NCBI GenBank assembly: GCA_012932295.1
Contig: JAAONU010000016.1
Span: 31,805,290 to 31,869,289, forward strand
Direction: 5' to 3'
From: Cyclina sinensis
Taxonomy: Eukaryota; Mollusca; Bivalvia; Venerida; Veneridae
DNA: 64,000 bases
A program made the translations under genes and the position numbers. The notes under the pieces are model-generated. The model ran no database searches. It saw nothing but the letters and a program-made list of their open reading frames with translations, and was not told the origin of the DNA. Below, piece by piece: positions 1 through 64,000 of the stretch; positions within the stretch are counted from its first letter, which is position 1; each line of letters opens with the position of its first letter.

Positions 1-130
1 GAAATTAAAGTCATGGAAGCTTTAAAAGTTTCTTTTGATTTATATGAGCACTGTGCCTATTGAAAATACGTCCTTGTCTAAAACTGGAACAGGACTTTGT
101 GAAATAATTGAATGTTCCAACAAGAAGTAA
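1..130 (+). repeat. Dispersed repeat, copy A (cut by window edge)
   Basis: This stretch aligns by eye with 3851-3985. Shared blocks include TTTATATG, TGTCTAAAACTGGA and AAATAATTGAA in the same order. It is an old repeat pair about 3.85 kb apart in direct orientation. No coding potential is seen. The family is not recognised, and the copy may extend to the left of the window. Confidence 0.5.
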
Positions 131-924
131 TCTGAACTATATTGAAAACAAAACGAAAATTACTGTATTAGACGATATAAAACGACGCCCAGTTGCAGAA
201 AGGTTAAAAGAGTAATATTTGAAACAAGAATTAACATCCTTTCAGCGCCTTGGCGTCGAAAAGGCTCTTCTTCTTTAATTATTTACTAAAGTTTGATTTA
301 AAGTTTGTTCCTAAATATGTGTACATTGTAAATATTGGTTACAACTTGTTATAAATAGATGGTTGAAGGAATGGTTTGTTTAAAACATTTATCTTAAATG
401 CAAAACACGGTGGCGACACTGATGAATCTGTACAGGTAAGAGATAATACAGACGAAATGAAGTCAATATTTTTCGCTATCGTAAACACCTAAAACACTTT
501 ATTCCGGTAACTCAGCTTGTGTCACAGTATTTGATGAAACAGTTAACATCTATATCATCTGATATACTCGGAGTTAAAATGCAAAGACGTTAGGAAAACA
601 CCATTGTACAAATGGGAAGAGCTCATTTGAAAAAAATAAGGCATTACTAAAAATAGCTAACCGAAGTAAGCCGGAAGTCTAAAAATACCGAACCTTTCTT
701 GCCTCTGGCCATTACATTTATTTTAAGAAGTTGACGAGTTTGTCTATTCTTCCATACCTTCAGTTTTTAAAAGACAAATATTTCAAAATATTCCAGAGAT
801 TAGAGCAAAAATGTTTTAAACAGCCAAAAACAAGTGAGTGAATGGGTAGTTTTATACATACAAGGCAGAAAATCTGTTACCCCAGATATTTTTTTACCTG
901 CTTTACGAGAAGGGCGAGACTTGT

Positions 925-1348
925 ACCGTGACTGCTGAAAGATATTTGAAAATTTTACAGAATAAGTTCGTTTCAGAACTGATTAAGAGGGCAAAAGGTG
1001 ATTGAAAGTTTTTGGTTTTAACTAGACGGGGCAACCCAAACAGTGCAAAGGGTGTGTTGAAATGGTAAAAGCAAACATTTGGTAACCGCTTGATTTCGTT
1101 GTATACTGACAACATATGGCCTTTTTAATTCGCCAGACCTTCAACCCCTGGACTTTCACCTATGGGGTTACTTAAAAGACAATGTTAACTTCCCAAAACC
1201 AACATCTGTTACAGAACTAAAAGCCGTTATTCATAGCAAAATTAGAAAAAAATCAAGAGGCATATGTGCCAGCGTCAAACGCAACTTAAGAGAGCGGATT
1301 GAGCTGGTCAGGCAAGATAATGGCGAGCACTTAGAGCATGTAATATAG
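925..1348 (+). pseudogene. Mariner-type transposase relic (C-terminal half)
   Basis: Reading + strand frames in order gives a decayed DDE transposase. VTAERYLKILQNKF comes from about 928. A DGATQTV block (the usual QDGA motif with the second catalytic Asp) follows near 1030-1060, then FGNRLIS. The last block, PDLQPLDFHLWGYLKDNV, starts at 1133 and runs open for 71 codons to TAG at 1346-1348. PDLxPLDFxLWG carries the third acidic residue in mariner-like DD34D proteins. Several frame changes and an in-frame TGA near 1000 show the gene is dead. The N-terminal DNA-binding part is not recognisable upstream. The family assignment rests on motif recall; the superfamily call (Tc1/mariner) is firmer than the clade. 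Confidence 0.8.
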
Positions 1349-1507
1349 AAACTGTAACAAAAAAATCATATAAGTTGTTTAGAAAAACTCGTTTATGTAC
1401 CCTAATTATCAAATGAGATATGTTTTGTTAATGTGTGACTTTTCTGTGAAAACTTATTAGCATTTGTTTAGTGGACATACGAGCGTATATTCTGGGACAC
1501 ACTGTAT
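1349..1507 (+). mobile_element. 3' end of the mariner-type element
   Basis: About 155 bases downstream of the transposase stop the sequence reads TTCTGGGACACACTGTA, the form of a mariner-type 3' terminal inverted repeat ending at a TA (about 1506). The matching 5' repeat was not found upstream, so the left end is lost, diverged or outside the window. Confidence 0.5.
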
Positions 1508-2351
1508 TTTATTGCGTGACGCTACAATGAGCTTTCCTTTTATCAATAATAACAACAAATTCGAAAGTGAAAACAATGATAGTTGACGCATATGCTATTG
1601 TATTAAAAGAAGATACAAGGGCAATAAAACAAAAAAGTGCAGACAATGATCAGATTGCAAAGAAATCCTACCATTTTGAAGCTTAATTAATAACAGCTAT
1701 ATCTGGTTGATTATTTTTCGCCACCAAAATATAAATTCTAGAGTGGTTTTGTTGTTTAATAATTCTAATTGACACAATTATTTTTGGTTCTTTTAACGTG
1801 ACAGCTTCGTCATCACATCTGTTTAACTACGAGTGTATACGTAGCTGTCTCTGACGTAATGTTATGTCAAATTGTTAACAACTTTCAAAAATGTTTTTGT
1901 TTTGTTTTCTAAATCCACGCAAAAGGTTCGTTTCACGTATATGTAACTGTTAATTTGTAAGAACAATTTGAAATCTTGATAATTGTATAAACCTGTTTAG
2001 TTTAGCTGTAAGGAAATTTAAGATAAGTCGTCAAAGTTTATTTATTTTTAAGGGCCACACTGGTAATCTTAAAGCAAAGTTTGACCATTTATAGCATCTA
2101 CTGTCAGTCGCAAATGTTTCCGGGAAATGTTTTCTTGCAAGTTTGCTAGTTTGTTCTCTAAAATGCCAGTCTAAATTAATGTGATACACATCCCTGGTGT
2201 ATTTACAGTGAACGTTAAGAGACCTTATCAATCTTGTAGAAACTCAGCCAGTTTAGCAAAACAGAAAGGTGTAAAGTACACTTATGAGAGCATCTCTAAC
2301 AGTGAACTTTCCAACGATCAGAAAACAAGATGATTCAGTCTTAGGACTTTT
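1508..2351. other. AT-rich intergenic DNA, nothing recognised
   Basis: No homopolymer-free ORF longer than about 66 codons and no repeat, splice pair or hairpin of note. The short minus-strand ORF at 2031-2231 has no recognisable domain and looks like chance. Confidence 0.4.
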
Positions 2352-2775
2352 ATGTCCCCGAAAGGTGGCATATAGTAGTCGCATTGTCCGTCCATTATTC
2401 CGTCCGTAATTCCAATCTTCTGTGCGCAATTACTTTTTCAGTATTTATTTTCACCAAACTTTCACACAATGATCATTTTAATTGCTAAGCGCATAAACTC
2501 AGGCTTTAGTTATTGTCCTTTGTTTTATTGTACTAACATTGTGTGTGCGCGCAACTCCTCCTACATTTCCCATGCGATTTTTACCAAAACTTTCACAGAA
2601 TGATTATTTTCAGTTCCCGCAGCGCATGTATTACGACTTTTACGATTCATATTTTACATAGATATTACCCTTTGTTAAACTTTTTTCTGAATACTGCTTC
2701 TGTGCAACTCCTACAATTCTTATATGATGTTCACCAAACTTTCATAGACTGATTATTTTCAAGTGCCACAACTCA
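2352..2775 (+). mobile_element. Hairpin-GTCC-tandem element, decayed copy
   Basis: The left end is a small hairpin (ATGTCCCC, loop GAAA, GGTGGCAT, 2352-2371). A short GTCCGTCC / TCCGTCCG stretch follows at 2387-2406. Then come three diverged copies of a core marked by ACCAAACTTTCA (at about 2452, 2583 and 2732, spacing about 131 and 149). This is the same layout as the elements at 8127, 12539, 23238, 39662, 47356 and 63400. No clear right end is visible. Confidence 0.55.
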
Positions 2776-3850
2776 TATACTAGTCATATTTGATGTTTTA
2801 TACAAGTTTAGACTTACTGTGCTCATTTTTCAAATTTGATTTGAAGCTATTAATCTGTAATAAACAGAACTTATTGAAAGTACTATTGTTATAAACAAGA
2901 CTGCTTTGTTTCGGAATAAGCAAGCTTCGCAACTGTACACTTTGACGTAATTAATGTATTCTTTAAAAATGTATGACTGATAAAGACATGAGGGAACACA
3001 GTTAAAAGAAATTAACATTTTAATACTTTATGTATTTTCCAAGTCTGATTGCTTCGTGACAACACTGAAGCTTAATAGCAAATAAAATTAAGATCGTGGG
3101 TTGTAAGAGGATGCTTCAAATTCAGATGTTAACGGGGAACAAAATCTGACATCCTTCTCTGCTCATTAGCTTTCCATATATCTGAAAATAGAATTTCCAA
3201 TAAAATAAGATTTACGCCTTATAGCAGAGACGTTTTTATATTTCTCAAGTCTTTCTAACCTAATTATATTTAGATAGAATATAGAAAGTGGGTTCCATAC
3301 AAATTTGGTGAAAATCAATGACATTTCTTTTGTTGAACCAAAATATATTATGTAGACTAAGAGAAATTGTTATTTATAAAAGTGAACTTTATTCTCAATA
3401 AATGTCAGTCATTAAGCAAGATGCGACATTTCTCACTTCAAGACATTTTTTACTTTACTGAACTGAGGCCGGTTATTAAATTGAGATGAATATTTGTTCC
3501 CTTATTTCTTTTATGTCAATGACTTTCTCGGATTTTTAAGTTCACATTGATGAAAAGTAATTGTTTCAGATTCATTGGTATTAACTGTCTGAATTTTGTT
3601 CAAACTAGGCCTTCTGTTGTGGAACTTTTGTGTTGACCCATACAAGAGTACAATTTACTATGTTTTAAACAACCTAAGATCGAAAAAAAAAACAATGTTA
3701 TTAGTTTTGTTATTTAGGCAAAGTTTCACTACAAAATATTTAGTGAAATATTCAAGTATTTGTTTTGTTGTTCCTCTGGGTGTCGGGAAGTCTCTTTAAG
3801 AAAATTTTGCCATTATTCTTGTGTTTAAAGAGTAAATGGAAATGTTCTAA
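2776..3850. other. AT-rich intergenic DNA, nothing recognised
   Basis: Only short chance ORFs (2830-3018 minus, 3596-3799 plus) without domains. No tandem or inverted repeat seen by eye. Confidence 0.4.
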
Positions 3851-3985
3851 AGAAATTGAAGTCATAGAAGTTGTGCATTGGCATTTCTTTTAATTTATAT
3901 GCACGCGGTGTCTGTAAAATATAAATTTCGTGTCTAAAACTGGAGACGTTTCTTGGAAAATAATTGAAACTTCCAGGAATTTTAC
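3851..3985 (+). repeat. Dispersed repeat, copy B
   Basis: Second copy of the repeat at 1-130, in the same orientation and clearly diverged. The minus-strand ORF at 3825-4040 overlaps it and is a by-product. Confidence 0.5.
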
Positions 3986-5381
3986 GAAAAGTTGTCGTTT
4001 GAATGACACTTGCGATGCAAAAATATAAATAAAATAGCAAAAAAAAACAAACACATTTTTATGAGTTAATGCGCTACGAATAAGGTTTTTATGTTATACG
4101 TCTAAAAGCTTTGAAGTTTTGACTGAGTTCGAAGAAAGACTGCAGATAATGCCGACTTTTTTAATCTTAAAATAAGAAGACAAATAAATATCTACTGCAG
4201 CACAAAGTGTAAGTGTAGTAACATGTCATCTTTATTTTTTTGGTTTATCTATCTATCTATCTAAAAATAGTTTTGCGTTCCGGCACTATGAGGTCGTTTC
4301 CCTGATCATTAAAATAATGGTCGTAAATTATCTATTGTCTTTCTGTTCTATTTTCAGAATCGATGACCATAGAAATGGATTACGCATGAATGCGATGAAA
4401 AGAGAACGGATTATTACACAAGGGGTTTGTTTTAATGTTTTATTCTCTTCCGAACTGCATATATTAGATTTATTTATAACGTTTTGAATTTCAAAGATGT
4501 TTTAAACAACTTGCGATCAAAAGTTCATGGGATATCTAAATTAGACATGAATTAATTGTGTGACAGTTCACTCCGCCTCTTCATGTGTTCTTGATCAAAT
4601 CAGCAAGTCGTGATTTTCTCATTTTCGACAGAAGAACCAAGGTATTTTTGCAACATTTTCAATATCAAGTCTGATAATCAGCTCTATTCTACTTAGTACA
4701 ATCAGTGACATTCGACCATTCTAAATCGTTAAAAAGGGAGAATAAATAGAATAAAAAAATCATCTTTTTTTCTTCATACATCTCGATTCTTTGCATCCAT
4801 GGTAACAACAAAAGCTACAAATAAAGACTTGTTAATTATAGCAGACATATTGCAAGGACTTTTTTAACTATTAGTCGGTTTTAATTACAAACAAACTAGG
4901 TGCTTCATCTTCCCTGATAAAAACAAATTCTAAATATATCAGCTTTGATAAACAATATTAGCGTCAGAAAACGATCCTAAAGAGATTTAAAACCATATTG
5001 TGTCAGAAAGACCTATATGAAACACCAACTGAAGTGCATTTCTCGGATGATATAGTTTGTTTTATGTTCAAAATGCTTCTTTCCAGTATCTGTCAGAAAA
5101 CATAATCATGTTCCTGTAGCAGACACTAATTACAACTAGAAGTTGACATCTGTAATTTAGACAAAATGTTTTAATTTACGATTGAAGCTTTTGTTGTGTA
5201 ATAAATGAACACACTAGCTAATGGCGACATAAAACAAAAGCATTCCTTTAATTTAACTTAACAAAGACATCACAGCACAGGTGACAGTATCACTGAGCAT
5301 ACAACACCTAGAAAAGAAAATAGTTTTTTTTTAACTTTTTACGTACATATCTACAAGGTGTATTTCATATATAACAATCAC
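3986..5381. other. AT-rich intergenic DNA with a short TATC microsatellite
   Basis: A (TATC) tract of four to five units lies at about 4245-4262. The rest shows no gene, recognisable repeat or structured element. Confidence 0.4.
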
Positions 5382-5931
5382 GAACATCACTGAGGTGACT
5401 TTTGTTTTCCAAATGTTTTCATTTATTTTTGTTAAAGAATGCCAAGCACGTAAAAGATCAACATCTTTAAGATGTATCAACTTAATGAACAAATTAATGC
5501 ACTGATATAGATTGTTTTGTTACATATATCAGATCGTTTTCTTCCCATAAATAGCCTTTTCTTGTGTTTTCTTGTTGCTCTTGATCGCTTTCGAAATATA
5601 ACGAATGACTTTTGTTATGAATGTTTTCATTAGTTTATTATCAGGTGTGATCCGATAGCCAATGAAAAAACTAGACACAAAGTTCTAGCTGCTGACGTCA
5701 CTAACAAACATTGTGAAATGAAAGAAGGATTACCTAAAAAGATATTTCAACGCGAAGCACAAACAAACAATATAACTAAAAGGATTTCAGCTAGGTGAAA
5801 ATGATTATATACCTTTTACATTAAATACTAACGTAAATTACTATTCAGACAGTGCTAGAAACTCTAAATATGAGTCTAAGAGAAGATTTCAAGGAATATT
5901 ACTCAGACACCTTGTCACCTCAGTGATGTTC
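5382..5931. mobile_element. Candidate MITE bounded by an 18-bp inverted repeat
   Basis: GAACATCACTGAGGTGAC at 5382-5399 is repeated exactly as its reverse complement at 5914-5931, 514 bases apart. The interior is AT-rich and non-coding. A target-site duplication was not found and similarity does not clearly extend beyond the 18 bases. It could be a short non-autonomous DNA transposon or a chance-preserved inverted repeat. Confidence 0.35.
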
Positions 5932-7275
5932 TCAAATATGTATTTTGTATATTATGTCATTGCTCGTAAGGTATATGACTGATTTTCGAAGTATCGTGCA
6001 GATCATTTACGTAGAATTTATATATTGCAAAAAATACAACATGATTTCAATATTTTTACTGACTTAAACATAGATTGTACTTTGAAAAACCGATGGACCT
6101 GCATGAAATATACCTAAGATATATTAATATTTTGTTTTCATTTTTTATAGAGGTTTTGTGCTCATTGATACTGTACCTATGCATCACTGAGCTAAAATTC
6201 TAATTATTTTAGATAACTATTTAAAAAAAACGGACCTTGCTATTTATATTATTAGAATTTTACTCTTTGAGAAAAAGAAAGAAACAAAAATCATTAATAT
6301 GGAAAAATTTTGACTGCTTCGTATTTGGAACTTTTTAATGAGATTCTACTATTTTGTTTGATTAGTATCATTTGATGTCTCATACAAACACTAAATTTCC
6401 ACAGTGCGGTTGCTACTGATACCGGAATATCTGAAAGAGATAAACTAGTATATTGCCTTTTGTAACAACTCACAAATGAATTATTAACACGTGTGTGGGT
6501 TTTTATAATTCTTTTACGAACGTTAACCGTCAGCATGTGTGCCTGAGTCCGATTTTATTCGAGACTTCTTTTATTTAAATAACCGATATCTTGTCATCGG
6601 AGAGATGCAATTGTAATGTCTTGTTGTTTTTTTGTTGTTGTTTTATTTATTTACTTATTTATTTACTTTTTTGTGCACTGTTTAAACAACCTTTCGCTAA
6701 ATGAAGATTCGTCATTTTTTATCATAGTTTGTAAATAATACTCTTGAACATGACCTGTTTGTTTTATACCGACTCTCTGTAAAAGTAAAAGTAACCTAAG
6801 CATCCACTAGGCAGCAAAGCAAGCAGTGGTTGTAGCTTTTTACTAGAAAGACTCTGTATGATATTCATTGTTTTAAAACAACTTGCATGTTAATTTTATC
6901 AAGGTATTATTCATAACATTGTTCCAGTCAGACTATGGATGAATATAAAAACTTGAATTGATTAAAACACATTCCAGATCTTTATAGACGTCTAATCCTG
7001 ACTTGGGGAAGTTCATGTTTTACAGAAAGTAACTAGGAAACATGATTTATAACGCTGATAACATTTTTCCTGATAATTGTATGCTTTATCTGAATTTTTA
7101 GTTCAACATCAACATAATCAAATGTCTTTTTTTCTTACTTACTTTCTTCATAAATTCCTTCATATAAACTGGAAAAAAACAGATACTTAATTCGCACTAT
7201 GCTTATCAGGGATAGTCAATGATACTAACAAACTCTATTGCTTGAGACAGATTAAATAAAGTGAATAAAAAAATG
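5932..7275. other. AT-rich intergenic DNA, nothing recognised
   Basis: Contains a TTTA-rich run near 6640-6670 and a short chance ORF at 6294-6536 (minus). No supported feature. Confidence 0.4.
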
Positions 7276-7311
7276 TTACTTGATATCTTACTTGATATCT
7301 TACTTGATATC
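7276..7311. repeat. 12-bp tandem repeat, three exact copies
   Basis: The unit TTACTTGATATC occurs three times head to tail without mismatch. It is a young local duplication in otherwise unremarkable sequence. Confidence 0.9.
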
Positions 7312-8126
7312 TCAATATCTTTTATATAATCATTCGTGTTTAACTTTAAGGTAAATCTTGGCTTCACACGTTGAACGAGGTATTCTCTTCTTTTATAGTT
7401 GGTATGTAGTTATAACCTGTTCACTTGAATGTGAAAGCCTGGTGTATCAAATAACAGAAATAAATTATTAACGAAGGTAAGAGTGGATATTAATTACAAT
7501 AGACCACGAATATTCCCGGGAATCCTGGATTTTTCTCTACATTCAGTGGAATTTCACGCCGTATAAATCAGCCCTTAATCGTTCGAACTAGAGTTTTTAT
7601 CCTTAATACATACATTTATCCGTGTCAGTGTTTGACAGTTTAAACATACGTGTAATGTTTTTCACCCGCCCCGCCCCCACCCCTTTATCGTCCTCGGCAA
7701 ATCACACAGATAATAACTTCCACTTTAGCAAATCAATTGCTTTTTAAAAATGTTCTTGCATATTTCAGTTTTTCAAAATCTAATCAGATGACACAGGCCA
7801 GGGTCCAGTTATAGTTTTGTCTTTAAGAGAACATAATTTTGGCTGTCTGAGTATGCTGGTTTTAAGTTGAATGCCTTTTTTTGGTCTTGTACTCATGTGA
7901 ACAATATGTCACAGTTTTCTTGTTTTTAATTGTTGAACATTATACATCACTTTTTTCTCGAAAATATTTTTAAGATCATTCAAAAAAAGAGGGAAAAAAC
8001 AAGGGAGAAATGCATTCACTTTGGCGAACTCCGACATTGCAGGAAAAAGTTTGATGTTTCCGTATTAGATTTGACACAAGACTCATTTAACGTTCTCATT
8101 ATTAAGTGTAAGAATTTACCGTTTAT
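7312..8126. other. AT-rich intergenic DNA, nothing recognised
   Basis: A short C-rich patch lies at about 7667-7683 (CCGCCCCGCCCCCACCCC). No gene or repeat is supported. Confidence 0.4.
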
Positions 8127-9162
8127 TATACCCCCGCTTCGAAGAAGTGGGGGGTATACTGTTTTACCCTTGTCCGTGTTTGTGTCCGTCCGTCCGTAAC
8201 AAATTTCCGTTGCAGTTTTCTCAGCAACTATAACAAGCAGAAGCCTGATATTTCATATATTGCTATACCCTATAGTCCCATATGGTGTTAAGCGATTTTA
8301 TGCTCCTTGCTCATCTACTTCCTGTTTACCGAATATTTTTAGATTTTGTCACTATATAGGTGCATTACATCAACCAAACGACATCTTTATTTTCCGTCGC
8401 AGTTTTCTAAGCAACTAGAGCATGCAGCCGCCTGATATTTTGCATATTGCTTTATCCTATAGTCCCATATGGTGTAAAGCGATTTTATGCTCTTTGCTCA
8501 TCTACTTCCTGTTTACCGAATATTTTTAGATTTTGTCACTATATAGGTGCATTACCTCAACCAAACGACATCTTTATTTTCCGTCACAGTTTTCTCAGCA
8601 ACTAGAGCATGCAGCCGCCTGATATTTTGCACATTGCTTTATCCTATAGTCCCATATGGTGTAAAGCGATTTTATGCTCCCTGCTCATCTACTTCCTGTT
8701 TACCGAATACTTAGATTTTTACACATAGTTGACATACATTCACAATTTCAGTCACAGTTTTCTCAGCAACTATAAGATGCAGCAGCCTGATATTTTGCAT
8801 ATTGCTTTATCCTATAGTCCCATATGGTGTAAAGCGATTATATGCTCCTTGCTCATCTACTTCCTGTTTACCGAGTACTTAGAAGTTACCAACACACAGG
8901 AAAGGAGGTTCACTTGATCGTGTTTTTGTGAATAAAGACTTCGATGAATCAGAAATCACAGATGTAATACCTGTTCATTATTCTGATCATTTTCGTATCC
9001 ATCTAGCTGTACCTTGGATGAAGTTGTATTAAATTCAGGTAAATACTCGGAAAAATTTGACACTCTTTATACATATGACAAATGCAAATTACATTATGAA
9101 AGTCAAATTTCTGATAGCGGGGGTATCACTAGTGAGCATTAGCTCACAAATTTACTTGTTTT
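8127..9162 (+). mobile_element. Hairpin-GTCC-tandem element with endonuclease relic (most complete copy)
   Basis: The 5' end is a strong hairpin (TATACCCCCGCTTC / GAAGTGGGGGGTATA, 8127-8157). A GTCCGTCCGTCC tract follows at about 8184-8196. A core then repeats four times, with starts at 8205, 8392, 8579 and about 8747 (spacing 187, 187, 168). Next is an endonuclease-domain relic. The 3' end has GGGGGTAT (9119-9126), complementary to the 5' ATACCCCC, and a perfect hairpin GTGAGC-ATTA-GCTCAC (9132-9147), then ACTTGTT. Short complementary ends plus a 3' stem-loop plus an internal tandem core fit non-autonomous Helentron-type elements (HINE / bivalve 'pearl'). That class assignment is inference. 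Confidence 0.7.
8889..9032 (+). pseudogene. Endonuclease (EEP/AP-type) C-terminal relic
   Basis: Forty-seven codons are open from 8889 to the stop TAA at 9030-9032. They include PTHRKGGSLDRVFV and, later, PVHYSDHFRI. A PTHR..G..LD block followed by an SDH motif is the C-terminal signature of the exonuclease-endonuclease-phosphatase fold used by non-LTR retrotransposons and by Helentron transposases; His of SDH is catalytic. A frameshift near 9018 may continue it as DEVVLNSGKYSEKF and so on to about 9140, which looks protein-like but is not assigned. Everything upstream of PTHR is missing and replaced by the 187-bp repeats, so the piece is non-functional. Which transposon class it came from is open. 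Confidence 0.6.
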
Positions 9163-10312
9163 TATATTCAAAAGCTTTTTCCTTAATCCATTTCTACAAA
9201 GCGTGTCAAAAGTCTGTTTTAAACATATGAAAGAACATATTTTTTTATTTATTCATTCAAAATTTGATCATTTCCAGAACTACTATTTTTCAAAGCTTGA
9301 TGTAACAGGAATCATATGAACTGTGAACGATATCGTACTGTGAAACATAATAAATGGATTTTCAACAATGGTGTGGTATAAAATAACAATCAAATCATCA
9401 ATTCAACCTGTTGTGAATAAAAGTTGTCACGTTACAAAACAATGTGTAAATGTTTTTTGTAAGCCAACGGAATGCCTCTTGATTGCAATAAATCTACTGA
9501 TTTTCTTTAAACTGGCAGTTTTGTCGTTGCTCATGTTAGTGTCGTATCTAGCTTTGTGATGCATTTTTTGAATGACTGATTGACTCTAGACGTGATATCT
9601 GATGGTTGTTTTTCAGTTGATATTCGAACTATATTTTCTTAGAAAATGTAACTAGAAATCTTCAAGAAAGTTGTAGAAAATGTAAGGGAAATGTGTTTTA
9701 AGGCAAAATACTGTCTTACCAGTGGTGTTTTATAGTATTGGTCATTTTAGTATTGCTTACATTTTGTCAAAGATGAAACACATGACGTTGGCACTTTTAG
9801 CTCAGATGAGTATGTCTTTTACTAAACAATTTATCCTGTCTTCTATTCAGACAGTGTATGTAAGTTTTCGTAGTTTACGGGTAGCGAAGTTCATTTGCTT
9901 TAAGCGTCATTCCCTGTAACAAAATATACGCCGAACATATTTCTTCTGACCCTGCACAATTACAAGAACGTTGCAATACTGTAGTGAACTCCATTACGCA
10001 CGCCTGTTATTAACAAACGGATTTGCATGAACTATGACTTATGTGTCTTTGCAGATATTGTTATAAACATTTTGAATGCAAGTTTATACACTGGGGAAAT
10101 CAGCATTAGTAGAACATTTTGATTCTGTTACGCAGCTCAAACAATTTTCATAGTTGAACCAGAAATTATGGCTGGATAAAATGATTGTATTGCATAGGTT
10201 TTAAAAGACAATTTCTCATAAAGTAATTAAGCATAATTCGGAAAAAAGTACTAGGATACATGTATACGCTTTACCTAAACAGCTGTTCTATGGATTAGGC
10301 GTTGTCATCTAC
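9163..10312. other. AT-rich intergenic DNA, nothing recognised
   Basis: Short chance ORFs at 9368-9559 and 9722-9919 (plus) lack domains, splice context or codon bias. No repeat seen. Confidence 0.4.
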
Positions 10313-10450
10313 CTGTCCGTTTACTTGTCTGTCCATCGATACATTTCAGCAAAATTCAGATGTTTTCTCCAAAAAAAATTTTATCGAGATTTTCATCAAA
10401 TTTTACAGAAATGATTTATTTGTTTAAAAAAATCTGCGTTTCAGCAGTTT
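10313..10450 (+). repeat. Decayed GTCC-type repeat
   Basis: GTCCGTTTACTTGTCTGTCC is followed by a core containing TTTTCATCAAATTTTACAGA, which resembles the ACCAAACTTTCACA cores of the element at 2352. Only about one core unit remains and no terminal hairpin is visible. Confidence 0.35.
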
Positions 10451-12538
10451 TAAGAATTTTGGCACTATAATATTTTTAGGTAGCCATATTCATTTCAAAT
10501 CCTACAGATATCACTTTATTACATAATGCAGCTATCAAGAGCAATTCGATCTTATCTGGTTATATACTTCTGTTGCTGAACGAGAAATATGATTTTTATA
10601 TACTTAACTACTACTGTAACGTGAACTGTGCTACAAGAATTATTATTTTGGTTCATTGTCTATTGTCGACAACATCTATTTCATGTATTCAGAGTACTGA
10701 GTATTGTAAAAATAAATACACACACAATCAGTTAGACGACATGATTATGAAGTTATGATAAGTCGCTTTCCAGTTTAATGTGAACGAACGCTGAGTGATA
10801 CATCAAAGATAAAGCTGCTAATATGGCATGCATTTCAAATGATAGATAGGTTGTTTACTATGGCTAACAAATTACTTATGAATAATTGATATCAGCGTGA
10901 GTTTGCTATCACAGTTTAAAGTAATTGTTGCAAAGATTAAAGACGTAGTACTATCTAGAACAAGTTTTCGTAAAGGTCGGCTTTGAACATACAAGGAAAT
11001 GTGATAGACATATCTAAAAATGCCTTAGACTTTGACGTTGGTTGTTTCATTAATTCTGGGTAAGTGGTGCAGCCATTTGTTGATGTTTTATTGACTTCTG
11101 GCATGATATCGGATATTTGCCCATCAGATGATATATAACACAGTTAGGTTTTATCAGAGATTGTTACTGAATACTGTCGTACAGAACAAATCATTAGAAT
11201 CATTTGGACTGCGTTTGGTACAAAAGCGCCAACAATATATAATAAATATAGATTTTTTTATAATTTACATGTTTCTGTCAAATATAATTTAGAAAATTTG
11301 AAAAAAGAGTATTAAGAAATCCTGGTAAATAACAATGATAATTTCAATTATCAAACTACTTCATGTAAGATTTGAAATGACGTATACAAGACCAAACTAT
11401 AACAAAGGGAAAACCATCATGATTTACATTGAGCTCTTTTGATACAGACAATATCACTCAGGCAGTCTATTTCCTGAATTGTTATTTATCAGAATTTGCT
11501 CAAAGCCCCTTAATAAAATAAGAAGGCTAGGAAATATATGCTGGAAAATAGGGGATACTGTCAGCTTTCTTTTCTAGTCGTATATAGCTTGTGCAGTCCT
11601 TTGTCTAATTTCATTTGTTCTGAAATGTTATACAATATTTGAGACAAATCGATGTCGTGAAAGAACAACTATGTATTTAATCTTTATTTAAGTCTCATTT
11701 TACAAACATACAATGTTTAAATGCAGTCAATGCACGTGGCCATTCTAAAGTAGAATTATAAGAGACTAGACATAGTGTACAATGAGTCCTAATTGATTTC
11801 ACCAGGTTTAGAGTGCATACATCAATACTCTGCAAATAGTGCAAAAATATTTTTTCTGTTTCAAAAGCCAGTACTGATTCATGCATCCCAACGCCACTTG
11901 TTTTAAACATCGTGCATTCTTGTACAATGTATTTTATCACTACAATCATATGTTACATACAATTATATGATACAATCTGGATAAAATATTATAAAATGCT
12001 TATGAACAAAAAAAAATTACATTCATATTCTTTTCCTAAAACAGTATGCATTGTCTAAAGATTTACTGTACAATGTATTATTTCTTACAAACATTTCAAT
12101 CAACACATTTGTTAGTTGTTCCAGCATGTTTCTATGGAGAAACGCAGCTGAGTATACATATGTAAACCAAATGAGCACAATGTGTCTTTTACAGTATATG
12201 TCCATTTTTTACATCTATTATTACTTTTTGACAATGGCCATACAAACTCTTTATGATTTACTCTATCGTGATGTAAGCAACGGTTCCAATGATTACAGAT
12301 TGATTTCTACTGATCAATAAATATAGGCTTCCATGCCATTTCACCCTGCACAGCTGTTTTAGACGTGAACTTGCCCGTGTCGAAAAAAATACGCATTGCC
12401 CTATAGTGCACTGCATTTATGGAAAAAACTGTTTCGTTCCCCATACGGTCGCCTTATTCGTATATGAAACAACAGGAAAAACACAGGCATTATAAAGTTT
12501 CGTAAATACATCATATGGGAGGCTACCACAGTTTTTAA
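10451..12538. other. AT-rich intergenic DNA, nothing recognised
   Basis: Several short chance ORFs on both strands (10573-10758, 11695-11949, 12023-12320), overlapping each other in opposite directions. No domain or repeat. Confidence 0.4.
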
Positions 12539-13035
12539 TACCTTCCGCAAAGCGGGGAGGGGACTATAGGAATGGCCTCCGTCTGTCCGTCCGTCTGTCC
12601 GTCCGTAACACTTTCGTGTCCGCTCCATAACTTTTAAACTGCTAAAAAGTTTTTGAAATAACTTGGCACAAGTGATCACCATTATGAGACGATGTGCAGA
12701 GCGCAATTATTGGGTTCCTACCCCCAAGGTCAAGGTCACACTTAAAGATCAAGTGTTAAAAAGTCTACATTTCGTGTCCGCTCCATAACTTTTAAACCGC
12801 TTAATTCTTTTTAAATAACTAGGGACAAGTGATCACGACTATGACATGATGTGCAGAACCCAACATACAGGTTGCTAGACCCAAGGTCAATGTTAAATGT
12901 TCTCTATAACTTTTTGACTTTATGGAAGATTTTGTGCTATGTGCTTATTATATGCATGGCACAACATCAATGTCATGGTTGGTTAAAGGTCAAGAAGTAC
13001 ACATTCATTCCGCTGCGGAAGGGGATTTAGCTGTC
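12539..13035 (+). mobile_element. Hairpin-GTCC-tandem element, about 158-bp core
   Basis: The left hairpin CCTTCCGC-AAA-GCGGGGAGG spans 12541-12560. GTCTGTCCGTCCGTCTGTCC-type sequence follows at 12581-12605. Cores marked TTCGTGTCCGCTCCATAAC start at 12613 and 12771 (158 apart), with a partial third. Each contains the motif CAAGGTCAAGGTCACA or a derivative. The right end at about 13007-13026 carries a near-palindromic TTCCGCTGCGGAA followed by GGGGA, so GCGGAAGG there is the complement of the 5' CCTTCCGC. The ORF at 12922-13326 crosses the right boundary and is a by-product. Confidence 0.65.
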
Positions 13036-13289
13036 CTCCATACTGCCTTGTTACATTTGAAAATAAGAAGTCCAAGGGCACGGCCAGCACTTTGCGCTAC
13101 AAATTCACATTTAATAGTAATCCTAGGTAAATATATTTGCTGCCATAGTCTATTTGTCATAGACATACATAAAAATGAATTCAGATCTAGGTACAGAATT
13201 TGGTCTGAAGTGAACAACACAACTTTTACTTGTGTTTACAAACATATTATTTATAGTACAATTTATAGTACAATAGAAATCGTTTTCTT
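13036..13289. other. Spacer between the hairpin element and the LINE relic
   Basis: AT-rich. It holds a 13-bp tandem pair (ATTTATAGTACAA, 13250-13275) and nothing else recognised. Confidence 0.4.
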
Positions 13290-14573
13290 TTTATGCGATG
13301 ACAACAATGTCATCTGCGTACAATAATACACATACTTTTTCATTTACTATATCGACACCCATATTTAAATTCCTAAGAGATACAGTTAGGTCGTTTATGT
13401 AAATGTTGAATAAAATTGTAGATAACGAACATCCTTGACGCAAACCAGTACCAACACTGAACCAGTCCGACATAAGGCCATTAAGACGCTCACATGATGT
13501 TACGTTGTTGTACGGTGACCTTATTGCGGAGAGCGTTCTGGGCGATAAACCATGATTATTGGCCAATTTGTGCCTTAGAAGGTTTCTATTAATCGAGTCG
13601 AACGCCTTGCGGAAGTCAATAAAAGCACAGAACGTTGCCTTTTTATTCTATTTACGTGTATCTCTAATGCTCGTGCGACTTGACAGGTAATCAGCTCTAC
13701 AGTGCTTTTTACGAAAGCCATTTTCTCCTCCACAATAAGGTCACTGTAATCTGACCATTTTACAATACGATCATTCAAAAAAACTTTTAAACATTTTATA
13801 CATTGTTGCTGCTAAAGTAATACCCCTATAAGATATTGGATCCCTGGGATCCTTGGATCCAGATTTTGGTATAGGATTTATAATGCTCTTTGACCAGATA
13901 GTCGGTACTTGCCCACTTTGAAAACAAACATTAGAAATACAATGTAAGACATAAATGGATGAATCATTTTTGAGAACCTTAGATGGAATCAAATCAATTC
14001 CTGCAGCTTGAACCAAGTTTAGCTTTTATTACAGCTTTAACAATTTCCAAAATACTTATATCTTTGTCTTACTTATCTTTTAAATATCGTTCTCAGTGCT
14101 ACTGTCATCATTTATGTTGCTATCAACATTTAACAATGAACTAAAATCATGTTGCCATTTCTCTAGAACAAACTTTACATCATTACAAATACTACCATCT
14201 TCTAAACAATTTGCATAGGAATTAGCTTATTACCATTAAATCCAATTCCAGTTTTACCTATTCTTTTAGGTCATTTTTCTAAGTACTAAAGTATGATAAA
14301 ATTTCATTCAGTGTTTTATACAAGTAAGTATGCTTATAGCTCTAAACATCCCTATCAAATATCTTTCTAAGCAGTTCATATCTATGCTTAAGATCCCTCT
14401 TCATGGATATTTATACACTTTAACCACTCCCGTTCGGCTGCATGGAGGGGTTTCCAAGACTCGGTTAGGCTATCATTCCACCAAGGCTTTCGATTTTTAC
14501 ATTTCTTATTTGTAAAAACTATGTCATGACTCTGAAAATGTCTACCTTGTTTCGTGAACGTCTTTGTATACAA
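13290..14573 (-). pseudogene. LINE (non-LTR retrotransposon) reverse transcriptase fragment
   Basis: Reading the minus strand from 14573 downwards gives, in order: a connecting region with KPWWNDSLTESWKPL (14500s); RT fingers with GIDLIPSKVLKN, SGQVPTIWSKSIINPIPKSG and ISYRGITLA (14016-13771); motif A AFIDFRKAFDSINRNLL (about 13627-13577, catalytic Asp present); GLRQGCSLSTILFNIYINDL (13450s-13390s); and motif C YADDIVVIA, which ends in a stop at about 13291. Frameshifts separate these blocks, and everything after motif C as well as the endonuclease domain is missing. Both catalytic motifs survive in sequence, but the gene cannot make RT. The clade is not resolved by eye. Confidence 0.85.
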
Positions 14574-15012
14574 GTGGATGTCTACCTGACTTACTTAAAA
14601 AATGTTTAGCTGATTTGGAAATTTTATGAGTTTTAAATATTTGATTGCATAAGCTTTTTGCAATTACATGATGTTCTTTGAACAAAATTTTTTTTTCAGT
14701 TATTATTACCCATGGATATACGTTCTAACTGCATTTTACGAGCGCTTATGAAAACACAAATTGAAATGAAACATTTTCCGGAAACGTTAGGCAAAGTTCT
14801 ATCTGCCTATCATTAATGACGTGAAGGCAGTGAAGGCAATAACGTACACAAGGGAAATCAGCCAAAGTAAAGTCAGTACTAGCGTATTTCTAATTAGAAG
14901 TTATTTCTAAGATGGTTACCGCGAGGGTCGTCGATGCGACAGAAACGATTTTTAACACTACTCTTTTTATTATTACACTATTCCTTTTTTAATGCAATAT
15001 TTTGTTTAAATT
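14574..15012. other. AT-rich intergenic DNA, nothing recognised
   Basis: A T-run near 14686-14697. No gene, and no continuation of the LINE reading frame seen. Confidence 0.35.
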
Positions 15013-15124
15013 GCACTTCTCTTTTTTCCTATGTCGTTCCCACAACTGAGTATCCCGTTACCACGACATACTTGGTCGTTCTCTTGAGTTAGTATCTCGT
15101 GGGAACGGCATAAAAAGAGAAGTA
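15013..15124. repeat. Compound inverted and direct repeat (hairpin-forming)
   Basis: CTTCTCTTTTTTCC-TATGTCGTTCCCAC on the left (15017-15044) pairs with GTGGGAACGGCATAAAAAG-AGAAG on the right (15099-15122). Inside, AGTATC(C/T)CGT is repeated directly. It resembles a MITE end or a small foldback unit. A GC-richer tail of CCGT-containing words follows to 15190. Confidence 0.5.
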
Positions 15125-15223
15125 AAAACGCAGTGCATGTTACCGTTGTGCCGTCATACCTCTGTGCCACCGTACCTCCGTGCTTCCGTAGATTTTTGTT
15201 CCCTTTGGATTCCCCCGCCTTTC

Positions 15224-15269
15224 TTGTGTGTGTGTGTGTGTGCGTGTGTGCGCGCGTGTGCGTGTGTGG
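15224..15269. repeat. (GT)n/(GC) dinucleotide microsatellite
   Basis: An almost uninterrupted alternating purine-pyrimidine run (GTGTGTGTGTGCGTGTG and so on) of about 46 bases, which could adopt Z-DNA. The minus-strand ORF at 15006-15290 is translated repeat. Confidence 0.9.
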
Positions 15270-17008
15270 GGAGCGGGGATATTTACCCACTTAGTAGTTA
15301 GACGTTACAAGAACGAAAGATTATAATAGGAAAATATAGTAAAAAAAATATGTTACCAAATAACGACACATTTAAATTTAGACCAACTTTGTCGCAATAT
15401 AAAGACGGAAATTCGTTAAGTTATAATGCACAGTGACAATCAAAATGTACACGAAAATAAGTTTTCATTGCCCAAGTAATAAAACCAGAACCAGTAAAAT
15501 GTCAACTTTTTCCCAGAACTGTTCTCATAAAGGTTTATAGCCCTAGTGACATTACACGCGATGTCAGGAGCAGTTTGATTCCTGTATTTCTCGCTACAAA
15601 CTTTTAATTCAGTACAATACAGTATAATTACACTTTTTAGACCTTGACCGCAAAACTAAAATGACCTTTCACCTTTCAACTTATAATGTTTGTATGAATT
15701 GTTTTCCCCATTTTATGAATATTTACCAAACAAGAATAGTAAACTAAAATTACTGTGTTGTACAGAACTGTATTACAACTCACTATAATAACAGTGTTAA
15801 ATACAGTAACGTATTATTTACTATCAGAGTGTGTGGACTTAGACTTTTCAGTTAACAAAATCTCAGTTTCAGACCACTGTTAGAGGCACGTGTCCCCGTT
15901 TGAAAAAAAACGGTCATACATATTAGTCATAACATACGAAACGGTCAATTTCTTTTGTTCAGTTATGAAACATCTAAAATTCTATGAAATTGTCATGGCT
16001 ACGTGATGTAATTATTAGTAGGACAACCTTGGATACATGTTCCACTAAAATGTTATCGAATTTCAAACAAAATAATGCCTTTGATGTAAGTTACAAAACA
16101 ATGAAATAAAAAGCAACTTTTTCTTGACATATATCTTCTACATAATTACATTTAAAAACTAAGCCTGTAGAAATTACTTATTTTCTTCATTTCGGAACAC
16201 GTGATATCTTAATTAAAGCTAGCATAAAGAAAGACGTTTTCAAATGCTTGATAAGAAATGAGATTACACATAGTTGAGCAGTTCTGTCATTTCTTCTCAT
16301 GTTGGTTGGATTTCGTGTTGGCCTAGGTTTAAACATGTCGGTTTTTTTGTATAATTGGTATTTTCGCGATTTCGAATTCCGGAAATATTTCAACAGAATA
16401 GTTTCGAATGGCGACCTCAATTTAGAAAACTAGCGATGAAACTTAATGTGAAGCCGTGTGACCTACATCACATAATACCCGAGAGAACAGCAATGAAAGC
16501 TAACTGCATTTATTGATAATGTATGATTACATGTAATCCTGTATGAATATATGAAAACAGGTACTGATGAGTCGGTTGAAACCAGCTCTAGTATTACGCA
16601 ACCTTTTCCCCAAATCATCGTAAAATCACATTTTTTGTTTTGACATTAATCAGACAGTCACAATGATAATTTTATACAGTTTGTTAAACTGGGTGTCACT
16701 TTGGTTCTGAATCTAGGACAGGGAGGTTGAGATTCTTACAAACAATCTTTAAAGTATATTTTAATATCAATTCTGTTTCTACACTGATTTATTTGATTAT
16801 GTTTAAACTTATTCTCAAATCGTAGTTACTGAGTCCTACACCACCAATAAAAATAAATCTTCAAAGAGCTTAATAAAAAAATGAATAACCTTTTTGTTTA
16901 AATAGGTTAGGAAACAAGTTCTTTCATCTTATGTCAATCCCGCTAGATAACTGCTTCCTGCGTTCAAACCAGTAAATTATGGAATTCGGCAAGTCTTTCG
17001 AGACTTAG
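15270..17008. other. AT-rich intergenic DNA, nothing recognised
   Basis: Only chance ORFs (for example 16187-16420 minus). No repeat or structured element was recognised. Confidence 0.4.
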
Positions 17009-17093
17009 GCCCCTGGTGGGATTTGAATCAGAGACATCTGGATCGGAAGTTCGCTGCTTAAATATATTGATTAATGCTCCTGCCTTACTGTAC
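17009..17093 (-). repeat. tRNA-derived SINE relic
   Basis: On the minus strand, AGTAAGGCAGGAGCATTAA (17091-17073, A-box-like) is followed by GATTCAAATCCCACCAGGGG (17029-17010). GATTCAAATCC fits the tRNA B-box / T-arm consensus, and CCACC is a usual continuation. The 5' acceptor strand and a proper cloverleaf are not found, so this is a tRNA-like relic or SINE head and not a functional tRNA gene. Confidence 0.4.
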
Positions 17094-18729
17094 ATTTTAA
17101 ATCGTTCAGTGTTTATAAGGTTATAATTCACTGTTTACATTTTGCAGAGAAGGGGTTTGAAGGACTAAATTTAAGACATGCAAGACAATGGAACGTTTCC
17201 TAAAATGTAAATACCTCACGAAAATTAACGCTCTCAAGACTCTAGCTATTTATAACCCCGACCAAATTGCACACTGCACAATTTTACAGATGAACACTCC
17301 ACAGTTATTAACAAACTTGATTATACTCTCACAACGTCTCTTGTCCTTTACTTCTCGCCTTTCCAATACTTTCTTCTTCTTCTTTTAATGTTTTGCATGG
17401 AACATGCTAAATTGATTGATTTTTTTTGTCTAATTTGTGCACTTTTCTCTGACTTCCTGTCAATCTGTGAAGTTAATTTGTTAGATGTTTTCTGTAAATT
17501 AATCTCGGAAGATTGTACGCGTCCCGACTTCCAAGCTGAATTCATACTTTATTCTTCGATTTGTCACGAGTCCTGTATTAATATTTTGTACAGTGTTTGA
17601 TAAAGAACATAAAGCATTTGTTTTGCTGCATATCCTTCAGTTAATTTCTTTTGTAGAATAAACGTTTAGAACGTCGGGTTTTTATCGAGAACGGTGCAGA
17701 AATGCATTTTGTATTTGATGAACGTATGTAAACAAAGAATAAAAACTAACTTTAGTCACATTAACTTGCTACATCCTTTTGGATATTGCTGACTACACTA
17801 AGTTTTGTCTGAATGACAAAACCAGTTCGACTGCCAGTCAGCTTTACTTTTGGAACAAATTTAATTATTTTGTTATTTATCATTTTATAATTTTAAGCTA
17901 ATAATTTGCTGACTATTGTATTTGACTACTATCATTTGGTTGCTTTGAACAAGGTGTCATTCAAAATATCGGTTCAGAAGATAATGGTGAGCTGATATGA
18001 TTAAAAACAAGCTGCAGAAACTTGTCTAAGTATGTTTTATGAATGTTAGAAGTATGACCATAGTTTATACATGTAGGAAAGTTTAGGATACTGACACGTA
18101 GACTCTAAGAATGTAAACGAAGTAATATAAATATCAAAACAAATATGATAATACTAAAACGAAAAAAATCAAATGTTTTCACTAACCTGTTTTATAGATT
18201 TGAAACGCATTTTGACAGATTTGAATCGCATTTGGTAGTTTGTTCCACAATGCTCAAAAGAAGAACAATAAAGAACACAAAGTCTCTATCTTTTTTGTCA
18301 TCAGTTACAGATGTCAGGATCTTTATAATTACCCACTCAAAGGTAAATAAGACAAAAAGAAAATATGTTAGAAGGAAACTATAAGCTGGCTACTTACAGA
18401 CCTTCTTCAATAACAAAATACCTTTCACACTGAAATTGTCGTTAACAAAACATGAAGCATTCTGTAGGTACAGGTGCTTGTAATATCTAAATCTTTAAAA
18501 TGTATCGTTTATCGACGAAAATAGGCCTCCTGTCCGAGGACGAAACTTGCGGGTCCTAATGAAGGAAGCAATAAAACACGTCAATGATATTAGCCAAAAC
18601 AGGAATACAGACGATTTCGAAAAATTGTAATAATAATATTGAATTTCTCCAACATTATATGGGGATAACCAGTCATTGAGACATTGTACACTTAATGCAT
18701 TATTATAAAATGGGATCTTTTTTTCTTTA
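17094..18729. other. AT-rich intergenic DNA, nothing recognised
   Basis: Overlapping opposite-strand chance ORFs at 17188-17600 and one at 18145-18384. No domains. Confidence 0.4.
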
Positions 18730-18831
18730 AATGTTAGAAGTGACTGCTTCCCTTTCCCTATATAAATCATTTCAATCATCAATGTTAGAAGTGACTGCTT
18801 CCCTTTCCCTATATAAATCATTTCAATCATC
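18730..18831. repeat. 51-bp exact tandem duplication
   Basis: A 51-base unit starting AATGTTAGAAGTGACTGC and ending TTTCAATCATC is present twice head to tail with no mismatch. The lack of divergence means a recent duplication or gene-conversion event. Fifty-one is a multiple of three, so a minus-strand ORF (18495-18833) shows a 17-residue repeat by accident. Confidence 0.9.
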
Positions 18832-21800
18832 AAAAATATTGAACATTCTGTATCTTTGCCATAATTGTCTTCGTCTAGGGAAGCAAGAGAGTTTTTAGTT
18901 TAAACCTGTTGCATTGAATGGTGTTTTACCACTTTTCTCAAGAAATTAGACAGAAATACTTAAGTTTTGTCTAAAAAATTGTTTTAATGATAGTTTGTAA
19001 GTTTAGCCTTCCTGCCTTTATATAGACACTTGGCAATCTACGTATGCCAGTTTTGTGTAGCAAATGAAGAATTTTAAAAGATCCAGATTTGATTGGTTCA
19101 TCGAATAACTTGCTAATTTCAAAATCTCTTTATTTTATACTAATTTGGATATTAAGTTATTATTACTGGTATTTGGCAAAATTATTTGTTCAGATAGATG
19201 ATTTTATGTGAACTAGTTTTGACGCTTGCAATGAAGATTTCAGAATGATTTTAGCAAAACTATATCAGCTATTGAAAAATTTTATCAGCTCCTGGATTCA
19301 CTTTTTTATTGACACGATAACAGTTGCCGTTTTCAAAAGCATCTAGGGATTTTAACGAGGATTTTAACGGGCGTTATGGAAAATATGTTTTAATACCTAT
19401 ATTGCTAAAAATTTTGTATATAATGTTTCAGATAATGACGAGACATTGAGCCGTCTTAATTCTAGTATATATTCTACCTTTTTCTGCCTGATAATTAAAT
19501 GAAAGTATAGTCTATGCTTTTGTGCTTTCATTAAATTTTCTGACTACGGGAAACTTAATTAATGACAGCTAAAAGCAGCCTGTTTACCATTATTAATAAG
19601 AAATTGAATTACAGCATTTTTTTTTTTTTGAAAAATACTAGTTTCCAGGAGAGGTTATATTTCCATTTCTGTTTTGTTTAGAAAATGTCGATTTTGCGGA
19701 ATAAACAAAATAAGAAGTTCTATTTCATCAGTATTTGAACGGTTATGAAATTACATGTTTTTTTTCTAGTTCGTGAAAAACTATAACTGATGACAGTTTT
19801 TTCCATTCCCGACTTTTGTTTATAGTACTTACAATTAGTATATTGTAATTATACAAATATATGATGTAAATACATATTTTCCTCAAAAACCTCGATCTAC
19901 ATAGAACATTTCGTTTTTAAATCAGATGCGTTGTCAAGCCTGCCACTCTAAGACACGCTGGCATATTTTGTTTAAACAAATATTTGCCAGATATTGAGAG
20001 GTTTTATTAGCTTTACACAAAAATCTTAAAACTTGTTTAAAATACGAAGATAGACGGGAAAATAAAGCACAGCCTTTTCCAGGTACATACAGTGATAATG
20101 ACAATAAAACAAATCTTATAAAATCATTTCAAGTACATTGTAAAAGCATGACTGTAAGACACCACGTTATTTTTATCTTTTAAATGTTTCGAGTGACAGG
20201 GTGTACTGTAACGAATGTTACATAAATTTGAGTGCATGCCTAAATACATGATTGTCTGAGGAGCCTATATATCTAAAAACATTACACCAGATGTTATTAT
20301 TTGTTACGATCACGGTATTTTACTGCAAAACTCGTGGTCTTTCAATCCCTTCACCAGTTTCCTGTGAAACCTATCATTTAGAAAGGCTGAAAAGACAGGG
20401 AGATATGTCATTTGGAACTTTTTGAGCGGAATCTTTATTTCTGCTGTTAGTTGAAATACTTAATTTCAAAGCAATAGCATTTATTTAGACTTATGTGGGA
20501 TAGGATTTCTGAATCCCAAATTAATGCAACAATTACATTTAATATTCACATTCAACTGAACATGTGTTGTCTACTGAACGGTTCGAAATTGTTCATCCTT
20601 ATAAAACTTAAGGAAGTATTAACGTTGAAGTAGCCTTTGGCATTCAGGAAGGTCATCGCTAAAAAAGAGTAAAAGTCAAAGATTTAAAGATAGTAGACAG
20701 ACAAAGTTTACAGATGTAATTTAAGAAATACCAGGCAAATTAACACCGAGTCACAAATGGATGCTTTTAGAGATATTTCAGTTTGACATGGAACAAAAAA
20801 CTGTGTGAAAAGAAAGTTTGATGCCGTAACATTTTTATCCCCTCGCTTCCCACTTGATTAAAAGTTAGTTGAACGATCAAATGATAAAATATCAGGGCAC
20901 AGTTTTCAATTAATTTTCTGATGAAGCGACAGGTGAATAATCTACTCTACCGATTGCCTAAAGCGCAATATTTTTCAGTTCTTGACAATGTGTGAGATAA
21001 CTGCAATTATATTAAAATATAGAACAGAAGTTGATATTTAGCTTTTTTCACGTTTTTGTAAGTTAACGTTCAATAAGTGTCATCTGTACTAAAAAAACAT
21101 ACTAGGAAGAGCAGGGCATTATCGAGGCCTTTCAAGGGAAATTCAATACAAATCAGAAAATGTTCGTATAGAAAACAGTTGTGATGGATATATTTTAGAC
21201 TGAGGAAAATTCAGTTAGCAGTTTTCATAAACGTAAAGCCCCATTATATCTTAGAAACAATACTTTTTCACTGACTGCTATAACTGTTTATTGAAGTTAA
21301 GTTTCGAAGTCATGATAACTTTCAGAACGTCAGAGATATCCGGAACTTTCTTAATGTTTTTTCAGATTTCAACGCTCAAAAAGTAGTTTTCAGTGTCTTT
21401 CGGAGAGTAACGATCGTTCTAGAATAATGGGGAAAATTTTTTGTAGGGAAAATGTGAAGGCAATATTTAAGGTCCCAGTATTTATTTATTATTAATGCTT
21501 TTATTATCAGATTTTGAACTGGTCTCGTACTCTTACGAGAAAGTAGAAAATAATTAACTGTCTGAACTCAAGTTGCTTATTACGCGATACGTAAGCGGCT
21601 TTGGTAGTTTGCAAGTATTTGTAACTTTACGTCTGTAATTGGCGAGCGTTTCCGATGACGTCTGTTAGAATTCAAATGACGTTCAGCCGAAATAAATTCA
21701 AACCGACAAATCCGATCACTTGAAATTTTAATGCGTCATTAAATATTGCCCACAAACTTGTATATGCACAAATTAACGTTCGTTATACGACATCGGTCGT

Positions 21801-22128
21801 TAGTTTTCAGCAATCTTGAAGTAAACAAGGATATGTATTGAAGTTTGAATTCTGTTCAGTTCTGTGCTCTAGATGGTATCTTTAAGGATTTATCTGACGT
21901 AAAAGTTATACCCCGGTAACTGAGAACATCTATGTGGCTATATGGATTCAGCTAGCCGAGTTGTAGTGTGTATATGTGGAAGTAATAACGACAATGGTGA
22001 TGATAACTTGCAGTGGAAATATTGGCAAATATATAACGATGCTCCTATTTCTATCAACTAATTACACATTGTCAGTCAAGTACTCAACCTATTATATGCT
22101 TTTTCTGTCAACCCCCATTTCGGACAAA
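18832..22128. other. AT-rich intergenic DNA, nothing recognised
   Basis: 3.3 kb without an ORF of note. A T-run lies at 19617-19629. No transposon motif or tandem repeat seen. Confidence 0.4.
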
Positions 22129-22195
22129 CACATTTGTAACATATTTTACCTGTTTCGAAGATGATCACTTTTGTAAAATATCTGTTACAAATGTG
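22129..22195. repeat. Inverted repeat able to form a hairpin
   Basis: CACATTTGTAAC-ATATTTTAC (22129-22149) pairs with GTAAAATATCTGTTACAAATGTG (22173-22195, two extra bases) around a 23-base spacer. Function unknown. It may be a small foldback repeat. Confidence 0.55.
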
Positions 22196-23237
22196 ATCTT
22201 ACACTGCTTTCCTTCATGTATGTGCCCAGATCTATCATTTCACTTATATAATACTGCTTTAAGCCAAACACGTTTGGGGATATTTGTCGATTACTTTGAC
22301 ATCTCTTTTATAAATGGATTCATTATTCACCTAAAAATAATCGTGACAGCTCGATCTTTGAATAATTTAAAAGTTTTCCAAAAATATACTCGACATTATT
22401 TTTTTTTATTACTTGCTAAAATTTATATTTAAAAAAACACCCCTTAGAGTAATGGCAATATTCAGATATCCTTTTATGACAAGAGTTGAGTGTTGATGAA
22501 GCTCAATTTTTATGTGATAATTAGTCGATGATACATTACTGCCGGCTCACGTGGTGAAGTAATTTCAAGTTTAATCAGCGACATAGAAAGTCAATCTGTC
22601 TTACGGATCCTTATTATCAGAACAGAACAGCTCTGACCTTATTATCACACATTTAGCGTCGAAAGTCAGGAAACTTTTCAGAGAAACTTCGATAAATCTG
22701 AATGAAGAATGATGGCTTTGTGACAAATTTGTAAAGATAAGTTTTACGTAATTAACCCTAGATTCTCTATTGTGTATCTATACACAAGCATTGCCTCGAG
22801 CACTCAACACGATTTGTCTCTTAAAAACGAAATAATAGCAGACAAATATTATAAACAGACTGAAGCTCATTGATTTGGTTCGTGTTTTTATATTTAAGTG
22901 TACTGTTTCTTGTTCACGGCAATATTTTCGTCAATGAAGGCGTCTCGCTTTGATTATAAGAAGACTGCTAGAAACGTCTTCAGTTGTCTTATGAAACCGT
23001 GATATGAAAAAATGTGTTTTAGCCTATCTTTCTAGCAATCGGGGCTATTTTACCATTCTTTCTTTGTTAAACTACATAGAATTTTTATACAATCATTCAA
23101 AAATTACTTGTAAAATCTGCAAGACGCGTCCTGGTACACGTGTAAATGGTAACGCAATTCTGATTTCACTCTAAAATCATAATAAAACGCATTTTATATC
23201 TATATATATATTTTATATTTAAGTATTTTCCCCCCTT
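22196..23237. other. AT-rich intergenic DNA, nothing recognised
   Basis: A chance ORF at 22193-22432 and a TA-rich run near 23198-23220. Nothing else supported. Confidence 0.4.
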
Positions 23238-24320
23238 ATTATACCCCATCACAAAATGTGGGGGGGACTATAATGGATTCGCTTTGTCGCGTCCGTCGGT
23301 CGGTCGGTCCGTCCGTCCGTCCGTCTACATTATCGTGTCCGCTCTATAAATCCTATACCAATTGAAGGAATTTCTTCAAACTTGGCTGAAATGTTCACCT
23401 CAACAAGGGGATGTGCAGAACCCATGTTGCCCATGCGTCAGCTCAAGGTCAAGGTCACAATTGAAGGTCAAATATCAAACAATCAAATATTAGGCATTAT
23501 GTCGTATCCGCTCTGTAAGTCCTACACTAATTGAAAGATTTTCTTTAATCTTGGCTCAAATGTTCACCTCAACAAGGTGATGTGCAGAACCCATGTTACC
23601 CTTTTGCCGGCTTAAGGTCAAGGTCACACTTAAAGGTCAAAAATTGACTTAGAAAATATTCTTAAAATTTAACATGTATTTGAATATTTCTGAAACTAGA
23701 AAACGTATTTGCTTGAAACTTAAAATATATATGAAGTGTCAAAATTAGGATGTGCAGGTCAAGTTTCATAACTCTGTATTGCATTTTGACAAAGTTATAC
23801 CCCTTTTTACAATCAAATATTATTCAAAATGTCGTGTCCGCTCTATAAATCCTATACTTATTGAAGAAATTTCTGCAAACTTTACTCAAATGTTCAACTC
23901 AACAAAGTTATGTGCAAAACCAATGTTACCTTTGTGCCAGCTTAAGGTTAAGGTCACACTTGAAGGTCAAAATTGACTTAGAAAATGTTCTTAAATTTTA
24001 ACATGACTTGAATATTTCTGAAACTAGCACAGGTATTTGCTTAAAACTTAAAATATATATGAGGTATCACAAGTAAGATATGCAGGTCAAGTTTCCTAAC
24101 TCTGTATTGCAGTTTGACAAAGTTATGCCCCTTTTTAAGTCTTTTAATTTACTTACAATAAATACTACACAATATGTCGTGTCCGCTCTATAAATTCTAT
24201 ACTAATGGAAGGATTTTCTTCAATTTGACTCAAATGTTATTCCCTTAACCACCTTTCCATGTCGTCTTCTGTCAAGGACATTGGTGGGGGTATGAATCGC
24301 ATTCAGCGATAGTTCTAGTT
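23238..24320 (+). mobile_element. Hairpin-GTCC-tandem element, diverged 169/330/345-bp cores
   Basis: The left hairpin has ATACCCC / CACA against TGTG / GGGGG (23241-23268). GGTCGGTCGGTCCGTCCGTC follows at about 23296-23325. Cores marked CGT(G/A)TCCGCTCT(A/G)TAA start at 23334, 23503, 23833 and 24178. Each full core carries CAAGGTCAAGGTCAC or GTCAAGGTCAC. The 3' end has GGGGGTATGA (24286-24295), complementary to the 5' ATACCCC, then a small hairpin TCGC-ATTCA-GCGA (24297-24309) and TCTAGTT. This matches the ends of the copy at 8127. Confidence 0.7.
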
Positions 24321-25984
24321 AAACATATATGTAATGTGCTCCTTTATTGAAATATACACATTTTTATATAGTCGTTTATAAATCTGCTTCACTGATAAGT
24401 GTTTCACTTCTCAACTTCCTTACTAATGAGAATCAAAAAATATAAAACTTTATTTTAAAAGGCACATAAGATTAGTCTGCATCACATACCTTCTATTGGT
24501 CGGCAGTTTATACCTGTATAAATCAATCAAAGGCCAAACCGAATGAGTCTTTTCTTCTCACTCAAGTACAAATTCTATTCTTTCTACAGCATACCGCCAA
24601 GATTGCACAAATCAAATAAAGATACAATATGAAGTCAGTCGTCTGCGAGAAATCTTATCTCCGCATGAAGAGTAGCCGAATGCTTATGTCAATTTCTGCT
24701 GAATAAAGTGAAATGCATTCCTATGTTATATGTACAGAGATGTGATTTATTTGCTGAAATACAAATCACTGATCCATTAAATGTCTGTAATTTTTAAAGG
24801 AGACAACAAAACAACTCCTTATTTTTAGTCAACCGTCTATGCGTACGACGTTATTGTTGGGTTGTGAACTCTTGTATGTAATTAATTGCTTAATCTCCAT
24901 TTAAACAAAAGGAAAAGGTCGGTACATTCTGACAACTTAAAAAAGAAAAACAATGAAAATGACAACGTTTAAGTTAGTTAATTCCATTGCTGTGAAGTTG
25001 ATGCAATTATTATTCAGCATCTATGTTGCTGGGTTACATTTCTCTTGATAAATGCTTAAATGTTCTGAAACTAAACCTGTAGTAGTTTGACAGTATCTCA
25101 AATGTATCACAGTCTCAACTTTTAAAGGTAAGTTATAAATACCAGTTACATGCATTAAACAGAGATGTTATGCTTTCATTTGATCATGAATAATACTTTA
25201 CGTTAGTAATTGAATGTCTTTTTTTGGTGTTTTACAAGTCGAGTAACAACTAGCAAATAATAAATGTTTACATTAAGAGTTTTATTTTTGTGATGATGTT
25301 TACTTCAGCACATTGTATATGTATAGTAAGTGCGTAAGTGCTATGACCAATATTCTTGAGAAGCGCCTTGTTTTCTGTCGTGACGTAGTTCTTTGGATAT
25401 CGAATTTTCAGTGTATATTTCGACATAAAACGTTTAAAATTACCAGACAATTTGGAAACAAGACAATGAATACATTACTCTGTAAGAGACGTATTTGATA
25501 ATATGCAAGTATCTAAACTATTCTACTTCAGAAGTAGTCCGCCTTAAGTATTGGAGAATTCGTTACTCACAAGGGAAATCGACAGATTGGACACAAGTAT
25601 CTCTTTGCGTTTCGTCATCTGAACGATATTTTCAAGTGACTGTCATTGATATTTTATTATTGAGTAATAATCCAATAGTTCGCTGTACAAGCTGACGTTT
25701 AATCTATATTTTGTTCATATCAAATAAACATTAACTATTTCGTATCGACAGTTTTCGTTTAAAAAAATGCATCACAGTGACCTAGACTATTTTTGTATGA
25801 CATACTTATACAAGAGTTGTCAGAATGACGCTGATGTCCTAGTTACGCGCTTCAAAAATCCCCGAGATCAATTAAAATGTCAACTGAGCACAGTGAATTA
25901 TAAACAGCTATGTGAAAACTTACCAACTCATAAATCTTTTCCTGGATTCTCTCGTATGAAGTATGGGCCCGTGTGAACTTACAT
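24321..25984. other. AT-rich intergenic DNA, nothing recognised
   Basis: Chance ORFs at 25268-25498 (both strands), 25495-25695 and 25767-25976. None has a domain or splice context. Confidence 0.4.
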
Positions 25985-26460
25985 TTAATACAGAGAGCAA
26001 AAAGTCAGTAAGGTTGATCTAGACATGCCAAAACATTTTGTAAACGGATCATGCAGGTCCAAATGCAGTTACTTTAGAGTGATTGGTCGGAAACCATTTT
26101 AAGCACATCCGCCCCTGTGACATGACCTTTGACCTGTACGCTTATTAAAACAAAATAGTTCATCTACACACTATGCCAAACCATCCTGTGAAGTTTTTAG
26201 GTCCTGGGAGCAGCTAATCCTAAAAACAATTTTCAAAGTGCAGGTCCCCATGAGATTGACCCTTTGGTCCAGAAACAATCTACTTATCAGACCAAACCAT
26301 CTTGTAAAATAAGAAGGTCGTGGGTACAGTTATTCTTGAGTTATTGATCAGAAACCGTTTTCGAAGTTCAGGTCCCTGTGAGCTTGAACTTGGGGAGCCC
26401 ATCAACAATTGAGTACACTTATTCATCACATTGTTCATCTTGCCCAACCTACCTATCATA
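25985..26460 (-). repeat. Decayed tandem-core repeat in reverse orientation
   Basis: GAGTTATTGATCAGAAACCG (26338-26357) and GAGTGATTGGTCGGAAACCA (26077-26096) are reverse complements of the GGTTTCCGATCAATAACT block in the array at 47441. ATGACCTTTGACCT (26123-26136) matches the reverse of AGGTCAAAGGTCA. About three diverged units are visible, with no terminal hairpin. Confidence 0.6.
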
Positions 26461-27002
26461 TCTCTAGTCGTTGTGCCATTTTGTTCTCAAATTATTGATC
26501 CTATCGACTGACCAATATACCTCCTTTTCTATGAAAGGGTGCACGAAAATTGTGTTAATCCAAAAGCTAGCCTGGCCTAAAATACATATCTGGACAATTA
26601 ATAAGGTGCCATGTAAAAATTGTTCCATGCATCGCATGTCAGTTTTTGTAAGAATCGAATCATATTTCATTGACGTCAGCTTAAGAATATCCAACTGCTA
26701 ACTGAAAGAAAAAAGTATCTAATTCGCCATAACTGAGCTGTCTTTCAACAGAGTTTAGGAAATTTGAAATTTTTATACTTTGAGTTCCTTATTATTTCAC
26801 TGCTTTAAGAACTGCGGAAAAATATTATATTGATGATTTATCTATCTTTTAGTCTTCAAAATGTTCTTGCATGATATATGTCTGCTTACTGATTTTGCAT
26901 GTTTTCTATTGAATATTGTGTATAAAATAAGGAAGTTTAGAAATGTAGGTTTAACTTTTGCCAACGGAGTTCTGAATTGAATTCAGTCGCAAATGTTTTA
27001 AA
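26461..27002. other. AT-rich intergenic DNA, nothing recognised
   Basis: Two fully overlapping opposite-strand ORFs of 76 codons (26464-26701). Overlap of this kind argues for chance. No domains. Confidence 0.4.
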
Positions 27003-27240
27003 CCTTCCCCTCTCCCCCGCGCCAACAGGTGGAAGGAATAAGGTAATGGTCTCCGTCGTTTCGTCCGTCTGTCCGTGACACTTGATCAAATCATAAATCC
27101 AAGACTATTGAAAGGAATTTGTTTAAACATTACATAGTTATGAAGATCATTGAATGGAATACAATGTACAATGGGCTATAACTCTTCCTTTTCCTATTCT
27201 TATGTTGTCTCCCTTTTAATATACTTTTTCTAGACTTTTG
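27003..27240 (+). mobile_element. Short hairpin-GTCC element relic
   Basis: CCTTCC (27003) pairs with GGAAGG (27031) across a C-rich loop. CGTCCGTCTGTCCGTGACAC follows at 27062-27081, then one core resembling those at 23334 (AAATCC.A.ACTATTGAAAGGAATTT). No right end was found. Confidence 0.5.
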
Positions 27241-29784
27241 CTGTAAGCGTTACGAAAGAAATTTATAAATATTACATACAATGCTAGCGGACCTCAAGGA
27301 CAAGTGTAGTGTCTAAAACCAACGGCTCATGATTGACTTGTTCTTGAACTATATCCCTTTAATGATATTGTAATGGACATATACCAAACACCGTTTAAGA
27401 TGTACTCAAGGGAATTAATTGATATTTCACGCAATGACAGAGTACAACAATGTCATTAAATGTATGCTGTATGAAATGTTACTCCTTCTGTTTGTCTCTC
27501 ACAATCATTCAACCTGTTTTATTTTCTTACATTTGGAGTAAACATTGAAAAAAAACCTGAGGTTTCAATAAATTCTTTTCCAGAAGATAGTTAGAAGTAA
27601 GAGTTGTTCTATAGTTCACACATTGATTGAGTACCTGAAGGGGTAGTGCAGTTTGCAAGAAACATGACTCTTCATTAACCTTATATCTAAATTTATCTCT
27701 CTTCTTTATAAAATTTCATTATGATGTTTTAATACACATCTCGGACACATGACTCAAAACAACTAAAAAATGGCAAGGGTTTACATTCCTGCTGTCTAGC
27801 CATTCGTAAACTCTTCTGTTGGTAGCATAACGTTACAACTGTTTCACTTCAGTGCCACAGCATAAGTAAAACTCTACATTAAAATATGTAACATTTTATG
27901 AAGGTGCACGGTCCAAGACCCATAACTGTATTTTCCTTTGTTTATCTTTTATGTGTGTCACATTTCAGTTGGGAACATAGCTTTGGCAAGGGTTAGCCAT
28001 GTCTAACATGGCTCTGGTATATATATAATTACTCCTATGCTGTGTTCTTACATCTTGTTACCAAAGTATAGAATTTATTTCATAAATCAACCGGAATGCC
28101 ATATGTCTTTCATTCTCTAAATTTGCAATAATATGTTCTTGAAAACTGTGTTTTAAAGAAGAGGATTATGAAACGTCATTCCATGACGTAAGAAATTTAC
28201 ATTTTTACTTGACTGATTGATATTCAATGTCCGTGAAGTGTTGATATTCAGCTAAATCCGGTGATAAAGGGCTAGAGTTGTATCATGATAATACATAAAT
28301 GAAAACGGATTGCTTTTATCATTGAAGCTGTCTAATAATGATTTAGTAATTGTACTAAATAATGAAACAAACTGGTGAACAATCTTCTTAAACACTTCTT
28401 TTAAAAAATGAACTAACTGTTATTTAGGGTGTGAAAAAAACAGATAAAAATAAGTTGACTTGAGATGCCTGACTTGATAAGTTTGCTTTCATAAACGGCG
28501 TTCTAACGGTCTTTTGTAAATGACCACATTATTGACCACCAGTACATTATTTTTCATAATTCCGAAAGAAATAAGAACTGAGATCATTTGTTTACAGAAA
28601 AACATCATTATATTTCCTCGAAACTGTAGATCAGTTTTATCGCAAACTTTGTCATGAATCAGAAGGGCAGTACTGTTGAAAAGTACCTTACAAGTTGTCT
28701 CCATAAAAATCATTCAGTGATCAGTATAAGTAGATGAGATATTATATGACTGTGCGTAAAAGCTCATATATTAAAACTTTAATAGTTATTAATTATTACA
28801 GGTCACGCGAGTGAATTTTGTCCAACAGAATTAGCGATACAGAAATGCAAGTCTTTCTTTGCCCTAATGTTAGTACTGTCAGCTTCACAAACTGTTGCTA
28901 TATCAGATCTATCCTTATGCGTAGTGCGTTTATCATTGACTATATTTCTCTCTTGTTATCACTAGAGTTTCGACAATGAATCAGATGGCATGTATTCTAG
29001 CGAATAACCCAGTGCCAGTCTGTCAATACATTACAATGCTTATTCTGAAATCAGAGTGCAAATATGGCACTAATCAAATAAACATGCAGAAAAAGAGACT
29101 AAATGCGATTTATCGTCTCCACATGATGAGAAACTAAATGTACTTAGTACATAGTTTCTTTGTAATACAGCGAAATTTCGTCTCGTGTTTGAACAGAGAG
29201 GGATAATTGATTTCCTACAATACAAATAACCGATGCAGTAAAAGACCACTTATAGGAATTATACTGTCGCTGTGATGTGTTTTTCAAGAGCCGACTCAAA
29301 CACCTCGTTATTTCAGTTTACCGTCTTTGTCTGAGATTTTTTAAGGTGTTAGCTCTGGAACAAAACCATTAACTGTAAAACTGTATGCATTCTAATATCT
29401 TAAAAAAACAAAAGAGACGAAAATGCTAACGTAATGGTCTGTAAATACTCCCAACTAAAATGTGTTAGTAAAAATGACACATATATATTTGTCAGAACCC
29501 ATACAACGTACTGTCTTTCTGATTTACAGGATTGTGTTGTATAGTCAAAATTGTTTGTGACTACTCCTGTATTAGGATATCTCAATGGTCACGCTATCAT
29601 TTTTGTAAATGTTGATGGCAGTAAACTGTATCATGTCTTATTGTAAAATATATTTACCTGGGGATGTGTCTGTATGGGTTTCATTACAACCTCTTGCGGA
29701 AAAGAACTGGCAATTTACGCGTTGAGTGGTCAGCTTAGGTCAAAAATATTTGACAGTATCAGTAATTGTTAAATATTTATTTTA
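27241..29784. other. AT-rich intergenic DNA with two small hairpins
   Basis: AGCCATGT-CTA-ACATGGCT at 27995-28013 is a perfect 8-bp hairpin. AGAAACT..ATGTAC / GTACAT.AGTTTCT at 29129-29160 is an imperfect one. Otherwise nothing is recognised. Confidence 0.4.
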
Positions 29785-29915
29785 ATTTTGAGCTTATTCA
29801 AACATTGGAATTTTGAGCTTATTCAAACATTGGGATTTTGAGCTTATTCAAACATTGGGATTTTGAGCTTATTCAAACATTGGGATTTTGAGCTTATTCA
29901 AACATTAGGATTTTG
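29785..29915. repeat. 25-bp minisatellite, five copies plus a stub
   Basis: Units start ATTTTGAGC at 29785, 29810, 29835, 29860 and 29885, with a truncated sixth at 29910. Differences are confined to the last three bases of the unit (GGA, GGG, AGG). Confidence 0.95.
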
Positions 29916-30035
29916 ACAATTTGTCCTTATCGTACTAGATATTCTACTTTTACGAAAAACGCTTTTGGCAGTCATATTTCAGTAATACATTCTGAGTCAG
30001 TAACTTTTTATCACCCGTTACTTCAACCGGCTACA

Positions 30036-30224
30036 TTATAAAATAGAGGATATTTGTTTGTTTTTGTGGAAGATGAGAATTTATTTCATCGAGTGAACAC
30101 CATATGTGATATTTTCACGAGTGGCACAGCCACGAGTGAAAATATCAACATATGGTGTTCACGAGATGAAATAAATTCCCATCTTCCACTAAAAAACAAA
30201 CAAATTTTCTTTTTATTTTATGCC
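30036..30224. repeat. Long palindrome (foldback repeat, about 90-bp arms)
   Basis: The two arms meet at a 5-base centre (CACAG, about 30127-30131). Left-arm blocks such as GAACACCATATG and TTCACGAGTGG return as CATATGGTGTTC and CCACGAGTGAA in mirror order. Outer blocks TTTGTTTGTTTTTGTGG and CCACTAAAAAACAAACAAAT also pair. A few mismatches and a small gap occur near the outer ends. It reads as a MITE-like palindromic element. The 65-codon ORF across it is an artefact. A further GGCATAAAATAAAAG at about 30605 mirrors the CTTTTTATTTTATGCC just outside the right arm. Confidence 0.85.
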
Positions 30225-33200
30225 AACACGTCAAAAATGGGTTTTTTATGACATTTTTAATCAGGGCCTTCAATAAATTCCCCATGGTGAGCCCCAAATC
30301 AGTTAATGCGTACTTTGGTTACTCCGCACAAAAAAAAAAGTGCAGACAATCTCCAATACATATGATAACTTTACTTCTGCTGAAATAAACTGAATACACT
30401 TTCATCAAATAATATTTATTTTTGTCTACACAGTTTATCAATATTTATTGAATTTTGCCATACATACTTTAATTATAAAAGCGGATTAATACTCAATATT
30501 CAATAGTTCGGGCACAAACATGTATTATCAAAATGGTAATTAACTGATTCAAAACAGTGTATTATCACTTTTATCTCACTGATATTTCCCTATATTTCAT
30601 TGGTAGGCATAAAATAAAAGCGTGAAATATGGTATCTGCGAATGTTTCTTGGTTTACCGTATCGTACAAATATCAGTATAATCAATTTAATGCCTATCGA
30701 CTTGGCAAACGATTGCGTCTGTTTTTCGTCCAAAGGATGGAAGGAAACATAATCTTGCAAGGCTGATTCGCTTCTTGAAACACAAATGGCTTTTGTAGGT
30801 TAGGATTACTTAAAGAAAAGATAAACGTGATGTCTCAATTTCGGTATTTAAATAACGAATTATGTGCCTTGTCTTCTGTTTTGAATCTTTGTTTTCTACA
30901 TCATATTTGAATTAACATGATTTTTATCAAACTTAACTGAACTTTAATTGATGATAAGAGATCTTAAATACGTTTACAGTATCCTACTTGCATCGCGAAT
31001 TGCATGTTTCTTTGATTACGTTTATTAAGATTTTTTGTCTTCGTTGTACTGGCATGAGATAGAGTATTTGAGAATTTAAACGACAAAACACTATGTTTGA
31101 CCCTGCTTACACATAGAATGAATTATTAGTCTGTGATCGATTTATGATGGCCAGGATATTTTCACTATTTATGTGTTTATTCGCAAGCTTACAGTAAATA
31201 TTTTCCGTTCGTTGAAAGGACACGGGCTTTCAAGGGAACGTTTAAATTTTCATAAATCCTGAATTTTGTGAATTTCCTTTAAAATCTTTATTATTACTGA
31301 TAAACCTTCTTTTTATCAGTAAGCGTACGTTACAATGACTATAAAGTCTTGAGATCAATTGTTATCAAAAAGTTTTAATCATTTGGAAAGTAGATTCCAC
31401 ATTATCAAGTAAATAAATGCTAAATTGCTTAAATAAGTGACAGAAGAAAAGAATATAATAATGTTTTCTTGGTCTTGTCATGAGAAGAACAACTTCTGTT
31501 AAGTAAAATAAAATCAATTGAAGTTTTAGCTTGCAGTACTTCAGCACGTTCCACGTCAGATTCAAATAACTTCTCATAAACCAACAGCTTAAATATATAC
31601 AAAATTCATTTAAAGCATCCTGACACAGACCCATTTCAAGTTTTGTTAGTTTCTCATTATTAGCTCTAATTTCCAGCCGTAGTATGTAAAATGTACAGAA
31701 TTTAACATCTCTGATGTATCATTCTCAGACATGAAGTTATTTGTGATTAAACCAATCATAATCGATCTAATGCTCATTTGCAGAGAATATGATCATTTTG
31801 CAGAGCTCTGATTAATTACACTGACTGCAGGAACAATACTCAATAGCATCATTAAGTTTTAAGTCCAAAGACTTATAGAGCATAGATGCTTGTTATGTAG
31901 CCATAACAAACAAAAACTCTTAACTATATAATTCATATCTCGGTCGTCCAAGTCAACCAGAATCGTTCCAAACTGACATGTATTTTGCATAGACTGTCAT
32001 TGTCGTTCAGATGTCAAAAACTGATCTCTAAATAAGAAAAAATAAAACATGTCTGTACTCAAGAATCAGTAATGTTGTCTTAGCGTGAATAGGAAAATAT
32101 ATTTAAAAAATGATAATAAAACCCCAGGGTTGATTGCTGAGGTCGTAATATATATCTTCTTGACTGCTAGAATTATCTCAGTTCTGTAATTTTTATGTGA
32201 GGCGTATAGGGCTATCTGTTACTTAAGGCACGTAGTAATGGTCATATATATTTTTAAAAAAAGAACGCTTTAATTTCATCCAAATTTCCCCCGATAGTCT
32301 GAATATTGACAAGTAACAGCCGTAACACTTTATTTTCCACAATCACTACTTGGAGGCCAGACCACTGGAAAATCAAATATGGTTAAAGATAGATTAATTG
32401 TTATTCTCTTTCAGGATTTAACTTTATACGTGGGCTTAAGAAATTAACAAAAAAAATGAAATTTCGCGACACCTTAACCATTAAATAAAGAAATAAGCGT
32501 GTTTTACTCATCAGGTTTATATTTGTTGTCGGTTGAATAATATATCGTATGATCTTAATTCTTGCAACATACTATCAAAGTAATAGGCATTCCAAAGGTC
32601 AGACAGACGCATCTGTAAATGGCATTGGCAATAAATATCACTTTCCAATTTTAGAGATAAATGAAGTGACCTATCAGTTTGTCACCTTACCATAGAGCGT
32701 TAATTACTTTGCGCCAGTGTATTCTTGTGCGATTTTAAACAAACTTCTGACGAAGGACAATAAAGTCGTAAGTTTGTCATCATTACAAATAACATTTGTG
32801 TAAAACACATTGAACTAGCTTCTATAGACAAAGAGAAAGTGAAAATAATTGAATTAACAATGTTGTTGTACAGTCATACAAGACACAAAAATGGAGATTA
32901 CAAGTTGGCGTAAATACAAAATATAGCTTTTCTTTTATCTGGCTTACGGGACTAAAACAAATACAACGTTAGGTAAGTGGTTTGGAAATGCATTACACAA
33001 TATTGAAAGCAAATAATGATCAACATTCCAGACACTTTTATCTTCTTAACGCAGATACTGGTTTTCCCATGAGTGTCTACCTACTTTCTGTGTCTGGGCT
33101 TAATTTGGTTAATAGACATAAGTTAATGAGAACACCTTTATGTCTAAAATGCTACAATAAAACTTCAAGGTTTTCCGCTGTATATTCGTTACTTCAAAAT

Positions 33201-35100
33201 AGGTAAAAAAGTAAGAGGTAGGTTTTAAGATAACGCTTGTAATTAAATAACTACCATATTTTCTTTCTTCTAAAGGAATCATGGTAGTTGCAATTGTGGA
33301 ATCGAATTTCTCCATTTCTGTTGTTGTTGTTGTTGTTGTTTTGTTATTCATTTATTTTATCTTATTTTCCATTTTATTTTATTGCTGCTTTTTATACAGT
33401 TTGATTTATATATCTTAAATGAAGGTGAAGCAAAGTCAGTTAAATGAATAAATATTAAAATATTTATATTATAATAAATATTAATTTTACAATAAATATT
33501 AATAGATATAAATATTATAAAACTGGTTAAGGTTTATTGTATTTATACTGAAATAATTCCTAGATACATTCTTTGAAATATGCAAACTGATATCTTTAAG
33601 TATCTACGAAGTGACAAGTTAAGCATTCGACATGAAACAATATTATACAAGCAAGCACTTACAATTAAAACACTACTAGTTGGACTGCTGTATCATTTTC
33701 TTCTCGAATTTTTCGCCACCCGTTTCCTTCCTTGCAGCTGACACAGTCTGTAGGGCAATTGAAAAATGATCAAAGTTAGTTGGAACAGTTTCTATAGTTA
33801 TGCATATCGTTAATTTGTGATGAAAATATAAAAGATTCCAGGGATAGTCTTTGCTTTTTCCAATTTCATGTTTGTAAATATAGTTTGAAGACCTTGTTCA
33901 CATTACTCTATCAATGCTATTTGTGTCGATGAGGAAAATAAACAACAACCTCGGAAAGCTTTCATTAATGTTTTATCAAAGTTAATGTTTTTTCTCGAGA
34001 GAAGTAATGTAAAACGTGGGCACAATTTGTTAACTATACTTTACTAAAGAATTGATAAAAGCATTTTGATATTTTAAAGGTCGAATGGATACTTCCCATA
34101 GCGGTGATGACAATAGATATCAGTTGTAAATAATTAGAATAAATGGATATGAAACATTACTTGTCAACACATAAAATCGTAAATTATTAACGTCGGTGTT
34201 TTTATGTATTGTATAATTGAAACCCATACGTGGATCAGCATTTCAACACAGAACTGGTCATTTACGCGGGTTATAGCTTGAGAGCGTATTAGGTCAAGAA
34301 CTAGTTTATAACACACAAGGAGTGTGATCTAAGACATAACATTATTTTGCCCCCTGACTACCTTAAAAACATTTTTATTTCTTTTATTGTAACTATCGCT
34401 AATAAATTGAATTATATTAACTACGGAGACGGCACTGTCCCTTTGGAATACATCTTTTTTTTTATCCCTTTTCTTCTCGAATATAAAGCATGTTTAGACG
34501 AAGGACATATGTCATATGGATATACAGAATTTTACTTAGTTAATAACGTTGTAGTGATTTTATCCAAAGCAGGTTCCGGAAAATCAAAAATGGTAACATC
34601 TCAATATATTTGTGAAGAACAGTAGCGTGTATTAGATTTATTGTCTGGACTCTTAAAACTGCTCGGTTACTTTAAGAAGTGCAGCAGTTTATGGATATTT
34701 TCAACTGTTTGTTCGTTATTGTTGTAGAAAACTAATTGCAGTAATATAACATAATAACATAAAATCATAGGAAAACTTTCAACAAGACAGCTTATTTAGA
34801 ACACATCTTAAGAATATTTCAACTTGTTGTATTTGTTACAGATGTAGTGTCTGGTCTTAATCTATTTTTCTCCATTTCTTTCTTTCTTACAAAATTTGTT
34901 TATTCATATAAGCTATCTATCAACCGGGAAAAAGGCAAAACAGTTTAAAATTTATATATTTAGCTAACTGTAATAGAGATAATGTATAGTTTATTAGTCA
35001 AATATATTAAGAATATACACATTTTGACAAATGGATATTTTAGAATATATACATTTTGTTAGTACCTTAGCAGTAATCGTATTTAATATTATTTCAGTAC
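30225..35100. other. AT-rich intergenic DNA, nothing recognised apart from a TTG microsatellite
   Basis: A (TTG) run of about seven units lies at 33319-33340. AT-rich irregular repeats of AATAAATATT lie near 33448-33510. ORFs at 31365-31634, 32982-33351 and 34347-34625 have no recognisable domain. No gene is supported. Confidence 0.4.
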
Positions 35101-35230
35101 TCTATTTGTGTGCACGAAATTTCATACTTTTCTCAAATGCCATATTTGTCATTATAAAAATGTGTAATGGCATTGAACAGATAATGTTTATACTAATAAA
35201 TTTGAATTGACTTGACTTGACTTGACTTGC
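35101..35230 (+). repeat. LINE-like 3' tail with (TTGAC)n
   Basis: AATGGCATTGAACAG, then ATAAATTTGAAT, ends in TTGACTTGACTTGACTTGAC (about 35207-35228). A short pentamer run after an AATAAA-rich 3' UTR is the usual end of CR1/L2-type LINEs. No coding part is seen upstream, so a 5'-truncated insertion is the likeliest reading. Confidence 0.4.
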
Positions 35231-37885
35231 TTACATCCTGGGACGCTTGTTCTTTTGGCTTGTTTTGAGAAAAACTTAAGAATATGGGTTATGTTAAATA
35301 TGTAAACGACTTTACCGATCAATGTTACTATTGAAGAGTTTGCAATATATTTTCATAGCCCTCGGTCAAAACATTCTTGCCTTATTCCGACGCTTCACTA
35401 ATTAAAGTTAGGTTCAGTGACAATAGTGACTGAATTGTTCTACTCACAGCTACTTTCTGAGTGTCGATAATGAATCTTTCAAAAATAGTGCAAAAACTCT
35501 CAGACAAAAGTACAAACGTGGAACTTATCAAGATAACATCAACACAGTTGAGTTTCATGAATGTAATGTAGAGCCTGGTGTGTTTGTTTAGCGAAAGAGG
35601 TCATTTAAGACCTAACAGTGTTGCAAAAGAAAAACATAAACCGACAACATTTAAGTGTAATACAGAGTTGTGACAATTATTATTATTGTTTCACTCAAAT
35701 GATTTCAGAATTGTGAGCAGAGTTAATAAAATTTACATAAAATTAAATAAAGATATTTTATTCTAGCTGCTTTTGTATAAGTACATTTTTTGTTTATTGT
35801 TTAAAGTTTCAAGGTAAAATATATGTCAATCGACAAATCTATTTCTTGTAAAAACGTGCCGACAATTAAAAGGTAAATGTCACCTTGTCGTTTCTATTGT
35901 CGTATAAACGTCAGTATTTTTTTTTTGTCTCAAATTCTCGAAAATCCACTTGCTTATAGAATTTCTATATAACTGACTTGGTTCCTGACGTAAATTTTGT
36001 TTCAAGATATGTTAGACGTGGTCGAAAATAACAAAGATAACGTGGATTATTTTATTTGTATTTCGTAACATTTGACTCGTTGACTCTTTACATTTCTAAA
36101 CAATATTAATTATTGTTTTTCTTTCAAATTATTTATATATGCTGAACACCAACTACGAAGTGTTTGTCTTATGAAAGTGATCGTGAAACATTGACATCAA
36201 ACGAAAGTCATAGACACATCTTGTAGTCATGTGTGCGCGTGCTGAAGTTTTGTCCGTCGTGTAGAAAATATACAGAACGTTGCCTATTAAAAAAATAATG
36301 CGAGACGGACTTCTCTATATCTAAAAATGTTATATTAAATATTAGTTTCAGCTTACTGAAACGTATAGGAACGACCCATTACATTCTTTATCAGTCATAT
36401 CAGAGACTTTATTATTCTCCCTCGCACCTAATTTGTTTAACATTTTTAGCTTTAACCTACACTTACCGTCTGCGATAGAAACCTTCGTTGGTTGGGACTT
36501 TAATATAGAGCGACATATCATTCAAACAATACAAATAGTGTGGCAGAAGCAAAATGTCGAAGACCTTATAAATCTTCAAGACTTAGATTCATTTCAATAT
36601 TCTAACATTCAGTTGTAAATCTGTTGCCGTTTGACAAAATACGAGTATGATCGATTTAAAAAAAAAAATCTCAATATTATAACGGGTATAAACGTCAGTA
36701 TGTGTTTATTTTAGAGATTGAAAGCTCCTTGAGGAGAGATAACTTTGAAATATTTGCTCTCTGCAATGGTTGCTTATAGCAGAGTGGGCGTTAACATGTT
36801 TGTTTTTATTGTCTGTCACTGATTTAACTGTTCCGTAACGCTGTCAATTGAATACCTTGTTTACATTCGTTTTCATCATGTCATAAGATACATTACGTCA
36901 TTTATTGTAATACTGTATTGAAATTTCCTTTGGGATAAAAATCTAATTCTAGAGTTAGTATTTTACTGAGATGTTATGTGTGCTGCATAAGGGATTGACA
37001 GTTATTTTTTACGAATTCTGTAGAGATCATTCAATCGTTAGTTGTTACATCAAATTCAATGTTTCCTTACGTATCCAGATAAATGGGTTCTCTAAGAAGA
37101 AATGTCAGAATTATTGAGTCGTGAACTTTTGTTAAATTTTATCATCATTTTACAGCAGTAATTGTTTGACTTTGTGATTGTCATTTCCTCCGGGAGATGG
37201 TAACAACCACATGAATGTAAAACCTTTATTGTACAGTTTGCAATAATAACGTGTTCGATAAATAGCCAATGACGAACGTTTCTTTATGCAATATTATACG
37301 ATCTAAAAGTCAGCTATGAACTTTTTATAACAAAAAAAAACTATTTTAAACAATAATAGTTGAATGCTTTCACGAAACAATAAGCTCAGCTTGATGTCAC
37401 AATATCATTGTCTTGTCTAGTCTCATATATCTCTTAAAAAAGCAATTCAAAGCATTTCATGAGATTGTTAAACATACCACATAACGTAGCAAAGTAAAGC
37501 ACTATGAAAGCTTTTTAAAAGTCATCTACAGATAGTAATGACAATGGAGACCAGTTTTAATTCAAATGAATGGAAGCGATGCATTTCTTAAATCTCCATA
37601 AATCATCTCAAATATATTATAGATTAAAATGATTCAAGAAAAAATAAAAATGTAGGCTCTGTAACCTGAATAATTTCATACGTTTTATATGCATTTTTAT
37701 TTTGAGTTTCTATGTTAAAGTTAACCACAGTCTCAGAATTTATATATATACGAGCGCTGTTAGGAAAAAATACATTATTTTCCGATAAAATTTACACTAC
37801 ATCAGGGCTGATTTTTTTTGTCATGTTTGTGCAACCGATAGATAGTTACTGTTGCTATCGCAAACCATCGTATATAGATTCGATC
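35231..37885. other. AT-rich intergenic DNA, nothing recognised
   Basis: Chance ORF 36433-36618. A-runs near 36660 and 37332. No supported feature. Confidence 0.4.
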
Positions 37886-38898
37886 TAACCCGTTGAACGT
37901 CAACGTTGGCGGCGCATTGGTATGCTCCAGACCGGAAGTACACAGGCCCAGGCTGCAGCTGACTTGAATGTTTCTCAGTCCGTTGTCTGTCGATTGCGGT
38001 CACGCTATCAAACAACTGGTGACGTGATTGGTATCCAAAGAAGTGGACACCCGAGACGACCGCTTTGTTGTTAATCAAACTCTTCGTAATAGAGTTCTGA
38101 CGGCCATAGACCTTCAACAACGCCTTCGACATGTCAGAAGGTCAATGTCTTGAGGCAGACAACCAGAAATCACCGTCTAGCAGACTATGTCTTAACGCTA
38201 GGCGCCCTCTGTGGTCTTGCCGTGGTCAGGAAGGCATCGTCATGAACGTTTGACGTGGTGTAGAGAGCGGCGTCGGTGGAATATTAACCAGTGGTAAAAT
38301 GTGATGTTCAGTGATGAATCTAGATTCAGCCTAGACTTTCTCGATGGTCGAAGAAGAGTTTTGCATCGCCCAGGTGAACGTTTTACAGACACTGCTAGGG
38401 TTGCCTACGACTGATATGGGGGATGGGTCCGTTATGGTATGGGGTGGCATCACTGTGAAAGCCAGAACACAGCTACATGTGTACCATGGCAGTGTGACTA
38501 GCCAGTACTACCGTGACAACATGTTGGTTCCGCATGTTGTCCCGTTTGCTCAACGTCATGGCTTCAAGGATGATAACGCTAGGGACCATGGGGCAAGACT
38601 CGTCACTGAGTTCCTGGAAGAGCAACATATCCGTACTTTACCATGGCAGGCGATGAACCCGGACTTATCACCTATTGACCATGTGTGGGACATTCTTGGA
38701 AATTGTGTCCGAAGACGTGATCCTCCATCCAGAATGTTACGTGAGCTCGGTGCGGCGCTGCAGGTAGAGTGGGACAGAATCCCTCAGCACACCACCAGTC
38801 GTCTTATTGGGAGTATGAGACGTTGCATAGCTTGTTGCGACAGTAGATGTGGTCCAACACGTTATTGGGGACGTGTGAAAAAGATGACGTTAACGTAA
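37886..38898 (+). pseudogene. Tc1-like transposase, frameshifted
   Basis: Blocks in order on the + strand: a helix-turn-helix region (MLQTGSTQAQAAADLNVSQS from 37922, RSGHPRRP near 38050); the first catalytic Asp in VMFSDESRF (38301-38327); then, after a one-base frame change near 38400-38420, an open stretch to TAA at 38898. That stretch holds SVMVWGGI, DDNARDHGARLV (second Asp) and NPDLSPIDHVWD. The spacing between the second Asp and the last acidic residue is 34 residues, as in DD34E Tc1 proteins, but the last residue is Asp where Tc1 has Glu. The 184-codon C-terminal ORF is the longest transposase piece in the window. Several stops and frameshifts break the N-terminal half. Terminal inverted repeats were not identified. 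Confidence 0.85.
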
Positions 38899-39661
38899 TG
38901 ACTTCGGACGCTGTTTAAAGTACTTAAAGATGTCATGAAGGAGTTAAATTAAAATAAAGATGTGTGAATGAATTTTTTTTATTGATTAAATAAACATCAA
39001 AAGGTGAAGGTTTTCTTAATCACTTGCAATAACAATAAAACCTACAATACCCCCTACTTGTGTGATCAGTATAATTCCTTTCTGCTAAAAGGTGAAAATA
39101 AAAAGTGCACTTTTACCACAGCTGACAACGACCACATTAATACCAGAGTGAGTTTAAAGAAACCAATAATAGGCATATTTATGCTTGAATCGTAAAAAGA
39201 GACGAAGGACAGGAATCCACAAAGCCATAAAAATTGACTTGTGACGTCATTGTAGGAAAAATAAGAGTGAAATGATTCCAGATATAGCCACTTGTCTCCG
39301 AGTGAAAGTTGTACGGTTTTATAATATGTTCTCGAAGGCCGTGCTGTAAATTATTACGGTTTTACATTTCAGAAAATTTCTGAAAACGGGTTTTGTCAGG
39401 AAAAATCGAGAAAGCGATGCTTATTTTAGCATTCTTGACGATTTTTATTAGTTTTCAGACGGCGTTGGCCAGTGAGTTTTTAAAGCAGTCAACAAAAGTC
39501 ATTCTTGTGTTATATTTTCTTGTTTCACAAAGTATTTCCTTCCAAAATGTGTCAGTATCCAGGAAAGAACGATGGACAAATAATAAAGACACATAGAGAA
39601 AAAGCCAACCGCGATCACAAAATCGTAGCTGTAAGGGGAAAAAATTCGTTTTCAGTCCCAT
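38899..39661. other. AT-rich intergenic DNA, nothing recognised
   Basis: Chance ORFs on both strands at 39393-39661. The left edge should contain the Tc1 right end, but no terminal repeat is obvious. Confidence 0.35.
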
Positions 39662-40295
39662 AACCGCCAGTTAGACGGGGCGGATATAGTTTGCGGTACG
39701 TACGTGCGTCCGTCCGTCCGTCCAAAACGTTTGTCCGAAGTATAACTGTGTGAAACCTATTAATGTTTTACTTGAATTTTTAAGGAATAGTATCATGGCT
39801 ATATACAGAGGTGCTGCCATTTGCTAAAATTTCTAATTTAACTTTCTCTGGAGCACAACTCTAAAATCGTCTTGATACATTGACTTGAAACTTGAAGTAT
39901 AGTTAAATGTTTCTGTGAAAAAGTGCAGAGTAGAAGAACCATAACTCTTACTTGGCATGTATTCAGAACTATTGCCCTGTGTTGATTAAGTTCATCGGTA
40001 ATTTTTAAATGTCCTAACTTGAACCTAGAGGTTAGTTTGATGGCATTGTGGAGAAGAGTCGAGCAAAAGAACCATCAATTTCAGATTATATACCAAGTAT
40101 GAGGACAATTTCTAACAGTTCATAGAATAGTTGCAGAACTAGAATTATGTTGTAATCAAATATTAATCTTTCTGTAATGATTAAACAAAGCATGTTGTTG
40201 AACTGAGAGACAACAATTTTTAGAAACAAGAGATAGATTACTGAAGAGATAATTATGATGATTGAACTTTTCAGATTTATGTTAACGGCGGTTTG
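39662..40295 (+). mobile_element. Hairpin-GTCC element
   Basis: AACCGCC with its partner GGCGG forms a hairpin at 39663-39683. GTCCGTCCGTCCGTCC follows at 39708-39723, then diverged core sequence (for example ATTGACTTGAAACTTGAAG). GGCGGTT at 40288-40294 is the complement of the 5' AACCGCC, marking a plausible right end. Confidence 0.55.
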
Positions 40296-41683
40296 TGTGT
40301 GTGAGTGTTCTCTTTAGTTTCAATTTAATCAGTTATTCAAGGAATATTTTTTAATGGTTGATTTTAAATACTGCCGCTCGCTTGTAGGAAAGCATCATTT
40401 TGAAAATATTGTTTGAACAGTATTGTTTATCTGAGTACTGAAATCAGATCTTTGAATATATTTTGACATAATTAGAAGTTGTCACATAGATGCTGTCTGC
40501 TTTGAAGTGTGTCTTGATATCTTCAAATGAATAAATAGTGTTTATTGACTTTTGATTAGAGTTCTTGCCAGACTGCAACTTTTCAAAACAAGTACAATAT
40601 TTTATAAATACAGCATACAAATTTATAAAACCTATCGAGAAAATTCTTTCGGTGTTTACATTTAGAATATAGTCTAGGATTATGCTTTTGCATAGAATCA
40701 AGTGAAGATTTCCCTTCATTATAACGGTGAGAACTAACATAAGCAGTATAGTAAAGGATCCAAAAACGCTCTTCTATTCATGTGATGAAACTGTCGATAT
40801 ATTCTGTGACATAAAACTATGGAATTATCCTGTCTTTATGGAAGGGCACACAGTGTTGATAAATTTACATCTCTAATCTTAAAAGTGTCTTAACACGATT
40901 GAAAATGTATGCCAAGGGAAGCCACTCTCCTAAAGGTACTTAAACTAGTTTTCTTCGATAGTTTCCCTTACACAGAACAATGAACTAACTTCTGATGAAC
41001 ATTTACTACGATTATTATTATTATTATTATTATTATCATCTTTTCTCGAAATACCTTTAATCAAAAACTCTGTTCTTCGTTTTTCGTTTATTTGTTATTT
41101 GTTTTGATTAATGAGACTTGTTTTAATTCTTTAGGGAGAGCTTTTGATTTGATAGCAATATTTTACGTGTGTTTTGGTTCCCTTTCTTCGTACCGAAATG
41201 AAACTAGTTTTGTCATTCAAACTATAACAACTGACAAGAGTACATAATGTTTAAAGACATATTTTTGACACAAATGACATATTAAGACACAAAAATTGTT
41301 TTATTGTTGACAATAAGATATGTGAAAATATATCAATGTATGTAAATTGTCAGTATGCAGACAAGGCCTTAAAATATAATGTGTAAATTTATCAGTTTGA
41401 CTCCATTTAAATTTTTATTTCAGAGCGGACCCGGTAAAAATGAAAATGTTAAATATCACTGGTAGTCATATTGTGCCTGACACCACCAGTACTGTTCATT
41501 CAATAATAGATTATAATTTCAGATACCGGATATAATTTTATACTCTTGGTTTTAAGTCACTAACGTGTTTTAAAGAGGTTTTGCACAAAAAGGGTAAAAT
41601 TGTTTTTATAACAAAAATGTATTTATTCTTATGCCTATTTGTCTGCTCAAAGTGTGAGATTTTGTTACTGTAATGAATTTACT
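40296..41683. other. AT-rich intergenic DNA with an (ATT)n microsatellite
   Basis: (ATT) of about eight units at 41010-41035. A chance minus-strand ORF at 40444-40740. Nothing else recognised. Confidence 0.4.
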
Positions 41684-42102
41684 AGTGTGGCCATACCACT
41701 TGGTATGTGACGTCATTTTAGGTTGTCGCAAGCAGCATGTTTTTGCCTCGACTCGTAGGAGAAAACTGTTGTATTTTATTTCTTTATCAATTTAAATGGG
41801 ATAAAGCGCTTACGAAGCCTAATGATTCTTCTGTCAGATGTGCAGTATTTCCCAACATTCAGGAAAACGGCCAGAGTTCTTGAAAATTTGTTTTCGCGAA
41901 TGTTAGAAAATTCTGTACATCTGACAAAAGAATCGTCACGGCCAAAGTATGGGGGATAGTTTTCGACTTTGCATGCGCTATATCCTATTGAAATTGATGA
42001 AGAAATGAAGTACTTAAGCAGTGTTTACTTCGGAATCGCGACAAGAGATCCTGCTTGCGACAGCGTAAAATGACGTCACATACCACGTGGTATTGCCACA
42101 CT
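41684..42102. mobile_element. Palindromic non-autonomous DNA transposon (MITE) with CRE-bearing ends
   Basis: The outer 51 bases (from GTGTGGCCATACCAC) return as reverse complement at the right end (to GTATTGCCACAC) with about four mismatches. The inversion continues inward: TTCTGTCAGATGTGCAG near 41830 pairs with CTGTACATCTGACA near 41920, and TTTATTTCTTTATCAATTT pairs with AAATTGATGAAGAAATGA. Nearly the whole 419-bp unit folds back on itself. Each end contains the 8-bp palindrome TGACGTCA, a canonical cAMP-response element. No coding capacity. A target-site duplication is not obvious. Confidence 0.85.
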
Positions 42103-42230
42103 GTTAACATATGCATTCGTATTTTGAACGAAGCAGGTACATTATATTGTATTTCGTGTTAACAATTCAGTTAGAGATAGTTATTAGGGGATATTTTAAA
42201 GCTGGTTCATTCAGTAAAGAGAAATTAGTA

Positions 42231-42935
42231 ATACTGTGAAATCATTTTTGTTCGCGTAGGACGAATTTTCGCGTATTTCGCGCTAGGAACAATGCGCGAA
42301 TTTAAGACCGCGCTTTTATTAAACTAATAAAACATTTACGTTATCCGAATCTTGATCCTGTCCGAAATACCTGCATATATTTTTCCACTCACTTTTGACC
42401 ATTATTTGTTGTTTTTAGCCAATATAACTTGAAAAATCGGATGTTTTGGCAAATTCTAAATATCTAGCAAAATTAAAATGAAACTTATTTTGTTTTCTTT
42501 TTAAGTATGTTTCGTTTGCATTTTCGGTTGGTTGATTTTCTTGAATTGTTGAACGCTTGTCTGAAGCGTTTACTAATAATTATATCGTTGTCATAATTCG
42601 TTCATTGTTTTTTTTAGCGTAATTGATTAGGGACCGGTTATAAAAGACCAGTCGGTATCGATCTTTTAATCTGTGCACACTTAACCTGTGTCAATCAACG
42701 TCAATTAACAGTTGGACCTGTCAGTTTGTATATTCGACAGCGGACCGCGGTAATTGACACGTATACACTCGTCGGTCGTGATACAGCGTCATGCAGCTGT
42801 CGTCTGCTTTTTATGCTGATAAAGAAAAAATTGAATCTGAAATTGAAAAAGCGCGAATTTAGGACCGCGCGAACGTACATTTCTTGCCGTTTGCCCGAAA
42901 TTTCATCCCAGCGAATTTAAATGATTTCACAGTAT
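42231..42935. mobile_element. DNA transposon, non-autonomous, TIR ATACTGTGAAATCATTT
   Basis: ATACTGTGAAATCATTT at 42231-42247 is matched by its reverse complement ending at 42935, with TTCGC a few bases inside both ends. GCGCGAATTTAAGACCGCGC (42293-42312) and GCGCGAATTTAGGACCGCGC (42851-42870) are a near-identical subterminal direct repeat. The 64-codon ORF at 42726-42920 ends in the terminal repeat and is an artefact. Confidence 0.8.
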
Positions 42936-42987
42936 GTATATACATGTATTTCTGTTTCAAATGAAGTTCACAAGCAATTATTTTCTG

Positions 42988-44894
42988 TTAAAGGTCATGT
43001 GACACGACTATAGCAACTTTGTCTATTCAAAATAATCATAATGTACTGATTAAAATGGTTTAACTGCGGAATTACGAAAATATTGCTTTTGATAAGAAAA
43101 AACGTGTTTTTGATGATCGGCTGTTTCCGTTTCGACATCGGTAGTTTCCGCCGCAATTTTTGGCTGTGACGTAGATTTATCCCTACTGTACCAGGCAGTA
43201 GTGCAGAATTACACTGCTCGTAACACATCCATTTTTTAATGAAAAATTACACTAAACCACAAGTGGAAGAAACATGATAAAGGCACACTTATAAAAATAA
43301 CATGCTATAAATTGTAAGTTAAATAAAACAATGTGATTACTTCTCGATTTTTATAAGTAAATTCAAACTTTGTACCGAGAGAACGGGTTGTATTTTTACC
43401 TTAATAAATATTAATAAATATTCCAATTTCTTCCATGTTGTGGTTCGTTATAAAACTATCTCCTCCACGTTTTTAAATGCTGCGTAACACCTCCTCACTT
43501 GATGTTTACATGAAAAACAAATTATTTTTCTTTTAAGTGTAGTAAAATTGAAGTGAATTAAGGTGATCTAATGTGTTAACATTTGTTTCACTGGAATGGA
43601 AATTCACAATACAGTGTATTTTCACGTTGGGATATTGTTTGAAAAATAATAATACGGCATGTCCATCAAGCAGAAATTTGTGTCTGCTTATAAATTAATA
43701 TCCAATGAAATGTCAAAGATCCATAAATCACGCCTTATACTGTGGGATTTATGCAAATTAACCTGCCCAAAAGGGACCCTTGTATATTCTACAAAGCTGT
43801 CAAAACAAAACAATTAACTTTTTTATGACCCAATCAATGATAAAGTTGAGACGAATAGCAAAATTTTATTGCAAGTGATCTTACAAATTGATTGTATTAC
43901 TTTTGATCAGTCACACTTGTGAAAACATTATGTAATAGCTTGTTCCAATTAACATGTCTGGATGATTTTTAGTTAAGAAGCTTCCATGCAGATACATATT
44001 TTAATTAGATAATTTAATGTAATGGATCTATTTATGATGAAAATAAAAATCATTCGATTTCTAAATGTGAACAAATTATTAAAAAAACAAAAACAAAAAA
44101 CAGTGTGTTTGTGTTATGATTTTGACATAGCTTTTAGGGCTTCTTCATATTATTTGTTCTTTGATCATTATTGTTTTGTTTTAAAAAAAATGTAGAATGA
44201 ATAAGCCAAAAAAAAAAGATAGGCATTTATAATGAAAAAAATTATAGATCTAGTCAAAGATTACTTACAGGTACCTCAGGCAAAATATACCACAGACAAA
44301 TAAGCAACACATCACTGTAAGGAGAATGTTTTTATGGAAAAAAATCTCTCGATTTGAGTTAGTTTATCAAGTCTTCCAACAAACTGCATCGGATAAAAAT
44401 AAGCATGTTCAAAATCTTTTTGGATCAGTTACTTGAAAAATATCTCTTAGTCTAGATATTTTCACTGATGTATCTTTTAATTCTATAACCCTGATTAAAC
44501 TAGCCTCTATATAATATTGCTCATTGGCTTCGTAATTCCATCAAAATTACAAATTATTTTTTTTTAAATCTTCAGTGTTTATTCATGATGTAAGATTATC
44601 TTGTTCAATTTTGGTTTTTTTTACTATATTCAGTCTACATTTTCTTTTTCAATCATAATTTTAAAGTTCTAGGTAGCTGTGTAAAGTGGCAAGGGATAAA
44701 TGTGCGTCACTTCCGGTTTCGCTCTTGACAGGTGCGCGCGACCAAGTGCGTAAAATATTGATTTTAATTTGCTATAAAAACATCTTTAAGATGAAAATTA
44801 CCTGCGGAATTTTGTAAAACAGTCATAGTTAGATATATATTTTTCGCTCATATGAAAATTTCGAGGTCAAAAATTCGTGTCACATGACCTTTAA
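42988..44894. mobile_element. Non-autonomous DNA transposon flanked by TTAA
   Basis: AGGTCATGTGACACGA follows TTAA at the left (42988-43007), and its reverse complement precedes TTAA at the right (to 44894). So the unit is TTAA + 16-bp inverted repeat + about 1.87 kb + inverted repeat + TTAA. TTAA target duplications are used by piggyBac and Kolobok families, and this is the basis for the class guess. The interior is AT-rich with no transposase-like ORF. The palindromic core GTCATGTGAC resembles an E-box/bHLH site. Confidence 0.7.
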
Positions 44895-45287
44895 GTTTGC
44901 AAATATACTTGGCTCCCTGCTACAGTTATGTTTTTGCTGTCTTTTTTCAGAATGTCTTGAGGTAAACCGGAAAAAGAATATTGATACTACTGAACTAGGA
45001 GATTGCCAGAGTAGGAAATTACCTAATTTGGAAGTTGTCTGATAGAATTGTTGAACAAGAAAGTGGACACATGGTCGCTGACAGATCCCTCGTCGCATAA
45101 TGATCTGTGTTTCAGCCCAAGCTATCTCAAAAAGTCATACAATGAAAACAGAAAACAAAGCAATAAATCGAAAGGCGGTTACAAATAGCTCAGCCATTCT
45201 ATAGATCAGTTTTGGTGGTGTCACTCTCTGGGTGGCGACAAAACCGAAATAGTAATGTTAACAAACGTGAATCCTGCTTGAAGTTGC
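44895..45287 (+). other. Presumed 5' flank / 5' UTR of the ankyrin gene
   Basis: The 393 bases between the TTAA transposon and the start codon must hold the proximal promoter or 5' UTR if exon 1 is the first exon. No TATA box, initiator or CpG-rich patch was convincing. A weak acceptor-like TGCTTGAAG just before the ATG (to 45283) leaves open that an upstream exon is spliced here. The ORF at 44880-45098 (minus) is unsupported. Confidence 0.35.
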
Positions 45288-46650
45288 ATGGCGTCCAGAA
45301 AGTGTTCCAAGGAGCTGTATATATCCCCTAACCGTACAAAAATTCCAGATGTCTTCGTCATTCAGGATTTCTCACACTCGCCACCAAATGCAACTGCCCT
45401 TCAAGGTCACCTGTCCCCTTCTTATTGTGGATACTTATCCCCTGATTGTGCCTCTTCCGTTTATACGAGGTCAAACAGTACAGTTTCTTCCATTTTCGAT
45501 CTGTCGTTTGAAAGCGAGCAACTTGACCGGTCGCTTAGAGCAAACGATGCCTTTGCCGTTTCAAAAATTTTGCAAGTACATTATGGGAAATTCCCTATCA
45601 ATTTCCGTAGTCCAAGCCCATGGGATAGACACAGTGCTGAGTCTCGCGGCAGACGACCAAGTTCGAGGTCAGATGAACAAGGTATGTATGTGCGAAAACA
45701 GCCGACCTACTTTGACCGCGGAGAAGGATTCGACAGGCGGGAAAGTGTCACTCCAGAATGTGATATACCAGATATTTTTAGAACATCTCTTCACGTCGCT
45801 ATTTTACATAGTTCATTAGAAGTAATAGACGTTTTACTTAAGCATGGTATTGATCCAAATGAACCGCGCTCCAATTTGATCAATTCAGAGAGACGCTTGT
45901 CATCGTTTTTGTCGGATGGTAACAAACTACGACCAGACTGTGTCATTGAAGAATCATATGAGCAGTCGTATTCAGACGATAGTCTTGTAAATAAGTCTTC
46001 TGATAATCTTACTCTTCCTGTACCCGTCCAAGTTACCCCTGTCTCCACATCTAGTGAAACAAGCAGAAAACTTAGCACTGCATCTCATGACACTAGTAAA
46101 CCTAGGGCTTCTTTTGCAATTTCGCTGGACAATGAAATATGTTACACTACAGAGGAATTGTTTAATCTTCCGCCGCTTTTTATCGCCGTTCAAGAGAAAA
46201 AGGATATTGAGGTATGTTTTCTTTTGCATTACGGTGCTGATCCAAATGTTCAAGACCGCGCCGGAAACACGCCTTTACACTTAGCGGCCACCGATTCATG
46301 TTATGATCCAAATATATGTGCAGTATTATTACGTCATGGTGCTAAAATTAGACAGAGCAATAAACATGGACAGACACCGCTCGACTTCCGCCAGGGTCTG
46401 TTTGATATGCAAATTTCTGTGGTTAAAGACTTGTTGTCGGGAAAAAATAGTACGTTCAGTCTTAACAAATGTCTGGAGGCAAATAAACAGGGAAAGCGGA
46501 TCTCCCTATCGAGTTCGGCAGATTCTGGTTCACGAAATACGAGCAGATCAGGCAGTATCAAGAAACGCTTGTTTAAGCGTAGTGAAATGAAGGAGAGAGA
46601 AAAGATGGCGCGTGAACGACGCAGACTCGAAAGCACTTCCACAGGAACGG
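45288..46650 (+). CDS. Ankyrin-repeat protein, exon 1
   Basis: Large coding exon, 454 complete codons plus one base. The ATG at 45288 is the first after an in-frame TGA at 45279; its context (TTGCATGG) is only fair. The exon ends at the consensus donor G|GTAAGT (46650/46651); the apparent stop three codons later is intronic. Ankyrin repeats are recognisable at about residues 163-192 (TSLHVAILHSSLEVIDVLLK, HGIDPN) and 293-356 (PPLFIAVQ, LLHYGADPN, GNTPLHLAA, LLRHGAK), with a partial one from 360 (GQTPLDF). Residues 76-105 (LDRSLRANDAFAVSKILQVH) resemble an N-terminal ankyrin-like helix pair. A Ser-rich linker (195-290) separates repeats one and two. A basic, charged stretch (425-447, KKRLFKRSEMKERE) precedes the donor. 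There is no signal peptide or membrane segment. It is probably a cytoplasmic scaffold or adaptor; the exact orthologue is not recognised. It is the only long open, GC-richer frame in the window. Confidence 0.9.
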
Positions 46651-47052
46651 GTAAGTAATTCAAGGAAGATGCACAGGCATTTACGTCCCTCTAATAAACA
46701 ATTCAAAATTCACTCTTAGGATAGACTACATTACAAAACAAAATACGGACTATACTTTGTAGTATACGCATTTCCATAGACATTTTCACAGCAAGAGTCT
46801 TCTTACAAGGGCCAGATACATACTTTACACTTGATCTATAGTAATTACTCTATATATACGTTTATTTCCAATGATATGGTAAGAGCTCTTGCTACATTCA
46901 ACCGTAGGTTTGTTATAATGTGAGCGAAAGGTTTAGAGTGTCTCTCAACAAAAAGATATGTTTTAACTGCACCATCAGAATTATGATAAGTATTAGACAT
47001 ACTGGGGTATTTCATTTAAATAATATCAAAATTATGTTTTCTTGTTATATAG
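46651..47052 (+). other. Intron 1 of the ankyrin gene
   Basis: Starts GTAAGT and ends with ATAG (47049-47052) or, nine bases further, TTAG (to 47061). It is 402 or 411 bases long, AT-rich, with a T-rich tract (GTTTTCTTGTTAT) before the acceptors. No repeat inside. Confidence 0.75.
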
Positions 47053-47159
47053 ATATATTAGGCGACCACTCGAACGCTAGTTCCTACCGAAGCACTTGTA
47101 GTAGAAGCCGACTACAGTCTATGGCTGTGACGGAAGATTTGGACAGCGAGGCCTACTTG
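47053..47159 (+). CDS. Ankyrin-repeat protein, exon 2 (two possible acceptors)
   Basis: The split codon from exon 1 (one base, G) is completed in frame by either acceptor. Using 47053 gives D-I-L-G-D-H-S-N; using 47062 gives G-D-H-S-N, so the two differ by exactly nine bases (three residues, D-I-L). Either way the frame runs open through SSYRSTCSRSRLQSMAVTED to AYL and ends in phase 0 at the donor TTG|GTAAGT (47159/47160). The composition (Ser/Arg-rich, then acidic) continues the exon 1 C-terminal region. A longer ORF reading (46920-47195) runs into both introns and is not the gene model. Downstream exons were not found in the window. Confidence 0.8.
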
Positions 47160-47238
47160 GTAAGTGAGATTTTTATTTGTAAAGAAGCTAGTTAGGCTGT
47201 CTGACATCAGTGTGTGGCGCATTATGGTTTGTAGACGC

Positions 47239-47272
47239 TTTAATATCGGATCCATTTTAATATTGGATCCAT
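47239..47272. repeat. 17-bp tandem duplication
   Basis: TTTAATAT(C/T)GGATCCAT occurs twice head to tail with one mismatch, 80 bases after exon 2. Confidence 0.85.
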
Positions 47273-47355
47273 TTTAAACTTTATGCAAGGCCTAGTCCCG
47301 TTTTCTGAACCACATGAACAGGATATTGAAACAAGTACGTCATATATAGAATTTA

Positions 47356-49269
47356 TTATGCCCCCTCTTCAAAGAAGTGGGGGTATATTGCTTTGCATTT
47401 GTCTGTGGTCGGTCCGTCGGTCTGTAGACCAAAAGTTTCCGACCAATAACTAAAGAATGCTAAGGCCTAGGAACTTCAAACTTGGTAGGATGATTGTCCA
47501 TCACCAGAAGATGACCCCTATTGAATTTGGGATCAAGGGGTCAAAGGTCAAGGTCACATTGACCTTGTAGGTAGAAACGGTTTCCGACCAATAACTAAAG
47601 AACGCTTAGGCCTAGGAACTTTAAACTTGGTAGGATGATTGCCCATCACCAGTAGATGACCCCTATTGATTTTGGGGTCAAGGGGTCAAAGGTCAAGGTC
47701 ACATTGACCTTGTAGGTAGAAACAGTTTCCGACCAATAACTAGAGAACGCTTTGACCTAGGTTCACCAAACTTGGTATGCTGGTTGGTCATTACCAGTAG
47801 ATGACTCCTATTGATTTTGAGGTCATTAGGTCAAAGGTCAAGATCACAGAGACTTTCATCTTAAAAACGTTTTCCAATCAATAACTAGAGAACGCTTTGA
47901 CCTAGGTTCACCAAACTTGGTATGCTGGTTGGTCATCACCAGTAAATGACCCCTGTTGATCATGAGGTCATTAGGTCAAAGGTCAAGCTCACAGGGACCT
48001 TCATCCTAAAAATGGTTTCCGATCAATAACTAGAGAACGCTTTGACCTAGGTTCACCAAACTTGGTATGCTGGTTGGTCATCACCAGTAGATGACCCCTG
48101 GTGACTTTGAGGTCATTAGGTCAAAGGTCAAGATCACAGAGACTTTCATCTTAAAAACGTTTTCCAATCAATAACTAGAGAACGCTTTGACCTAGGTTCA
48201 CCAAGCTTGGTATGCTGGTTGGTCATCACCAGTAGATGACCCCCTATTGATTTTGAGGTCATTAGGTCAAAGCTCAAGCTCACAGGTACTGTGACTCTAA
48301 AAATGGTTTCGGATCAATAACTAGAGAATGCTTTAACCTAGGTTCACCAAACTTGGTATGCTGGTTGGTCATGACCAGTAAATGACCCGTTTTGATTTTG
48401 AGGTCATTAGGTCAAAGGTCAAGCTCACAGGGACCTTCATCCTAAAAATGGTTTCCGATCAATAACTAGAGAACGCTTTGACCTAGGTTCACCAAGCTTG
48501 GTATGCTGGTTGGTCATTACCAGTAGATGACTCCTATTGATTTTGAGGTCATTAGGTCAAAGGTCAAGATCACAGAGACTTTCATCTTAAAAACGTTTTC
48601 CAATCAATAACTAGAGAACGCTTTGACCTAGGTTCACCAAACTTGGTATGCTGGTTGGTCATCACCAGTAAATGACCCCTGTTGATCATGAGGTCATTAG
48701 GTCAAAGGTCAAGCTCACAGGGACCTTCATCCTAAAAATGGTTTCCGATCAATAACTAGAGAACGCTTTGACCTAGGTTCACCAAACTTGGTATGCTGGT
48801 TGGTCATCACCAGTAGATGACCCCTGGTGACTTTGAGGTCATTAGGTCAAAGGTCAAGATCACAGAGACTTTCATCTTAAAAACGTTTTCCAATCAATAA
48901 CTAGAGAACGCTTTGACCTAGGTTCACCAAGCTTGGTATGCTGGTTGGTCATCACCAGTAGATGACCCCCTATTGATTTTGAGGTCATTAGGTCAAAGGT
49001 CAAGCTCACAGGTACTGTGACTCTAAAAATGGTTTCGGATCAATAACTAGAGAATGCTTTGACCTAGGTTCACCAAACTTGGTATGCTGGTTGGTCATGA
49101 CCAGTAAATGACCCGTTTTGATTTTGAGGTCATTAGGTCAAAGGTCAAGGCCACAGGGACCTTGATCCTAAAAACGGTTTCCGATCAATAACTAGAGAAC
49201 GCTTTGGCCCAACCACAAGAAATTAGGTGTTGCCGGGGGGCATTTATGTTTTACAAACATTTCTTGTTT
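47356..49269 (+). mobile_element. Hairpin-GTCC-tandem element with a 145-bp array and 726-bp higher-order repeat
   Basis: The 5' hairpin is TATGCCCCCTCTTC / GAAGTGGGGGTATA (47358-47388). A GGTCGGTCCGTCGGTCTGT tract follows at 47408-47426. Twelve full units and a partial one start (at (G/A)A(C/T)CAATAAC) at 47441, 47586, 47731, 47876, 48021, 48166, 48312, 48457, 48602, 48747, 48892, 49038 and 49183: spacing 145, with 146 twice. Units 47731-48456 match units 48457-49182 in order, including the two 146-bp units, giving a 726-bp repeat of five units. The 3' end has GGGGGGCAT (49235-49243), complementary to the 5' ATGCCCCC, then a perfect hairpin ATGTTT-TAC-AAACAT (49246-49260) and TTCTTGTT. Confidence 0.85.
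47828..49147 (+). promoter_or_regulatory. Cluster of nine perfect DR1 nuclear-receptor-type motifs
   Basis: AGGTCAAAGGTCA (direct repeat of AGGTCA with one spacer base) starts at 47828, 47973, 48118, 48409, 48554, 48699, 48844, 48990 and 49135, once per 145-bp unit. Near matches lie at 47538 and 47683 (GGGTCAAAGGTCA) and 48263 (AGCTCA in the second half-site). A third half-site two bases upstream makes each an additional DR2. DR1 is the canonical site for HNF4 and RXR heterodimers in animals. Motif presence is direct; any activity is inference, and the motif is a by-product of the transposon repeat. Confidence 0.5.
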
Positions 49270-49425
49270 TATATTTAGACTATTTGCATGTAACTCTTTG
49301 ACTATATCGATTTCTGCACCACGTGACTGTAATATTGAGAAAAGTAATGGTAAATACAGACATCAACTTTAGAACTTATTTTATTTTTAGACAAATTGCA
49401 TGTAATTCTTTGACTATAAGTCTAA
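49270..49425. repeat. Two-copy short repeat next to the element's right end
   Basis: TTGCATGTAA(C/T)TCTTTGACTATA occurs at about 49283-49305 and again at about 49397-49419, with a shared TTTAGAC just before each. It may be a local duplication or two copies of a small repeat. Confidence 0.55.
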
Positions 49426-51225
49426 GAATATAGCTATATTTAAAACGACTTTGACATTCAAGAGCTGTTTTAAGTGCAGTAATTCCGAGTGGATTAGATT
49501 TGTCAGCTCTTTGGTCTGATTCAGAATCACTGATTTGGGTTATAAACTTTTCTTTATTTGAATTTGATTGTTGGTAATTATCGCAATATGTATATAGAAA
49601 TCACTTTTAACAAAAACTTTGAATTATACAAATTGAGACATGGTTCGTGCCTGTCGCAAACTTTAAAAGAAAAACCTGATTTCTCACATTCGCTTATGTT
49701 CTGTTTGTGACATAATTCTTATGTCTTGTTTGTGACATAATTCTGAAATAGTGATCTTATTCTGTAACACTTTTTTAAAAAGATTTTTTATACATTTTGT
49801 ACGATTTAATGCGACTTTAGAGTTATTTGAGACTAATATTTTATATGTGTTATTATCCATGCGTATTTATAAAGCATTTGCATTGCAAGATTGCATAAAA
49901 CTGGTCAAAATGGTGATCATACGGTACACGAAATACTTCGTCTATTATCTTTACAGCAACCAATTACACAATTCTAATATGACTGTTTTACTGGTTTTGT
50001 TTGTCACATGATCGAGCCGAAAAGGAGGACGATTTCAGTTATATTTCCTCAGACCCACTTTCTAGAAAAGACAGTATGACTTTCTTGATGAATGGCTCTC
50101 TTATCTTTTTTGTTTAGGAATCCCGTGTTAGTTGATTCTTGCAATATCTCTATTTTTCCCTTACGGGGCAATAAGTCGAGAGTTCGAGTCAGTTTCAAGG
50201 CTTGGTCTGGTAAAGCAATTGGTTGAGCTGTTAACTAATTTCAGAAAGAAAACCGATCGACTGTCTGTTTCTTGCCTGTTTTATTAAATATGGGTAGTTT
50301 CAGTTGATTCAACCTCGTCTTCGCATACGCCCATTAGGCTGATTCTTTCAGTAATAGTGCTACTATTCTAAGAGAGATACGTACGTCGTGCTAGAAGAAA
50401 GCGATGTATCAAAAGACTTTCAGGATAAGCTGGAGCGACTTCCTTGTCAATATAGATTTCATTTTGTAATCTGATATCATTAGCCTTTGATGGAAATAAA
50501 AACGTCGTTGCAACATTAAATAAACAAGTAATTTCAAATTAATATTTTTAATCTGTAATTAGTTAAATAACACAAGAATTTTTTTAAAGAATGATAGTTA
50601 TCAATACAAGTCTGTGTCTTAGCTTCTCCAAGAAAGACCTGCTTCTGTTGCGTGACGGTTCTTCTTACGTAAGTTTAGCTGAAGAAAATAGGGCAACTGG
50701 TATAAAAACAAGGAATGTGTAACAATAAATACTTCAGCTTTGTGTAAACTAGTCGGATGAAAATTTTCAAAAAGACATTTGTTGATTTTGTTTTGAGTAT
50801 TTTCTGCACTTATTTACGTCCTTCTCAATTTTAAAGAAATGTAACTGTAATTATAACAAACGCATTTAATTGATCGGCATTATGGCTCGGGTTTCTATAT
50901 TGCTTCGTCATACAAATGTCCCTTTTATCAGTTCTCTGAGTTTACTCTTTACCCTTAACATCATGTGTACGAGTCTGTAAAAGTTCTTGTTAGTAAGCAC
51001 CGAGTTTTTTTTCTACGATTATTAATGGACACTACGGTAGATACTTTCAGCGTTAAGAACAGGAAAACAAACAAACAAAATCTGGCAGAATGTTGGCAGA
51101 CTTTGATGATAATGTGCGACTGAGGAATTGGCGACGTATACACTGTGATATATTGAATTTGCTATGCGGATAAAACCGGCATTTTCCGAAAACTACATAT
51201 AGCGTTGTAAATTTATCATAATTTT
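49426..51225. other. AT-rich intronic DNA, one tandem pair
   Basis: A 26-bp unit (TTATGT.. TGTTTGTGACATAATTC) is duplicated at 49693-49744. ORF 49751-50011 has no domain. A weak tRNA-like word pair near 50155-50230 is not convincing. Nothing else. Confidence 0.4.
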
Positions 51226-51390
51226 TCACTTGTAATTTCATTGACTGTCAACCTTAATCTTGTTATTAAGACGAGTAATGTTCTAACACACATAAACTGT
51301 CAATTACTATACAGGTCTTATGACTGTAAAATCAATACCAAACTGATAGAGAAGAAAATGCTGGTGATAGGCAGTTGGTGTTCAAGAAAA
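51226..51390 (+). repeat. Dispersed repeat family C, copy 1
   Basis: Shared words in order with 56563-56760 and 58137-58320: ATTTCATTGACTG, ACAAGTAATGTTCT (here ACGAGTAATGTTCT), ACACATAA, TGTCAATTA, GTGAAAATCAATA (here GTAAAATCAATA). Three diverged direct copies. Not a recognised family. Confidence 0.5.
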
Positions 51391-52233
51391 TCTAACTCAA
51401 GATAACTAAGGCACTTACACCCTTTAGAGAGAAAATCGTCTTCTTGAATGCATTTTTTTCGGCGTATCTTTCTGACCTATATTTGTAACAAATGAAATTG
51501 TTAGATACAAAATCTTCAACTGAAGAAGGAAGTTTGCCATTGGTTAAAAGTATAAATGTTGTAAAATTTAAGGGCAGAATTCGTAATTATTAGTTTAATT
51601 GCCACTGAAAATAATACAATTATGATAACATTAATCTATCAAGTTGTTACGTTATAACCTTAAAATTTTACTAAATAGAATGAATATGTCATAAATATGA
51701 CAGAAATATAATTTAATTTACTGAAAATGATATGGACACTTTTAGCATTAAACTCAACTTTTTTTCATAGTCTGAACAGTTATGGACAAAGGCCATTCGA
51801 TTACTACATGCGTTAATGTTTGCTAACTCTTATGGGGCATGAATTTTGTACTGTATCTACGCCGATAATCTTTTTTTAAAGTATTTCTTGTTTTCATTAG
51901 AGATGCTGTTATACAGACAGATATGATTTCTACTGATGATTTCATTTATCTAAAATGACCCTATTTTTTAAGTCATGTACTTCAAGAATGTGAAATTGTT
52001 AGAATTTCCAAAGATTCAGCAGTCATACAGGCTTCTAGGCGTGGGTTCTATCCATTAAATATTTTAAGTCATTCATCAAGCTCCCGACAAAAGGAAAAAA
52101 GTGTTATTTCATTGTATACAGTCTCTACAAAATCTTATAGTCACATTTTCTTTTTCGTGAATATAAAGCAATCGAAAGCCTGGTTATTTCTACCATCCAT
52201 AGAACATAAAATATATAATAATAACCCTATGAA
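51391..52233. other. AT-rich intronic DNA, nothing recognised
   Basis: No ORF or repeat of note. Confidence 0.4.
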
Positions 52234-52335
52234 TGACACAAGACACAAATAATTCCTACAAGTGACAGAAGACACAAATAATTCCTACAAGTGACACAAG
52301 ACAAAAATAATCCCTACAAGTGACACAAGACACAA
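52234..52335. repeat. 29-bp minisatellite, three copies plus a stub
   Basis: Units starting TGACACAAGACACAAATAAT begin at 52234, 52263, 52292 and (partial) 52321, with one or two mismatches each. Confidence 0.9.
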
Positions 52336-52668
52336 TCCCTTCAGTGATGACGGTTAGAAGATTATTCAAAATTTCTGACTTTGCATTGATAGAAATTCAA
52401 TTTAAAATGTATGGGTTTAGCTGAAAGCACATATTTCCAGACTGGAAATAATTTGCCGAAAGTAGCTCAGTACTTGCACTAGTAGATTGCTTATACCATT
52501 AAATGAAAATAATGTCGAATTTTAAATGGTCACTGAATCTTGCAGAGATATGGCGCAAGGTTAATAACCATCATACCTACTTAAACCATTACAATAAAAG
52601 TATGCTAGACTAGTTTATTAACATTGGCAAGCCTTGTTCCAAGAAAGCCCGATCTCAGTGCTAACCAG
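52336..52668. other. AT-rich intronic DNA, nothing recognised
   Basis: No feature seen. This is the left flank of the foldback element. Confidence 0.4.
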
Positions 52669-52689
52669 GGTTGTTATAGGTATAGGAAG

Positions 52690-54275
52690 TGAGCAGTAGC
52701 AATCGCAGCGGTAGAAAAACGTGAAGTTGGCAGTAGCAGTACGAGCAGTAGCAGTAAACAAAACGTGAAGTTGGCAGTAGCAGTAACAGCAGTAGAAGTA
52801 AATTAAAACGTGAAGTTGGGAGTAGCAGTACGAGCAGTAGCAGTAAACAAAACGTGAAGCTGGCAGTAGCAGTACGAGCAGTAGCAGTAAATTAAAACGT
52901 GAAATTGACAGTAGCAGTAAGAGCAGTAGCAGTAAACAAAACGTGAAGTTGGCAGTAGCAGTAACAGCAGTAGAAGTAAATTAAAACGTGAAGTTGGGAG
53001 TAGCAGTACGAGCAGTAGCAGTAAACAAAACGTGAAGCTGGCAGTAGCAGTACGAGCAGTAGCAGTAAATTAAAACGTGAAGTTGGCAGTAGCAGTACGA
53101 GCAGTAGCAGTAAACAAAACGTGAAGTTGGCAGTAGCAGTACGAGCAGTAGCAGCAAACAAAACTTGAAGTTGGCAGTAGCAGTAACGGCAGTAGCAGTA
53201 AACAAAACGTGAAGTTGGCAGTAGCAGTACGACCAGTACCAGCAAACAAAACGTGAAGTTGGCAGTAGCAGTAACAGCAGTATCAGCAAATTAAAACTTG
53301 AAGTTGGCAGTAGCAGTACGAGCAGTAGCAGTAAATTAAAACGTGAAGTTGGCAGTAGCAGTACGAGCAGTATCAGTAAACAAAACGTGAAGTTGGGAGT
53401 AGCAGTAACAGCAGTAGCAGTAAATTAAAACGTGGTTTGCAGTAGCAGTACGAGCAGTAGCAGTAAACAAAACGTGAAGTTGGCAGAAGCAGTAACAGCA
53501 GTAGCAGTAAACAAAACGTGAAGTTGGCAGTAGCAGTAACAGCAGTAGCAGTAAATTAAAACTTGAAGTTGGCAGTAGCAGTAAATTAAAACGTGAAGTT
53601 GGCAGTAGCAGTACGAGCAGTAGCAGTAAACCAAACGTGAAATTGGCAGTAGCAGTAACAGCAGTAGCAGTAAATTAAAACATGAAGTTGGCAGTAGAAG
53701 TACGAGCAGTAGCAGTAAACAAAACGTGAAGCTGGCAGTAGCAGTACGAGCAGTAGCAGTAAATTAAAACGTGAAGCTGGCTGTAGCAGTACGCAGTAGC
53801 AGTAAATAAAAACGTGAAGTTGGCAGTAGCAGTAAACAAAACGTGAAGTTGGCAGTAGCAGTACGAGCAGTAGCAGTAAACAAAACGTGAAGTTGGCTGT
53901 AGCAGTACGAGCAGTAGCAGTAAACAAAACGTGAAGTTGGCAGTAGTAGTACGAGCAGTAGCAGTAAACAAAACGTGAAGTTGGCAGTAGCAGTAACAGC
54001 AGTAGCAGTAAACAAAACGTGAAGTTAGCAGAAGCAGTAACAGCAGTAGCAGTAATTTAAAACGTGAAGTTGGCAGTAGCAGTACGAGCAGTAGCAGTAA
54101 ATTAAAACGTGAAGTTGGCCGTAGCAGTACGAGCAGTAGCAGTAAACAAAACGTGAAGTTGGCAGTAGCAGTAACAGCAGTAGCAGTAAATTAAAACGTG
54201 AAGTTGGCAGTAGCAGTACGAGCAGTAGCAGTAAACAAAACGTGAAGTTGGCAGTAGCAGTAACAGCAGTAGCAG
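52690..54275 (+). repeat. Left arm: 44-46-bp minisatellite, about 35 copies
   Basis: The unit has ACGTGAAGTTGGCAGTAGCA, then either GTACGAGC or GTAACAGC, then AGTAGCAGTAAA, with spacer CAAA (44 bp) or TTAAA/ATTAAA (45-46 bp). The two centre variants and two spacers are intermixed. The CAG/TAG-rich composition produces overlapping ORFs in several frames that are not genes: 44 is not a multiple of three, so each ORF hops through frames of the unit. Confidence 0.95.
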
Positions 54276-55275
54276 TAGGAAACTCTGAAAGTCTGCGAGA
54301 GTGTTTGAAACAGTCAGACCGGTGCAATCGATTCGGGATGGTAGCTAGACTTTCTAGATTGGCACCAAATTCCTGAAAGTTTGCATTAATGTCAGAAACA
54401 GTAGCAGACCGTAACAATGGACACCGGAGGGTCCCTTAACATAAAAAATGACATTTTCTCAATTTTGGCACCAACATTTCTGAAAGTCTATGAGAGGTTT
54501 AGAAACAGTTGCAGACCGGTAAAATTGACCCGGGAGGATGGCTAGACCTTAAATATGACATTTTCCCCATTTGCACCAAAATTCCTGAAAGTCTGCGAGA
54601 GTGTCAGAAACAGTCACAGACCAGTAAAATCGACACGGGAGGGTCCCTAGACATTAAAAATGACATTTTCCCAAGTGGCACCAAAATTCCTGAAAGTCTG
54701 CGAGTGTGTCAGAATCAGTCGCAGACCGGTAAAATCAACACGGGAGGGTCCCTAGACATTAAAAATGACATTTTCCCGATTGGCACCAAAGTTCCTGAAA
54801 GTCTGCGAGAGTGTCAGAAACAGTCGCAGACCGATAAAATCGACTTGGGAGGGTCCCCAGACATTAAAAATTACATTTTCCTTAGTGGCACCAAAATTCC
54901 TGAAAGTCTGCGAGTGTGTAAGAAAAAGTCGCAGACCGGTAAAATCGACAAGGAAGGGTCCCTAGACATTAAAAATGACATTTTCCCGATTGGCACCAAA
55001 ATTCCTGGAAGTCTGCGAGAGTGTCAGAAACAGTTGCAGACCGGTTAAATCGACTTAGGAGGGTCCCTAGACATTAAAAATTACTTTTTCCCAAGTGACA
55101 CCAAAATTTCGAAAGTCTGCGAGTGTGTCAGAAACAGTCGCAGACCGGAAAAATCGACTTAGGAGGGTCCCTAGACATTAAAAATAACATTTTTCGGATT
55201 GGCACTAAAATTCATGAAAATTTGCTAGAGTGTTAGAAACAGTCGCAGAACTACGCAATAGACTCTGGAGGGTCT
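54276..55275 (+). repeat. Central 105-bp array, ten units, alternating A/B types
   Basis: Units marked by CCTGAAAGTCTGCGAG occur near 54285, 54373, 54480, 54585, 54690, 54795, 54900, 55005, 55109 and 55214. Inner spacing is exactly 105. From 54585 on, units alternate between one carrying GATTGGCACC..CGAGAGTGT and one carrying AAGTGGCACC..CGAGTGTGT, so the true period is about 210. Outer units are more diverged, as expected for an array homogenised from the middle. Because 105 is 35 codons, one frame stays open (54509-55048), encoding a 35-residue repeat (DIKNDIFP..GTKIPESLR). I treat this as a by-product. Confidence 0.9.
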
Positions 55276-55333
55276 GTTGATGTTTAAACATGTTTTATTT
55301 TCATTGAAACTTTCAAGACATTTAAGACTTTCT

Positions 55334-55773
55334 TACTGCTACTGCTGTTACTGCTACTGCCAGCTTCACGTTTTATTTACTGCTACTGCTGTTACTGCTA
55401 CTGCCAACTTCACGTATTGTTTTACTGCTACTGCTGTTACTGCTACTGCCAACTTCACGTATTGTTTTACAGCTACTGCTGTTACTGCTACTGCCAACTT
55501 CACGTTTTGTTTTACTGCTACTGCTGTTACTGCTACTGCCAGCTTCACGTTTTGTTTACTGCTACTGCTCGTACTGCTACTGCCAACTTCACGTTTTGTT
55601 TACTGCTACTGCTCGTACTGCTACTGCCAACTTCACGTTTTGTTTACTGCTACTGCTCGTACTGCTACTGCCAACTTCACGTTTTGTTTACTGCTACTGC
55701 TCGTACTGCTACTGCCAACTTCACGTTTGATTTAATTTCTACTGCCAACTGCTACTGCGTACTGCTACTGCCA
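55334..55773 (-). repeat. Right arm: inverted 44-bp minisatellite, about 9-10 copies
   Basis: Reverse complement of the left-arm unit (GCTACTGCCAACTTCACGTT and so on), ending in CAACTTCCTATTAGT at the element boundary. Left-most units (55334-55550) are of the TGTTAC type, and those to the right are of the TCGTAC type. The arm is about a quarter as long as the left arm. Confidence 0.95.
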
Positions 55774-55795
55774 ACTTCCTATTAGTGGTTGTTAT

Positions 55796-56562
55796 TTTAA
55801 GGCAGATATCATAAAAGTAAAAGCGGGTTAAGGAGATGTTGAAACTTTATTTTTAACAGTAAAAGTTGAAGTAATAAAAGAAATTTAAAAACAATATTCA
55901 TATCACGATTTGTGCTTTTTCTGCGACAATGTGTTTATGTGACTTAGATTTTTTATGAAAGCATGATCACGTCATAAAGTCGCGTGCATCTAAATAACTA
56001 GAGACTTAATTCCGTCTGAGTAAGCAAATGTTGCCATCTTTGTATATAATGTAATTAAAATATTACAGTTATTTTAAACAAAAGGCAGGTCAAACGAAGG
56101 ACATTTGATGCTAGCCTTGACTTCTTGTATTCACTATTTTAGCAGTAGATATGACGTAAACATTTTTCGTACACTGTGCTTGCATGGCGTGTCTTTTTCT
56201 CAAAGCAGAATAGAGCATCGCTCTCAAGCGGAGGCATACTCACATTGTTCATTTTGAGAGATATTTCCATGAAAAAAAATCTTGTTTGCTGAACAAAGAA
56301 CACGATGTATTTTATACCGGTTTATAATTTTGTTGTCACTGTTACAGGCAACTATATATAAATATTTAGCAAGATCCGTGAATCTTTATATGTGTAAGCC
56401 ACATACACAAGATCGTTCTCCGTTTGCATGTGAAATCAAAACAAACGTGCCGGATATTCATTTTAGCGTTACAAGTATATTTCAAATCAGGAACACGAAG
56501 TATTTATTATAAGTAAAGCACGTTTAACAGAATATGATATTATCCCGAGGTTTTCTTTTCTG
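55796..56562. other. AT-rich intronic DNA, nothing recognised
   Basis: Chance ORF 56282-56512. No domain or repeat. Confidence 0.4.
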
Positions 56563-56760
56563 TTGTATATATGTAATTTTATTGGATGTCGCCTTGACCC
56601 CGTTACTCAGACAAGAAATATCCTCACACACATAACTGTCAATTATTAAACCGCCATCGTGATTGTGAAAATCAATACAGAGATGGTAGTGAAGAGAGCA
56701 CTTGATTATTTCGCTTTTGTTGATAGCCACTGGACATTCTAGTTCCTTTAAGTTGATGAA
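56563..56760 (+). repeat. Dispersed repeat family C, copy 2
   Basis: ACTCAGACAAGAAAT, CACACATAACTGTCAATTAT, GTGAAAATCAATACAGAG, GAGATGGTAGTGAAGAGAG and CACTGGACA match the copies at 51226 and 58137 in order. The minus-strand ORF at 56524-56730 is a by-product. Confidence 0.55.
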
Positions 56761-58136
56761 AATTCTCAGACATGGAAGAAAGAAAATTGTCCTCTACTGA
56801 CAGAACACCATTTCATATGAAATTGTGTAGTACAGACAGTTATATATTTTACTGATGTAGTTGCCGTTGTCATTTATTGCCTAGACTTTCTTCTTTTCTC
56901 AAGCACACAACAGACAAGTGAAATAAGAGAATAGCGTGTCTATTAAATTTTCTCAGCATGTTCACAATTAGCAAAATTTGTTGTTTCCCATGAAAACAAT
57001 ATCTTTATATAGATTTTTGTCTTTGTAAGAACTTGCACAGGTGAACAAATACCATTGTTGGATGTGTTAATTAAGCCGTAAAATATTATGTTTGGTGATT
57101 CTAACAGTTGTTTGCCTGCACAGCTTCTGTTCTATAAAAAGCAATGCTGTTGTTTCGGAAAGTACGAGTAACCTTGACCTTAAGACAATATGTATCAACG
57201 CCTTTAAGTTATCACTTCACTTGCTTTGTTTAAAACATAATGCAGTAATTGTATTCATTCATTCGGTTTCGAACTTAGTTTGAAAGACACATTTGCATGG
57301 TGCCATTAAGTTGGTCAGGTTAACTGAGGAAGCTACACCGAAAAAGATGGGCAAAGTGACTTTGACACGCTAGGGAGATAAATGTATGTTGCATGTTTGG
57401 TGAAATTCTAAGCCAACTTTGACTTTAAAATTTTCTCAGGTATTTAGTTTAAATGCAATGCGCTTATAAGTTATATATCGTCTAAAACAGAAGCAATGTC
57501 ACCAGAACGTCAGTAGAGCACAATTTACATTCATGTGAATGACACTAAGTACGATCTTTTTTTCTAACGTTAGAAAATGTAGATAAATTATTCTAATACT
57601 GTCTTCATAATTTCAGTGCCTACGTGGTTACTAGGAAAACGGTGTATTCCTTTAACATTCACTGGTATAAAAGTTACATCTACCGAATACTTAAGCATAA
57701 GGACATTTCTTTAATGGTTGCCATTCAATTGAAAACTTGTATCTTATCTTTGACAGAAGCCTTTTTTAGTGAGAGCGTAGAATTAGTATATTTTGCAATA
57801 GTACTTGCTAATAATATTAGAGTCAGTACTCACACAATAATTAAATAACAATTTATTGTTGCCATATTTGTCCTGTCAACTACACCTGGTGATTATAGAT
57901 GACAGACGCTGTTGTTTAAATACAACATCATATTTTTTTCGCTTGGCATCAGTCGAATATTGTCAAAATAAACGAGAATCCCGCATGCATTTTATAGCCC
58001 AATTGTATTTTCAAAAATATACGTATTTCATTATCTGCTGTTTCAAATCAAATTATAATATTTATGACATTTGATTTTAAAAATAAATATTGCAATAAGG
58101 AACTAGTACGGGTAATTTTGTCTGCCTAAAATTGCT
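56761..58136. other. AT-rich intronic DNA, nothing recognised
   Basis: Chance ORFs at 57092-57283, 57624-57848 and 57856-58074. No domains or splice context. Confidence 0.4.
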
Positions 58137-58320
58137 TTTTATTTTGCACTAGTAATTTCATTGACTGCCGCCTAAATTATGTTTTCTGAGACAAGTAATG
58201 TTCTCTAACACATAATTGTCAATTTATAAAAATCCCAAGAGATGGTGAAAATCAATATATATATACTACTGTAGATAACGAAAAAATCTTCGGTCGATAA
58301 TAGACACTGGACAGTGTTTT
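58137..58320 (+). repeat. Dispersed repeat family C, copy 3
   Basis: ATTTCATTGACTG, GAGACAAGTAATGTTCT, AACACATAATTGTCAATT, GATGGTGAAAATCAATA and GACACTGGACA align in order with copies 1 and 2. Confidence 0.55.
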
Positions 58321-58734
58321 GAGCCAGACATTGAAAGAGAGAAATTTCTATATTAGTAAAGGATTCATACAAGAATACTTTGTATACACCGTAATAGATT
58401 CTACTCTGAAAATAGCTCAAGACAATTAAAGAATCTTTATTTGCATCAGACACTTTTCTAGGCACTGAAATAACATATAAACAATCACAAATTGTGCCTA
58501 CTACATATAACATTATTAGAAATAAGAGTAATATAATAAAAACATAGAAATTATAGAAATAAAATAGCATAGCATAAATATTTAGCAGTGCAATAGTCTA
58601 TGTAATTTCAGACTATTTGATACAAGACTCAATTCGATTCTTAATTGGTTCATTCTAAATCATATTGATCTATAAAGTACATTTCTACTTGATACTAAAA
58701 CATCAAGAATACAGTTAATAATTGGGTAACTTAC
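58321..58734. other. AT-rich intronic DNA, nothing recognised
   Basis: A 121-codon minus-strand ORF (58205-58570) overlaps repeat copy 3 and is very hydrophobic (F/I/L/Y-rich from A+T-rich codons). No recognisable motif, likely chance. Confidence 0.35.
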
Positions 58735-58825
58735 AGATCTGTCAGGTCTTCAACCTCAACTGCCCTTCCACACATACACTACACAGGAGGGTCTGGTACT
58801 CACAACTGTCAAAACCTGTGATACT
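58735..58825 (-). other. Exon-like block with splice signals but stops in all frames
   Basis: On the minus strand a pyrimidine-rich acceptor (CATCTTATTCTTCAG) precedes a GC-richer 91-base block that ends at ATCT|GTAAGT. All three frames contain a stop within the block; the longest is SITGFDSCEYQTLLCSVCVE plus seven residues. It could be a non-coding RNA exon, a terminal coding exon with its stop, or part of a dispersed repeat. A nearby GCCATCTTGGATTTTTTCTC (58887) recurs in altered form at about 59134, favouring a repeat. Confidence 0.25.
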
Positions 58826-59503
58826 CTGAAGAATAAGATGCTATGAGTGCATATGCAGATAATAGATAGGAGAAAGATAACAGTCAGCCATCTTGGATTT
58901 TTTCTCAAAAAGTCTAATAACTTATTCCCTGTCATGAAATAACATTAATTTAATAATTGTTGAAAAATCAGTTTAGCCAGCCGATGCATAAATAATTACC
59001 TTACTAAAGTGAAAAACTCCAAGAAAGAATTAAAAGAACAACCAAGCATATAAAACTTTCTCAAGTCAACATCAGACATCTAACCTCGAAAAAACCAACT
59101 ACTGCACTGACCAATGTGCCAAGACAAAGCAATGTCCCGGATTTTTTTCTAAAAGGGAAGTAACTCATGACAGCAAAAACATAAAATCACTACTAGGGAA
59201 CATTTCAAACTATTATAACCCAGCTACACAATGAAAACTGAAATACATAAGTTCACATGTGCTGTATTTAAAACTTTAAAAAACTAATGTGAAAATATGT
59301 CCTTTATTTTTTTCATTGTCTTGTGTTGTATTTTAAATCATTTAATTAATACAATAATGACAATGGCAGAAATATTGTACTACTGACCCAACAACCATCA
59401 AATGTCTTCGTTAACAAAATGAAATAAAAGTTAGGTTAATACTTGAATGTTTAAATGAAGGAGCATGTCAATAAATTACTGCTAACGAATAGTTCAAATA
59501 AAG
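58826..59503. other. AT-rich intronic DNA, possible decayed repeat
   Basis: CTTGGATTTTTTCTCAAAA at about 58893 and CCCGGATTTTTTTCTAAAAG at about 59138 are similar, each near a (T/C)CATGA(A/C)A word. No gene. Confidence 0.35.
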
Positions 59504-59600
59504 TAATAGCACAGTTTCTGTATCGCATTTATCGCTGTGTAAATATTTTTCAAGGGCTCCCTATTGACACTGTTCTTCAGTTAATGTTCTGATGAATAAT
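59504..59600 (+). repeat. Dispersed repeat family D, copy 1
   Basis: GCACAGTTT, ATCGCTGTGTAAATA, AGGGCTCCCTATTGACA, GTT(A)ATG.TCTG match 62447-62540 in order (GCACAGTTT, ATCGATGTGTAAATA, AGGACTTTGTATTGACA, TTTAATGGTCTG). A third partial match (GCGGAAACAATGGCTT) lies at about 61768 against GCGGAAACAATAGCTT at 62536. Confidence 0.5.
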
Positions 59601-62446
59601 ATCAATTAATATCTGAAACAATCTTGCATATTAACACATACAGAGTTTACAAGGAATCCCTACCCTGATATATCATTAACCATATCTCATTTAGTGTACA
59701 AGTGTGCATAAAACAGCATACATAATGTTTTGACATAAAGTCCTTGTAGCGATACAATATTCTGCTAATGGATATTACAGGTAGTTTCTGTTTGCAATTA
59801 GCATTTAATTGTAGTCGCAGCTCGTGGATTAATGAGCATCTCAATTAGGCGCGTGTTTCCTGGACGGTAGCATGACCTTAGACGTGTCTGTCTTAGCCTG
59901 AACATGCAGCACGTGATCTGATATCGATGTTTTTAAGTGTAATCCAACACTACCTGAATATTGAACAAGAAAATGAAAAAGCTTACAGACACATAATGTA
60001 ACATTTAGTTCAGAGAAATGTTGTATTTAACCTATAAATTGAACATAACAACTGAACTTACATTAATTGTCGAGGAAAGAAAAGTATTTCTTTTAATTTC
60101 TTCAGAATTTAAAATCAGAACTCTCAGATTCTTAATTCGGTAAAGCAATAAACACGTACTTCATTTGGTGCAGGAAATTTTCATAGAACATAAATTTTAT
60201 CGAGTGCGAATTAAAATCTCTGATACAAATATTAAGAAAGTAAACAGTTGAGTGCACCACTTACTATAAACATATTAAATATAATTCTATTCTCGTTTCA
60301 TTGAAGATCTATTTTAGATAAACAGGCAAGTATTAGTGATAATTATCATCTGTTGACTTATCATTTTCATATATGACTTTTATTCCGTTAACATGTCAAA
60401 GAGAGTGTGTGTTCCGCACTATATCTGATTCAAACATGTAACAAAGAGAATACTGTGATAGGAATTTGAAAGATACTTATTGTCTTGAAAGACGTTCTTC
60501 TTGCGGTAGAGACGTCAAGTGAGGCTTTGGTAGAACCGCTTAATACATCGTGTACCATCTAATCGGAGTCAAAAATAGATAAAACCAGTAGGTTCGAGGA
60601 ACATTGAATGACGGTAATAAAGTTTTTGACAATACCTCGGTGCTGAGTACAATTTGTTTTGAAGTAATCACAACCTTTGCATATTGAATTACAAGAATTA
60701 CCATAATTTGGTTTTCATTAAACAAATTATTTCCCAGTGCATCAGGTTTCTTGAATTGTTGTTAACAACTTTGCAAGACGCATATTATAGAGAATAATAA
60801 AACAAGCTTTCCCTTTATAATTAGTCACAAGATATTGATGAGAGTTCGTTGACAGATTTATGACTTTAACTGTTTTATAACTAGGTTAATGGCACTCAGA
60901 TATCCATGCACAGTAGAGCGTTCACTCTAGAAATCTGTTGTGATTGATTTTATAAAAGAACGTGAATGCTTCATTAAATAATGTAAACTAAAGTCCCTGT
61001 AGCTGTTGGTATCTCTTCTTGATGTTGGTTAATGTATTAGAAATTGTTTTGTTTTGACATAATACTGTCTTTGAAAAATATTTTGAAAACAAACTACCAA
61101 ACATTTTAATGTTTGTTCCGAGGAAACACAATTGTCGGTGGTTCTAAGAGAGAAATGTGGTAAACCAGTAAAGTTGTCATGGTCATTAAGGGAAAATAAT
61201 AAATAAAGGAATTAATTAACTTTAAATACAAAATAAGAAGAAGGAAAAGCAAGAATATTTTAATATCTGTATTCTATTTAGTTTGGAATTTTATTTAATA
61301 CGAATTGTTTGAATACAAGAGACTGAAACAAGAAGTTAGGTTTATCTTTTTCAAATTAAAAGAAGTACATTTCGGAAAAAAAATACAAGATGAAATTAAC
61401 ATTTTTAAAATGTTACTTGATTCACAAGACATTCTTTTTAATGTTGAGTAATGTATGTTCGTTATTGCTGTGTTTCTTCTAGTTGCTTTTGTCAGACACG
61501 CGTATGTTTTGGCAATTATTTTGCATGTTATTTCTAAGAGTCTTCTATGTCAGTTTTAATTGTCACTTAATCATCATTTCTCTGCAAGGAAGACTTACGT
61601 GTTAGGCAAGGTTTATACTGTGGTCAACGCAACACTTGTTATTTCAATTTGAAATATTTTTTATACACTTCCAGTCTTCTTTGCCAGTGTTCGCGTTGAT
61701 TTAATGGAATACTGTAACACACTTTTTCACGAGTTAATATCCTGAAAAGTGCAATAAACTAATATATAGCGGAAACAATGGCTTCTATGAACACTGATTA
61801 CTCATCAAGCTTTTCAACAGACTTGCTTTGCTTTTTCTGATTTAATGACATAATGTCACGCATATTAATTGTTGACATATTTCAGATGTTGTGCATTTTC
61901 GTACAAATATTAAAGAAAACCTTTTCAATTGTTTTAAAAAAAACGTTTAATGCAAATGTCTGTAGTTTAGTTACATATTTACTGCATACTGGGTCGGACT
62001 ATTAAGTATTTCTACCTGTGCCTATCAGCAGCATGCCGCCTTAAAAACCACAGAGAGTGAACTGTAGATAAATATTTATTTATTCGGCTTTTCGGAGAGT
62101 TTTAAAGCTGAACATTGATCACTTGACTCAAATATACTACAATAAATGATAAATCTATTTATTCGAATGAATAAATGGACACTTCTATAAATGTTGTAAT
62201 ATATTAACTGAGACGTTTCTAAAATATTCCGTATCATCCTTTATAGATTGTTTAGAGTAACGCTGCAGCCAGCAAGCAGGCCAATCAGAACTTACAGATC
62301 AGAGCACAGCTAATCGTATCACTGGTAGAATGACCTCATTTTGATATTTGTAATAAATCGACGTACGAGGAAGTTATCAAAATAATTGTTTCTGTAAAGA
62401 AGCTTTTCAATGAATATGTGATAAAAATTACAGCTCGAATATAAAG
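59601..62446. other. AT-rich intronic DNA, nothing further recognised
   Basis: Chance ORFs at 59647-59844 and 60540-60725 (minus). No other feature apart from the partial repeat word near 61768. Confidence 0.4.
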
Positions 62447-62552
62447 TTGCACAGTTTTTCAATTAATGTTATCGATGTGTAAATAGTTCCTAAGGACTTT
62501 GTATTGACATTGTGTTCTGGTTTAATGGTCTGTTGAGCGGAAACAATAGCTT
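62447..62552 (+). repeat. Dispersed repeat family D, copy 2
   Basis: Partner of 59504-59600, direct orientation, about 2.9 kb apart, clearly diverged. Confidence 0.5.
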
Positions 62553-63399
62553 TAATATTAGAAGAGAAAAGCGAATAAAATGAACATAAATGAGTTTACC
62601 GAAATCTGAGTAACTATTTTAATGGTTTGAAACGTCGGGAAACAACATTAAACACTTACTATACTGTTTTCAAAACTTAATTACTCTAAATTATGATTAA
62701 TAAATCAGAACTTTCTGTAATTATCCCGGAAATGGTATCAGTAGCTGGGCAATACGCAGTGTAGCAGTGGTATCTGAATACCGTGAAATAGTCGTACGAA
62801 CTTAACGTTAATCATCCGTGCAGTAGTAACACTTGATCATTAATAAATAAATAGATCTTTAATCACCGAAAACTTGAAAAAAGTATGTTACTACTGACTT
62901 AAAGTTATAATACTGGCCATAAATGTCAGAAACAATAAACCAAACAAGAACTATAGAATGCTTAAACACAATATCACCACACTATTTGCATGGTTATTTT
63001 TCGTGGATGGCAAGATGAGCTTGAGATACATCAGGATTAAATTATCAAAAATATTTTATAACCCGCCGGTCTTAAATTGCTTTGGAAAATGCCGAACGCA
63101 CTTCGCTAACATCCGTAAAACGATACGGCAATGACACGTGATCAATTTTGAATACGTGACGTAGACAAAGGTAGTGGATCATTTAAAACTTATTCAAAAT
63201 GATAGACAGACCAACACGTACTCGGAATCCTTGTCGTCAAAACCTTTACAATACTGAGAAAAGTGTAAGATGTAAGATCTGTCGAGGATACTTACCGGCA
63301 CGTTGTTTCTAAAATTAACTTATGTATGCAAATTAGCATCTTCCGACTACATCCGAGCAATGGTGGAGAGGTTAATGAAACGACAGTAGGTTTCTGTTT
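62553..63399. other. AT-rich intronic DNA, nothing recognised
   Basis: No ORF over 60 codons, no repeat seen. Confidence 0.4.
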
Positions 63400-64000
63400 A
63401 GCTTACCTGAGCCGTAGGCTCATGGTGAGCTATTAGGATCGATCAATGTCCGTCGTCTGTCGTCCGTCCATACTTAACGCTCTAGCGGTCACATTTTTGC
63501 CTCAATTGTCTTGAAACTTGGTCTGGATGTTTGACCCAATGATTTCTCGGACGAGTTTGAACATGGGTCATCTGGGGTTTAAAACAAGGTCACAATGCCA
63601 AAATATGGAAAATCATTGTTAACACTCTAGAGGCTACATTTACAGTCAGAATATCCTGGAAATTTGTCTGAAAGGTTGATTTGATGATTTCTAGGTCCAG
63701 TTCGAATATGGGTAATTTGGGCTTAAAAACTAGGTCACAATGCCCAAATATGGAAAAACCTTGTTAGCACTCTAGAGAGGTTACATTTTCAGTCCAAATA
63801 TCCTGGGAATTTGTCAGAAAGGTTGATTTGAAATTGTAGCTCAATTTCGAATATTCGTCATCTGCGGTCAAAAACTAGGTCACAGAACCCAAATATGGAA
63901 AAAACCTGTTAACACTCTAGAGGTTACATTTTTAGTCCAAATTACCACGAAATCTACCAGAAAGGTTGTTTCAGTGATTTCTAGCTCGAGTTTGAATATT
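63400..64000 (+). mobile_element. Hairpin-GTCC-tandem element, 145-bp core, cut by window end
   Basis: The 5' hairpin is AGCTTACCTGAGCC / GGCTCATGGTGAGCT (63400-63431, loop GTA). GTCCGTCGTCTGTCGTCCGT follows at 63449-63468. Units starting TAACGCTCTAG, TAACACTCTAG or TAGCACTCTAG begin at 63475, 63620, 63765 and 63910, exactly 145 apart each time. The unit is distantly alignable with the 145-bp unit at 47441 (shared AAACTTGGT, GGTCAT, AGGTCACA in order). The right end is outside the window. Confidence 0.8.

Follow-up and report, generated by a model that had tools for sequence, protein, structure and literature searches.

Architecture of the unit

Between positions 52678 and 55786 of the window (the whole stretch of 64,000 nucleotides analysed here), three arrays of tandem repeats follow each other. 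Are they independent satellites, or the parts of a single mobile element? The original prediction favoured one mobile unit of foldback design in a mollusc host, and this remained the best reading of the locus, the support for it being anatomical. The predicted order, that is a 44-bp minisatellite, an unrelated 105-bp array and the 44-bp minisatellite in inverted form, was borne out by the analysis of arrays and inverted pairs. The unit has a total length of 3,109 bp and is composed of a left arm of 1,600 bp, a centre of 1,055 bp and a right arm of 454 bp (Table 1). The two 44/45-bp arrays are in opposite orientation, with about 35 units on the left and 9 units on the right, and the 105-bp array is located between them. 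The longest inverted pair measures 325 nt with 91% complementarity.

As judged from its anatomy, the region 52678–55786 is probably one DNA-transposon insertion, namely a non-autonomous foldback element of Mutator-like (Phantom/Muta/Tm1-type) affinity in a bivalve. A mobile insertion, of whatever kind, can be assumed here with high confidence.

Table 1. Features of the unit and of its flanks (positions in the window).
Feature	Positions	Strand	Remark
Target site duplication, left copy GGTTGTTAT	52669..52677	+	1 of 2 copies in the window
Left terminal 10-mer AGGTATA-GGA, Tm1 A1-like motif + GGA	52678..52687	+	compared with the motifs given in the available part of PMC3169594
Left arm, outermost diverged block, from the terminal motif to the first full unit	52688..52715	+	
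Left arm array, about 35 units of the 44/45-bp repeat	52716..54277	+	
Left arm inner junction (GGAAACTCTGAAAGTCT...), partial inverted homology to the right inner junction	54278..54300	+	
Central 105-bp array, 10 units counted including diverged edge units	54285..55320	+	
Right arm inner junction	55321..55332	-	
Right arm array, 9 inverted units of the 44/45-bp repeat of the left arm	55333..55729 (TRF: 55333-55728)	-	
Right arm, outermost diverged block	55730..55776	-	
Right terminal 10-mer, read inward ACTAATA-GGA, Tm1 A2-like motif + GGA	55777..55786	-	compared with the motifs given in the available part of PMC3169594
Target site duplication, right copy GGTTGTTAT	55787..55795	+	

Target site duplication and termini

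The exact 9-bp flanking duplication that had been claimed was recovered: GGTTGTTAT adjoins both ends of the unit and occurs nowhere else in the 64 kb on either strand. Among random pairs drawn from the window, an exact match of 9 bases at two fixed places was obtained in 46 of 2,000,000 cases. A 9-mer common to two stretches of 17 bases, at any place, was found in 22 of 20,000. When the window was scanned unguided for any 9-bp inverted repeat flanked at the same offset by 9-bp direct repeats, a single place was returned, which is this unit, and no unit-like element was detected elsewhere in the 64-kb window. The same scan returned at least one such place in 7 of 30 dinucleotide shuffles (mean 0.27), and therefore the weight of the duplication lies in its coincidence with the ends of long inverted arms. 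When 8-bp duplications enclosing an inverted repeat were searched for in an unguided scan of the window, none was found.

The 13-bp terminal inverted repeat of the original prediction had to be corrected. Comparison of the left 13-base end (AGGTATAGGAAGT) with the reverse complement of the right one (ACTAATAGGAAGT) showed that position 1 and positions 5–13 (ATAGGAAGT, 9 bp) match and that positions 2–4 differ. The true end structure is a 9-bp identity located behind an asymmetric outer stretch. Over 20 bases read inward, the left (AGGTATAGGAAGTGAGCAGT) and right (ACTAATAGGAAGTTGGCAGT) ends are alike at 15 positions. No convincing likeness between the arms was detected beyond the outer ends when 60 bases outside each end were compared. 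At the inner junction, the likeness extends approximately 10–20 bases beyond the array.

An interior made nearly entirely of tandem repeat, and the fact that 7 of 30 shuffles also produce 9-bp direct repeats around short inverted repeats, would agree with a locus without any transposon, in which a satellite array underwent inversion or rearrangement in situ and a 9-bp repeat stands at its edges by chance. This explanation is very improbable: the repeat lies precisely where the inverted arms end (the 22 of 20,000 cases, even with slack), both arms have the same end layout with similar inner junctions, and the arm-private variants described below are unlike the product of a recent local inversion.

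The duplication also bears on the non-autonomous Helentron of the pearl/HINE type, a known bivalve carrier of short satellite-like arrays. In the available part of PMC7492417, bivalve HINEs are described as mobile elements harbouring satellite-like arrays, as does the unit, but in a central position, between modules with subterminal inverted repeats. Helitrons are described there as having no target duplication, whereas the unit has an exact one of 9 bp adjoining both ends, and its arrays form inverted arms. A Helentron is hence hardly conceivable at this locus, and a foldback transposon remains the preferred reading.

Composition and growth of the arms

The full 44/45-bp unit of the arms consists of two 12-bp cores (GCAGTAGCAGTA or close) and the stretch AAAACGTGAAGTTG. 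Two of the approximately 35 units of the left arm are short (29–30 bp). With at most 2 mismatches, 70 occurrences of the core were located in the left arm (53 of them exact) and 20 in the right arm (18 exact). The spacing between cores is mainly 15 or 29–30 bp, as seen in 65 of 69 intervals on the left and in 17 of 19 on the right. By analogy with Galileo, in which such repeats hold transposase binding sites and are thought to give specificity (PMC3688188, as far as the available part describes), the 12-bp cores are likely to be transposase binding sites.

Each arm displays traces of its own growth. An exact internal duplication of 161 bp with an offset of 178 is present in the left arm (52743 and 52921), and an exact self-overlap of 142 bp with an offset of 44 in the right arm. 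Variants private to one arm were also identified, with GTAAATTAAAAC counted 12 times on the left and 0 on the right, and GTAAAACAATAC and GTAAAACAAAAC counted 0 times on the left and 3 on the right. For units of 40–46 bp, to which this calculation was restricted, the mean identity is 0.912 among left-arm units, 0.932 among right-arm units and 0.918 between the arms, and the best arm-to-arm alignment displays 89.4% identity over 464 columns. The private variants, the self-duplications and the identities within and between arms show that both arms share a common origin and that each expanded on its own, with no clear indication that one was recently homogenised by the other.

Relatives were searched in viral and genome contig collections, which are non-animal and from which records near the window's own genome were possibly left out. 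There, GAAGTTGGCAGTAGCAGTA had 0 matches in viral contigs and 1 match in genome contigs, located in a bacterial MAG; this match is a single site, the surrounding 251 bases contain no array, and it was taken as chance. The sequence GACCGGTAAAATCGAC matched once in each of 19 viral contig stretches, and these matches were also taken as chance rather than as relatives.

The central array and coding potential

The central array was delimited by TRF at 54358–55249 with 8.5 copies, and 10 units are counted when the diverged edges are included. Units in the middle are the most uniform and those at the edges the most diverged, a pattern expected from growth by unequal exchange or slippage. From 54585 to 55213, the 105-bp units alternate between an AGTGG/AGTGA-type and an ATTGG-type, which suggests a higher-order period of 210 bp.

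The length of the unit (3 x 35) and one reading frame that is open for 181 codons made a coding centre a candidate. The three codon positions vary alike (40, 40 and 44 differences, no bias), and the only Pfam match above cut-off, to Vma22_CCDC115, is marginal (28.9 bits, cut-off 28) and lies on a repetitive reading. The 105-bp array was therefore rejected as coding. Among the 12 stop-to-stop frames of at least 110 codons touching the unit, 11 had no Pfam match at E 0.001, and no recognisable transposase was identified inside the unit by the Pfam analysis of these frames. A structured RNA was rejected as well, with Rfam yielding no match either at gathering scores for the whole window or at E 0.1 for the region 52600–55900.

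Other features of the window

Four other array regions of the window were examined, and no long inverted arms were found around any of these arrays (for 22600–24800, this holds among the matches listed, which were 5 of 8 pairs). Two arrays with a period of 145 bp were detected by TRF at 47435–49206 (12.2 copies) and 63539–63999 (3.2 copies). The first of them is enclosed by a 27-nt inverted pair of 74% (46975–47001 / 49720–49746), with no long inverted arms. A 29-bp array of 3.5 copies at 52234–52335, about 330 bp outside the left end of the unit, appeared by eye to be unrelated to the arms.

Traces of other mobile elements were also observed. At 30037–30220, a sequence of about 180 bp resembles a hairpin, with 67-nt arms at 82% complementarity and an inner TGATATTTTCACGAGTGGC stem, and is perhaps a MITE. 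A candidate remnant of a DDE_3 transposase at 38335–38898 (Pfam E 0.00065, which does not reach the curated cut-off) is perhaps of Tc1/mariner-type, and a fragment of reverse transcriptase (RVT_1, E 9.2e-16) is located on the minus strand at 13291–13647. An ankyrin-repeat reading frame of 458 codons at 45282–46658 is conserved in bivalves, with 67% identity to a protein of Mactra antiquata, 53% identity (over 78% of the query) to a protein of Dreissena polymorpha, and four better matches of up to 90% identity. The protein likeness places the host among the bivalves, probably as a heterodont close to Mactra.

Comparison with Tm1 of nematodes

The closest match found was Tm1 of root-knot nematodes (Meloidogyne). 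The available part of PMC3169594, to which all statements on Tm1 refer here, describes 9-bp duplications, asymmetric 7-bp ends (A1 and A2), the triplet GGA, an unequal tandem motif C and a purine-rich motif. The 9-bp duplication and the layout of asymmetric 7-bp ends with GGA are common to Tm1 and the unit. Both also have tandem repeats in variable number which differ between the two ends (about 35 versus 9 in the unit), and Tm1 has non-autonomous copies with other interiors (PMC3169594), in likeness to the non-autonomous unit.

The letters of the ends were then compared, those of the unit being A-GGT-ATA-GGA and A-CTA-ATA-GGA, those of Tm1 C-GGT-TAA-GGA and C-CTA-CCC-GGA (PMC3169594). With A1+GGA and A2+GGA of M. 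incognita, 13 of 20 positions agree (left 7 of 10, right 6 of 10). Among random pairs, 38 of 500,000 agreed at least as well, and 253 of 500,000 did so when the second end shared 7 of 10 letters with the first. With the A1 form of M. hapla, 12 of 20 positions agree (left end 6 of 10), as reached by 257 of 500,000 pairs; these chance rates are optimistic, because the comparison was made post hoc and Tm1 was the sole such family of which the end letters were compared.

The inner parts of the two elements differ. Motif C of Tm1 has about 14 bp and 1–9 units per arm (PMC3169594), compared to a 44/45-bp composite with about 35 and 9 units here. It is absent from the arms of the unit, in which the 44/45-bp repeat shares, by eye, little beyond CAGTA, and the unit was therefore not filed as Tm1 itself. 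The inner junction (GTAGGAAAC / GTAAGAAAG) shows a weak and not convincing likeness to the purine-rich motif D of Tm1. Tentatively, and with more doubt than confidence, an asymmetric end code nGGTnnnGGA / nCTAnnnGGA may be proposed as conserved between foldback elements of a bivalve and of a nematode, the arm repeats of which are otherwise unalike.

Foldback design arose with different transposases, Galileo having one of P-type (available parts of PMC3169594 and PMC3688188), and no transposase was seen in the unit. It could be argued on these grounds that the element was moved by another superfamily (P/Galileo-like, hAT or another with 8–9-bp duplications) and that its repetitive arms and Tm1-like ends are convergent. 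This is unlikely, as Tm1 is matched more closely than expected by chance by the 9-bp duplication and by the 7+GGA ends, the first positions of which are asymmetric, in a comparison made post hoc. The preferred reading is still a Mutator-like element. The transposase of Tm1 resembles the Phantom subclass of Mutator (PMC3169594), and the Mutator-like transposase to which the original prediction pointed agrees with the closest published relatives, Tm1 and Muta1.

Relation to other elements

Comparisons in this section refer to the available parts of the cited papers. Two features expected of MULEs were found in the unit. Its exact 9-bp duplication falls within the 8–11 bp given for MULE target duplications (PMC6446971), and long terminal inverted repeats, which are typical but not universal, are present as arms of 1,600 and 454 bp. 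Molluscs are known to harbour MULEs (PMC6446971, PMC10294476). In the survey of PMC6446971, the Phantom group lists no mollusc host and molluscan MULEs are placed in groups of their own; because the Phantom group of that survey lacks molluscs, a MULE of a non-Phantom group is equally possible for the unit. The family membership is read from the anatomy; a MULE-domain transposase, of FLYWCH-MULE type for the Phantom subclass, would be expected in the element or in an autonomous partner sharing its ends, and none was recognised inside the unit.

In Muta1 of Aedes aegypti, which moves in yeast, a 12-bp repeat is present in 9 copies, with spacers of 3–4 bp, behind a 10-bp terminal motif (PMC5225508). 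Muta1 and Muta5 resemble the unit in their 8–9-bp duplications, a terminal motif (10 or 8 bp), tandem subterminal repeats with units of 12 or 15 bp and non-autonomous derivatives with heterogeneous interiors (PMC5225508). Their terminal inverted repeats measure 145–151 bp with 9 repeats, compared to 1.6 kb and 0.45 kb here, and the terminal motif of Muta1 is an imperfect palindrome, unlike that of the unit (PMC5225508); the likeness was drawn from the published description.

Tetris of Drosophila virilis is also a non-autonomous foldback element with tandem repeats in the arms and unequal copy number, with 8–10-bp duplications, and is described as a source of satellite arrays (PMC4079207). As compared by description, it differs by repeats of about 220 bp and by an outer domain that can reach 866 bp (PMC4079207). 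Drosophila FB4, likened by description, shares the foldback design, with 9–10-bp duplications and terminal inverted repeats of about 700 bp (PMC8277862). Rehavkus (9-bp duplications) and the aphid Phantom (8–10-bp duplications) are MULE-like and carry a minisatellite, as does the unit, but a single one, placed close to the 3' end or downstream of the transposase gene, whereas here both arms are made of it (PMC6446971). The transposase of Rehavkus contains a PHD finger, and the hosts listed for this group are arthropods and annelids (PMC6446971).

The design of a foldback or Mutator-type transposon is known; the unit stands out by unusually long, unequal minisatellite arms and a satellite core. 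Among the matches listed from open-licence papers, no mollusc foldback or Phantom element was described. Tandem-repeat MITEs of a clam were reportedly treated by Satovic and Plohl in 2013. The unit is known from the one copy in the window, which counts against the proposed reading.

Proposed mechanism

Under the preferred reading of a Mutator-like foldback element, a MULE transposase supplied from elsewhere in the host would bind the many 12-bp cores of each arm, pair both ends and cut beside the 7-bp+GGA termini. Insertion with a 9-bp staggered cut, followed by fill-in by the host, would leave GGTTGTTAT twice. The arms would have grown through local tandem duplication, each side separately, up to about 35 units on the left and 9 on the right. 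The 105-bp array may be cargo, or the remnant of a former interior that was expanded likewise.

Significance

With this reading, three apparent satellite arrays become one insertion. It would also add a bivalve case to a proposal made for Drosophila Tetris, namely that satellite DNA arises from foldback arms. Non-autonomous Helentrons are reported as carriers of scattered satellite-like arrays in the Pacific oyster (available part of PMC7492417), and a cut-and-paste carrier would represent a second route for satellite-like arrays in bivalves. The end layout offers a concrete pattern for the search of related elements. If the end code is true, MULE transposases of distant animals would read the same left and right end signs, leaving the inner repeats free to change, and any short repeat located behind such an end could be driven into satellite arms.
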